Source of the DNA: an uncultured Microcaldota archaeon
Lineage (GTDB): Archaea; Micrarchaeota; Micrarchaeia; Anstonellales; Anstonellaceae
Reading direction: 5' to 3'
DNA: 44,267 nt
NCBI GenBank assembly: GCA_903892905.1
Contig: CAITKI010000113.1
Span: 1 to 44,267, forward strand
How positions within the stretch are numbered: position 1 is the first letter of the stretch; every line of letters begins with the position of its first letter. The notes under the pieces are model-generated. The model worked only from the letters and a program-made list of their open reading frames with translations, was not told the DNA's origin and searched no databases. A program made the position numbers and the translations under genes. This document shows positions 1-44,267 of the stretch, piece after piece.

Positions 1-263
1 AGCCCGACTTTCACAGCTGCGCGCACGCCCTCCACGAACTTTTCGAGGTTGGCGCGCACCAATGCCTCTGAGGATGGATTGCCAAACTGGTAAGTGCGCG
101 TGTATTTTCTGCCATTATGCAAAATAGAGGTGGCAGGGCGCTCCTTTTTCTCGCGCGTGACGATTATGCCCTCTGGGCTAGGCTTGAACGACAGGCGCTT
201 GTGGCTTCCCTTTGCGCCCATGTTCACTTTTTCCTCAAGGCGCTTCACTTCTTTTTTCTGCAT
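1..263 (-). CDS. Hypothetical protein, 3' end cut by the window edge
   Basis: Eighty-seven codons are visible from an ATG at 263, with an in-frame TAG seven codons or fewer upstream, so the start is well bounded. The product begins MQKKEVKRLEEKVNMGAKG and is basic, with a later stretch HNGRKYTRTYQFGNP. No family was recognised. It lies 78 nt downstream of dnaG on the same strand, separated from it by a hairpin and T-run, so it may be a separate transcript or a read-through member of the dnaG operon. No clear Shine-Dalgarno sequence precedes the ATG. The reading frame stays open to the window edge, and its codon use (GCG, CGC, AAG) matches its neighbours. Confidence 0.7.
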   Translation of the reverse strand, partial: MQKKEVKRLEEKVNMGAKGSHKRLSFKPSPEGIIVTREKKERPATSILHNGRKYTRTYQFGNPSSEALVRANLEKFVEGVRAAVKVG

Positions 264-279
264 GCAAAGCTAAGGGGGG

Positions 280-310
280 AAGAAAATAAAAAGAGGGCGC
301 GCGTGCGCCC
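280..310 (-). terminator. Possible terminator after dnaG
   Basis: On the minus strand, a stem GGGCGC/GCGCCC (295-310, 4-nt loop) is followed directly by CTCTTTTTATTTTC (280-294). This is just downstream of the dnaG stop. Archaeal termination depends mainly on T-runs, so the T-run is the stronger evidence. Confidence 0.4.
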
Positions 311-341
311 CATGATAAAAAAGAAAGGGGGGTTGGGCTGC

Positions 342-1724
342 TTATGTCTTGGTGTGTATCAGCACGCTTGCGGGCTTCCGAAACACGTTGCCCAGCTTTA
401 TGCCGACAACTATGCCGATTTTCTTGTTCTCGGCCAAGTCAGCAAGCCTCTGCGTGATGATTCCGTCGAAGACAATGGAGTAGATGTCCTTCTCGTCCTC
501 AAGCGCTTTCATCATCTCGCGCACTGGCATCTCCTTGGTGGAGACAAGCTCAGCGTTGTAGAAGCGCGCGCGCAATGTGTTCTCAAGCTCGTCAAGCGAG
601 GCGAGAAGCGCAGATGGCACTTCAGCTGGCTTTTGCACAACAGGCGCTGCCGGCGCAACCGGTGCTGCTGCCTGTTCATGCACAGGGGCTCTCGGTGGCA
701 TGTCTGGCTGCACCTGCTGCTCCACTGGCGCTGATTGCGCCTGTGCAGCCTGCTGTTCAGGGGGCAGCGGAGGCATCACATCATGCCTGTCGTCGCGCCT
801 CTGGCGGTTGCGGTCTTCATACCTGCCTCCGCGGTTGTTGCGGTCGCGCTCGCGTCCATATGTGGGGTACTTATCCTTCCTGTCCTCTCCCACCTGGCTC
901 ATGGGCTGGCTGGTCTCGAATGGCACCTTTGACCTCAGGCACTTGATGAGCTCCTTCCTTGTAAGCTCCTCCACTTCCTTGCCTGCAGGCGCGCGGGCCA
1001 CAAAGTCAATGTCAGCCACGCGGGCAAGCTCGTTGAGGATGATGTCCCCTCCGCGGTCGCCGTCCAGGAAAACTGTGACTTCCTTCTCGCGCGCAAGCTT
1101 TGCAATCGCATTGGTGACGTTTGCGCCTCCCACTGCAACCACGTTCTGCACGTCGTTCTTGAGCAGGTTCAGGACATCCGCCCTGCCCTCCACAATCACA
1201 ATGGCATCCATCTTCTCAATGCCTGGGCCGCACGGGAGCTTCTCAGGGCCGTACTCGGATATTTCCGCGACCTTGACCTCCTGGCGCACCATTTCCGAGA
1301 TTTCCTTGCTCTCGGGTATCTCGTGCGTAAGCATGCTCTTGAGCAATGTCTTTGCCCTGTCAACTAGGATCTTTCTCTTGGCATTCCTGGTGTCCTCCAC
1401 CTTCTCAATGCCGATTTTCGCCTCGCAGGGGCCCACGCGGTCCACTGTCTCCAAGGCTGCTGCAAGTATGCAGGTCTCCACCATGTCAAGCGAGGAGGGC
1501 AGCTTTATCTTGCCCACGCTCCTTCCGCCGCGCGGGTTGAGGTCCACCTCAATGCGCCCAATCCTGCCGTTCTTCTGCAGGTCGCGCAAGTCCAGCTCGT
1601 CGCCCAAGAGCCCTTCGGTCTGCCCGAAGATGGCACCCACTACGTCCGGCTTTTCCACCAATCCGTCAATCTCAAGATTAGCGTAAACCAGGTATTTCAC
1701 CGTGTCAATGTATGTCTTTCCCAT
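342..1724 (-). CDS. dnaG: Archaeal DnaG (primase-like, TOPRIM)
   Basis: This 460-residue protein matches archaeal DnaG. It has the opening MGKTYIDTVKYLVYANLEIDG, the DLNPRGGRS-type segment near 61-69, and a TOPRIM core with IVEGRADVLNLL (catalytic Glu in EGRAD at 179-183) and FLDGDRGG (219-226, metal-binding acidic cluster). The archaeal family is described as primase-like and as a component of the archaeal exosome. Residues about 285-375 are a low-complexity linker rich in Arg, Gly, Asp, Gln and Pro. It separates the TOPRIM half from a conserved C-terminal segment (LASLDELENTLRARFYN to the end). The start is supported by GGAGG 8 nt upstream. It is the second gene of a minus-strand set with the DUF167 gene upstream. 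Confidence 0.95.
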   Translation of the reverse strand: MGKTYIDTVKYLVYANLEIDGLVEKPDVVGAIFGQTEGLLGDELDLRDLQKNGRIGRIEVDLNPRGGRSVGKIKLPSSLDMVETCILAAALETVDRVGPCEAKIGIEKVEDTRNAKRKILVDRAKTLLKSMLTHEIPESKEISEMVRQEVKVAEISEYGPEKLPCGPGIEKMDAIVIVEGRADVLNLLKNDVQNVVAVGGANVTNAIAKLAREKEVTVFLDGDRGGDIILNELARVADIDFVARAPAGKEVEELTRKELIKCLRSKVPFETSQPMSQVGEDRKDKYPTYGRERDRNNRGGRYEDRNRQRRDDRHDVMPPLPPEQQAAQAQSAPVEQQVQPDMPPRAPVHEQAAAPVAPAAPVVQKPAEVPSALLASLDELENTLRARFYNAELVSTKEMPVREMMKALEDEKDIYSIVFDGIITQRLADLAENKKIGIVVGIKLGNVFRKPASVLIHTKT

Positions 1725-1744
1725 AAAATTTCCTCCGAAATTTT
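1725..1744 (-). promoter_or_regulatory. dnaG ribosome-binding site inside a hairpin loop
   Basis: Immediately before the dnaG ATG the minus strand reads AAAATTT, CGGAGG, AAATTTT. This is a perfect 7-bp inverted repeat whose 6-nt loop is the Shine-Dalgarno sequence. The A/U-only stem would be weak and could act as a temperature-sensitive or accessibility element. That function is inference. Confidence 0.55.
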
Positions 1745-1745
1745 A

Positions 1746-1768
1746 TGCATTGCCCATCAGGCAATGCA
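1746..1768. repeat. 9-bp inverted repeat between DUF167 gene and dnaG
   Basis: TGCATTGCC and GGCAATGCA form a perfect 9-bp stem with a 5-nt loop (1755-1759). It sits directly next to the dnaG leader hairpin, so the spacer carries two hairpins back to back. It could attenuate or process the transcript between the two genes. No T-run follows it, which argues against a plain terminator. Confidence 0.6.
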
Positions 1769-1782
1769 CATTTGATTCATCT

Positions 1783-2085
1783 TTATTCCAGTTTGATTCT
1801 CTGTTGCTTCTTGTCATCCTTGTTTTCAAATCCCTTCACAGCTTCCACAATGCGGGATGCATCGCAGTCAGCGGAAAGGGTTTTCCTTTTGCTTGTGTGC
1901 CCTGCCACAATTTGCACGCGGCAGGCTAGCGCTTTTTCAAGCTCCAAAAGAAGGAACCGGTTGGCGCGCCCGTCTTCAGGCGCCTCAGGTATGTCGGCTT
2001 TCAGCACAAGCGGCGACTCCGACACCAGGCAGAGGCGGAGCCTCTTTGCGCCAGGGTGCGCGCGGACTGAAAATACCGTTGCCAT
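1783..2085 (-). CDS. DUF167 / YggU-family protein
   Basis: This 100-residue protein contains the DUF167 signature: an N-terminal VRAHPGAKRLRL strand, LKADIPEAPEDGRANRFLL (the P-x-x-G-x-A-N motif) and VAGHTSKRKTL near the end. The family is small, widespread in archaea and bacteria, and of unknown biochemical role. The ATG at 2085 is preceded by GGAG at 9 nt. A TTG 11 codons upstream is in frame but has no ribosome-binding site, so I prefer the ATG. The C-terminus is a charged tail (ENKDDKKQQRIKLE). It is the promoter-proximal gene of the minus-strand set with dnaG, 58 nt upstream of it. Confidence 0.88.
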   Translation of the reverse strand: MATVFSVRAHPGAKRLRLCLVSESPLVLKADIPEAPEDGRANRFLLLELEKALACRVQIVAGHTSKRKTLSADCDASRIVEAVKGFENKDDKKQQRIKLE

Positions 2086-2427
2086 TGCACTTTCTCCGAA
2101 ATCATGCGAAGCGCGCAAAAGCGCGATACGGCACGTATTCCATCGAAAAGATTTGCCTGCTCAAGCCGGCATGGGCCGGTTGTTCAGCGGCTGCTCGCCG
2201 CCCCCAAACGCGCGAATGCGCGAGGGAAATGAGCGTGAAATCCTTATGATGCCAGCCCGCGCAAGCGCGGGCAATGATGTTCCTTCTTCTTTGTTTGAAA
2301 CCGGAAACCTGCGTTCCCGGAGCGTTAATATCACTGTTTTTTGTGTGCGGCGCGCTGTTGACAGGCAATTCACAGCGGTGAGCTCCTTCTGCCATCCACG
2401 CGCAGCACTCCCTATATGGTTTTGGGG
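2086..2427. other. Non-coding divergent spacer
   Basis: This stretch of about 340 nt lies between the divergent DUF167 gene and the membrane-protein gene at 2519. I see no convincing gene in any frame. It contains one strong hairpin, GCCCGCG/CGCGGGC with a 4-nt loop, at 2255-2272. I looked for conserved SRP RNA and RNase P RNA signature blocks and did not see them. The start of the spacer must hold the DUF167 promoter. Confidence 0.5.
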
Positions 2428-2437
2428 GTATATAAAG
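2428..2437 (+). promoter_or_regulatory. TATA box for the 2519 gene
   Basis: GTATATAAAG lies about 82 nt upstream of the ATG at 2519. Initiation about 25 nt downstream of the box would give a leader of about 55-60 nt. It is the best archaeal TATA match in the spacer. Confidence 0.6.
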
Positions 2438-2518
2438 CCCGCACCCAAGAGGGCGCATTTGGGCGCTTTTGCCCTGCCAGAAAGGCAGGATTTTATCCCT
2501 TCCCCCCAATATACTATT

Positions 2519-4516
2519 ATGCGCAGGCTGGTGGGAGCCATCGCGCTTCTTTTCATCGCCTTCCTTCTCGTTTTGTTCATCCCTCTCCCTGCAATCCCTT
2601 CCCAGCTGGCGCAGGAAAGCGCAAGCGCGAAGCTGGGATTTGGCATAAAATCAGCCGAAATTGCAGATTCTGATGGCTCTGGGGTGGCGCTGCTGCGGCT
2701 GTACCTTGTTTCTGACGGCGCGCGCAACCTGTCTGCCTTCTGTTCCTCTCGCCCCCTCCAAAACAACATCTTGCTGCTCTCCTTTCCCTCTGCGCCTGGC
2801 GTGGATGAGAGCCTTCCTGTGAAAATATCTGCAGCGCTGATGAAAAGCGGGCTTTCCTCCCGCGCTGCTTCCATTGCGGATGCGCTCTCTTCGGAAAACA
2901 CGCTCATAATCGCTTCCACAGGTGCAATTCCCATTCCCCTTCTTCAAAACGCTTCGGCACTTGAGCACCAAAACACCCGCGTGATAGTGCTTGAGGCGCT
3001 TTCAGGCAAAACAATAGACGAAAACGGCAATCTCGCGCAGCTGAACACCAGCCTTCCGAAAAACTTCGTGCTAGTGCATCTTTCTCCCTCTAACGAGGAA
3101 AGCGCAGTGGCAGAGGTGGCAAGGCGCGCGATTTTCCTTCCAGGCCTAGAAAGCGTGCGCGCGTCTTACTTGCCGGGCAACATAACGCTTGTGGTGCCCC
3201 TGAACGAAAGCTCTGCCTATTGCCGTGCAGTGTGCGAGGCTGGCGGAGGCAGGTACAGGTTTTCCGACAGCGGGCTGCTCTCTGCCTCTCCTGGCACGCT
3301 GATGGGGCCTGCAAGGCTTGCAGCAGGGCAAGACGGCATTTACGAATTTTCACTGCCTAATGGGGAAGAAGTGGGAAGGAACCTCAAATTTTTTGCACTG
3401 GCTATTCTTCCTGAAGGCGAGTCATTCAGGCGCGAAATTGCAGGCGGCGAGATAAAGCAAGGCTGGGCAAGCAGGTTCCAGCTGAACTTTTCGCGCGGGG
3501 GCAAGTATGCTGTGCGCGTGATAGACCAGTTTGGCAGGGTGCATGCGTCCGCCTTTGTTTCAGTGCCCGCGCTTTCAGTCACTCCTGTCTCATTCGAAGG
3601 CAGCAGGTACGAATTCCTGGCGCTTCTTGATGGCGTTCCTGTGGAAGGTGCAATATCTGCCCGGCTTGACAACGGCTCTCCAAAAAACTATTCAGTGCAT
3701 GAGGGAAAGCTTGTAATCTGGTCTGCCCCTTCTTCCGGGAATCACACTTTCGGGTTTGAGTTTTCAGGCTCGCGAGCGGATTACCAATTCATCTCCTCCC
3801 CATCTGGCATGGGCGCGCTTATTGACACCTACCTGCGCTTTGGCGTGCCTGCTGCAATCTTTGTGCTTGCGGTCTTCCTATTGCTTCGCGCAGGAAGGCG
3901 CGCGAAATATTCCATCACATTTCCCGAAGTCGCGCTTTTTGACCCTGACGTGGTGAACGTAAGCGCCGAAGAGGTCGTCTCAGCCTACACCCGCGCAGAC
4001 AGGAAGTTCGGGGGCTTTTCCCTGCCATGCTACCCATCGGAAATCGCAGATGGGCTTTTGCAGGAAAAAAACAGGCGTAATGCAATGCCCATAAACGCGC
4101 ACAGTGTGCTTCGCATCCTGCGCAAGCTATCAGCGCAAGGCGTTTTTGCAGAGCATGAAGGTGCATTCATCCCAACTTCCAAGATGGGCGGGTTTTCCGC
4201 GCAAGAGCTTCACATGCTTCGCATTATGCACGAATGCATGCTTGAGCAAGGACTGCGCTTTTCCAGGAAGCCGATTATCACTGTGAAGAAAGGCGAGCTT
4301 GAGCTTGCGCTTTTCAGGGGCAAGAAATCCCTTCTGTCCGGCATTGGGAAGGCATGCCGAGCAGTGGTGTTTGAAAGCAAGGAGGCGCTTGAGAAATTCC
4401 AGGAAGAGCTTGCGGTCCCTGGCTTTGAAAACAACAGGATACGCCTTGCGCTGGGCAACGATTTGCTTGTTTTCGTGGTTGCAAGCAGGGGCTCGCTCGG
4501 TGGCATTCTGCCTTAG
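2519..4516 (+). CDS. Membrane-anchored exported protein, unknown function
   Basis: The ATG at 2519 gives 665 residues. An N-terminal hydrophobic segment (about 3-22, LVGAIALLFIAFLLVLFIPL) acts as signal or anchor. An extracytoplasmic region of about 410 residues with many N-x-S/T sites follows, then a transmembrane helix at about 441-460 (GVPAAIFVLAVFLLLRAGRR) and a C-terminal domain of about 200 residues predicted to be cytoplasmic. Part of the cytoplasmic domain (AHSVLRILRKLSAQGVFAEHEGAFIPTSK) looks like a winged-helix hairpin, which would make it a one-pass sensor or regulator; this is a weak inference. The open frame extends far upstream of 2519, but the TATA box at 2428 and the hydrophobic start favour this ATG. 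It is 7 nt upstream of the next exported-protein gene. No family was recognised. Confidence 0.75.
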   Translation: MRRLVGAIALLFIAFLLVLFIPLPAIPSQLAQESASAKLGFGIKSAEIADSDGSGVALLRLYLVSDGARNLSAFCSSRPLQNNILLLSFPSAPGVDESLPVKISAALMKSGLSSRAASIADALSSENTLIIASTGAIPIPLLQNASALEHQNTRVIVLEALSGKTIDENGNLAQLNTSLPKNFVLVHLSPSNEESAVAEVARRAIFLPGLESVRASYLPGNITLVVPLNESSAYCRAVCEAGGGRYRFSDSGLLSASPGTLMGPARLAAGQDGIYEFSLPNGEEVGRNLKFFALAILPEGESFRREIAGGEIKQGWASRFQLNFSRGGKYAVRVIDQFGRVHASAFVSVPALSVTPVSFEGSRYEFLALLDGVPVEGAISARLDNGSPKNYSVHEGKLVIWSAPSSGNHTFGFEFSGSRADYQFISSPSGMGALIDTYLRFGVPAAIFVLAVFLLLRAGRRAKYSITFPEVALFDPDVVNVSAEEVVSAYTRADRKFGGFSLPCYPSEIADGLLQEKNRRNAMPINAHSVLRILRKLSAQGVFAEHEGAFIPTSKMGGFSAQELHMLRIMHECMLEQGLRFSRKPIITVKKGELELALFRGKKSLLSGIGKACRAVVFESKEALEKFQEELAVPGFENNRIRLALGNDLLVFVVASRGSLGGILP

Positions 4517-4523
4517 TGGTATT

Positions 4524-5816
4524 ATGAGAATGGCATTTTTGCTTTTCATCATCGTGCTTTTCGCACCCCTGTTTTCAGTGGCAGAGATGGGGCAGGCGTC
4601 CTCCCAAAACACTGCGCTTGCCCCTTCCCTTCTTGGCGCAGAAAATGCGTGCAGCGCGCCCTCGCGGCTGCCAAGCGAAGATGACATTTTCTCAGTGGCG
4701 GACGCGCGCATCGTCTCCCTCATCCCGCAAGTTGGCAATACGACGTCAGACTTGGCAAACGCATCCATCCTCTGGTCATGGTCTGCAGCTTTTCCAAGCG
4801 AGGCGCGCTTTTCCATCCGCGATGAAGCTCGCTGCCCTGCGGGGGAAATCCGCTATTTCTCCCCCTCCTCCCCAACGCTATCCGGCGCGCTTTCCTATTC
4901 GTACGGAAACTCGACAGAAACCCTGCCTCTCTCAGCAACCAGCGCAAATCCCATTCCCCTGAACCTGTCTGCAACAAAACTGGCCGACGCTGACTTCCTG
5001 CAGCCGTTCGCTTCCCTGTCTTTCATCCTGCGCGCCGATCTTTCCATCATCTATTCATTCTCAAAAAGCAGCTACGCCTATCGCTGCAGCGACATGGACG
5101 GTTACACTGGCTGCGGCTGCGAGAAAAATCATGATAATGGCTTTCGCACCTTCAAGCGCAGCCTTTCCGACGCGCGCAATTTCTCAGTGGAAGTGGGCCC
5201 AAACTCGCTTCTTTGGCTGAATCCCCCTCTTTCCTCCCGCCTTGCAGGCAATGGGGATGGAAAAGTGGCTCTATTTGCCCGCCGCCTTCCTGCAAACCTC
5301 TCGCTTGCTTTCCGCGGAAAAGAAATTGCCAATGCGCAGCCCTATTCATTTTCAGTGGCTACTGGCCCCTGCGGAGAGGCAATAGTGGGCAGGGAATTTT
5401 CATCATCAGACGATGCCGCTACTGGTGTTTTCATCAACACAAGCGCGCCCATTTTCCCCTCGCAGCTTGTGGACAAGAACGCATCCTACCTTCCATTCTA
5501 CCTGGAATTCCCCTGGCAAGCCGATGCTGGCAGGGCAAATTTCACCATTGTTTTCGAGGATGCTTTTTCCCACCAACAGATATTTTCACGCGAGTTTTCC
5601 GTGAGAGAGCCAACGCCTTTCTCTTCATTGCCAGGTGCGGCTGGTGAGGGCGGCGCGATGGAAAAAAGAGAGGCAAGCGATGATGCAACATCGGCAGCCT
5701 ACCCAACGCGGCAGCAGCAGGCTGCGTTTCCGGATTTTTCAATCATCGCCGTGGCATTTGCGTTCCCGCTTGCCATAGGCGCACTTGCGCTGTCGCGCCG
5801 CCTTGAGTGGCTGTAG
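4524..5816 (+). CDS. Exported protein with C-terminal membrane anchor, unknown function
   Basis: This 430-residue protein has an N-terminal signal peptide (RMAFLLFIIVLFAPLFSVAEM), a large extracytoplasmic domain and a single C-terminal helix (FSIIAVAFAFPLAIGALAL) followed by SRRLEWL. That arrangement anchors the domain on the outer face. A small cysteine cluster, YRCSDMDGYTGCGCEKNHDN (about residues 184-203), may form disulfides or bind metal. The ATG at 4524 is 7 nt after the stop of the 2519 gene, so the two are almost certainly co-transcribed and may act together at the cell surface. The larger open frame begins inside the previous gene and was rejected. No family was recognised. Confidence 0.75.
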   Translation: MRMAFLLFIIVLFAPLFSVAEMGQASSQNTALAPSLLGAENACSAPSRLPSEDDIFSVADARIVSLIPQVGNTTSDLANASILWSWSAAFPSEARFSIRDEARCPAGEIRYFSPSSPTLSGALSYSYGNSTETLPLSATSANPIPLNLSATKLADADFLQPFASLSFILRADLSIIYSFSKSSYAYRCSDMDGYTGCGCEKNHDNGFRTFKRSLSDARNFSVEVGPNSLLWLNPPLSSRLAGNGDGKVALFARRLPANLSLAFRGKEIANAQPYSFSVATGPCGEAIVGREFSSSDDAATGVFINTSAPIFPSQLVDKNASYLPFYLEFPWQADAGRANFTIVFEDAFSHQQIFSREFSVREPTPFSSLPGAAGEGGAMEKREASDDATSAAYPTRQQQAAFPDFSIIAVAFAFPLAIGALALSRRLEWL

Positions 5817-5846
5817 CGTTTTATTCCTTGCCTTCTTCATCACACC

Positions 5847-6845
5847 ATGCTTGAAATCGACGGCTCACAAGGCGAGGGGGGCGGGCAGGTGCTGCGCACC
5901 GCGCTTTCCCTTTCATGCGTGCTCCAAAAGCCAGTGCACATAACAAGCATACGCGCAGGCAGGAGCAAGCCCGGGCTTGCTGCGCAGCATCTCACCGCCT
6001 GCCATCTCCTTTCCAGCATTTCAGGCGCAAAAATGTCTGGCGCAGGGCTCGGCTCCACAGAGCTTTCATTTTCCCCTGGAAAAATCTCAGGCGGGGAATA
6101 CAAATTCGACATCGGCACTGCGGGCTCGTGCACGCTTCTCCTTCAGGCTGTGCTTCCTGTCCTTGCGCATGCTCCTCGCCCAAGCTCGCTGGAAATAACT
6201 GGCGGCACGCACGTGTCGCACTCGCCAACGTTTGAGTATTTCTCAGAGGTGTTTCTGCCTGCTGTCCGCAAGTTCGGCGTGCGCGCAGATGTGCAAATGC
6301 AGCGCGCAGGCTTTTACCCAAAAGGAGGCGGGAAAGTAACGCTAGCCGTGGAGCCGTCAAAGCTTCGCGGATGCAAATTCCTGCCAGAGGCGCAGCCTGT
6401 GAAATATTCCATCCTCTCCTCCTCCCTTCCCCCTCATGTCCTTCAGCGCGAGGAGAAAGAAGTGAAAAAACTTTTCCCAAACGCAACCGGCGTTGCGCGC
6501 GAGGCAGAAGCATCATGCGCAGGCAACGCGCTTACGGTTTGGAGCGGCTCATTCGGCGCATCCTCGCTTGGCGAGATTGGGAAGCCTGCGGAAAAAGTGG
6601 CGCAGGAGGCGTGCGCAGAGCTCATGCGCGAGATGCCTGCAGCGCCTCATGAGCAGGGCGCAGGCCCTTCTGTTGACTCGCATTTGGCAGACCAGCTTCT
6701 CATATACGCTTCGCTTGCAGATGGGAAAAGCGAATTTTCCACTCCTGTGTTTTCATCGCACCTGAAGACAAACGCGGAGGTCATCCGCGCCATGACAGGA
6801 AGGAATATTAGGCTTGGCAACGACAGGACAGTGTCGGTCGAATAA
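5847..6845 (+). CDS. rtcA: RNA 3'-terminal phosphate cyclase
   Basis: This 332-residue protein matches RtcA along its length. It has the opening MLEIDGSQGEGGGQVLRTALSLS, the glycine-rich FYPKGGGKV segment near residue 151, and a C-terminal SSHLKTNAEVI in which His305 corresponds to the histidine that forms the AMP intermediate. The enzyme converts an RNA 3'-phosphate to a 2',3'-cyclic phosphate using ATP. The ATG at 5847 is about 30 nt after the previous stop, with a T/A-rich GTTTTATTCC upstream as a possible weak promoter. The DUF92 gene follows after 13 nt. No RtcB ligase gene lies in the window. Confidence 0.95.
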   Translation: MLEIDGSQGEGGGQVLRTALSLSCVLQKPVHITSIRAGRSKPGLAAQHLTACHLLSSISGAKMSGAGLGSTELSFSPGKISGGEYKFDIGTAGSCTLLLQAVLPVLAHAPRPSSLEITGGTHVSHSPTFEYFSEVFLPAVRKFGVRADVQMQRAGFYPKGGGKVTLAVEPSKLRGCKFLPEAQPVKYSILSSSLPPHVLQREEKEVKKLFPNATGVAREAEASCAGNALTVWSGSFGASSLGEIGKPAEKVAQEACAELMREMPAAPHEQGAGPSVDSHLADQLLIYASLADGKSEFSTPVFSSHLKTNAEVIRAMTGRNIRLGNDRTVSVE

Positions 6846-6858
6846 ATCAGGTGGTAAC

Positions 6859-7488
6859 ATGGCAACGAAGGCAAACGTCGCACTTCTGGATTTTGCAGGC
6901 CTTGGGCTTGCAGCCGTCATGGGCATAATCGTGGCGCTTGTCAACCCTGCTTTTCTCGCAATCATGCTCATTTTCCTCGTGCTTTCCGTGCTTGTGACGC
7001 GCTACGGGTTTGAGAAGAAGCGCGACTTGGGGCTTTACGAGCACGAGAGGAGCTGGGAGAATGTATTGGCAAACGGGCTCATCCCCACAATCTGCGCGGT
7101 TGCAAACCCCTGGATTGGATGGGGCGCCTATGTTGGCTCCATCGCCGCAATCACCGCGGACAAGTTCGCATCCGAGCTTGGCGTGCTTGGCGGCGAGCCC
7201 ATCTCCCTTCTGAACTTCAAGAAGACAAAGGCAGGCAGGAACGGCGCCATCACGGTGTTTGGCACCCTGATGTCTCTTGACGGCGCGCTTCTCATAGGCC
7301 TTGCCGCAATGTTCCTCATTCCCGGCTTAGATCTTAGAAAAGTGGTGGCAATCGGCCTCATTGGCTTTGGAGGCAGCATGGTGGACAGCATAGTAGGCGT
7401 GCTTGAGGAAAAGGGAATAGGCACCAAGGCAACCACCAACGCAGTGTGCGCGCTCTTCGGCGCGATTTGCGGGCTTGCATTCCTGTAG
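6859..7488 (+). CDS. DUF92 family membrane protein
   Basis: This 209-residue polytopic protein matches the DUF92 (TIGR00297-type) family. It has the characteristic block GWGAYVGSIAAITADKFASE, then GVLGGEPISLLNFKKTKAGRNGA and TVFGTLMSLDGA, with about five or six hydrophobic helices. Some members of this family in photosynthetic organisms are phytyl-phosphate kinases; the role of the archaeal members is not established, so no activity is assigned. The ATG at 6859 has GGTGG 5 nt upstream. A longer in-frame extension would overlap rtcA and was rejected. The stop codon directly abuts the stop codon of the convergent acylphosphatase gene, leaving no spacer. Confidence 0.9.
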   Translation: MATKANVALLDFAGLGLAAVMGIIVALVNPAFLAIMLIFLVLSVLVTRYGFEKKRDLGLYEHERSWENVLANGLIPTICAVANPWIGWGAYVGSIAAITADKFASELGVLGGEPISLLNFKKTKAGRNGAITVFGTLMSLDGALLIGLAAMFLIPGLDLRKVVAIGLIGFGGSMVDSIVGVLEEKGIGTKATTNAVCALFGAICGLAFL

Positions 7489-7770
7489 TCAGTATTTCAC
7501 TCCAAAAGAAGCATGCGCGCGCTTGCTGATTTCGATTTTTTCCTTTTCTTCCATCTTCTCAACATGTATGCCATTGAGCATGCGAACAGACACTCTGCGC
7601 GCGAGCTCGTCTATTTTCGCTGCCTCTCCTTCGGCGACGATTTCCACCGTGCCGTCAGCTAAATTTTTGGCATAGCCTGAAAGGCCGATGGATTGCCCTA
7701 TCCTGCAAACAAAGTCTCTGAAACCAACACCTTGCACGCGGCCTGATGCAATAAAACAAGCGCGGAACAT
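7489..7770 (-). CDS. acyP: Acylphosphatase
   Basis: This 93-residue protein has the full acylphosphatase signature. SGRVQGVGFRDFV carries the phosphate-binding loop and catalytic Arg, and SGYAKNLADGTVEIVAEG carries the catalytic Asn. The enzyme hydrolyses carboxyl-phosphate bonds such as that of acetyl phosphate. The ATG at 7770 has GGGAGG 6 nt upstream. A longer in-frame reading would run back into the fic gene and has no support. It follows fic by 19 nt on the same strand and ends flush against the DUF92 gene. Confidence 0.95.
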   Translation of the reverse strand: MFRACFIASGRVQGVGFRDFVCRIGQSIGLSGYAKNLADGTVEIVAEGEAAKIDELARRVSVRMLNGIHVEKMEEKEKIEISKRAHASFGVKY

Positions 7771-7789
7771 TGCAACCCTCCCAACACCA

Positions 7790-8725
7790 TCATTCGTTTC
7801 CCTTGGCGGCTTCCACGTAATCCTCGCCCAGCTTCTGCACGAACCAGTCCACGAGCTTATCGAGTTTTTGGGTGTTTTGCGCATATTGGAGCTCTTTCAC
7901 ATAGGGGATGGTGTCCTTTACTTTTATGTTGACGGGCGGATATCCGTTGCGCATGAGGATTAGGCTGGTCAGCAGCCTTGCCACCCTCCCATTGCCATCC
8001 CCGAATGGATGTACTTCGATGAATTTCAGGTGCGTTGTTGCTGCAAGTTCTATCGGATGGAGCTTCACCTTGTTCTTTGCGTACCATGCAAGGAATTCCC
8101 TGAATTTTCCGTTGACTTCCTTTTCGGATGGCGGCATCCAGTTCGCGCCATCTATCGCAACCGGGTAATTCCTTATCCTTCCGCCCTGCTGCTCATCGAT
8201 GTTCGCCATCATCATTTTATGCAGCCGAAGGATGAGGCGCTTTGAGACATCTGCCTTGCATGCCATTATGTAATTCAGCGCTTTTTCCGTGTTGAATATC
8301 TCGTGTATCTCCCTGAGGCTTTTGCCTGACGGCATCACCTTCTTTTCAAGCATTGCCGCTGTTTCAAGAAGGGATACGGAATTGCCCTCTATGGCGTTTG
8401 TGTTGTATGTGAACCGTATGGTGAAGTCGCGCTCCCTCTTTTCAAGCGCAATCTGAGGGTAATTCTTCACTTTCTTCTGGAATTCCCCTATCACAAAATC
8501 AAGCTTTGCCAGCCGCTCGGGGTCAAGATAGGTGTATTTTTTCTTCACAGGTATTTTGTACTTTATGATGAAAAGCTTGGTGAGCTTTTGGAGTTCTGCC
8601 TTATTGGGCATTTTCTTCCCGATGTATTCCCGCAGCGACTTCCACTTTCCCCTATCTGTTCTGAGGTTGTGGGCAAGGTAATAATACGCCACTTTCCCTG
8701 TTTTTTTCCTTGCTACGAAAACCAT
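7790..8725 (-). CDS. Fic-domain protein (likely class II AMP-transferase)
   Basis: The Fic motif HPFGDGNGRVAR (residues 239-250 from the ATG) is complete, including the catalytic His. Upstream, TNAIEG (about residues 109-114) matches the [ST]-x3-E-[GN] inhibitory helix placed N-terminal to the Fic core, as in class II Fic proteins, whose Glu blocks ATP until released. The family transfers AMP or related groups to protein side chains; the target is unknown. The N-terminal about 60 residues are basic and rich in Lys and Tyr (RKKTGKVAYYYLAHNLRTD) and may form a DNA- or target-binding extension. I chose the ATG at 8725; a GTG three codons upstream (8734) is also possible. A short TATA-like TTTTATAG lies about 20 nt upstream, so the mRNA is probably leaderless or nearly so. 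Confidence 0.92.
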   Translation of the reverse strand: MVFVARKKTGKVAYYYLAHNLRTDRGKWKSLREYIGKKMPNKAELQKLTKLFIIKYKIPVKKKYTYLDPERLAKLDFVIGEFQKKVKNYPQIALEKRERDFTIRFTYNTNAIEGNSVSLLETAAMLEKKVMPSGKSLREIHEIFNTEKALNYIMACKADVSKRLILRLHKMMMANIDEQQGGRIRNYPVAIDGANWMPPSEKEVNGKFREFLAWYAKNKVKLHPIELAATTHLKFIEVHPFGDGNGRVARLLTSLILMRNGYPPVNIKVKDTIPYVKELQYAQNTQKLDKLVDWFVQKLGEDYVEAAKGNE

Positions 8726-8778
8726 TGTTACCACAAATCTATAAAACTCAGAAAATTCTTATAAATGTGGTGGTAAGA

Positions 8779-9750
8779 CTACTCTTTCTCCAGAGGGAAC
8801 AGGTCATACTTCACGTTGTGGTCGAAAATTATCGCACTCTCAATCTTTCCAACCCATGGGAATGCCTGCCTCAGCGCTGATACCTGGCGCTGGAATTCCT
8901 TTTGGTCGCGCACTTCCACAATCATCTCAAAATTCCAGCTTCCCAGCGTCTCTAGCAGGAACACCGCGTTCGGGTTTGCCTGCGCATAGCCATAGATTTT
9001 CCTGCGCTTCTCCTCATCCAAGCCATCCACCTGCAGGAAAAGCTGGTAGCACTGATAACCATACTTCTGGCAGCTTACCTGCGGCGATGCGCCCTGCAGG
9101 ATTCCTTTCTCCTCCAGCCTTTTCAGCCTGAAAGCAACCGTGCTTGCAGGCATGCCTGCCTTCTTTGCAATTGCAACAGTTTCCGCGCGCGCAGATTGTG
9201 AAATCGCTTTCAGAATGGCAAAGTCAGCGCCATCCAGTGTCTGTTTTCCAAGCTTCCTGCCAAAGTATGGCGTCTTGGCATTGGCTTTTCGCTCGCCTGC
9301 TGCCAAGTAGTCTCTTGGGAACTGCGTTAGCTCCATCCTGATTGCCACTTCCCAGCCTGCAAGCACATTGCGCGCCTTCTCCTTGATTTTTGTGAAGATG
9401 GAATAGAACTCAAAGTCATCGCGCGCCATCACAGCGAAGGCAAGGTCAAACCTGCCGCCAAAATCAGCGAGCCAATACACACGCGGGTGCGCCACGAGGT
9501 ATTCCAGCATCTCTTTCCTGCCCTCCTCAGACTCAAAGCAGCAGAAAACCCCGTAGCCGATATAGCCAAGCTCAGAGAAATTCACCAGCGCCATGTAGCG
9601 CTTCACCACGCCCTCCTTTTCCAATCGCGCGAGCCTATAGCGCACCACTTCAGGCGAGGATCGCACGGAGCGCGCAATCTGCTTCACGCCCGCGCGCGCC
9701 TTGCCTTCCAGCGCGAGCAATATCTTCCTGTCGAGGGCGTCAAGTTCCAT
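8779..9750 (-). CDS. Tandem-duplicated Lrp/AsnC-family transcription regulator
   Basis: This 323-residue protein contains two Lrp/AsnC units in one chain, about twice the usual length. Unit 1 (about 1-165) begins LDALDRKILLALEGKARAGV with a helix-turn-helix ending VRYRLARLEKEGVVKRY. Unit 2 (about 170-323) begins LDGADFAILKAISQSARAE with VAFRLKRLEEKGILQG. Each HTH is followed by a ligand-binding-like alpha/beta domain. Lrp proteins are usually dimers of single units, so this chain could be a built-in heterodimer with two different DNA- or effector-binding halves. The ATG at 9750 has no strong Shine-Dalgarno sequence but has a TATA box about 25-30 nt upstream. It faces the divergent gene at 9897, a plausible regulatory target. 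Confidence 0.92.
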   Translation of the reverse strand: MELDALDRKILLALEGKARAGVKQIARSVRSSPEVVRYRLARLEKEGVVKRYMALVNFSELGYIGYGVFCCFESEEGRKEMLEYLVAHPRVYWLADFGGRFDLAFAVMARDDFEFYSIFTKIKEKARNVLAGWEVAIRMELTQFPRDYLAAGERKANAKTPYFGRKLGKQTLDGADFAILKAISQSARAETVAIAKKAGMPASTVAFRLKRLEEKGILQGASPQVSCQKYGYQCYQLFLQVDGLDEEKRRKIYGYAQANPNAVFLLETLGSWNFEMIVEVRDQKEFQRQVSALRQAFPWVGKIESAIIFDHNVKYDLFPLEKE

Positions 9751-9772
9751 ATTTTCATTTATAGCAAAAAAA

Positions 9773-9783
9773 GCTTATAAAAG
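9773..9783 (-). promoter_or_regulatory. TATA box for the Lrp gene
   Basis: The minus strand reads CTTTTATAAGC about 28 nt upstream of the ATG at 9750, which places initiation at or just before the start codon. A second A/T-rich block, GCTATAAATG, lies closer to the ATG at 9756-9765. Confidence 0.6.
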
Positions 9784-9810
9784 TTGTTGTTTGGCATGAT
9801 TTTTGCTAAA

Positions 9811-9820
9811 AAGTATAATA
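9811..9820 (+). promoter_or_regulatory. TATA box for the 9897 gene
   Basis: AAGTATAATA lies about 80 nt upstream of the ATG at 9897. It would give a leader of about 55 nt that ends in a strong Shine-Dalgarno sequence. It lies about 30 nt from the oppositely directed Lrp TATA box, so the two promoters share regulatory DNA. Confidence 0.5.
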
Positions 9821-9896
9821 AACCACAATAACCACATTGAACAACACAGAACAACAGAACGGAAGAAAAGAAAAACAAAATTGGAGGTGGATTGAA

Positions 9897-10586
9897 ATGG
9901 CATTGATTATGAAGGATGGAAAGGAAATGCGCGTGCCCGGAAGGGCAATTCCTGCGGAAAAGTGCAGGCCGGAACGGGTTCATTTTCCGGAAATGCACTG
10001 CTATGTGGATTTCGGACCAGTCCGTATGCTCGATGCAATGAGCTTCAGTGAATTTAGGAAAGAGCGCACGGTAGCTCAGATTCAAGCACTGGTGGAAGCC
10101 AGGCAGGCAAAAGCGCTTGTAGCGGAGGATACCGGCGATCTAAAGACGGCTTACCTTCTCGTGGTAAAATCTGCGCGGAGCCTAGAGGATGTTTGCAAGG
10201 AGATGATTGCAATACGCCGCAAAGAACACGAAGATTTTGTCAAGTACCATGCAGGCGGCTTTCACATGTTTAACTTCGGAGATATTCATTATAAAATTCT
10301 TCAGGCGTGGGATGCGGCATACGACTACGCAACAAGCCCAGAAGACAAAGCAATGTGTGCTGAAAAAAAAGGGTTCTTCGACCGCTTATGGGTGATTTCC
10401 GGCATTCTGGAAGACACTCGCGTCTCCATCACCCGTAAATCCATGAGCGATGCCGAAAAAATCGAGCTGCTGCGGATGCTTGTGCGCATGAGCGAGATAG
10501 TCGGGCCGGAGTTTTCGACCTACTCGGAGTTCGATGTCAAGGGTGTCAAATCGGAAATTGCCGAGTTGGAAGGGCTCTCGAAGTAG
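9897..10586 (+). CDS. Unknown protein with strong leader (first of a pair)
   Basis: This 229-residue soluble, mostly helical, charged protein has no signal peptide and no family I recognise. Visible segments include VDFGPVRMLDAMSFSEF, YLLVVKSARSLEDVCKEM and AGGFHMFNFGDIHYKI. The ATG at 9897 has GGAGGTGG 6 nt upstream. An in-frame ATG 20 codons earlier (9837) has no ribosome-binding site. The leader TTGGAGGTGGATTGAA is almost identical to the leader of the next gene, so the two are probably expressed at matched levels. Codon use is less GC-biased than in the surrounding genes, which may mark an accessory gene pair. Confidence 0.75.
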   Translation: MALIMKDGKEMRVPGRAIPAEKCRPERVHFPEMHCYVDFGPVRMLDAMSFSEFRKERTVAQIQALVEARQAKALVAEDTGDLKTAYLLVVKSARSLEDVCKEMIAIRRKEHEDFVKYHAGGFHMFNFGDIHYKILQAWDAAYDYATSPEDKAMCAEKKGFFDRLWVISGILEDTRVSITRKSMSDAEKIELLRMLVRMSEIVGPEFSTYSEFDVKGVKSEIAELEGLSK

Positions 10587-10618
10587 CTAATGCGCTGAAA
10601 AATTGGAGGTTGATTGAT

Positions 10619-11446
10619 ATGATGCAAAAAACCATTGCAACTGGCGGAAAATCCCTGCCCGTCAAGGCATTCATAGAAAAAAACAGCCTTGGCAGCTGGA
10701 GCAAGTTCAGGTCAATGTCCATCAAAGACCAGAACGAAATAATGCTGGGTGCCAAGTGCTACAAGAAGCTTGGGGAAAGAGTGCATGATTACTTGCATGA
10801 AAATCTGGGCGCAGAAGAGGCAAAAGAACTATACTCTCCTGCGAGCCGCCTCAGAAGCATAGTCCACCTTACCAATAAGAAGGCCCTCAAGACTTTTTGG
10901 GATAACAACAAAAAGGAATTTGCCGCCGCAATAAGGTGCGTTTCTGCAAGTGACAGGCTTAGAATAAGCGAATCCATTGCCATCGCCACTGGAAGAAAAA
11001 ATGCCGCATCTGCAGCCCGGTCTAAATTGGACGGCATGATCCTAAATGACGGCCTGGACCGGCTTGTAAAAAGACACGAGAACGCAGAAAATCGCGAAGG
11101 CCGCCGGTGGGGAGATGCTGTGAACAAACTGGCAGCGCAAGAAAGGCCAGTGGATTTGAGCCGGCATGTGGGAGTAATCGATATAATCTTCGAGGCGAGC
11201 CAATGCATGCTAGGTGAAATAAAAGAACACAATAATGAGCGCGTGTCACACGTGTACTTTGTGGGCGTTTTTAATGCAGATGCATGGTATCTTGCGAAGA
11301 AGATTAACGATGTGATCAGGGCACTCAAGAATATCAAAACATCTGGGAACGCATTGCCTGAAAAGACAAAAAATCAAATAAATGGATGGGTGCGTGAGTT
11401 GTCAGATATGCCCATACGCTCATACACTGTCCGTTATGGGATTTAA
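10619..11446 (+). CDS. Unknown protein (second of a pair)
   Basis: This 275-residue soluble, mostly helical, Lys/Arg-rich protein begins MMQKTIATGGKSLPVKAF. No family was recognised. GGAGGTTG precedes the ATG at 10619 by about 8 nt, in a leader that nearly duplicates that of the 9897 gene. It follows that gene by 32 nt and shares its transcript. Segments such as NNERVSHVYFVGVFNADAW and the C-terminal LSDMPIRSYTVRYGI look folded. A hairpin and T-run follow the stop. Confidence 0.75.
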   Translation: MMQKTIATGGKSLPVKAFIEKNSLGSWSKFRSMSIKDQNEIMLGAKCYKKLGERVHDYLHENLGAEEAKELYSPASRLRSIVHLTNKKALKTFWDNNKKEFAAAIRCVSASDRLRISESIAIATGRKNAASAARSKLDGMILNDGLDRLVKRHENAENREGRRWGDAVNKLAAQERPVDLSRHVGVIDIIFEASQCMLGEIKEHNNERVSHVYFVGVFNADAWYLAKKINDVIRALKNIKTSGNALPEKTKNQINGWVRELSDMPIRSYTVRYGI

Positions 11447-11447
11447 A

Positions 11448-11497
11448 TTGGCAAACTGCCAAGAAATAGCAAAACCGTTCCCTCTTTTTCTTTTTTC
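11448..11497 (+). terminator. Hairpin plus T-run between convergent genes
   Basis: TTGGCA/TGCCAA with a 3-nt loop (11448-11462) is followed about 20 nt later by CTTTTTCTTTTTTC (11484-11497). It sits between the end of the 10619 gene and the end of tbp, whose stop overlaps the T-run. Confidence 0.55.
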
Positions 11498-12122
11498 AAT
11501 CCTTCTTTATCGGCAGCGGGGACGAATAGGGCGCGAGGAGCTTGGCAGCCTGGTTGAGCGCGGCTGAGACGTCTGCCTCGCTTCTCCCTCCCGTGCAGAT
11601 TATCTTGCCGTTCTTGAAGAGAAGCAGCGATGTCTTGGGCACAAGGAACTTCAGGATGGCGCCTGGGAACTGCTCAGGCTCGTATTCCACGTCTGGCACT
11701 TCGGACGCAATCCCGTAAAGGTCAAGCTCCACGCCAAGCGCGGCGGATGCCACGATGTTCTGGATGACGAATTTGGGCTTGAAGTTCTTCGGAGGCGTGA
11801 TTTTCGAGTATTTCTCGAGCATCTTCATGGTGAGCGCAATGGCGTCCGTGACCTCTTTCTCGTTCTTCCCGCCTGCGCAGATGATTTTCCCGTTCTTGAA
11901 AAGCAAAAGCGAGGTTTTCGGGTCTTTCAGCTTCAATATGGCGCCCGGGAACTGCTCAGGCTCGTATTCCACGTCATGAAGCTTGTAGGCAATGGTGTAA
12001 AGGTCAAGCTCAAGGCCCAGCTCGGAAGAGGCGACGATGTTCTCGATCTTGAAAGTAGGTTTTATGGCTATCTGGGGCATGCTGCCTTTCTTAAATTTCT
12101 TTTTGCTTTTGCTCTTTTTCAT
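11496..12122 (-). CDS. tbp: TATA-binding protein
   Basis: This 208-residue protein contains the two-fold repeat of the archaeal TBP saddle. Each half has a copy of ENIVAS/QNIVAS, ELDLY, DVEYEPEQFPGAILK and TSLLLFKNGKIIC. It binds TATA boxes and recruits TFB and RNA polymerase. The ATG at 12122, with GAGGGG 5 nt upstream, gives a 14-residue Lys-rich extension (MKKSKSKKKFKKGS) before the core. The alternative ATG at 12080 (MPQIAIKPTFKI) would give the usual compact form. The C-terminus ends in a short basic tail (LPIKKD) rather than a long acidic one. A transposon end hairpin lies about 20 nt upstream of the start codon, so its promoter is entangled with the inserted element. Confidence 0.96.
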   Translation of the reverse strand: MKKSKSKKKFKKGSMPQIAIKPTFKIENIVASSELGLELDLYTIAYKLHDVEYEPEQFPGAILKLKDPKTSLLLFKNGKIICAGGKNEKEVTDAIALTMKMLEKYSKITPPKNFKPKFVIQNIVASAALGVELDLYGIASEVPDVEYEPEQFPGAILKFLVPKTSLLLFKNGKIICTGGRSEADVSAALNQAAKLLAPYSSPLPIKKD

Positions 12123-12141
12123 AAAACCCCTCGCAAGGAAA

Positions 12142-12161
12142 CCCACAATTTCAATCGTGGG
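12142..12161. repeat. IS200/IS605-type end hairpin next to tbp
   Basis: CCCAC and GTGGG flank a 10-nt loop, followed by GAGGAATTGC. The minus-strand reading (CAATTCCTCCCACGATTG and onward) resembles the end hairpins that accompany archaeal tnpB genes. It may be the left end of the element at 12326-13453 or a separate solo end. The right end at about 13427-13453 carries a related but degenerate stem. Confidence 0.45.
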
Positions 12162-12325
12162 AGGAATTGCGCTCTCCATATTCTTGAATACATCCCCGAA
12201 CCATCTCTTTTGAATGGAATCTGGTTGTTCCGAAACCCTGAATGTTCTGTTGCAGTTTCTGGAAATTTCACCGGCATCCTACCGTCTGCAAGCCTTTTTA
12301 TAGCCGCAAAATCCTTAATAAAGAC

Positions 12326-13453
12326 ATGCTGAAGACCATCCCAACGGCCATCGAGGAATTGCCCGGGCAGCGCGCCATGCTTGATGATACATTGTCTTCC
12401 ATGTCTGACGCCATGAACTTTGCCGTTTCCTCCTGTTATGAACATGAGGAAACCAACGCCTTCCGGATGCACCATTTCAATTATTCTGCCCTTCGCAGAA
12501 AATTTAGCCTTCCTGCCCAGCTTGCAGTTGTTGCCAACAAGTATGCCTGTTCTTCCGTGAAGGAGGCAATCAAAAGAAAAGCCCCAAGACCAAAGTTTTC
12601 CGGCAAGTCTATCCATTACGATGCAAGGAGTAGCAAGATAGACCTCGTGAAGAAAACCGCAAGCCTCCTTACAAAAAACGGGAGGCTCAAGATGAAGCTC
12701 AACGTTCCTGAATATTTCCGGAAGTTTTCCGATTGGAAGGTCAAGGAAAGCAATCTTGTCAAGTGCAGAGATGGGAAGTTCAGGCTGATGATTGCTATTG
12801 AACGCCCAACCATCAAATCCAATGGCACTGGTAAGGTCATTGGGGTGGACCGAGGCATCAACAACATTATCGCCACTTCGGAAGGATGGCTTTACGAAGG
12901 GCACGATGTTTTTTCCAGAAAGCAAAGGTATGTTCTGTTGAGGGCAGGGTTGCAAAGCAAAGGCACTCGCTCCGCCAAAAGGCATCTTGTAAGGATGCGT
13001 GGCAGGGAGAAACGTTTTATGCGGGATGTCAACCACTGCATAAGCAGGGCTTTGATAAGCACTGCAGGACTGAATGGGGTCCTGGTTTTGGAGAACTTGA
13101 AGGGGATAAGAGCCGCAAGGCATCGGCACGAGCAGAACTGGCTCTTTTCCAACTGGGCTTTTTACCAGTTGGAAAGCTTCCTCGCATACAAAGGAGAAGA
13201 AACAGGAGTTGCTGTGAAGTTCGTTCCCGCGAGGGACACTTCCCGTGCCTGTTCCATATGCGGCAGCTTGAAAAGAGGGCAGAGACAAGGCTCTGTCTTC
13301 AAGTGCAAAACATGCGGCGTGATTCTCCACGCCGATTTGAACGCTGCCAAGAACATCCTGCACAGATACACTTCCATCAGCGGGCTGCAGTCAATCTGCC
13401 CATTGCTCCCGACCGGGTCGAGCAAGCCCACGTTTTTAACCGTGAGTAATTGA
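12326..13453 (+). CDS. tnpB: TnpB RNA-guided nuclease (transposon OrfB)
   Basis: This 375-residue TnpB appears catalytically intact. RuvC-I is IGVDRGINNI (Asp175), RuvC-II is VLVLENLKGI (Glu256), the zinc finger is CSIC (309-312) with CKTC (327-330), and RuvC-III is HADLNAAKNIL (Asp337). Known TnpB proteins use an RNA from the 3' end of their own element to guide cleavage next to a short target-adjacent motif. The N-terminal part (LPGQRAMLDDTLSSMSDAMNFA) is the usual wedge/helical region. I chose the ATG at 12326; the open frame continues upstream without a better start. Lack of tnpA means it either moves with help from elsewhere or is retained as a stand-alone nuclease. Confidence 0.93.
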   Translation: MLKTIPTAIEELPGQRAMLDDTLSSMSDAMNFAVSSCYEHEETNAFRMHHFNYSALRRKFSLPAQLAVVANKYACSSVKEAIKRKAPRPKFSGKSIHYDARSSKIDLVKKTASLLTKNGRLKMKLNVPEYFRKFSDWKVKESNLVKCRDGKFRLMIAIERPTIKSNGTGKVIGVDRGINNIIATSEGWLYEGHDVFSRKQRYVLLRAGLQSKGTRSAKRHLVRMRGREKRFMRDVNHCISRALISTAGLNGVLVLENLKGIRAARHRHEQNWLFSNWAFYQLESFLAYKGEETGVAVKFVPARDTSRACSICGSLKRGQRQGSVFKCKTCGVILHADLNAAKNILHRYTSISGLQSICPLLPTGSSKPTFLTVSN

Positions 13454-13456
13454 CAT
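13320..13456 (+). ncRNA. Candidate omega RNA at the 3' end of tnpB
   Basis: TnpB guide scaffolds typically overlap the 3' end of the gene and end at the transposon right end. That would place the scaffold here, with the guide taken from the sequence after 13456. This is based on family knowledge and position; the degenerate terminal stem at 13427-13448 is the only structural evidence seen. Confidence 0.25.
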
Positions 13457-13475
13457 AGAACCAGCCCCATACAAA

Positions 13476-13521
13476 CATTTTTAAACCGTCTGAGATATTT
13501 AAAAGGGCAAGGTATTTAAAC
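13476..13521 (+). promoter_or_regulatory. Cluster of three TATA-like boxes upstream of the eL21 gene
   Basis: CATTTTTAAAC (13476-13486), GATATTTAAAAG (13494-13505) and GTATTTAAAC (13512-13521) lie in 46 nt. The last would start transcription near 13545, about 40 nt before the start codon. The three may be alternative start points for the eL21-rpoF transcript. Confidence 0.6.
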
Positions 13522-13586
13522 TAGACGCAGGGTAATCATCCCCTGGCTGCGGTTCTCGCTGCCAAACGCTATTAAGGTGATGAAAA

Positions 13587-13871
13587 ATGAGACGCTCACT
13601 TGGAAAAATGTCAAAAAGAAGCCGCGCACTTGGCCAGTCCAAGCGCAAGCTCACGATCCCCGGGCTGATAAGCGGGTATTCCATCGGCGACTGCGTGGCT
13701 ATTGACCATCAGTCAAAGTACTCAGGCATGCCGCACCCGCGCTACCGCGGAAGGACAGGCACCATTGTCGCGCAGCGCGGCAAGTCATACGTCGTTGAAA
13801 TAAGCGACATGAATGCCACGAAGCAGCTTATCATCCCCCCGGTGCACCTCAAGGCAGTGGGGAAGAAATAA
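13587..13871 (+). CDS. rpl21e: Ribosomal protein eL21
   Basis: This 94-residue protein matches archaeal/eukaryotic L21e. It has an Arg/Lys-rich N-terminus (MRRSLGKMSKRSRALGQSKRK) and the signature GMPHPRYRGRTGTIVAQRGKSYVVEI. It binds 23S rRNA in the large subunit. AAGGTGATG precedes the start codon. It is followed after 12 nt by rpoF and then by the DUF655 gene, an order conserved in many archaea. Confidence 0.97.
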   Translation: MRRSLGKMSKRSRALGQSKRKLTIPGLISGYSIGDCVAIDHQSKYSGMPHPRYRGRTGTIVAQRGKSYVVEISDMNATKQLIIPPVHLKAVGKK

Positions 13872-13883
13872 ACGGTGGTCCAC

Positions 13884-14327
13884 ATGATAGGAAAAGGCGC
13901 AAACGAAATCCGCCCGGCATTGCTCGCCGAGGTGGAAAAGATACTCGACAAGAGGCAGGGCACGGCCGGCGAGTTCGGCTTCGAGCAGCAGACCACCCTT
14001 GAATACGCCAAGCGCTTTTCCCACCTGAAGTACAACGACGCCAAGGAGATGCTCGACGAGCTCGAGAAGCTCGAGGTGAAGACCGAGACCGCGGTGAAAA
14101 TCGTGGACCTGCTCCCGAAGAACAAGAGCCAGCTCATGCTCATCCTTGTTAAAGACAAAGTGGAGCTTCCAGAGAAGAAAATGGAGAAGGTGGAAGCGCT
14201 CATTGCGGAATACTCGAAAAAGGCAAAGAAATTCGAGCCCAAAGTAGAGGCACTGCCCGATGCGCCCGCGGCCGCGCCAGCAGAGGCGCCAGTCGAGGAA
14301 GCGAAGGAAAAGAAGAAATCCGACTGA
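13884..14327 (+). CDS. rpoF: RNA polymerase subunit Rpb4/RpoF
   Basis: This 147-residue protein has the archaeal Rpb4 pattern. It combines an N-terminal EIRPALLAEVEKILDKR and a helical HRDC-like core (QQTTLEYAKRFSHLKYNDAKEMLDEL, split by charged turns) with a Lys/Glu C-terminal domain. It forms the polymerase stalk with Rpb7/RpoE. A low-complexity Ala/Pro/Glu tail (about 121-147) ends the protein and is longer than usual. The ATG at 13884 is preceded by GGTGG. A GTG three codons upstream is in frame but overlaps that ribosome-binding site. Confidence 0.93.
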   Translation: MIGKGANEIRPALLAEVEKILDKRQGTAGEFGFEQQTTLEYAKRFSHLKYNDAKEMLDELEKLEVKTETAVKIVDLLPKNKSQLMLILVKDKVELPEKKMEKVEALIAEYSKKAKKFEPKVEALPDAPAAAPAEAPVEEAKEKKKSD

Positions 14328-14390
14328 CGCATAGCATTTTATAATGCCTTAAACATAATCCACGTTAACGCAGGTAATGAATAACGCCCG

Positions 14391-14461
14391 ATGATTTTAT
14401 GGAAACACAGCCGCTTTGGCGGCTTATTTCCAAAAATCCAAACGGAATGATTTTATGGAAA
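14391..14461 (+). repeat. 15-bp direct repeats flanking a hairpin at the DUF655 start
   Basis: ATGATTTTATGGAAA occurs at 14391-14405 and again at 14447-14461. The second copy includes the start codon of the DUF655 gene. Between them is a hairpin AGCCGC/GCGGCT (14409-14424). The arrangement duplicates the translation start and resembles the junction duplications in the large operon. Confidence 0.8.
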
Positions 14462-15018
14462 TGGAACTGTACGCCCGTGTCATTGACTTCATGCCCGAGG
14501 GCAGGCCAACCGACCGCATGCGCGAGCCCATAGCGCAGCTTGTGGGCGAGAAGTTCTTCACCCTGCTTGAGGTTTCCATCATCCGCGGCTCGGCAGTCGC
14601 GCTTGGCCAGCGCCTGTGCATTGGCAAGGAAGGCAGGGTGGAAGTGGAGAAGATAAAAAAGCGCCTCGACTTCCAGGACCTATCCGCAACGTCGAGAAGC
14701 GAGCTTCCCATCGCGGCAAGGAACATAATTTCGGACCGCGAGGCTGATTTCGTTTCATTCTTCAATAAAGCAGGCCCCATCTCCATGAGGCTGCACCAGC
14801 TTGAGCTGCTTTCCGGCATTGGCAAGAAGCACCTTCAGGAGCTTTTGGGCGCGCGCGAGGAAAAGCCTTTCGAGAGCTTCAAGGACATCCAGTCGCGCGT
14901 GTCGCTTCTCCCTGACCCTGCAAACCTCATAGTCTCGCGCGTGAACGAGGAGCTTGGAGGCGTCTCGAAATACTACTTGTTCGTGCGACCCCCGTCCAAG
15001 CACTACGACGAGTTTTGA
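14455..15018 (+). CDS. DUF655 protein (HhH, predicted RNA/DNA binding)
   Basis: This 187-residue protein matches the archaeal DUF655 family. It has the N-terminal ELYARVIDFMPEGRPTDR, an OB-like strand set, and a helix-hairpin-helix region (LELLSGIGKKHLQELLGARE) followed by FESFKDIQSRV and VNEELGG. The family is found next to eL21, rpoF and ksgA in many archaea and is thought to act on ribosomal RNA or DNA; no activity is established. I chose the ATG at 14455; ATG 14461 is also possible. The start codon lies in the second copy of a 15-bp direct repeat, and the ribosome-binding site is weak (GGAATGA). Confidence 0.92.
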   Translation: MEMELYARVIDFMPEGRPTDRMREPIAQLVGEKFFTLLEVSIIRGSAVALGQRLCIGKEGRVEVEKIKKRLDFQDLSATSRSELPIAARNIISDREADFVSFFNKAGPISMRLHQLELLSGIGKKHLQELLGAREEKPFESFKDIQSRVSLLPDPANLIVSRVNEELGGVSKYYLFVRPPSKHYDEF

Positions 15019-15082
15019 GTTTGCGCGCACAAGGCTGCAGTTCTCATTTTAATCGTTAGTGCCAAACATATGCATGCCTCAT

Positions 15083-15156
15083 GGGTCCGTGTGGTAACCT
15101 GGATAGCCGACGAGGCTTCGAACCTCGGGGTAAGGGTTCAAATCCCTTCGGGCCCG
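15083..15156 (+). tRNA. tRNA-Arg (anticodon UCG)
   Basis: The 74-nt cloverleaf folds fully. It has a 7-bp acceptor stem, a D-arm with GG at the loop tip, a 5-bp anticodon stem CGAGG/CCTCG with loop CTTCGAA (anticodon TCG at 15118-15120), a short variable loop, and a T-arm AAGGG/CCCTT with loop TTCAAAT. The discriminator base is G. No CCA is encoded and no intron is present. Confidence 0.95.
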
Positions 15157-15178
15157 TTAGTTTCCATCTGGTGGGGAA

Positions 15179-15883
15179 ATGGACCTCCGTTTTCTCCTCA
15201 TTTTCCTGCTTCTTCTGCTTGCGCCAGCAAACGCGCTGTTCCTTGCAGGGCAATCAGAACAAGGGGGGGAAATCTCCGTGCTTTGCGAAGGGCAAAGCAA
15301 AGCGTTCCTGTCCCTTCCCACAGGCGAGCTTCGCGCGCTTGCGCTTGATTCTGATTTCCAGGCAAAATTCATCCCTGACGCAAGCGGCCCCTACACCATC
15401 CAGTGCGGCAATGAGACTCGGACAATTTCAGTCTTGCTGCCTGCGCGCGCGGACTCAGGCGCTTACTCCAGCGGGGAGAACTTTTTCCTCGTGGCAGGGA
15501 TGGCAATTGTTTTCCTCGCCGCTCTTTTGCTTGCCGCAAAAATTCTCCTAAGGCAGCGCACAATCTTTTCAAAGTCATTTAGCGGCGGGCGCGTGAGGCT
15601 CTATCTTCGCGCAGGGGAGGACCTGAGGGACATAAAGATAACTGACTTGCAGGGCGGTTTTGATGGCGCGCCGCTTTCGCTTTCCATCCCGCGCCTTGCC
15701 GCAGGCGCAGAGTGGAGCTGGGAATATGAAATCAGCGCAGGCGAGCCGCTGCTTGCCGCGCGGCTCTCTGCAAAGTGCGCCAAGGGCACCATCTCCCTTG
15801 TTTCAGGCACTGGGGAAAATAACAGCCAAGCGATGGAAAAAAACAAGCGCGAGAAAAGAAAGCTTCCAAAGCATGCGGTCTGA
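15179..15883 (+). CDS. Exported single-pass membrane protein, unknown function
   Basis: This 234-residue protein has a clean signal peptide (LRFLLIFLLLLLAPANA, cleavage near residue 20), an outer domain of about 80 residues with two Cys, a transmembrane helix at about 103-122 (FFLVAGMAIVFLAALLLAAKI) and a C-terminal domain of about 110 residues ending in a Lys/Arg-rich tail. GGTGGGG lies just upstream of the ATG at 15179. It starts 22 nt after the tRNA and could be read from the tRNA promoter region. It converges with the minus-strand gene at 15889. No family was recognised. Confidence 0.75.
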   Translation: MDLRFLLIFLLLLLAPANALFLAGQSEQGGEISVLCEGQSKAFLSLPTGELRALALDSDFQAKFIPDASGPYTIQCGNETRTISVLLPARADSGAYSSGENFFLVAGMAIVFLAALLLAAKILLRQRTIFSKSFSGGRVRLYLRAGEDLRDIKITDLQGGFDGAPLSLSIPRLAAGAEWSWEYEISAGEPLLAARLSAKCAKGTISLVSGTGENNSQAMEKNKREKRKLPKHAV

Positions 15884-15888
15884 GGTGC

Positions 15889-16227
15889 CTAGTCTCCTGC
15901 GTGCCAGCCGCCTGCCACTATCATCAGAATCACGATGTCCACCAGCGCAAACGGAAGCATGAGTATGGGAAATCGCAGGATAAGCATTATCTGCACCGAA
16001 AGCAGGGAGATTGCGAGTATGACGGTTGCCGCAATGGAGCTTTTCCAGCACAATACCGAGCCTACGAACAGCACCAAAAGCGCGCAGCCAGTCGCCACTG
16101 ACACGGGCAAGTTGAACTGCACGAAAAAGCCAAGCGCGGTTGCGCAAACAAGCAGGATCTCGGCTATCATTGCCACAAGCACGCTGTCTGCAGCCTCGTT
16201 TTTCCTGGAATGGTAATCTGCGCACAT
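15889..16227 (-). CDS. Small polytopic membrane protein, unknown function
   Basis: This 112-residue protein has four predicted helices (for example MIAEILLVCATALGFFVQF, TGCALLVLFVGSVLCW, TVILAISLLSVQIMLIL and LPFALVDIVILMIVAG). The ATG at 16227 has GGTGA upstream and begins 5 nt after the ksgA stop, so it is the third gene of the map-ksgA operon. An upstream in-frame start would overlap ksgA. It ends close to the convergent gene at 15179. Confidence 0.72.
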   Translation of the reverse strand: MCADYHSRKNEAADSVLVAMIAEILLVCATALGFFVQFNLPVSVATGCALLVLFVGSVLCWKSSIAATVILAISLLSVQIMLILRFPILMLPFALVDIVILMIVAGGWHAGD

Positions 16228-16232
16228 GTGCG

Positions 16233-17000
16233 TCACCGCGCGGCACAAAGCTGCCGCGCAACCTCAAGCGCCTCCGAAGGCGACATCGAAAAGACTTTCC
16301 TTTCATTGTATTTAAGCGTTTGCGCCATTCTTGCCGCCTCTTTTTTGTCGCGGTTCCCGAACAAGTCCCACCGCGCGTCCACCACGGCGTTCTTCAGGCT
16401 TTTTTTCTTGTGCGAGAAAAGCGCGCCAATCGCCTTTTCCTCGCACTCAGTCATCAAAAAGCCGGTTTTCACAAGCGAGACAATGCACGAGTCCACCTTC
16501 GGGGCTGGCAAAAAAGCAGTCCTTTCCACCAGCGCAAGCGTTTCTGTTGTGTAGGTGAGCTGGGCAAACACAGAAAGCCTTCCGTATTCGCGGCTTCCCG
16601 GCTCTGCCATCATGCGCGCTGCCACCTCTTTTTGCACGCAAAGCACTGCCTTGTCGAAATTCATGCGGGCAAGCTTGAGAAGAATGGGCGAGGTGATGTA
16701 GTAGGGGATGTTGCCCACAATCCTGCCAAAGCGCGCTTTTTCGTCGTAATCTAAAAAGTCGCCCTCATGCACGTGCACGCGCTTGTATGTTGCAAATCGC
16801 ATGCGCAGCTGCTTGGCAAGCTTGGGGTCGAACTCCACCGCGGTGATGTGGCCTGCGCCTGCGGACAATAGCTTCACAGTGAGCCTGCCGTCGCCTGCGC
16901 CGATTTCCAGCACGGAGTTGTTGCGCGCATCCGCGCATTCCGCCTCGTAGGCAAGCACGTTTTCATCAACAAGGAAGTTCTGGCCCAATTTGGCGTGCAT
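16233..17000 (-). CDS. ksgA: 16S rRNA dimethyladenosine transferase (KsgA/Dim1)
   Basis: This 255-residue protein has all the family motifs: GQNFLVDENVL at the N-terminus, the SAM-binding EIGAGDGRLT (about 33-42), the acidic VEFD, and catalytic NIPYYIT. A C-terminal helical domain with FSHKKKSLKNA follows. It dimethylates the two adjacent adenosines near the 3' end of 16S rRNA. GAGG lies 8 nt before the ATG at 17000. It follows map by 9 nt. KsgA genes often sit with eL21, rpoF and DUF655 in archaea; here that set lies close by but on the opposite strand. Confidence 0.96.
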   Translation of the reverse strand: MHAKLGQNFLVDENVLAYEAECADARNNSVLEIGAGDGRLTVKLLSAGAGHITAVEFDPKLAKQLRMRFATYKRVHVHEGDFLDYDEKARFGRIVGNIPYYITSPILLKLARMNFDKAVLCVQKEVAARMMAEPGSREYGRLSVFAQLTYTTETLALVERTAFLPAPKVDSCIVSLVKTGFLMTECEEKAIGALFSHKKKSLKNAVVDARWDLFGNRDKKEAARMAQTLKYNERKVFSMSPSEALEVARQLCAAR

Positions 17001-17009
17001 AATTGCGCC

Positions 17010-17987
17010 TCAAATTTTTGTGATCGATTTTGCGGAATCATGCTCCACAATCACGGTGTGCTCGAACTGCGCCACCATTCCCTTGCCAGTGTCGCGAAGC
17101 ACAGGGTAGGGGTGGAGCGCGCCGGAATTCAATAACTCGCGAAGCGCTGTTGCGAGCGTAAGGCGCGACTTGAAAACATTGCGCAGCCAGCGCTCCGCAA
17201 AGGGAAGCGAGAAGTAATTTGCAACAATGTATTCCATGAGCTCGCGCGAATACTTCATGCGGAGGCGGGGAGTTGCCTGGAGCGCGAATATTTCCACCTG
17301 CGATGTGTCTGCCACATGCCCGCTTCCAGTGGAGGCGAACGGCTCGATTGCGAAAATGTCCCCTTCCTGCACCATGTATCCCTGGTGCCCGCCGATGTTG
17401 GGTATGTCCACGCCTGCGTGGAGAAGGTAGGGCTCTATCTTGTGGCCGGTAAGGTTCTCAATGGGCTTAAAGCCGCGCGACACTATTTCCTTCTCAATGG
17501 CCGCGCCGATGTCGCCGACATAAACGCCCGGCTTTATGAAAGCAAGCGCCGCGTCAAGCGCGGCAGAGCTCGCCTCGCACAACTTGCCCTGCTCGCCGGA
17601 CAGGTCCACGGTGACTGCGGTGTCGCCGATGCAGCCGTCTATCTGCGCGCCGATGTCGATTTTCACCACGTCCGTCTCGCCGATGAGTATGGCATTGTCC
17701 GCCTCTGGCGTGAAGTGCGCGGCAATCTCGTTAATCGAAATGCCTGCGGGAAAGCCGGGCTTCCCCCCCGCATCCACAATCATCTTCTCAAGCGACTCTG
17801 CAATGTCAAAGTAGGACTCGCCTGGAAGCACAAGCTTGGGCGCCTCCTTCAGCACAGATGCCGCGATTTTTCCCGCTTTCTCGAAATTCGCGTACATCTG
17901 CGCAATCTCCTCTTCGCTTGGCTCGTCATGGGAATGCACATGCCCCTCATGCCCTTCAGCCCCTGTGGAAACGTCATCATCTGCCAT
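17010..17987 (-). CDS. map: Methionine aminopeptidase, type II
   Basis: This 325-residue protein has the five metal ligands of MetAP: Asp111 and Asp122 in KIDIGAQIDGCIGDTAV, His182 in GHKIEPYLLHAG, Glu215 in AIEPFA, and Glu309 in QFEHTVIV. The insertion between the last two ligands is typical of archaeal/eukaryotic type II enzymes. It removes the initiator Met during translation. The N-terminus carries an unusual acidic, His-rich extension (GHEGHVHSHDE, 12-22) not needed for the fold, which could bind metal. It heads the operon map-ksgA-15889 gene. A TATA box lies about 30 nt upstream, so the mRNA is probably near-leaderless. Confidence 0.96.
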   Translation of the reverse strand: MADDDVSTGAEGHEGHVHSHDEPSEEEIAQMYANFEKAGKIAASVLKEAPKLVLPGESYFDIAESLEKMIVDAGGKPGFPAGISINEIAAHFTPEADNAILIGETDVVKIDIGAQIDGCIGDTAVTVDLSGEQGKLCEASSAALDAALAFIKPGVYVGDIGAAIEKEIVSRGFKPIENLTGHKIEPYLLHAGVDIPNIGGHQGYMVQEGDIFAIEPFASTGSGHVADTSQVEIFALQATPRLRMKYSRELMEYIVANYFSLPFAERWLRNVFKSRLTLATALRELLNSGALHPYPVLRDTGKGMVAQFEHTVIVEHDSAKSITKI

Positions 17988-18015
17988 AATATCACGTATG
18001 AATTGGCATCCTCAG

Positions 18016-18024
18016 CTTTATAAG
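18016..18024. promoter_or_regulatory. Shared divergent TATA element
   Basis: CTTTATAAG is close to palindromic and is the only TATA-like element between map (ATG at 17987) and the 18046 gene. Its centre is about 33 nt from one start codon and 26 nt from the other, so one box may serve both directions. Confidence 0.55.
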
Positions 18025-18045
18025 GGCGCGGGGGGAAATTGCGCC

Positions 18046-18543
18046 ATGGCAAGGGACTTCGCCAAGGGGAAAAAGAGCGAAAATGCAAAAGCGCAAGGGG
18101 CAGCCGGGCATCATAGCGCGCAAGCAGGCGCAAGCGCGCACGCAGGATTGGGCAAGGCAGGCGCCGCGCAGGAAAAAGGCGCAAGCGCGCACGCGATGGG
18201 GCAAGGAGTGTGCATAATCTGCGGGGAAATAAGCACAGGCACCCCCGCCCTGCCCGAGTTCCCAATCCGCGCGGCAAGGAAGCTCCGCGCAATCCTTAAG
18301 CAGCCTGCGAAGCACACCATTGCATGCAAGGAACACCTCGCCGAGGCAAGGCAGCACCGCGCGAAATTCGAGAAAAAGCAGCAGGATTACCTGCTTGGTG
18401 CGGTTGCGTTTTTTGCATTGGTGCTGTTTGGCGGCCTGTTTTTCGGGAAGCTTGGCATCAGCACGTTTTTGCCTGCCATTTTGGGCGCGGCAATCATCGC
18501 ATTCCTTCCTTTCTTCTATTATTTTCCGTCGTTTGGGAAGTAG
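18046..18543 (+). CDS. Membrane protein with cysteine motif, unknown function
   Basis: This 165-residue protein has an N-terminal region of about 50 residues rich in Ala, Gly, His, Lys and Gln. A CIIC motif (about residues 57-60) with later Cys and His (TIACKEH) could form a small zinc site. Two transmembrane helices follow near the C-terminus (LLGAVAFFALVLFGGLFFG and FLPAILGAAIIAFLPFFYY). The ATG at 18046 lies about 26 nt from the TATA box. GGGGGG lies 12 nt upstream, far for a ribosome-binding site. It stands directly before the promoter of the large operon but has its own promoter. No family was recognised. Confidence 0.72.
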   Translation: MARDFAKGKKSENAKAQGAAGHHSAQAGASAHAGLGKAGAAQEKGASAHAMGQGVCIICGEISTGTPALPEFPIRAARKLRAILKQPAKHTIACKEHLAEARQHRAKFEKKQQDYLLGAVAFFALVLFGGLFFGKLGISTFLPAILGAAIIAFLPFFYYFPSFGK

Positions 18544-18564
18544 CTGTTTTTCGCCCCCAAAAAG

Positions 18565-18574
18565 CCTTATAAAC
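18565..18574 (+). promoter_or_regulatory. Promoter of the large membrane-protein operon
   Basis: CCTTATAAAC lies about 25 nt upstream of the ATG at 18595. Initiation at the usual distance would fall at the start codon, so the operon mRNA is predicted to be leaderless. It is the only clear TATA box I see before the six-paralog run. Confidence 0.65.
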
Positions 18575-18594
18575 TTCACCACCGCCGTAACAGC

Positions 18595-20235
18595 ATGGGA
18601 GGGGCGTTAGTACCAAAGCACATATTTCTTATCCTACTTCTTGCGCTTTCCCTCGTTCCGATTGCAAATGCCATTGCTTGCCAGGCATTCAATGGAGACT
18701 GCGGGCCGCAGGGCCAGGACCCAAGCCTGCCATGCTGCAGCACCCTTGTCTGCGCCCAGGGGCTGTGCAAGCAGGCATATGGCGGCGCCTGCAGCGCAGA
18801 TGCCGATTGCGGCAGCGGCCTGTTCTGCAGCGGGGGGGTGTGCAAGGGCTGCAACTGCAACACATTGGCAATCTGCAGCGGCGTGGCGTGCAGCTCAGGC
18901 GCGCAATGCTGCAGCGGCTCGTGCGGCGGCAGCCCCTCTGTATGCAAGCGCTGCCTGGGCATCGGCGACTCCTACCAGAACGGCATGGGCGCCTGCTGCT
19001 CGAGCCTCGTGCAGGACCCTGGCAGCGGCAAGTGCATCGAGGCTGCCACGCAAGGCGGCAGCGGCAACTGGTATGACAACATCTACGTCTGGGCGGGCCT
19101 CGCGGTGCTGATGTCCGCAATGTTCCTCGGGCTTGCCTATATGGCATCCCAGCTCTTCCGCGTCCAGGTCCTCGAGGCATGGGTGAGGATTGAGCTTGGC
19201 GAGCTTGTCAAGAGCATGGTGATCGCGGTTTTCTGCGTGGCGCTCATTGCAAGCACGAATGCCGCCGCGCAGTTCCTGTCAGGCGAATCCGGCGCCACCG
19301 ACGTCATCTCCGCCTCGCAGCAGTTCATGGTCACCCTTTACAGCGACGGGCACTCGCTTTACTCCAAGCTCGCCATCGTGTATTTCAACGTGGCGAAAGT
19401 GGCATCGTACTCCTACACGGCAGGCACATCGATTGGCGGCTATGCCACCATAAGCTACTCCTCCTCCCCCGCGTCGGGCATGTCGCCCCTTGTCGCCGAA
19501 GTTGGCCAGGCGCTTGACTCGGTGGCGAACTTCATGCTCCTTGCCGCAGCGCAGGCCGCGTTCCTGAAATTCTTCGGGGCAGCCGCGCTTGTCATGCTTC
19601 CCGTGGGCATTTTCCTGCGCTCGTTCTCATTCACGCGAAAGCTTGGCGCCACCTTGCTTGCCGCGACCATTGCATCCGCAGTCATCTACCCTGCATCCGT
19701 CCTGCTTTCGCAGCAGGTGTACGGCACTTTCTCGCCAGACCTCAAGGCGGGCATCGCGAACGTGGAGGTCACGCCAGCCGAAAACCCGCCCTCCTCCAGC
19801 GTGGTGTGCAACACCTTCATGCAGTATTTCGTGCAAAGCCCCATCCCGTTCCTCGGAGGCGAGATAGGCTGGTGGATAGTGGTGGGCACGCCAATCTGCG
19901 CCATTGCCGCAATCACGGGCGGCGGGTTTGTGGCATGCATGTCCGCGGTATACCAGATAATCAGCATGGTGTTCATGATAATCAAGGCGCTTTTCCCCAT
20001 ACTGCTTTTCGCCTCGGTGTTCATGACAATGGACGAAGGCACCAAGGTCGACAGGCTGATGGATAACTACTACGCGCCCCTGCATGATTACGCGCTGCCC
20101 ACAGTCGCCAAGTTCACCATGCTTTCCCTCACCACTTTCCTCATCCCCATAATAATCACGCTCTCGCTCCTGCGCGGGCTCGCCACTGCATTCGGCGGCG
20201 AGGCGCAGCTTTACGGGCTATCCAAGCTGGTTTGA
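18595..20235 (+). CDS. Polytopic membrane protein, paralog 1, with Cys-rich outer domain
   Basis: This 546-residue protein begins with a signal peptide (FLILLLALSLVPIANA). A strongly cysteine-rich outer segment (about 28-150) with CxxxxxCxxxxxC spacing resembles small disulfide-knot repeats. A pair of helices joined by a short inner loop follows (AYMASQLF, then WVRIELGELVKS). The paralog signature is ALVMLPVGIFLRSFSFTRK and LGATLLAATIASAVIYP (331-366). There are two or three further helices and the tail LLRGLATAFGGEAQLYGL. Six genes in a row share this layout, and no described family was recognised. By analogy with VirB6/TrbL it could form a channel, but that is inference. Its stop overlaps the next start by 1 nt (TGATG). 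Confidence 0.85.
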   Translation: MGGALVPKHIFLILLLALSLVPIANAIACQAFNGDCGPQGQDPSLPCCSTLVCAQGLCKQAYGGACSADADCGSGLFCSGGVCKGCNCNTLAICSGVACSSGAQCCSGSCGGSPSVCKRCLGIGDSYQNGMGACCSSLVQDPGSGKCIEAATQGGSGNWYDNIYVWAGLAVLMSAMFLGLAYMASQLFRVQVLEAWVRIELGELVKSMVIAVFCVALIASTNAAAQFLSGESGATDVISASQQFMVTLYSDGHSLYSKLAIVYFNVAKVASYSYTAGTSIGGYATISYSSSPASGMSPLVAEVGQALDSVANFMLLAAAQAAFLKFFGAAALVMLPVGIFLRSFSFTRKLGATLLAATIASAVIYPASVLLSQQVYGTFSPDLKAGIANVEVTPAENPPSSSVVCNTFMQYFVQSPIPFLGGEIGWWIVVGTPICAIAAITGGGFVACMSAVYQIISMVFMIIKALFPILLFASVFMTMDEGTKVDRLMDNYYAPLHDYALPTVAKFTMLSLTTFLIPIIITLSLLRGLATAFGGEAQLYGLSKLV

Positions 20236-21230
20236 TGAAATTTCCCCTAGCGCTTGCATTGGTCGTGTTCGCCTCTTCAGGGATTTGGGCAGCCAGCGCG
20301 CCGCCTGCCTACCTCGGCGCCAACTCGACTTGCAGCGTGGAAACCTTCGGCGTGGTGGGCGGGGGCATGGCAGTCTCGCTCATCACAGTCTCGTTCGCAA
20401 TCGTCTCGTTTGGCATTGCGCTTGCCTACATGTACTCCAAGGTGCGCGAGGACGCCGCAACCGGCGTGTGGGCAAAGGACGAGGCATTCAACCTCGTGAT
20501 TTCAGTTCTCCTGTTTGCCGGCCTTCTCATAGTCTTTTCCGCCTCCTGCTCGCTCGCCTATGACTATTCGGGCGGCAACCCCATCTACGCCTCGCAGAAG
20601 TACCTCGACTCGCTCATCTCCTCAAACGGGCTGAACATCCTAAAGACGCTCTCCTCGGACAGCATCACCAACCAGCTGGACGCCACCAAGTACCGCTACC
20701 TCGGGCTCACGCCGTTCTGGGGCGAGGGCGCGGCGCTGCGCTCCAACCGCAAGGCATACTCCGCGCACGAGGAGTACCTGATTGACCTGTACCTGCCCAT
20801 CATCGCCAGCCTCTCCGCGCAGAAATACATAATCACCGGCATTGCCTGGATGGGCGCCTATGTGCTGCTGCCATTCGCCTTCGTGATGCGGCTCATCCCG
20901 CCCACGCGCGACTTCGGCAACGTGCTCATCGCGCTTTTCTTCGGCCTCTACATAGCGGTGCCCACGCTCTACGCCATGAGCGGCAAGGTCTTCATGACGG
21001 ACATAGCGGGAGCAGTGTCGCCCTACACCACCGACTCGTCGCTTGAGAAGTTCTGCTCATACGGGCTGGACAACGCCCAGCCGGGCTCGTGCGGGCCCTC
21101 GAGCGGCACCGTGCTTTACAGGATAGGCTCCACCATCCCTCAGGCGGTGTTCCTCCCCAACCTCGCAATCATCGTGGCAATCAGCTGCATCATGGCGCTT
21201 TCAAAAGCATTGCGCGCGCTAGCGGTGTGA
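20235..21230 (+). CDS. Polytopic membrane protein, paralog 2
   Basis: This 331-residue protein begins with a signal peptide (LALALVVFASSGIWA). The helix pair around AYMYSKVRED and WAKDEAFNLVIS is the paralog's inner loop, here with a conserved Trp-Ala-Lys-x-Glu. The signature is YVLLPFAFVMRLIPPTRD and FGNVLIALFFGLYIAVP (208-243). A short outer loop with two Cys lies before the last helix. The C-terminus stops at ALSKALRALAV and lacks the GGD/GGE tail of the other paralogs. The ATG at 20235 shares one base with the previous stop; the TTG one codon earlier is less likely. It is translationally coupled to paralog 1 and lies 2 nt from paralog 3. Confidence 0.85.
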   Translation: MKFPLALALVVFASSGIWAASAPPAYLGANSTCSVETFGVVGGGMAVSLITVSFAIVSFGIALAYMYSKVREDAATGVWAKDEAFNLVISVLLFAGLLIVFSASCSLAYDYSGGNPIYASQKYLDSLISSNGLNILKTLSSDSITNQLDATKYRYLGLTPFWGEGAALRSNRKAYSAHEEYLIDLYLPIIASLSAQKYIITGIAWMGAYVLLPFAFVMRLIPPTRDFGNVLIALFFGLYIAVPTLYAMSGKVFMTDIAGAVSPYTTDSSLEKFCSYGLDNAQPGSCGPSSGTVLYRIGSTIPQAVFLPNLAIIVAISCIMALSKALRALAV

Positions 21231-21232
21231 AC

Positions 21233-24200
21233 ATGGAATTTGCAACCGGAAAGAAAAACAGCATCGGAATCCGTTCCCTCCTTTTCCTCAGCCTCGCGCT
21301 TCTCTCGCTCCTCGCCGCGCCGGCGCATGCAGCCGCCGTGACGTGCGGGCAGACCTTTGAGGGCTCAGGCACCTGCACCGGCGGCACCAATTCATTTTCC
21401 TGCTCCACGCTTACCCAAAACGGCATAGGCTGCTGCGAAGAGGCAGGCTGCCAGTGGTCTACTTCCCCGGATCAGGATACCTGCAAGGGCGGCACGCGCA
21501 CCGTGACCTGCTCGGGCTACAATGACAACCCCCAGGGATGCAATGCAATGGGCTGCAAGTTCAACATGAACGCAGGCGCAGGCAGCTGCGGGGGGAGCGT
21601 GGGCGGCAAAGGATATGGGGTGGCATGCAACAGCACAAGCGACTGCGCCAAGTGCCTGGTGTGCGACCCTGTTTCCAGCAAGTGCACGCAGAAGCCAGGC
21701 ATCTGCACCACCATTCCCGCGGAATACGTTCCGCAGGCCCCGCCCCTGGACCAGCCCGGCACAGGCATCACCCCGCAGTCCGCAATCGGGAACCTGGAAA
21801 GCGGCACCACTGGCGGGATGGGCGGCGCAGTGGTGGGAAGCGGGACCAACATCTACAATGCAGGATGGTTCTCGGACTGGAAGGCGATGGGGTTCATTGG
21901 CGTGGCAATCGTGTGCTCCATAATCGCGCTTGCGGCAATGATAGGCATTGCGTTCAACATGCCCGAGGTGCGCGCGTTTGCCAACACCGAGCTTCGGCAG
22001 GCCGTGATTTCGGTGCTGCTCATCGTGTCGCTCATCGCGATGGTCACGTTCTTCAACGAAATCGCGCATGACGCGGTGTATGCCGCAGGCCTGCCGGTTG
22101 CCTGCAACAACGGCGAGCCCTACAACGGCGAGCCCTGCTACGCCACGGCGGCAAAGGCATACCTCGGGCAGATTTATGACACCGGGAACGAGTATGCGCA
22201 GACCGAGCTGCGCGAGTCCATCGTGAACGCCAAGCGCGCGAGCTACGGCTACAACCTCAACCTGAACAAGATATACCTGCTCTTCGCAGGCATGTCCATC
22301 CGCTTCAACGCGGGCGACACGCTGGTCGCGGAGCGGCATGGCGCGCTTTTCACCCAGGCGGCAAAGATGATGTCGAGCATCTACTCGCAGAAGTATTTCA
22401 TCGACGTGATAACATTCGGCGTGGCGCCGCTTTTCATATTGCTTGGCATTGTGCTCCGCACCTTCTTCTTCACGCGCAAGCTCGGCGGGCTTCTCCTGGC
22501 AATGGCAATCTCGCTGTTCATAATCTACCCGCTCACCTATGCGTTTGCCTGGTACACGCTCAATGTCACGGTGTATGGCGAGAGGACGCTTGCTGTCGCC
22601 GACCCCAACTGCCCCGGCGAATGCACAGGCACCTATCCAGTCGCATTCTTCACCTCAAGCACAGGCGAGCTTGTGCAGTTTTCCACCATGCAGTCCATAA
22701 TGCGCGCAGGCATAAACGCGGCCAACTGGCCAAACGGCGGGCCGGGCGGGGCGTTCCCGGGGCTTGTGGCATGCCGCGACCTGGCTGCGATAAACCTGCC
22801 CTCAAGCGTGGCGCCGAATTCCTGCCCTGGCTGCCCTGACTACTGCCGCGACGTGCCGTTCCCCTCAGGCATCCCTGGCTGCAACATAACGCAGTGCTCT
22901 GCATGCAACGCCGGCTGCAAGATAGTGCGCCAGCGCCTCGACTGCCAGACCGACCCGTCCTGCGCAGGCAATTGCCCGCTTTCCTGCCGCACGCGCGTGC
23001 CCCTTGAGAACAAGTGCTTCAGCAACGAGGCCGGCGGCATCATCCCCGCCAACCTCGCAATCAGCTGCTCTGGCTGCGGCAAGTACCCTGCGTGGTGCCG
23101 CTTCCTGAAAAACGAGTCGGGCGTGCTCACGCGCGTCTACAACGACCCGAACAAGGACATGGCGTGCGCAAGGATTGATTCCGATCCCACCTGCCCGCAG
23201 CAGTGCTCCTATGTCACCAGCATGGGCAAGGACCTCACCTGCGACTCGCTTTGCAGCGACCCGATCAGCGACACGGTGTGCCCCAAGGAATGCCGGGTGA
23301 ACGAGCTTCTCAACAGCCCCTCATGGGCCAGCACGTATGACCTCGCCCCGCCCAACCTTACCAGCGCGTGCCGCGAAACGCCGCAGATAGCCGCGGCATG
23401 CTCTGCATGCGCCAACCACCCCGAGTGCCTGGTCACTGCAGGCGCAATCACCGGCTGCTCGAAATACCCAACCATTTCAAACGGCTCGGAGCTCTGCCTG
23501 GACTGCCCTGACTACTGCAGGCGCACCGCAGCCAACTTCAACGTCGTGTTTTCCAGCTTGTCAAACGCGGAGCGCAGCGCCTCCAACTTCCCTGACGTCT
23601 GCGTGCCCACGCAGACCAACAACATAAACTGCAGCGCTTCGGGCAATCCTCCTGCGTGCGCCTTAAACTGCTCGGTCAACGCCTCTCTTAACACGCCGCC
23701 CCAGCTTTGCAGGCCGCTGCAGACGCTTCCTAGTGCGGACAAGACGCTGTGCGGCGCCTGCCCTGATGAAACGCGCTACAGCCTTCGCTTCAACAAGTCT
23801 GGCATATGCCCTGGCGGAGGCTCCAGCACCCAGAACGATAGCGGCAACAATAACATCACGACAGGCGCGCCTGCCGGCGGCTATGACGTCGTCTTCTTCC
23901 CATCTGGCAATAAGATGGCATCTGGCGCGCCTGGCAAGATTGCCGGCACGCTTTGGCTTGCTGGCGGGGCGTCTGTCAACACAATTTCTGCACGCATCGA
24001 CCCTCCCAACCCAAGCAACACCTCCAACCCTGCGGGCTTCTGCAACGGCACAGGGGATGATGGCCAGGGCAGCGGCGGCGCCGCGCCCGCCGATGGCTCG
24101 ATACAATTCCAAGCCCCCACAATCCGGCTTGCAGCCATGAATATCAAGTACGAATACAAGTGGTATCTTGACGGCGTGCAAAACTCAAGCGGGCAAACCG

Positions 24201-25837
24201 CAGGTTCATTCCCGTCCGGCATCGAGGCATATGTCTCAAACCCATCCGGGCCTGTTGCCGTGGGGCAGAACTGGACATTCTCATGCCGCGCATTCAGCGG
24301 CGCCATTTCTGGCTCCTGGAAAAATGCCAGCGTGGTCATCCAGGCACAAAACCCGTCCATGGTCTCCTCGCGCATTTCAGCCGCGGTTCCCCCTGCCACC
24401 GCTGCCAGCACGCTGGTGGGATACTGCAACGGCACTGACAGCGGAGGGGCCCCCTTACTGTATAACTATACATATTACCTGAACGGCGTGGCAAACTCCA
24501 CTGGCCAGACATCATCCGCCCCATCAGGGACGGAGGTGGCGGCGCCCACCAACATCCAGCCGCCGCTTGCCGCAGGCCAAAGTTGGAGCTTCTCCTGCAA
24601 CGCATACAACGGCTCTGCCTATAGCGGCTGGCTTAACAGCACGCCCCTTACTATACAAGGCCCGCTGCCAGAGCCGAACTGCACAGTCACCATCGTGCCA
24701 GTGCTTCTCCAAAGCCAGTATGACTGCGGCCCGCCTGCGTGCAACGACAGCTGCATGGGGCCCATTGTAGAACTTCCAAACCCATCCAATTCGCCATGCG
24801 AGGACGCAAACCTCACGGGCTGCCCCTATGGGTGCCGCGTGAAAGGGGCTGGCGCGGATTACTTGAATGGAAGCTGCGCTGCAGCATGCGCAGGCTTGCC
24901 CGCAGAATGCTTCGTGGACCCGACAGTCCCGGCGCCCGCGCCCTGGCCAATCTGCAGCGAATACCTGGGCAATGGCCCGAAAACCTGCCACAGCACAGAC
25001 TGCATCGGGCTCAACGCCACCACATGCGAATCCCCCGGCACAGGCTGCGCCTGGGATGGGCTGCTTTGCGACAAGGCCGCATGCACTGCCAAGCCCAGCC
25101 AGGCATCGTGCACCGGCACCGCGGGCTGCGTCTGGATGTACACTGCCAAATACGTCCCGATAAACGACAGGCAGGAGCCATACAAAGACAGGACTGCCTG
25201 CCGCCAGTGCCCAGAGGAATGCAGGCTGGCTGGTTACACAGGAAGCTGCGGCGTGACGGGCAACAGCGACGGCAAATACGTGGACTGCAGCGAATCAGAA
25301 TGCCCGCCCACCTGCAGGGTGCCAAAGCCTTCGCCGACGTCCACCCCTGCATACGACAACTGCCAGCCATATCCTGAGGGCAACTACACTGCATGCCAGG
25401 GATGCCCTGCGCTTTGCAGGCGCCAAAGCGACATATCGATCAGCAGCTGCTCTTCCTACCCCAACTGCGCAGTGGGCGATTCGCCCACCAGCTGCACTGG
25501 CGACTGCCTGCTTGAAAACCCGCCCGAGAAGGCGTGCGAAGGCTGCCTGGCCTGCGACTACGACTGCATATACTACCCATCCATCCGCACGGACTGCTCG
25601 AGCATCTGCAGCGACGAGGCGCTGGCCGGGCCTGTCAACATCGAGCCCAACGACTTCATCAAGAGCCTGCCAGGCGCAAAGACTGCGTATGTGGAAACCA
25701 AGAACATCGGCACGCTTTACCTGCCGGCTGTGGTGCTGCCGCTGTTCTGCATAGTGATAGTGATTGCGTTCATCCGCGTGCTCTCGCCAATCCTTGGCGG
25801 CGACATCGAGATACCCGGGCTTGGAAGGATAATATGA
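21233..25837 (+). CDS. Giant polytopic membrane protein, paralog 3, with ~1,050-residue ectodomain
   Basis: This 1,534-residue protein has a signal peptide (1 to about 36) and a Cys-rich N-terminal domain with GCCEEAGCQWS. The helix pair at about 220-275 contains FANTELRQAVIS, and the signature is APLFILLGIVLRTFFFTRK with a run to IIYP (398-433). A huge outer loop (about 445-1485) follows, then the last helix and tail AFIRVLSPILGGDIEIPG. The loop contains many CPxCPDYCR-type repeats and two Ig-like segments about 119 residues apart (KYEYKWYLDGV near 965 and YNYTYYLNGV near 1076, each ending with a NW/SWxFSC strand). The cysteines imply disulfides outside the cell. The loop probably contacts a partner cell or ligand, while the membrane part matches its shorter paralogs. 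The start at 21233 is 2 nt after the previous stop. Confidence 0.85.
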   Translation: MEFATGKKNSIGIRSLLFLSLALLSLLAAPAHAAAVTCGQTFEGSGTCTGGTNSFSCSTLTQNGIGCCEEAGCQWSTSPDQDTCKGGTRTVTCSGYNDNPQGCNAMGCKFNMNAGAGSCGGSVGGKGYGVACNSTSDCAKCLVCDPVSSKCTQKPGICTTIPAEYVPQAPPLDQPGTGITPQSAIGNLESGTTGGMGGAVVGSGTNIYNAGWFSDWKAMGFIGVAIVCSIIALAAMIGIAFNMPEVRAFANTELRQAVISVLLIVSLIAMVTFFNEIAHDAVYAAGLPVACNNGEPYNGEPCYATAAKAYLGQIYDTGNEYAQTELRESIVNAKRASYGYNLNLNKIYLLFAGMSIRFNAGDTLVAERHGALFTQAAKMMSSIYSQKYFIDVITFGVAPLFILLGIVLRTFFFTRKLGGLLLAMAISLFIIYPLTYAFAWYTLNVTVYGERTLAVADPNCPGECTGTYPVAFFTSSTGELVQFSTMQSIMRAGINAANWPNGGPGGAFPGLVACRDLAAINLPSSVAPNSCPGCPDYCRDVPFPSGIPGCNITQCSACNAGCKIVRQRLDCQTDPSCAGNCPLSCRTRVPLENKCFSNEAGGIIPANLAISCSGCGKYPAWCRFLKNESGVLTRVYNDPNKDMACARIDSDPTCPQQCSYVTSMGKDLTCDSLCSDPISDTVCPKECRVNELLNSPSWASTYDLAPPNLTSACRETPQIAAACSACANHPECLVTAGAITGCSKYPTISNGSELCLDCPDYCRRTAANFNVVFSSLSNAERSASNFPDVCVPTQTNNINCSASGNPPACALNCSVNASLNTPPQLCRPLQTLPSADKTLCGACPDETRYSLRFNKSGICPGGGSSTQNDSGNNNITTGAPAGGYDVVFFPSGNKMASGAPGKIAGTLWLAGGASVNTISARIDPPNPSNTSNPAGFCNGTGDDGQGSGGAAPADGSIQFQAPTIRLAAMNIKYEYKWYLDGVQNSSGQTAGSFPSGIEAYVSNPSGPVAVGQNWTFSCRAFSGAISGSWKNASVVIQAQNPSMVSSRISAAVPPATAASTLVGYCNGTDSGGAPLLYNYTYYLNGVANSTGQTSSAPSGTEVAAPTNIQPPLAAGQSWSFSCNAYNGSAYSGWLNSTPLTIQGPLPEPNCTVTIVPVLLQSQYDCGPPACNDSCMGPIVELPNPSNSPCEDANLTGCPYGCRVKGAGADYLNGSCAAACAGLPAECFVDPTVPAPAPWPICSEYLGNGPKTCHSTDCIGLNATTCESPGTGCAWDGLLCDKAACTAKPSQASCTGTAGCVWMYTAKYVPINDRQEPYKDRTACRQCPEECRLAGYTGSCGVTGNSDGKYVDCSESECPPTCRVPKPSPTSTPAYDNCQPYPEGNYTACQGCPALCRRQSDISISSCSSYPNCAVGDSPTSCTGDCLLENPPEKACEGCLACDYDCIYYPSIRTDCSSICSDEALAGPVNIEPNDFIKSLPGAKTAYVETKNIGTLYLPAVVLPLFCIVIVIAFIRVLSPILGGDIEIPGLGRII

Positions 25838-25952
25838 AGATGAAAAAAACGAAGAGGGCGCCTGCAAGGGGCATGGAACGGTAAGGATGATATGAAGGGT
25901 GTGAAACGAAGAGGGCGCCCGGACAAGGGCATGAAGGGTAAGGATGATATGA
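25833..25952 (+). repeat. Tandem ~57-bp duplication at the paralog 4 start
   Basis: CGAAGAGGGCGCC occurs at 25850-25862 and 25907-25919, and GGTAAGGATGATATGA at 25880-25895 and 25937-25952. The spacing is 57 nt in both cases. The copy boundaries are blurred by a 1-nt indel near TATGAAG. Each copy carries a ribosome-binding-like AAGGATGA. Confidence 0.85.
25834..25884 (+). CDS. Micro-ORF at the paralog 3/4 junction
   Basis: ATG at 25834 overlaps the paralog 3 stop (ATGA) and encodes 16 residues, MKMKKTKRAPARGMER, ending at 25884. It looks like a duplicated copy of the paralog 4 translation start region (MKGVKRRGRPDKG). It may have no product of its own and could couple translation across the junction. 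Confidence 0.35.
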   Translation: MKMKKTKRAPARGMER

Positions 25953-26977
25953 CGGCTGGAAAAACTAAGAAAACGGCATCAATTTTCCGCTTCCTGCTTT
26001 TCGCCAGCATTGCCCTTGCGCTGTCCGGCGGCGCGCTCCACGCTGCAACAGCATCGCCGAACTACACGTACTTCTGGCTCGCGCTTCTCATCCCGACAGC
26101 CATAGTGGCAATCGCCTACATGGCAAGCTATGCTTTCAGCATGCCGCAGCTGCGCGCAATATTGCAGGACGAGCTCCTCCAGATACTTGCAACCGGCGCA
26201 GTGGCGCTCACGCTGGTGGGCACGCAGCTTGTGGTGGACCAGTACGTGGTGGCCACGCTGCAGGCATCCGGCGCAACCGGAAGCGACATCACCGGCGTGA
26301 TGGACGCAGCCTCGCTGAAAATCAACTCGCTTGCCAACAACACCACTGCCGTGCTGCAGAACATGCAGGACGTGAGCATGGCGCTTGGCAAGGAGGCATC
26401 CAAGGGAGTGTTCTGCAACTTCATGGGCGTGGGCTTCTCGCTGTCGAACTGCAGCCCGTTCAACGCCTACCGCGGCAGCCTCACGGCGTCCGCCTTCACC
26501 ACCACGGTGGCTCTTTCCGACACCTATGCGCAGTCCTACATCCTCTCGCTTGCGCGAAGCTACGGCTTCACATTGCTCATCCCGCTTGGCCTGCTGCTGC
26601 GCTGCTTCCGCGCGAGCCGCGGCGCAGGCGGCGCGCTCATCGCAATCGGCTTCGGCTTCTACACGGTCTATCCCGCAGTCATACTTGCCACCGACAACCT
26701 GCTGCACAACGGCACGCCCCCCGGCGCGCCCGCCCTCCCGCTGGTCGGCACCTGCGACCCCCTGGAGACGCAGGTGTCCACATCGCTTTCAGAATTCACG
26801 GACTATGGCGACTCCCTCACGGACTACGCCGCTGCGAAAGCGCTTGCGTATTTCGTGCTGGTGCGCGTGCTGTTCCTGTCCATCCTCAACCTCATAATCA
26901 CGCTGGGGTTCATCCGCGCCTTCGCGCACATGATAGGCAGCGAAATAGACGTGTCCGCGCTGGCAAGGATATCCTAG
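25949..26977 (+). CDS. Polytopic membrane protein, paralog 4
   Basis: This 342-residue protein has a signal peptide (FRFLLFASIALALSGGALHA) and a helix pair with AYMASYAFSMPQLRAI and LQDELLQIL (conserved Glu). The outer loop contains N-glycosylation-type sites and two Cys. The signature is LLIPLGLLLRCFRASRG and AGGALIAIGFGFYTVYP (209-242), and the tail is GFIRAFAHMIGSEIDVSAL. I chose the ATG at 25949 with AAGGATG upstream. The reading frame is open back to an ATG at 25892, which would add 19 basic residues that belong to a duplicated leader, so the longer form is less likely. It lies 7 nt before paralog 5. Confidence 0.82.
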   Translation: MTAGKTKKTASIFRFLLFASIALALSGGALHAATASPNYTYFWLALLIPTAIVAIAYMASYAFSMPQLRAILQDELLQILATGAVALTLVGTQLVVDQYVVATLQASGATGSDITGVMDAASLKINSLANNTTAVLQNMQDVSMALGKEASKGVFCNFMGVGFSLSNCSPFNAYRGSLTASAFTTTVALSDTYAQSYILSLARSYGFTLLIPLGLLLRCFRASRGAGGALIAIGFGFYTVYPAVILATDNLLHNGTPPGAPALPLVGTCDPLETQVSTSLSEFTDYGDSLTDYAAAKALAYFVLVRVLFLSILNLIITLGFIRAFAHMIGSEIDVSALARIS

Positions 26978-26984
26978 GGGAAAA

Positions 26985-28148
26985 ATGCACATGGCAAACG
27001 AAAAATCCCGCATCGCCCTCTTCGTTTTCCTCAGCCTTGCCGCCCTCCTTCCCCAAGCGCTGCACGCGGGCACGCCCTTCACCTGCGGCTCAGCGAATTT
27101 CAACGACACCATTCAGGTCTGCGCGATTGCCGTGCTTGCAATGTTCGCCCTCATCGCGCTTGCCTACATCGGCGGCGAGGCAATGCAAAGCCCCCGCATG
27201 CTTTCCTGGGCAAAGTCCGAGGCGGTGCAGGCGTTCGCCTCGCTCGTGATAGCGTCCATCCTGATTTTCGTGCTGTTCACGATGTGCAGCTTCCAGGTCG
27301 GCGAGCTGAATTCGGTTTTCGGCTCCGCCATGCCGCTGATATACCAGGATGCGCCGGCGCCCTATGCAGGGGGGCAGGACAGCCTGTACACAGGGGCAAT
27401 GCGCTACACCGAAAACCTCGCGGCGCTCGCGCTTGGCAACATCGCATCGCTGCGCTACGACCTGGGCGCATATGAGCTGCGGACGTCTTTCAACACGTTC
27501 GTGTGCAACGGGGTTTGCATCTTCTCGCTTTCAAGCACCAGCGTGTCCTACTTCGGCGGCGAGAGCATGAACCTGGCAATCTCCAACAACCTGCTTGGCA
27601 TCGCCACGGTCTCCTACCTCTCCGTGATTTTCCAGTACTTCACGCTGGTGTACATCTACAACGGGCTCTTCCTCACCTTCCTGCCGCTTGCGATAATCAT
27701 CCGGTCCATCCCATTCTTGCGCCACTTCGGCGGCTCGCTCATCGCGATTTTCGTGGCGCTTTACATAATGTACCCGCTCATGCTGGTGGCCGACGCCTAC
27801 ATCGCGCCAGGGCTGGCCTCGGGCAGCGGCGCGCCCATAACAATGTACAGCCGCGACGGGCTGAACTGCCAGGGCATCGGCGTGTTCTCCACCGCCGCGC
27901 ACACCGGCGCGGTGTGCAGCCAGGGAAGCAGGCCTGAATGGGACATGGAAGGCAAATGGCAGCAGTCGGACATGACCAATCTGTCTCCAAACACGCTTGG
28001 CAGCGCAATCCAGTTCAACGTGCTCATATTCCTCACCGCGATATTCCTGCCTGCGGTCAATTTCATAGCGATTGCGGCATTCGGCCGCGAGCTTTCGCGA
28101 CTGCTCGGCGAGGAAGTGGACATGTCAAGATTGGGGCAGATGATTTGA
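26985..28148 (+). CDS. Polytopic membrane protein, paralog 5
   Basis: This 387-residue protein has a signal peptide (IALFVFLSLAALLPQALHA) and a helix pair with AYIGGEAMQSPRMLSW and AKSEAVQAF. An outer loop contains a CNGVC motif. The signature is LTFLPLAIIIRSIPFLRH and FGGSLIAIFVALYIMYP (about 228-265). The tail is AAFGRELSRLLGEEVDMSRL. The ATG at 26985 has AGGGG upstream; an ATG two codons later is equally possible. The stop at 28148 overlaps a micro-ORF start (TGATG). The layout is shared with the other paralogs, so a common complex is likely; this is inference from synteny. Confidence 0.85.
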   Translation: MHMANEKSRIALFVFLSLAALLPQALHAGTPFTCGSANFNDTIQVCAIAVLAMFALIALAYIGGEAMQSPRMLSWAKSEAVQAFASLVIASILIFVLFTMCSFQVGELNSVFGSAMPLIYQDAPAPYAGGQDSLYTGAMRYTENLAALALGNIASLRYDLGAYELRTSFNTFVCNGVCIFSLSSTSVSYFGGESMNLAISNNLLGIATVSYLSVIFQYFTLVYIYNGLFLTFLPLAIIIRSIPFLRHFGGSLIAIFVALYIMYPLMLVADAYIAPGLASGSGAPITMYSRDGLNCQGIGVFSTAAHTGAVCSQGSRPEWDMEGKWQQSDMTNLSPNTLGSAIQFNVLIFLTAIFLPAVNFIAIAAFGRELSRLLGEEVDMSRLGQMI

Positions 28149-28211
28149 TGGCGCATGCAAGCAGCTGCAATGCGCGCCAATCCTGGCGGAACAGGCAGAT
28201 GATTTGATGGC
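28135..28211 (+). repeat. 18-bp direct repeat at the paralog 5/6 junction
   Basis: GGCAGATGATTTGATGGC occurs identically at 28135-28152 and 28194-28211, offset 59 nt. The first copy includes the paralog 5 stop and the second the paralog 6 start. The DNA between contains two short hairpins (TGCA stems at about 28155-28168, and CGCCA/TGGCG at 28175-28188). Confidence 0.88.
28148..28207 (+). CDS. Micro-ORF bridging paralogs 5 and 6
   Basis: This 19-residue ORF, MAHASSCNARQSWRNRQMI, starts on the last base of the paralog 5 stop and ends on the first base of the paralog 6 ATG (TGATG at both ends). Its last residues QMI copy the end of paralog 5 (GQMI). It could keep ribosomes moving from one gene to the next, or be a remnant of a lost paralog. 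Confidence 0.4.
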   Translation: MAHASSCNARQSWRNRQMI

Positions 28212-29376
28212 AAGCGGAAAAGCAACCTTCGGCAGGAAGCCAAACGGCTACCTTCTCCTGCTCAGCGTATTTGCCATCCTTCTCCTTGTGCAGCTTGCAA
28301 GCAGCACCTCTGCGTTCGAGGATTACCTTACAAAGCAGCAGACCTACTTCCAGAACCGCGTGGGCGGCTGGTGGGGCATTGCCGTCACGGCAATACTGAT
28401 ATGCATCGCGTTCAACACGCTGGTGTACATGCTGGGCTTTGCCCTTGAGAGCCAGGAGGTGAAGAACTACGCAAAGGCCGAGTTCCTCCAGGTGAGCGCA
28501 AGCTCGCTGATGATATTCCTCGCAGTCTCCCTCATCTTCACCGTCACCAGCGGAAGCGCGAACGTATCAGGATTTTATTTCATGGGCGACCTGCTTGGCG
28601 ACGGGGCGTCAAGCATAAGCTGCGCGGCCTCGCAGACCGGCAGATTCTACTTCTGGAAAGGCGAGGGCGACTTCGGCCAGGGCCCCATCGGCGCATTCAA
28701 GTGCAAGCTGCAGGAAAAGATAAACGCGCTTGACAACGCATACGCCGACGTCTCGCATGCCAACCTTGCTGTGGAGCAGTACACCTCCATATGCTATTAT
28801 CTTCTCGGCGTGCCTGTCTATTGCGGGGACTGGGACCTGGGCATGCACAAGCGCGTGGAGGAGGCGCACCTGGTGGCGTCCAAGCTCGTGGACCTGCAGG
28901 TGGCGCTGCATTCCGAGTTCGTGCTTGCCGAGTACGTGCAGCGCAACATGCTGTCCGTGTTCCTGCCCTTCGGCCTGGTGCTGCGCATCTTCCCCCTCAC
29001 CCGCGGGGTGGGCGGGCTTTTCATCGCAATCGGCGTGGGCTTTTTCTTCGTCTGGCCCACATTCTTCCTGCTCACCGACCCGACATTCGTAAAGGTGAAC
29101 AACCCGCCCTCGCAGGCAATGCAGCAGGGCGTGTGCTTCACTGGCTTCCGCGGGAGCGCGGTGCTGCTTGCAGGCGTGGTGCAGACGGGCGGCGCAGGGC
29201 AGCAGTCGGACCTGGCGATACTCCAGGGCAAGGACCTGGTGTACCAGATGACAATCGCCACGCAGTTCTACCCCTTCATCGCGCTCGTGCTCACGCTCAT
29301 ATTCATACGCGCCATGACACCGCTTCTCGGCGGGGACATGGGCGAGCTCATGAAAATGGTATCGAGGCTGGGATGA
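28207..29376 (+). CDS. Polytopic membrane protein, paralog 6
   Basis: This 389-residue protein has an N-terminal hydrophobic segment (LLLLSVFAILLLVQLASS) that may be an uncleaved anchor. The helix pair has VYMLGFALESQEVKNY and AKAEFLQVSAS, and the outer loops carry Cys. The signature is SVFLPFGLVLRIFPLTRG and VGGLFIAIGVGFFFVWP (about 250-284), and the tail is IFIRAMTPLLGGDMGEL. It is the last of the six membrane paralogs. The ATG at 28207 shares a base with the micro-ORF stop. A 21-bp copy of its 3' end is found 68 nt downstream. Confidence 0.85.
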   Translation: MASGKATFGRKPNGYLLLLSVFAILLLVQLASSTSAFEDYLTKQQTYFQNRVGGWWGIAVTAILICIAFNTLVYMLGFALESQEVKNYAKAEFLQVSASSLMIFLAVSLIFTVTSGSANVSGFYFMGDLLGDGASSISCAASQTGRFYFWKGEGDFGQGPIGAFKCKLQEKINALDNAYADVSHANLAVEQYTSICYYLLGVPVYCGDWDLGMHKRVEEAHLVASKLVDLQVALHSEFVLAEYVQRNMLSVFLPFGLVLRIFPLTRGVGGLFIAIGVGFFFVWPTFFLLTDPTFVKVNNPPSQAMQQGVCFTGFRGSAVLLAGVVQTGGAGQQSDLAILQGKDLVYQMTIATQFYPFIALVLTLIFIRAMTPLLGGDMGELMKMVSRLG

Positions 29377-29445
29377 TGATTTTTGCTTCGCAAAAATGCG
29401 CGCCAAAAGCTGCGCTTTTGACGCTGGTATCGAGGCTAGGATGAT
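29357..29445 (+). repeat. 21-bp direct repeat of the paralog 6 3' end
   Basis: TGGTATCGAGGCTRGGATGAT occurs at 29357-29377 (in the end of paralog 6) and at 29425-29445, with one mismatch, offset 68 nt. Between them are two hairpins: ATTTTTGC/GCAAAAAT (29379-29397) and CAAAAGC/GCTTTTG (29404-29420). Confidence 0.88.
29376..29444 (+). CDS. Micro-ORF after paralog 6
   Basis: ATG at 29376 overlaps the paralog 6 stop and encodes 22 residues ending TLVSRLG, a copy of the paralog 6 C-terminus (MVSRLG). It is formed by the hairpin-containing duplication and may have no independent role. Confidence 0.35.
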   Translation: MIFASQKCAPKAALLTLVSRLG

Positions 29446-29479
29446 ATATTATGTATTATGTATGATGCGCTGGAATGGT

Positions 29480-29562
29480 GGATGAAAGCATTTGGTTGAT
29501 GCGATGGAAGGCATGGATGACATGCCGGGATGCCGGATGAGAATATTTGGTTGATTTGATGG
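29480..29562 (+). repeat. Imperfect 28-bp repeat at the 29559 gene start
   Basis: GGATGA, then ATTTGGTTGAT, then GATGG recur at 29480-29507 and 29535-29562, offset 55 nt, matching at about 23 of 28 positions. The second copy contains the start codon of the lipoprotein gene. Confidence 0.6.
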
Positions 29563-32500
29563 CGGCAAACAAGCAGCACGCATTCGCGCTTCTCGCGCTT
29601 TTGCTAGCCTTGCTCATCCTCGTTTCTGGCTGCACCAGCAGCAAGTACAACCCCTGCTGCATCAAGAGCGGGCTTTACGACGAAACAGGCGCGCAGCTTT
29701 CCAGCCCCAAGTGCTATTTCCCCAACGAAACCCTGTTTGGCGACTGCACTCTTGACGTGGGCGTCAGCGGCGCCGCGAACTGCACGGACCACTCGTCCTG
29801 CGCAAGCATAACAGGCGAGGAGGCATGCTCCCAGACAGCCTCATGCGCATGGAACGAATCCCAATCCCAGAAATGCACTGGTGCGCAGGCAAGCTGGCTG
29901 CTTGCGGTCTGCCAGGACCTGGTGCCGAAAAGCTGCGTGAACAACAAGTGCACCGCCATGGTCTGCGGCTACTCCAGCATCAGGCCCTCGCCTCCCCCTG
30001 CTTCCCAGGACTGGGACGCCAACAAGTCAGCCCAGGACTTCCAGGCAGACCAGCGCACGCTTTCAAACGCCATGCCGCCAAACGACATGATACTGCCTGC
30101 GGTGAACCTGCAGGGAGCGACGTGCGACTTCAACAGCATGAACAAGAAGCTTTACAACAAGATAACCTCCTCGCGCGGCGGGCTGTGGGTGAACTCCTTC
30201 CGCTTCGGCGTGGGCAGCAGCTTTTCCGACTACGAGACCGCCCGCAACTACTTCCCTGCGACCGACCGCGTGTGCGCTGCAAACCCGTACGCAAAAACCG
30301 ACAGGTTCTCGGTCTACCTCAACAGCGCAAACACTTTCTGCCAGCCCAGCCAGTCCTATTACGCCTGCAACAAGCTCTCAGGCGTCAACTTCAAGGACGA
30401 GCGGACGTGCAAGCTTTACTGCGGAGGCGGGGCCGACCCCTACATCTGCAGCCTGATAAGCGACCCTGAGCAAAAGCGCTACATCTGCAACGCCGACGGC
30501 TTTGCCTATGCCAGCAACGACACGTGCATGCAGAAGTGCGGGATAATATCCGATGCCAACGCATGCACGAACAACGAGAGCCAGTTCCCGTTCCTCAACA
30601 CCGACAGCTCGCTCCAGGCGCGCTACAGGCTGAAGTACGTGTCAGACTATGTGGTGGACACCCCGGACCCGACCCAATCGAGCCTCGCCTGCAGGGGCTA
30701 TGGCCAGCCGCAAGGCGATGCGGGATTCAACCAATGGACGGTATTTGACGGCGACATGAACCCGATTGCGTGCAACGACTACACCAGCTGGGGCGACGGG
30801 CCATGGTTCTGGACATACAGCTGCTATGCCGCCGCCGGCTGCACCATCGGGCAGCCCTGCCCTGCCTGCAATGGCGTGAACAAGCTCGGCGAGCTTCGCA
30901 CCTATTTTGACAACCATGCATATTCATCCGTGGACTTTGACTACGAATATTACGTGAAGAACCTTTTCGCCCAGTACCAGGACTCGCCCGACGCGAAGGG
31001 CAAGCTGCAGTTCGAGTGCGAAAGCGGCAGCGAATGCATCTCGGGCAGCTGCGACACCACGTATTACAAGCGCCCCATGTGCGAAAACATCTCCGGCGGA
31101 AGCTCCATGGCATGCGGCTGCTCCAAGGCGCAGTTCGACGACACAAAAGTGTCTTACCCGTCCTGCAACCTCAACAGCCCCCTGGCAATGCCTGCATATT
31201 CCGACACTGGCATGCAAGACCCGGACGCAGGCTCGGGCAGGCCCATAGTTTCCGACCCCATAAACAACTACGGCCCCCTGTTCTACCCATCGCAGTCAGT
31301 CCATCTCCAGAACGGCAGCGCAACCTCCAGCTTCAAGTACTATTTCCCGGCGCCTGACGGGGCATCGTCCCCCAAGCCAGCGCTGTTTGGCACCTGCGGC
31401 GTTGCGCCCGCGCAGGCGGCGCCCAAGAAGATGTGCATACTTTACGACAGGTACTGCGTGGATGTGGGCTTCGAGGAGCCGCGCATCCGCATAACCCCTG
31501 AGAAAATGATATGGCCTGCCGGGTCTGACGGCATATGCCACTACACGATGGAGGGCGAGCCATGCGACATAAACGGCGACAACGGCGGGCCTGGCAAGGA
31601 TTACTGGGAATACATCTTCAACCTCAACAGCGCAAACCAGGCCGACACTGTCAACTCGGCCCACTTCGGCACCTGCAAGATGAACGGCGAGCTGATGGGC
31701 AACTCCCAGACAAACGCCACCGCGCCCTACCTTGCCACGCGCGACCTGGGCTGGTGCGCGCCTTGCACATATGCCACGCTTGCTGTCCAGAAAGTGGACT
31801 TCGGCCCCGCCACCAACCCCGGAGGCGTGGGCGCGCCCCGCCCGCTTAGCTGCTATGAATACCGCGGGCAGTTCAACTATGTCCCAGACGCGCAGACCTA
31901 CCCATATGGCGGGCTCGTGGGTGCAGACCCGGACCCTGCAGGCTTGTATGACGGCCTGGCGCGCTTCGGGACCTCGTCCACCGAGCCTGTGCGCAAGAAA
32001 AGCAACCCGTCCGCATACGAGCAGGACAACGACGGGAACATACTGCAGGGCGGCAACTACGACAACCATTTCAATTACTACTGCCAGGACCAGTGGCATG
32101 GCTCAGGCGGCTGGTGGCCGACGGCAGAGCTTCCCGCGCCTTCAGCGCCATACCTGAAAGAGAAGCTCACCTCTTACCTGCAGTCCAACGTGATGCCCAT
32201 ACTCGACGAGCAAAGCTCGAAAACCTCGCCTGCAGCCTCCGCAGGCTGCGTGTTCGAGGCAGTGGGCGGCAACACCTACAGGTGCACTTCACCCAACTGG
32301 CTCTACACGAACTCCATCACCTGCTCTGCGCACTGCGGCGGTGCATGCACCTGGGAGGGCGGGGTGGGCGAAAGCTGGTACTGCCGCGAGGACGGCAAGG
32401 TTTACCTTGGCGAAACATTCGGCAGCGACGATGCGGCAGGGGTTGCCTGCAATGCCGCCTGCCTTGCATCAGCCACCAAGACCTACGCGCCGCTTTCGGT

Positions 32501-34070
32501 GTGCAACGACATGGGCGGCGACGGCGCAGTGGTGCACGTGATAGGCAACAGCTCCATGCTGGAAGCGGCAGCAGGCGGCTTTGGCTCGGTGCTGCCCGCC
32601 AGCCTGGGCTATGACACGCGCCGCTACATCGGCCTCTCAGAAGCGCCAGGCAGCACACCATCTTCCCTCGGGGGCAGCGCAGCAATAGACGTGCGCGCCT
32701 CATTCCTCAAGCAGGAATGCAACACGCCGCCTCTTACCGGAATCGAGATAATGCCCGGCGAGAATGCCACCACGCTCATAGGCACAGGCGACCTGACCAG
32801 CAAGGACAACCCTGACCGCGGCAAGCTGCACAAGTTCTTCTACAGCGCAACCGAGCCTGGCGACTTTGCCTACCGCACCGCAAACGGCATACCTGACAAG
32901 GTGCCTGGCAGCGTGGACATGCTGCTCCTGGACTGGTACCCGATGTGCAGCGGGACAGGGGTGTTCCCTGGCGATAACGAGCAGTACGAGTTTGACAGCA
33001 AGCTGGAATTCGCGCGCGCAATAATGGCGAACTTCTCCAAGCCCATGCTTGTCTGGAAGTTCGCCTTCCCGCAAAACACCTGGTGCAACACCACGTATTT
33101 CCTCGACTACATGTTCAACAACACCGCGGCAATGGTGGACTCGGGCATGATAGGCGTAATCTACAGCGACTGGATGATGCAAGACGGGCAGGGCTATGGG
33201 CCCTCGTCAAGGCAATACACCGACACCGCGTCCTACGGGGCCGACGCCCACAACTGGCAGGGGCCGATAAGCACAGGCCTTACCACGCAGGCGCCGCCCA
33301 CGGTGCGCGGCTCCAGCGCACTGACCATGACTTTGGACAGCCCGCGCAGCATGTCCGACTCAACGCCTGGCAAGGGCGCCCTGTTCTGCGCGCTGCAGCT
33401 TTTCTCCAAGCGCGCAATCGGCTACATCCCGCTTGCCTACGGACAGAAGCTCTATGCCGAGAACCAGACTTGCGTTTGCCAGGCATGCAGCGACTTCGAC
33501 TACATCACCGGCGCATGCGACGCTTTGGCAAAAGCTTCCACCGACCCAATGCTTCCCCAGATTTACTGCAACGACGGCGCCGTGTGCGCAATGCCCTCCG
33601 GGCGGAGCGATACCGGCAGCTTCCGCTGCGCCGACAGGTGCATGAACGCCACTGCGTGCAAGCTGTGCACAGGCCCTGCGAACGTCGGCCTCTCATCGTT
33701 CTGCAGGATGACGCCTGTTGGCGGCAGCACGTTTGGGACCTCCCGGTGCTACAACTCGATAACCGACGACTACTGGGAATTCCTCGCAGGCCTCTCGCCT
33801 TCGGAGAAATGCTGCCTGCAGGGCAACACCACCGACTTGTCGGACGCGAAATACACCTATACCATGATGACCGGCACCAAGCAGCAGTCCGAGTTCCTGC
33901 AGTTCCCCTCGCACGGCGAGCAGAACATCGACTGCGGAAGGAGCCCCGACACCTCGGTGCTGGAATACTGCAACATACGCGTGCCGATTTCGCAGAAGGA
34001 AATTGCGTGCATGCAGATACACACCCCGCTTTGCAGCACAAGCCCGGAGACCCAGATGTATATCGAGTGA
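29559..34070 (+). CDS. Giant Cys-rich exported lipoprotein
   Basis: This 1,503-residue protein has a lipoprotein signal: a hydrophobic core (FALLALLLALLILV) followed by SGC at Cys25. It would be lipid-anchored on the outer face and has no other transmembrane segment. It contains many cysteines, including CxxxxxSCAW-type units like those in paralog 3 and the 34138 protein. A C-terminal part (about 1090-1260) with DMLLLDWYPMC, KPMLVWKFAF and GVIYSDWMMQDGQGYG looks like a sugar-processing barrel. That glycosidase suggestion is weak and needs a profile search. It lies between the paralogs and the 34138 gene in the same orientation, about 115 nt after the micro-ORF. The ATG at 29559 gives the lipobox; the longer frame from 29547 adds four residues. 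Confidence 0.8.
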   Translation: MAANKQHAFALLALLLALLILVSGCTSSKYNPCCIKSGLYDETGAQLSSPKCYFPNETLFGDCTLDVGVSGAANCTDHSSCASITGEEACSQTASCAWNESQSQKCTGAQASWLLAVCQDLVPKSCVNNKCTAMVCGYSSIRPSPPPASQDWDANKSAQDFQADQRTLSNAMPPNDMILPAVNLQGATCDFNSMNKKLYNKITSSRGGLWVNSFRFGVGSSFSDYETARNYFPATDRVCAANPYAKTDRFSVYLNSANTFCQPSQSYYACNKLSGVNFKDERTCKLYCGGGADPYICSLISDPEQKRYICNADGFAYASNDTCMQKCGIISDANACTNNESQFPFLNTDSSLQARYRLKYVSDYVVDTPDPTQSSLACRGYGQPQGDAGFNQWTVFDGDMNPIACNDYTSWGDGPWFWTYSCYAAAGCTIGQPCPACNGVNKLGELRTYFDNHAYSSVDFDYEYYVKNLFAQYQDSPDAKGKLQFECESGSECISGSCDTTYYKRPMCENISGGSSMACGCSKAQFDDTKVSYPSCNLNSPLAMPAYSDTGMQDPDAGSGRPIVSDPINNYGPLFYPSQSVHLQNGSATSSFKYYFPAPDGASSPKPALFGTCGVAPAQAAPKKMCILYDRYCVDVGFEEPRIRITPEKMIWPAGSDGICHYTMEGEPCDINGDNGGPGKDYWEYIFNLNSANQADTVNSAHFGTCKMNGELMGNSQTNATAPYLATRDLGWCAPCTYATLAVQKVDFGPATNPGGVGAPRPLSCYEYRGQFNYVPDAQTYPYGGLVGADPDPAGLYDGLARFGTSSTEPVRKKSNPSAYEQDNDGNILQGGNYDNHFNYYCQDQWHGSGGWWPTAELPAPSAPYLKEKLTSYLQSNVMPILDEQSSKTSPAASAGCVFEAVGGNTYRCTSPNWLYTNSITCSAHCGGACTWEGGVGESWYCREDGKVYLGETFGSDDAAGVACNAACLASATKTYAPLSVCNDMGGDGAVVHVIGNSSMLEAAAGGFGSVLPASLGYDTRRYIGLSEAPGSTPSSLGGSAAIDVRASFLKQECNTPPLTGIEIMPGENATTLIGTGDLTSKDNPDRGKLHKFFYSATEPGDFAYRTANGIPDKVPGSVDMLLLDWYPMCSGTGVFPGDNEQYEFDSKLEFARAIMANFSKPMLVWKFAFPQNTWCNTTYFLDYMFNNTAAMVDSGMIGVIYSDWMMQDGQGYGPSSRQYTDTASYGADAHNWQGPISTGLTTQAPPTVRGSSALTMTLDSPRSMSDSTPGKGALFCALQLFSKRAIGYIPLAYGQKLYAENQTCVCQACSDFDYITGACDALAKASTDPMLPQIYCNDGAVCAMPSGRSDTGSFRCADRCMNATACKLCTGPANVGLSSFCRMTPVGGSTFGTSRCYNSITDDYWEFLAGLSPSEKCCLQGNTTDLSDAKYTYTMMTGTKQQSEFLQFPSHGEQNIDCGRSPDTSVLEYCNIRVPISQKEIACMQIHTPLCSTSPETQMYIE

Positions 34071-34137
34071 GTTGCGCGCATGTAAAGGTTTTTAGGCATT
34101 GGGCGAGATTTTAAGCAAAGGGAAGTGCGGTGAACTG

Positions 34138-37100
34138 ATGGAAATTGGAAAAGTGCGGCTGGCAGCTTTCATATTCCTCACAGCGCTCCTTCTCGCCCCA
34201 AGCGCGTTTGCCGCGTCAGCCACGTACGAAGCGAATTGCACTTCGCGGTTCACCGATGAGTGCAACCCCACGGGTGTGAGTGCCGTGACTGGGTTTTTCC
34301 CCATCCAGTGCAGCTATAATGATGGCCTGCCGGCAAACGCAATCGTGGAAAGCGTTTCAGTGGAATCCCACGTGCGCACCATCTCAGGCATGCTATTCTA
34401 CAGCTTCAATGGCGATTTTTTTGGCACATATTCGGGCTCTTCTCCAGCATGCAATGCCCCCACAAACACCGTTTTCGCCCGGAACGATCCGCCATACAGG
34501 GCCCAACAGCAAAATACCATAACAATTTCTGCCAATTGGCTTGATTCGGGCAGCATAGAGGGCGGCGAACCAGTGGGGCTTTCCGCCGGCAAGCATCTCA
34601 AGGTGACGGTCAACTACTCGCTTTCAGCGCCGGCAAACACCAAGCCAAGCGGGGTAACCAAGATTCTGCCATCCGTGCTGGAGCCTGGCACCAGGGGCGT
34701 GAACTGCACCGCCAGGATCATCGACGCCGAGAACCTGGCCCTGAACTACGTGGCAACCCTTTTGGTAAACGGCGCCCCGAACGCCACATCCTCGGGCACC
34801 ATCCAGAACAACACATTTGAGCCTGTCCTTATTGCAACCGCCATCCCTCTGTCGCAAGGCGACACACTGCAGTGCAAGCTGGATTACGACGACGGCGCCT
34901 TGCAGGGGGACACGGCCTATTCTGAAATTGTCGGCCCGCTTCCAGCGCCGGCAAACACCCCGCCAAGCGGCACAACCACGATTTCGCCTGTTGCCCCCTC
35001 CCCTGGAAGCGTGGACATATCCTGCACCGCCAGGATCATCGACGCCGAGAACCTGGCCCTGAACTACGTGGCAACCCTTTTGGTAAACGGCGCCCCGAAC
35101 GCCGCATCCTCGGGCACCATCCAGAACAACTCCTTGCAGCCTGTGCTTTCAGCCCCCAATGTCCAGGTTGCCCAGGGCGACTTGCTGAAATGCCAGCTGG
35201 ATTACGAAGACGGCAGCCTGCCTGGGGCCACTGCCTATTCTGAAACCACGGTCGGCCCAGGAAGCGGCCCTGGGGGCACATGCGGCGCAACGGTTCCCGG
35301 CACAGGGTTTTGCGACGGAGGGCCGGTATCCAATTTCTTGTGCGGCAGCATCTCCAACACTGCCTGCTGCGCCAATGCCACGAGCTGCAAGCTTGTGGGG
35401 GGCGTCTGCACGCAAACCGGCACCACTTCTGCGCTTTGCTCCGACTTCAAAGACAACCAGGCTGGGTGCCAGGCATTTGCATCCGCCGGCTGTTCATGGC
35501 GGGCGGCTGCCCCAAGCTGCGGCGCCATTTCCCAAGGCTCAGGCCAGTGCTCCCCCCGCACAGGAGCGCCATCAATGACATGCACCGATTTGGGCGGCTC
35601 GGACTGCTGCCAGGCATCAGGCTCATATTGCCAGTGGAGCGGCACGGCCTGCAATTACAACAGCCCGCTGCCATCATCCGGCCTCTGCCATTCCTTTGAC
35701 AATAATTATGTTGCCTGCACAATCTCCTCACAATTCTGCACCTGGAGCGCCACCACGTGCGGCATGCCGACCCCCAACACAGGCTGGTGCTTTGCGCTGC
35801 CTGGCAAAACAATGACGTGCGACAAGATAGGCAGCTTTGACTGCTGCCAGAAGGCAAACCCGTACTGCCTGTGGAGCGGCACAACGTCCTGCACCTACAA
35901 CAGCGCACCGCCGTCATCAGACTTCTGCCGCGCATTTGACGACAATTACGCGTCCTGCAGGATTGCCGGGGACTACTGCTACTGGGAAGGCAAGGAATGC
36001 TCAAACGCCAGCGGGTCATGCCAGAGCCCGCGCTTCTGCTGTGCGACGTCCGGCCTGTCATGCGGAAAGACCAACCCATACACAGGCAACAAGATGTGCT
36101 GCCTGGCCGACAACAGCTCAACGGCGTGCAACTACGGCTCGGAATGCTGCAGCGGCATCTGCGACAGCCACGTCTGCCAGCCCTCATTCTGCGACGTGGT
36201 GCCAACAATCCCGTCCTATACCGACGTCACGCTCAACCCTGAGAACGGCTCGATAAGCACCTACACCTACAACCTCTCCGAGGAGAACTACACGAAAACA
36301 GGGCTTCCAAACGCGCTCCTTTTCATGGTCAACCTGACAGACCAGTCCAACATCCAAATATGCTACGATGTCGCCGACTCAAGCGGGCATATGCAGATGA
36401 CTTATGACCCGACTGCGCCTGGCTGCACCGACTACTGGTACATCTTCTGCCCGCGCGGGGACGCCTCAACCAGCTCTGGCCTGAAGTCGCGCGAAATTTG
36501 CCTGAACAGCACCAATATAGATTACAATAAGCTCATCTACCCCCAGCCGGTGCCGTGCGCAGGCGCGACGCCGCCCGCCCCGAAAAGCTACCTCGACCAC
36601 ATACTCTCGCACAACGAACTATACTTCTGCAACAAGGTGACGAAAGACTACGCGCCGCTCTGCTGGCCGCTCATGCTCATACTCGGATTGCTTCTCGGCG
36701 CGAGTTTTGCCGCAGGCAAGAACCCATTCCAATCGTTTGATTTCTCCTCCCCGCGCATGAACCGCGGAAGGCAGTACTCCGCGCGCGTGCAGAACAAGAG
36801 CTTTGACCTCATGAGCTATCTTATGTCAGTGGGCAGCACCGCAGCGAGCTTCGTAAAAGGGAAGACCAAGGATGAAAAGGCGAAAATGGCCGAGGCAAAA
36901 GGCAAGGTCAAGGAAGCGAAGCAGAACCTGAAGGACGGGAAGGGGACAAAAGCTGACGTGAAAACCGCAAGGGCAGGAGTCGGCACCGCAAGGCAAGGAA
37001 TACGGGATGCCCGGCAGCAAAAAAGGCAAACGGCGCGCAAGGAAAAGTACGATTCAAGCGACCATAAGACAGGCATGGGCAAGTTCCTGCACAATGTCGG

Positions 37101-40100
37101 GGCGTTCGTAGGGGTGCGCGACAAGGGGCGGCCCGAACCGTCCAAGGATCAGAAAAAAAAACTGATTGATTTCCTGAAGCCAGTCCCGCCAAAAGACGCA
37201 TTCAGCACTGATACCCAGCAGCGCTCAACAGCGACCAGCTCAACCGGGCAGGTAAACATGGTGGTGTCGCCGCACCAGATCCGCAAGGCAAAGCGCGCTT
37301 CAATTGCCGCGCTCAACAAAAAGATAAAGGAGGCGAAAACGCCTGAGGAGAAAAAGGCGCTGCGCCAGGAAAGGCACGCGCTGAGGCAGGATTTCAGGAG
37401 CATGCGCCAGAACTATGGCGTGGATCCGAACGCGCTGGAAAAGAAGGGAATGAAAATCGAGGATGGGAAGCTGAAAAAGGTCAATGACAATATCGACATG
37501 AAAAAAGTCATAACAAACGTGACTGACAGCGACAGGTTTAGCTCTGCAAAAACCCTCTTCCAAAATCCGTTTGGCACCAACCAGCCCGCCAAGCAAAATG
37601 TGCTTTCAGATGAGGGCAAGGGAACCCAGTTCGGGTTCACCAAATCAAAAGAAACCGTCCTTTCCATGATCACTTCTCCTGGCGAAGGCAAAAGCGCGGA
37701 AAGCCAGTCAGGCAGCAAAACGGGCTCATCTGCCCAAGTAAGGCAGCCAACCACTGGAACTTCAGGTGCACAGGCTACCAGCATGTCTGCTACCGACATA
37801 CTTGGCGTTGGCATTTCAATGTTCAGCAGGGGCTTCTGGTCAAAGGAGGGAATGGCAAACCGCATGAAAGCCACTGGTGTGGATGAATTCTTCAAGGAGG
37901 CGTCAGGCGCCACGGTCGGGGCGGCGCTGGTCATCCTGCTGCGCTTCGTGCTCAAAAAAATGATGGAAAATGCCAAGCTGCGCGACGCGGAAAAAGGCAA
38001 GAACGATGGCTCGAGAGTAAAGACAAACCTGCGCTTCACGAGCCCCACCAAGGCCATCACGAGCCTGTTCAGGATATACGCAGTCATGTCATCGCTTTCC
38101 TCTTTTGTGAAAGGGCTTGGGGCGGCGACAGGCTCCAAATCACTGTCAGGCGGCATCGGCTTCATAGAAGGGGTCAACAGCATCAATATAGGCGGCATAG
38201 GCAAGTACAATCTCAATGTGGCAGAGCTTGCCACCTGGGTCGACCCAAGCCTGAGGGAGACCTATGTCGGAGGAGGCTCAAGCGCAATACCCTATCCGTT
38301 CAATATGGTCCAGACTGCGGTCAGCGGCGCCCTGGTGGGCGGCGACGTGCTGGTGCAGAAGGCGAGCGATGCCCTCAAGCGGGACGTCAAGCTGGCGTTT
38401 GTCCAGGGCGGCGAGGCATTCCTTGTGAAAGTCGACGAGTCCGGCAACATTCTCGATAAGAATGGCAAAGATGTCATGAAGGAAGGCAGCGGCCAGCCGT
38501 TCGCATACAAAAAAATAAACGTGAAGACAGGGGAAGCAACGGACTGCGCCGAAGTCATAGGCCTCTCTCAAACAAAGCGCACCTATGTGGTTGTCAATGA
38601 AGGCAGCTCCCCGAAAGAAACAACCTATTCAGCCATGGGAGCTGGCGCGGCAAGCTTCTATGACAACACGCAGCGAGACCGGGCAGAGACATACTTCAAC
38701 AGCAATTCGTTCGTTTATAGCCTGAAGTCACAGTATGGCGGCAGCAGCCCGACAAAGAGCCTTGTGAAAAACCAGGACGGCAGCTACGTGACAAAGATTA
38801 CGCTAATAGAGGACAAGGTGAACACCTGGGGGGTTGCAAGGAACATACCCGACCTGGCTTCATTGGACGGCAAGGAAGCTGCAAAGTACGTCTCGCTGCG
38901 CAACGCGTGCGAACACCAAGTCCAGCTTATCAATACGTTCCTAGGGGTCATAAACGGCAAAGACGCGCTTGACGTGATATCTCGGCTCCAGGACAGGGTG
39001 AAAATAAACGATGCGCTGGAATCCTTCAAGAACGCCCTCAAGCAATACGAATCGGTAGAATTGGGCAAGCTGACTTCCGATGACAAGCGCAGCATGTCGG
39101 AGCTCGAGGACAAAGTTTCAACGTACGGGCTTGCCCTCGTTGTTTTCGATGCAATGGGCAGCAGCCCGCTCGACATCAGCAAGGACGTGTTTGACAAGAC
39201 GAACGCGACCATCGAGCAAAACATAATAGCAGTCATCGGCTTCACAAACTCATACCTGAACTGCTATTCACAGGCAATTGCAACAGGCAATGACGATGCC
39301 CTCCTGGAAATATCAAAATTCAGAAAGCACGGGGTGGAAAACCTCCAGCAGGACACAGCGGTCCTCAATTCGATGGCCACTGCCATGCAATACTATGGCA
39401 TTGTGCACTTCAACAACGCGAAGGCGGAAAAAGAATACCTTTCAGGGCTCAAGACTATGGTGGACGCCGGCAGCAATTTGATGACTAACGCCAGCGACGA
39501 GAACACACTGGCATTTGCGCAGGCAACCGACAAGCTCTGTGAAACCATGATAAAGGGCGTGAGCTTCGAGGGCAGGTTCGGCAGCAAGGAGAAGGACTTG
39601 AAGAAACTTCTTGAAAATACGAACAAGTTATTGGAGGACATAAACATAAGCCACAAGGCGGGCAATGAAAAATATTCCTATACTGATGATAAGGGCACAC
39701 ACGAAATTGAATACAAGGATGCGGTGCAAAAATGCACCGCCGCATTGTTTACCGTTCTCCAGACTACGGTCTCCTTGCACCAAACATCTAATTCTTATCT
39801 CAATGCTGGATTAGCTGCAAGCGGCTGGCAGAACCGGCCGGCATACCAGGTTTCTCCAGAAGCTGACGCGCTCAACAGGCTGCCTGCTCCTGCGGAGGCC
39901 AGTGGCGAGCGAAATCTTTCAAGAGGATTCTATTCTCCCTCTTTCAACCTGAATAGCATTTCAAATGTAAAATATGGGCCGGGGGCAAGGTTTAACATTT
40001 CTCCAGCTATTTCTATAGAAGCTGCACCTATAGAACCCATCAAAAAAGAAGGATCCTTTCTGGAAGCAACGCAAATAGATGCCAAACCAAACACGGATAG

Positions 40101-40425
40101 CGAACCAAAAAGTGCAAAACTTGACTATGCCCGTACCGCTCTGACATCACAGGCTGCCTTGGATCAATCAACACACAAGCGCATAGAAACGGTGGAGAGC
40201 AGGTTTAACGCAGCAGAACAATCACTCGCAAACTCTATAGGGGGCATTCGGAGCATTTCACCTCCAAAGAACATTCAGAAACAAATAAACAATATAGAAA
40301 AAGAAATCCAAGAGCTCAAAAAAGACCCCCTAAACGAAGATAATGTTCAACGAATTGAATATTACTCGCAACTGCTCCGGCAGATGCACGATGCAGCCAT
40401 TCCTCTTATTAAGAAGAAGAGATAG
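34138..40425 (+). CDS. Giant single-chain membrane protein: Cys-rich outer and coiled-coil inner parts
   Basis: This 2,095-residue protein has a signal peptide (LAAFIFLTALLLAPSAFA) and two outer repeats of about 106 residues (about 163-375). A Cys-rich array (about 380-690) follows, with repeating CCQxxxxYCxWSG units. A transmembrane helix at about 842-860 (CWPLMLILGLLLGASFAAG) divides the protein; the next region (about 890-1010) is Lys/Glu/Ala coiled coil. A second hydrophobic segment (about 1257-1273, GATVGAALVILLRFVL) and a long helical C-terminal half follow. The inner half has no recognised family. The large outer and inner masses suggest a bridge or tether between the cell surface and the cytoplasm. 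The ATG at 34138 has GGTGA upstream. It lies 67 nt after the lipoprotein gene. Base composition becomes more A/T-rich near its 3' end. Confidence 0.82.
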   Translation: MEIGKVRLAAFIFLTALLLAPSAFAASATYEANCTSRFTDECNPTGVSAVTGFFPIQCSYNDGLPANAIVESVSVESHVRTISGMLFYSFNGDFFGTYSGSSPACNAPTNTVFARNDPPYRAQQQNTITISANWLDSGSIEGGEPVGLSAGKHLKVTVNYSLSAPANTKPSGVTKILPSVLEPGTRGVNCTARIIDAENLALNYVATLLVNGAPNATSSGTIQNNTFEPVLIATAIPLSQGDTLQCKLDYDDGALQGDTAYSEIVGPLPAPANTPPSGTTTISPVAPSPGSVDISCTARIIDAENLALNYVATLLVNGAPNAASSGTIQNNSLQPVLSAPNVQVAQGDLLKCQLDYEDGSLPGATAYSETTVGPGSGPGGTCGATVPGTGFCDGGPVSNFLCGSISNTACCANATSCKLVGGVCTQTGTTSALCSDFKDNQAGCQAFASAGCSWRAAAPSCGAISQGSGQCSPRTGAPSMTCTDLGGSDCCQASGSYCQWSGTACNYNSPLPSSGLCHSFDNNYVACTISSQFCTWSATTCGMPTPNTGWCFALPGKTMTCDKIGSFDCCQKANPYCLWSGTTSCTYNSAPPSSDFCRAFDDNYASCRIAGDYCYWEGKECSNASGSCQSPRFCCATSGLSCGKTNPYTGNKMCCLADNSSTACNYGSECCSGICDSHVCQPSFCDVVPTIPSYTDVTLNPENGSISTYTYNLSEENYTKTGLPNALLFMVNLTDQSNIQICYDVADSSGHMQMTYDPTAPGCTDYWYIFCPRGDASTSSGLKSREICLNSTNIDYNKLIYPQPVPCAGATPPAPKSYLDHILSHNELYFCNKVTKDYAPLCWPLMLILGLLLGASFAAGKNPFQSFDFSSPRMNRGRQYSARVQNKSFDLMSYLMSVGSTAASFVKGKTKDEKAKMAEAKGKVKEAKQNLKDGKGTKADVKTARAGVGTARQGIRDARQQKRQTARKEKYDSSDHKTGMGKFLHNVGAFVGVRDKGRPEPSKDQKKKLIDFLKPVPPKDAFSTDTQQRSTATSSTGQVNMVVSPHQIRKAKRASIAALNKKIKEAKTPEEKKALRQERHALRQDFRSMRQNYGVDPNALEKKGMKIEDGKLKKVNDNIDMKKVITNVTDSDRFSSAKTLFQNPFGTNQPAKQNVLSDEGKGTQFGFTKSKETVLSMITSPGEGKSAESQSGSKTGSSAQVRQPTTGTSGAQATSMSATDILGVGISMFSRGFWSKEGMANRMKATGVDEFFKEASGATVGAALVILLRFVLKKMMENAKLRDAEKGKNDGSRVKTNLRFTSPTKAITSLFRIYAVMSSLSSFVKGLGAATGSKSLSGGIGFIEGVNSINIGGIGKYNLNVAELATWVDPSLRETYVGGGSSAIPYPFNMVQTAVSGALVGGDVLVQKASDALKRDVKLAFVQGGEAFLVKVDESGNILDKNGKDVMKEGSGQPFAYKKINVKTGEATDCAEVIGLSQTKRTYVVVNEGSSPKETTYSAMGAGAASFYDNTQRDRAETYFNSNSFVYSLKSQYGGSSPTKSLVKNQDGSYVTKITLIEDKVNTWGVARNIPDLASLDGKEAAKYVSLRNACEHQVQLINTFLGVINGKDALDVISRLQDRVKINDALESFKNALKQYESVELGKLTSDDKRSMSELEDKVSTYGLALVVFDAMGSSPLDISKDVFDKTNATIEQNIIAVIGFTNSYLNCYSQAIATGNDDALLEISKFRKHGVENLQQDTAVLNSMATAMQYYGIVHFNNAKAEKEYLSGLKTMVDAGSNLMTNASDENTLAFAQATDKLCETMIKGVSFEGRFGSKEKDLKKLLENTNKLLEDINISHKAGNEKYSYTDDKGTHEIEYKDAVQKCTAALFTVLQTTVSLHQTSNSYLNAGLAASGWQNRPAYQVSPEADALNRLPAPAEASGERNLSRGFYSPSFNLNSISNVKYGPGARFNISPAISIEAAPIEPIKKEGSFLEATQIDAKPNTDSEPKSAKLDYARTALTSQAALDQSTHKRIETVESRFNAAEQSLANSIGGIRSISPPKNIQKQINNIEKEIQELKKDPLNEDNVQRIEYYSQLLRQMHDAAIPLIKKKR
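34705..35130 (+). repeat. 108-bp near-identical internal repeat
   Basis: Positions 34705-34812 and 35023-35130 are the same 108 nt with one mismatch seen, offset 318 nt (106 codons). Each copy encodes CTARIIDAENLALNYVATLL and onward. Flanking parts of the 106-residue units are less similar, so this core has been recently copied or homogenised. Confidence 0.93.
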
Positions 40426-40456
40426 ATGTCTTATGAGGGTTTCTATGGGTGGCATA

Positions 40457-40951
40457 ATGTTGAAAAAAGAAAGCAAGCAACAAAATATACTCAAAAGGCA
40501 TGTTAAGCAAATAAACAAATTTGCAAAAGTGGCAGTCCTCGCAACCGGGCTGACTGTGGCAGCCAATCTTTCAAATGCCCAATCTATAAACACTCCTCCA
40601 GTCAATGCTACTCAAAATATAGAGTACATAAACAAAGCAGATACAACTGTTTCCGGCCTTCTATATCCATGGGTTTATGTCAAAACGCAGGCAATCAAAG
40701 GGCGTAACATAATTCTGACATTTCTTACTGGTGCAAAGATTCATATCAACGAAGACCCAACGGAGCAGATAGTCCTCGGAAATAGAAAATTTAAGATCGC
40801 ATTAAGTATCAAGGACCAAAAACAGCTAAAAGATAGCGTGTTATTGGAAAAAGACGGCTACTATCTTGTTTACTATCGTTCTTGCACAAGTTACAAAGAG
40901 ATTAAAAGTTTCTATGATCGGCTGGACATTTATCAGATAAAGCCAAAATAA
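40457..40951 (+). CDS. Small exported protein, unknown function
   Basis: This 164-residue protein has a basic N-terminus and a signal-like segment (FAKVAVLATGLTVAANLSNAQS, about residues 22-43). The remainder is a predicted outer domain ending DIYQIKPK. I chose the ATG at 40457, preceded by GGTGG; ATGs at 40433 and 40445 are in frame. It is 31 nt after the giant gene and likely in the same transcript. The DNA is more A/T-rich than the rest of the operon, which may mark a later addition. Its C-terminal part (a QKxL stretch followed by YYLVYY) faintly resembles the 41052 product; this is weak. Confidence 0.65.
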   Translation: MLKKESKQQNILKRHVKQINKFAKVAVLATGLTVAANLSNAQSINTPPVNATQNIEYINKADTTVSGLLYPWVYVKTQAIKGRNIILTFLTGAKIHINEDPTEQIVLGNRKFKIALSIKDQKQLKDSVLLEKDGYYLVYYRSCTSYKEIKSFYDRLDIYQIKPK

Positions 40952-41000
40952 ACCTATATGGCAAATGCTGTGGCGGATTCGCACTTTCCCCGCCCGCAAC

Positions 41001-41009
41001 CTTTAAATC
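41001..41009 (+). promoter_or_regulatory. TATA box for the 41052 gene
   Basis: CTTTAAATC lies about 45-50 nt upstream of the ATG at 41052. A run of seven G's serves as ribosome-binding region directly before the start. This suggests the gene can be expressed apart from the large operon. Confidence 0.5.
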
Positions 41010-41051
41010 CCCTTCCCACCTTATTTTAACACTTACATAGGGGGGGTCGGC

Positions 41052-41603
41052 ATGAACGCACAGAAACTTCAAATTGACAGGGCAAAGGCTATTGGAAAGA
41101 GCGCGAACAGGGCATTCAGGATTCCGCTCGGGACAAAAATCAAGCTCGGGGCGACCATGCTGTTCCTATATTTCGCCTCCAAGCTGATTGCCGAGCCGAT
41201 ATGCAGCAAGGACTCGCCGCAGGACAGGAAAGGCAAGCAGCCGGCTGTGGAAGTGCAAAACCAGAACGACTCTGCAATCATAAAAAGCGCGATGAAAAAG
41301 TACGCGGATAACGCGCTTCAGAGGAATGTCGTCGTTTCGTTCAACCAAGTGTTCAGCGTGAACGTTGTCTTCAATTCCCCTGCATACCTCCCAATTACCG
41401 ACCCAAAAACAGACAACACCGTAGTGAGGCTGTCTCCCGAAGAGCAAAAGAACCTGGAGGCCGGCGGGATGGTCAAGCCCATGGGCAGGCCCTATCTCCT
41501 TATTCTGGTCAAGGGCGCTGACGGAGCCAACAAGGTCTACGTGTATGAACTCAAGCACACCGACATAAAGCAGGCAAAGCCTGATTCGGTCAAAACACAG
41601 TAG
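41052..41603 (+). CDS. Small single-pass membrane protein, unknown function
   Basis: This 183-residue protein has a Lys/Arg-rich N-terminus (about 1-32), one transmembrane segment (GATMLFLYFASKLIAEP, about 33-49) and an outer or soluble C-terminal domain of about 130 residues with VVVSFNQVFSVNVVF and YLLILVKGADG. G-rich AGGGGGGGT lies just upstream of the ATG. It follows the small exported gene by 100 nt and has its own TATA box. No family was recognised. The T-rich stretch after the stop probably ends the whole plus-strand block. Confidence 0.72.
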   Translation: MNAQKLQIDRAKAIGKSANRAFRIPLGTKIKLGATMLFLYFASKLIAEPICSKDSPQDRKGKQPAVEVQNQNDSAIIKSAMKKYADNALQRNVVVSFNQVFSVNVVFNSPAYLPITDPKTDNTVVRLSPEEQKNLEAGGMVKPMGRPYLLILVKGADGANKVYVYELKHTDIKQAKPDSVKTQ

Positions 41604-41604
41604 T

Positions 41605-41626
41605 TCTTCTTTTCATTTTTTCTTCT
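41605..41626 (+). terminator. T-rich terminator after the plus-strand block
   Basis: TTCTTCTTTTCATTTTTTCTTC lies directly after the stop codon at 41603. Archaeal polymerase terminates at such T-rich runs. No strong hairpin precedes it. Confidence 0.5.
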
Positions 41627-41640
41627 GAAGTTAGCAAAAG

Positions 41641-41706
41641 CTCGCGCTAAGCAAGGCAAAAATCACTGCCGCGTGTGCATGTTTCCGCTAGGGAAAGCAA
41701 AGGCAC
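41641..41706. repeat. Two copies of a dispersed ~25-bp repeat
   Basis: CTCGCGCTAAG through AAAAATCAC (41641-41666) and TTTCCGCTAGG through AAAGGCAC (41682-41706) are relatives of a motif found three more times at 43115-43279. Confidence 0.6.
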
Positions 41707-41722
41707 ATGGAATGCTCGCATT

Positions 41723-42301
41723 TCAGCCAAGCAGCGCCCTCACCCTGTCAGCCAGCCTTCCAGGCACGCGCGCCAGGTAGCCATCCATCACGCCTTTGCG
41801 CACGGACTTTTTCAGGTCCATTGCAAGCTCGCGGGGAAGCGGCTGCCTGAAATGCACAAAATCAATGAGCGTTTTTTCAAGGTCGGAAACAGGCAGCCAA
41901 AAGTCGCCGTATTTCACCATGCCAAACCCGAAGAACATGCTTCTTCCAATGCGCCTCACGATATAGTTGCTTCCAAGGAATTCCCTTCTTCCCGCCCTGA
42001 CCTTCCTGGGCGTAATCACCACCGGCACTGTTTCCTGCTCCCATGAATTGCGGAGCGACAGGGCATCCTGGAGGCCGTAGTAGAACGGCTGGAAGGCAAA
42101 GCCGACAACCTGCGTCTCCTGCCTGAAAGTGTAGACGCCCCTGCCAATCCTTTGCAGCTTCCCCTCTTTCAAAAGCTTGTGAACCATAAGGTTCTGGTAC
42201 CCTTCCGAGAGCCTCCTCCTTTCGAAGAATGTCTTGATGTCGCGCGCGCAAAACGCCGGCTCCTTCTCAAAGCGGAGCCGAAGCTCGGATGTGAATGTCA
42301 T
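41723..42301 (-). CDS. AbiEi-type antitoxin/regulator
   Basis: This 192-residue protein matches the AbiEi antitoxin family. It has an N-terminal winged-helix region (FCARDIKTFFERRRLSEGY and KLLKEGKLQRIGRGVYTF), then YYGLQDALSLRNSWEQET and a C-terminal segment with YGDFWLPVSDLEKTLIDFVHF. In characterised pairs this protein represses the operon and blocks the AbiEii toxin. Its ATG overlaps the toxin stop by 4 nt (ATGA), so translation is coupled. Here it lies downstream of the toxin, the reverse of the best-known bacterial order. Confidence 0.85.
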   Translation of the reverse strand: MTFTSELRLRFEKEPAFCARDIKTFFERRRLSEGYQNLMVHKLLKEGKLQRIGRGVYTFRQETQVVGFAFQPFYYGLQDALSLRNSWEQETVPVVITPRKVRAGRREFLGSNYIVRRIGRSMFFGFGMVKYGDFWLPVSDLEKTLIDFVHFRQPLPRELAMDLKKSVRKGVMDGYLARVPGRLADRVRALLG

Positions 42302-42942
42302 CCAAACCGCCTCCTAAGCGCAAGCAGCATCTGCGGAACTGAAGGGACTGCGCCGGAATAGACAAGCGATGACAGGTTCGCCTCGTCAAGCGGCGGCCTG
42401 AAGCCGGAAAGGAGGGAAGATACTGCCGCTTCCGCCCCGGGGCTGCCATCCACCCTTTCGCTCAGGTGGTAAATGTCGTACAAATCGCGCACAAAGCGCC
42501 TGTTCTTGTATGCCGATGCCTTCTCCACCACTAGTTCCTCAGGCGATAAGCAAAGCACATCCATGCGCGAGCCATTCATTTTTTCATATCTTGTTGCAAC
42601 CCCGTTTTTTTTCACAGACGTGTTTATCTCAAGGCGCACCTCAGCCTCGCCGTCGGTTATCTTTGCGAAAATGAGGTTTCCCGTCCTTTTGAGCCTCGAT
42701 AGCGTTAGCGCGCGGGAAGACAGGATTTCCCCCAACCCGTCGGCAATCCTTCCGGGATGCGAGGAATACATGTCCAAATCCTCCGAGAACCTGTTTCCCG
42801 AAAAGCAGCGCCAGATTGCGGTGCCCCCGTGGAAAACAAGCGAGCCGTCGAGCGCGTACGCTGCCTCCATCACTTCGTCCTGCAGCCTGCCGACGTCCAC
42901 ATGCAGGCGCTTCCTCAGCCTTTTTTCAAGCGGGATGTCCAT
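42298..42942 (-). CDS. AbiEii-type nucleotidyltransferase toxin
   Basis: This 214-residue protein has the nucleotidyltransferase core of AbiEii toxins. GGTAIWR (39-45) is followed by RFSEDLDMY (Asp55, Asp57) and a later LEINTS strand, with PEELVVEKASAYKNRRFVRDLYD near the C-terminus. Family members transfer nucleotides, often to RNA, and halt growth. I chose the ATG at 42942; a TTG five codons upstream extends the frame. A strong TATA stretch lies about 25-30 nt upstream, so the mRNA is probably leaderless. It is the first gene of a two-gene operon with the antitoxin. Confidence 0.87.
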   Translation of the reverse strand: MDIPLEKRLRKRLHVDVGRLQDEVMEAAYALDGSLVFHGGTAIWRCFSGNRFSEDLDMYSSHPGRIADGLGEILSSRALTLSRLKRTGNLIFAKITDGEAEVRLEINTSVKKNGVATRYEKMNGSRMDVLCLSPEELVVEKASAYKNRRFVRDLYDIYHLSERVDGSPGAEAAVSSLLSGFRPPLDEANLSSLVYSGAVPSVPQMLLALRRRFG

Positions 42943-42960
42943 GTTTTGTTTAAGCAACGA

Positions 42961-42979
42961 ATATTATATAAATATATAA
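42961..42979 (-). promoter_or_regulatory. TATA-rich promoter of the AbiE pair
   Basis: The minus strand reads TTATATATTTATATAATAT, centred about 28 nt upstream of the ATG at 42942. It is the strongest TATA element near this operon. Confidence 0.6.
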
Positions 42980-43114
42980 GATTGGTAATGTATAATAATG
43001 GGCAGAATTATTCATTCAAGTGGCAAAACTCGAAATCATGTTTCATTTTTCAGGGGCAAATGATAGTGCAAAATAATGGCATATGTCCGGTTCGCCCAAG
43101 AAATCCAATCCCAA

Positions 43115-43279
43115 TTCGCGCTAAGAAAAATAAAATCACAACCTGCCTGCTTCCGCTAGGGAAAATAAAAATCACTTCCAGCAGAGCCTTTCGGCTCTGC
43201 TAGCTAGCAAACCATTGCTGGTTTGCTATCTTGCAATTCCCATGCCCATAGCGCTTCCGCTAAGAACAATAAAAATCAC
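43115..43279. repeat. Three copies of a dispersed ~25-bp repeat
   Basis: Copies at 43115-43139, 43150-43175 and 43253-43279 share the pattern TTCCGCTARG, 2-5 nt, AATAAAAATCAC (the first copy has TTCGCGCTAAG and AAAATCAC). The spacing is irregular (about 35 and 104 nt), so this is not a CRISPR array. Related copies lie at 41641-41706. Confidence 0.7.
43180..43228. repeat. Two adjacent hairpins in the rRNA-AbiE spacer
   Basis: AGCAGAGCC/GGCTCTGCT (43180-43201, 4-nt loop) and TAGCAAACC/GGTTTGCTA (43205-43228, 6-nt loop) are both perfect 9-bp stems, separated by 3 nt. They lie between two copies of the ~25-bp dispersed repeat. Confidence 0.85.
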
Positions 43280-43302
43280 AATAGTAAAAGAGAGCGACTG
43301 AT

Positions 43303-43341
43303 ATTCACATGGAGTGAATCTCCCCGTGCTTGCGCACGGAG
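43303..43341 (-). other. Paired hairpins downstream of the 23S rRNA 3' end
   Basis: CCGTGC/GCACGG (about 43324-43339) and ATTCAC/GTGAAT (43303-43319) are adjacent stems just beyond the predicted 3' end of 23S rRNA. They may serve in rRNA processing or termination. The rest of 42980-43350 holds only repeats and T-rich runs; I see no gene there. Confidence 0.5.
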
Positions 43342-43349
43342 AAAATAAT

Positions 43350-44267
43350 ACGTTAAAACGGCTTTAGTAGCGACAGGCTGAATGCCTCGCGTAAGCTAAG
43401 CACTTACACCCTCGCCCTATCAAAGTCATCTACTATGACCGCCTACACCACCTAGTTTTGAGATTGACTTCGACCTTAGATGCTTTCAGGTCTTATCCAA
43501 TAACGCGTAGCTGCCCTGCGATGCTTTACACAACAGGTAGACCAGAGGCGTCGGACCCAAGTTCCTCTCGTACTCATGGGTACTTCCTCTCAAGTGGTGA
43601 CACTCCTAGGAGATACTACCGAACTGTCTCGCGACGTTCTGAACCCAGCTCATGTAAGTCTTTAATGGATGAACAACCCAACCTTTGGCGGCTCCTGCAC
43701 CGCCAGGATGACTTAAGCCGACAGCGATGTACCAAACCGCGGGGTCGATGTGTATTTGAGTAAATACAAATCACCAAAACGCACGAATCTTACAGCAATA
43801 TCCCTTATTTTTCTCGTGTACCGGACATCGACGACCGATACAGAGTGTCTCATGCTAAACCTCGACAGGAAACCTTGCTTATGTGCAAAGAGCCGAAGCT
43901 CTTTGCATATGCATTTTCGTTGCTTAAGCGAAAATGCACAAGGGTGGCCCTATCTTCATCAATTTAGGCAGAGAATATTCTTAGGGAATAGAAAGACTAA
44001 TCTTTCGTTTATTGAAGTAAGACTCGCGCGATGAAAAAATCAGATTTGTATCTAACTCTCGCCCGCGACGAGCCTGTTACCCCCAGGGTAGCTTGTCTGA
44101 CAGCTTGGACCCTCACTAAGAAGGTACCAAGGTTCGTTAAGCCCGACTTTCGTCTCTGCATTCCACGCTTTTAAGAATACAGTCAGTCTAGCATTTGTCT
44201 TTAACCCTTACCGGCGGATTTCTAACCCGCCTAAGCTAAACATTGGGCGCCCTTGTTTCCTTATCGA
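43350..44267 (-). rRNA. 23S rRNA, 3' part (5' end outside the window)
   Basis: The minus strand matches the 3' third of 23S rRNA. Landmarks are the peptidyl-transferase ring (GGGGGTAACAGGC near 44080, then TTTGGTACATCGCTGTCGG near 43720-43740), the P-loop-facing AGAACGTCGCGAGACAGTTCGG near 43618-43640, and the sarcin-ricin loop AGTACGAGAGGAAC near 43562-43575. The 3' end is placed at about 43350 by alignment with the GGTACTAA-type terminus and is approximate. The right edge corresponds to about E. coli position 2290. A 301-nt insertion interrupts it (see separate entry). Several bases at normally invariant positions differ. Confidence 0.95.
43753..44053 (-). other. 301-nt insertion in helix 89 of 23S rRNA (candidate intron)
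   Basis: The rRNA runs GCGAGAGTT, then 301 extra nt, then CACATCGACCCC. Removing the extra bases restores the universal GAGAGTTCACATCGAC loop, at about E. coli 2474/2475. The insertion ends pair (ATACAAATC at 44051-44043 with GATTTGTAT at 43772-43764), and GAGT in the upstream flank pairs with ACTC inside the insertion (43761-43758), giving a bulge-helix-like site of the kind cut by archaeal splicing endonuclease. It contains two strong hairpins, at 43884-43907 (with a UUCG loop) and 43910-43938. It has no coding frame for a homing endonuclease. Confidence 0.85.

What the first reader, a model, noticed from the sequence alone, without database searches (positions are those of the whole stretch)
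14391..14461. The same repeat-hairpin-repeat design at the DUF655 start
A 15-bp repeat (ATGATTTTATGGAAA) flanks a hairpin and duplicates the start codon of a housekeeping gene, as at the operon junctions. This suggests a small mobile or slippage-generated element that targets start and stop regions across the genome.
Basis: seen in the sequence. Interest (0 to 1): 0.5.

Follow-up and report, generated by a model that had tools for sequence, protein, structure and literature searches.

The report
Tiny hairpin insertions duplicating gene starts
In this uncultured Micrarchaeota archaeon, tiny hairpin-forming DNA inserts (about 40-60 bases, sometimes in tandem) have recently landed exactly at the edges of genes, copying the gene's own start and often carrying a reversed copy of it, so the gene survives but gains a fold that could hide its start signal.

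Summary
In detail: ATGATTTTATGGAAA occurs at 14391-14405 and 14447-14461 around a hairpin, and the second copy carries the DUF655 start codon. It is one of a set of short insertions. Four sister sites in this genome (RIO1 kinase, NYN gene, HTH gene, the 28.2-kb operon junction) are empty in the nearest sequenced relative, which aligns straight through with one copy of the 12-18-nt repeat; outgroups show that at least HTH and NYN are gains. The repeats are therefore target duplications. Core hairpins recur at unlinked genes with compensatory stem changes, so simple slippage fails. Inserts often carry an antisense copy of the target (10 of 16, p<0.05). The pattern is enriched at ORF starts (4.8-fold, p=0.01) and strongly at tRNA ends (6 of 52 edges against about 0.1% in controls), but hardly at ORF stops. 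Best reading: non-autonomous mobile hairpin micro-elements, akin to mitochondrial GC clusters or REPs but with long duplications and a target-complementary arm. The enzyme is unknown; a regulatory effect is plausible but untested.

The parts
14337..14346 (+). TTTTATAATG, box A (TATA)-like promoter element of the DUF655 gene
   Evidence: Sequence. About 59 nt before the OUTER ATG, as in a congener that lacks the insert (57 nt in L105), but about 115 nt before the real ATG.
14391..14405 (+). Outer repeat copy S (ATGATTTTATGGAAA) with decoy ATG at 14399, out of frame with DUF655
14399..14436 (+). Family A hairpin unit (ATGGAAA-CAC-AGCCGC-TTTG-GCGGCT-TA-TTTCCA)
   Evidence: 58.9 bits, E 1.4e-12 with covariance model R1 (it is one of the model's own sequences); related units at RIO1, NYN, L056 and G003 DUF655
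14409..14424 (+). Inner stem-loop AGCCGC-TTTG-GCGGCT
   Evidence: compensatory GCCGC/GCGGC to GGTTGC/GCAACC in the second G003 unit
14427..14438 (+). Antisense arm S' (TTTCCAAAAATC), complementary to both repeat copies with one bulge
   Evidence: weak at this locus alone, p = 0.09
14447..14461 (+). Inner repeat copy S carrying the real DUF655 ATG (14455-14457)
   Evidence: start conserved in congeners
14455..15018 (+). DUF655 gene (PF04919)
28135..28211 (+). Second clean insertion in the window: 18-nt duplication GGCAGATGATTTGATGGC (28135-28152, 28194-28211) around a hairpin at a stop/start overlap
   Evidence: empty in G003 with one 18-nt copy
29346..29562 (+). Related, older duplications with hairpins at the next operon junction (29346/29414, 29458/29513)
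   Evidence: also present in G003 (C10:35338-35670)
25847..25960 (+). 57-nt diverged tandem duplication of a gene start (75% identity), without a strong hairpin
   Evidence: probably an ordinary tandem duplication

Best explanation
The feature is a recent insertion by a dispersed family of non-autonomous hairpin micro-elements in this Micrarchaeota lineage. An element lands at a gene edge (ORF start, or 5' or 3' end of a tRNA gene), the target of about 12-20 nt is duplicated, and the gene is kept whole because the gene-side copy restores its edge. Layout: outer target copy, hairpin core, usually an antisense copy of part of the target, spacer, then the gene with its own target copy. Shown: the layout, insertion at unoccupied sites with target duplication, related cores at unlinked genes, stem conservation by compensatory change. 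Inferred: movement by an unidentified enzyme through a hairpin (probably single-stranded) intermediate, and the antisense arm arising when the hairpin end primes copying of the single-stranded target overhang. Likely consequence, also inferred: the outer start codon is buried in the stem, and the antisense arm can pair instead with the real start, so the leader is potentially a two-state translation switch.
For: Empty sites: in sibling G003 the sequence is continuous across the RIO1, HTH, NYN and 28.2-kb junctions with one repeat copy of 12, 12, 17 and 18 nt; HTH is also continuous in G006, NYN in G004 and G005, and DUF655 leaders of seven congeners lack the element. Same core at unlinked genes: the covariance model finds 6 units at 4 ORF starts in G000, 3 in G003, 1 in G006 and one marginal hit among 59 genomes. 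Compensatory changes: TGGAAA/TTTCCA against TGGCAA/TTGCCA, GCCGC/GCGGC against GGTTGC/GCAACC. Unit number varies (DUF655 1 against 2; NYN 3 against 0). A hairpin element of another family (C) is nested inside a D repeat next to a tRNA in G005, and C ranges from 0 to 26 hits per genome. Target preference. Sense-antisense-sense triples of 9 nt at 13 loci against 0-1 in Markov sequences.
Against: No mobilising enzyme is identified: no Y1 transposase or Cas1 is found in this (88% complete) genome, and the one reverse transcriptase looks like that of a diversity-generating retroelement. The DUF655 insertion has no direct empty site in a close sibling; G003 carries its own two-hairpin version whose repeats match within but not between genomes, which needs independent insertion or concerted evolution. 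Repeat lengths vary (12-20 nt), unusual for one transposase. 6 of 16 inserts show no significant antisense arm, and DUF655 alone only p = 0.09. The several hairpin families may not share one mechanism. G003 empty sites were read as alignment coordinates, not letters.
Confidence: 0.6

Rival explanations
1. Template-switch mutation: a replicating strand folds back on a hairpin, copies the gene start in antisense, then returns and copies the start again, giving sense-antisense-sense without any mobile element.
For: Explains the target duplication, the antisense arm and maintained perfect stems in one step; template switching is documented as creating and maintaining RNA hairpins (PMC8794818). At the HTH locus the insert begins with a near copy of the next coding bases (CAGAACGA against AAGGAACGA), which looks locally templated.
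Against: The same core CCGC-n-GCGGCTTATTNCCA(TTTT) occurs at four unlinked ORF starts with covariance-model scores of 48-60 bits, and tRNA-edge inserts share their own cores; local templating cannot give this.
Confidence: 0.2
2. Selected regulatory leader: a translational switch or autoregulatory RNA duplicated upstream of certain genes and kept for function, with the outer start copy as decoy or anti-sequestor.
For: The antisense arm can pair with either copy; in the NYN and L056 leaders the predicted best fold hides the real start, while at DUF655 the outer start is hidden. Compensatory changes keep the stems.
Against: The same layout sits at tRNA 5' and 3' ends where there is no translation; presence is erratic between sister species; no Rfam family above cut-off; the target genes have no obvious shared function.
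Confidence: 0.1
3. Plain tandem duplication or slippage of the leader followed by divergence.
For: Some neighbours are of this kind (25847-25960; 22107-22136).
Against: Most insert sequence is not a copy of the flank, is shared between unlinked loci, and is absent at the single-copy empty sites.
Confidence: 0.05

Closest known systems
Mitochondrial GC clusters, double-hairpin and repetitive hairpin-forming elements (yeast, fungi, sponges)
   Same: Tiny (about 40 nt) hairpin elements, dispersed and mobile, no known transposase, often intergenic, presence/absence polymorphism (PMC4478555, PMC2800124); a 1981 paper cited there describes palindromes flanking tRNA genes in Neurospora mitochondria.
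   Different: Reported duplications are 2-3 nt (AG, ACT) against 12-20 nt here; in the passages read, no antisense copy of the target is described; this is an archaeal chromosome.
REP sequences / RAYT-mobilised palindromes of bacteria
   Same: 20-40 bp palindromes, extragenic, thought to be mobilised in trans (PMC3733652).
   Different: No GTAG or CGTC tag on family A; sits at ORF starts and tRNA ends rather than mainly downstream of genes; no Y1 transposase found in this genome.
Casposons / Cas1-type integration
   Same: From general knowledge: roughly 14-15 nt target duplications and integration at tRNA 3' ends; a short insert between long duplications resembles a one-spacer CRISPR unit.
   Different: No Cas1 in G000 or G003; the insert is a recurrent hairpin, not a polB-Cas1 element or a random spacer.
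Template-switch mutations
   Same: Produce sense-hairpin-antisense structures and compensatory stem changes (PMC8794818).
   Different: Local events; would not spread one core to unlinked genes.

Membership tests
Non-autonomous mobile hairpin elements (GC-cluster / DHE / RHE type) | Hairpin core repeated at unlinked places | tested here: met
   Family A at 4 ORF starts in G000 plus G003 copies; family C 0-26 hits per genome
Non-autonomous mobile hairpin elements (GC-cluster / DHE / RHE type) | Insertion polymorphism with target-site duplication against an empty site | tested here: met
   Four loci
Non-autonomous mobile hairpin elements (GC-cluster / DHE / RHE type) | Duplication of only 2-3 nt | tested here: not met
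   12-20 nt; so 'works like', not filed as a member
REP / RAYT system | GTAG or CGTC tag next to the palindrome | tested here: not met
   Family A consensus has neither tag beside the stem
REP / RAYT system | RAYT (Y1 transposase) in the genome | tested here: inconclusive
   0 in G000 (88% complete), 2 Y1 genes in G003
Casposon / Cas1 integration | Cas1 integrase present | tested here: not met
   None found in G000 or G003; genomes incomplete
Template-switch mutation | Insert wholly copied from local sequence | tested here: not met
   Core shared between unlinked loci; the antisense part alone would fit
Known RNA family (riboswitch or leader) | Rfam match above gathering score | tested here: not met
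   Only sub-threshold hits, 15.1 bits against 50 and 14.5 against 40
Translational switch | Hairpin or antisense arm changes expression | not testable with these tools
   Only predicted folds

The most novel reading that the evidence does not exclude
A new class of mobile micro-element whose insertion copies the target twice, once as a direct duplication and once in antisense inside the element, so that it homes to gene edges, spares the gene, and installs a start-codon switch or tRNA-end hairpin in one step.
Probability: 0.2. Interest if true: 0.8.

Novelty: new variant of a known kind. Interest (0 to 1): 0.6.

Why it matters
Mobile hairpins this small are best known from mitochondria and as bacterial REPs. 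Here sister archaeal genomes show filled and empty sites at start codons, with related insertions at tRNA ends, so the insertion mechanism of mobile hairpins (long target duplication, antisense target copy) becomes directly testable. If the leaders switch translation, this is a route by which new regulatory RNA structures appear in one event. The preference for breakpoints near position 13 and at 59/60 of tRNAs would point to the cutting activity.

Tried and rejected
Reverse-transcription hypothesis (tRNA 3' copies start at position 59/60, next to the usual m1A58 stop): the only RT found in G000 sits with an Avd-like and a variable-protein-like ORF, a probable diversity-generating retroelement, so it is not support. 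Cas1 and Y1 transposase as drivers: not found in this genome. Archaeal intron (bulge-helix-bulge) at the repeats: the fold shows a 3x2 internal loop, not two 3-nt bulges four pairs apart. Conserved upstream peptide: the outer ATG is out of frame with DUF655 in G000 and the frame differs elsewhere. Virus origin: no exact match of two core patterns in viral contigs.

Full report
WHAT IS THERE. The window is contig C113 of a 1.33-Mb, 154-contig archaeal genome. Its nearest named relative is a Candidatus Micrarchaeota MAG from Lac Pavin (DUF655 95% identical). The reported repeat is exact: ATGATTTTATGGAAA at 14391-14405 and 14447-14461. The gene-side copy holds the ATG (14455) of the DUF655 gene. 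The first copy pairs with TTTCCAAAAATC (14427-14438) outside an inner stem AGCCGC-TTTG-GCGGCT, giving a fold of -24.6 kcal/mol, z -3.0.

INSERTION POINT. In seven congeners whose DUF655 start I could read, the leader has no such element, and in the example I counted (L105) the ATG lies about 57 nt after the TATA-like box. In our genome the OUTER ATG is at that distance (59 nt) and the real one is at 115 nt. So extra DNA lies just downstream of the original start, with a new copy of the start region. Sibling G003 has a different version at the same gene: two hairpins, closed by a 20-nt repeat TGAAGTGGATTTTATGGAAA. Within each genome the outer and inner copies match, but they differ between genomes, so the two insertions are independent or have been homogenised.

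SAME ELEMENT ELSEWHERE. A DNA search of the own genome found the left repeat plus hairpin again before a RIO1 kinase gene, where the repeat is ATGGCAACACAG, that gene's own start. The leader of an NYN-domain gene (L014) carries three tandem units and a fourth locus (L056) one. All fit ATGG-N-A-N-CAC / stem / short loop / stem' / then TTNCCA. The outer stem changes with the gene (TGGAAA/TTTCCA, TGGCAA/TTGCCA) and the inner stem shows compensatory change (GCCGC/GCGGC, GGTTGC/GCAACC). A covariance model built from six units (which match by construction) finds, in 59 genomes, 6 in G000, 3 in G003, 1 in G006 and one marginal hit.

EMPTY SITES. I aligned 13 loci of this genome to G003, 12 loci, partly the same, in a second search, and finally the four joined empty-site sequences to congeners. 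At RIO1, the HTH gene (L023:4633), the junction at window 28135-28211 and the NYN gene, G003 runs straight through with one copy of the repeat; the two halves of our locus overlap in G003 by 12, 12, 18 and 17 nt. HTH is also continuous in G006, NYN in G004 and G005. HTH and NYN are therefore gains in our lineage, with target duplication; for RIO1 and 28.2 kb the direction rests on G003 alone. The search tool gave coordinates, not letters, for these places.

GENOME-WIDE TEST. In 1.036 Mb analysed here, exact repeats of at least 13 nt at spacing 38-95 number 39 (Markov: 2), 25 of them with mostly intergenic DNA between (expected 11.6%; p = 1e-14). A copy of at least 12 nt of the start region lies upstream of 6 of 1023 ORF starts against 6 of 4873 internal control points (4.8-fold, p = 0.01), and beside 6 of 52 tRNA edges (p = 1e-9); ORF stops give 3 of 1034. 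The gene calls come from a simple codon-usage caller, so start positions carry some error. tRNA 5' copies are positions 1-13 at two tRNAs (Cys, Ala) and -5 to 8 at a third (Pro); tRNA 3' copies begin at 59/60 in the six cases inspected.

ANTISENSE ARM. In 10 of 16 insertions the insert contains a run complementary to the duplicated target that is longer than in shuffled inserts (p<0.05; 7-13 nt: 13 at NYN, 10 at HTH, 9 at three tRNA 5' ends); the same test for a sense run gives 1 of 16 (mononucleotide shuffles, not corrected for multiple tests). At DUF655 in this genome it is only suggestive (p = 0.09). Sense-antisense-sense triples with 9-nt words occur at 13 loci against 0-1 in eight Markov sequences. 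Some triples belong to other hairpin arrays.

WIDER HAIRPIN POPULATION. Other hairpin families sit beside tRNAs and between genes: C (CTGATGCATTTTGC-loop-GCAAAATGCACAT), V (CTTTTTCG..CGAAAAAG-GGGCCC-CTTTTTGC..GCAAAAAG), B (AGATTTGYC..GRCAAATAC) and E. C has 11 hits in G000, 21 in G003, 26 in a different genus (G012) and none in many relatives. In G005 a C element sits inside a D repeat just after a tRNA, which is direct evidence of insertion.

MECHANISM. Shown: insertion with target duplication, related cores at unlinked places, preference for ORF starts and tRNA ends. Inferred: a staggered cut leaves a single-stranded target; a hairpin is joined; its folded end copies the overhang (antisense arm); repair adds the second target copy. 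This would explain why the arm matches the local target although the core is shared. The enzyme is unknown: Y1 transposase and Cas1 are not found in G000, and the single reverse transcriptase belongs to what looks like a diversity-generating retroelement. Functional effect: predicted folds put the outer ATG of DUF655 (G000) in a stem, while NYN and L056 favour hiding the real start; a switch is possible but untested, and the same layout at tRNAs argues that it is a by-product.

COMPARISON. Closest are mitochondrial GC clusters and repetitive hairpin elements (PMC4478555, PMC2800124) and bacterial REPs (PMC3733652). The long duplications and the antisense target copy differ, so I do not file it as a member. 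Template switching (PMC8794818) explains the antisense arm but not the shared core.

Noticed in passing
L177:3982-4151, L061:10260-10400, L055:15322-15599, L085:386-648, L089:14325-14560, L007:9066-9150: tRNA genes followed by hairpin arrays of about 40-110 nt that end in a second copy of the tRNA 3' end beginning at T-loop position 59/60.
   Followed up: partly
L198:2061-2180 (G005): Family C hairpin element nested inside a family D repeat (TAGGGGG..CCCCCTGAGGGT|TCA..), directly after tRNA-Arg.
   Followed up: yes
L023:705-752, L182:185-230, L182:405-451, L158:5247-5293, L021:690-737, L164:2222-2267: Family D repeat TAGGGGG(n)CCCCCTGATGGTTCACCCCCA in six places; possibly a regulatory site rather than a mobile hairpin.
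   Followed up: no
L031:5876-8199: Reverse transcriptase (PF00078) beside an Avd-like ORF and a lectin-like variable protein: probable diversity-generating retroelement.
   Followed up: partly
window:12242-13453: TnpB-like gene (OrfB_IS605 and Cas12f1-like TNB domains) shortly upstream of the genes that precede DUF655; no Y1 transposase found in this genome.
   Followed up: partly
L019:1-125: Contig end beside tRNA-Trp is a long palindrome that includes an inverted copy of the tRNA 3' end; real or an assembly artefact.
   Followed up: no
L041, L085, L046, L173 tRNA introns: tRNA introns of different tRNAs share sequence (CCCTTTTT..CGCTCCAGATGGGNACG..AAAAAGCG), suggesting that the introns also spread.
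   Followed up: no
L029:3110-3300: Array of alternating hairpins (AAAAAACAGC/GCTGTTTTTT and GTTGG/CCAAC units) in intergenic DNA.
   Followed up: no
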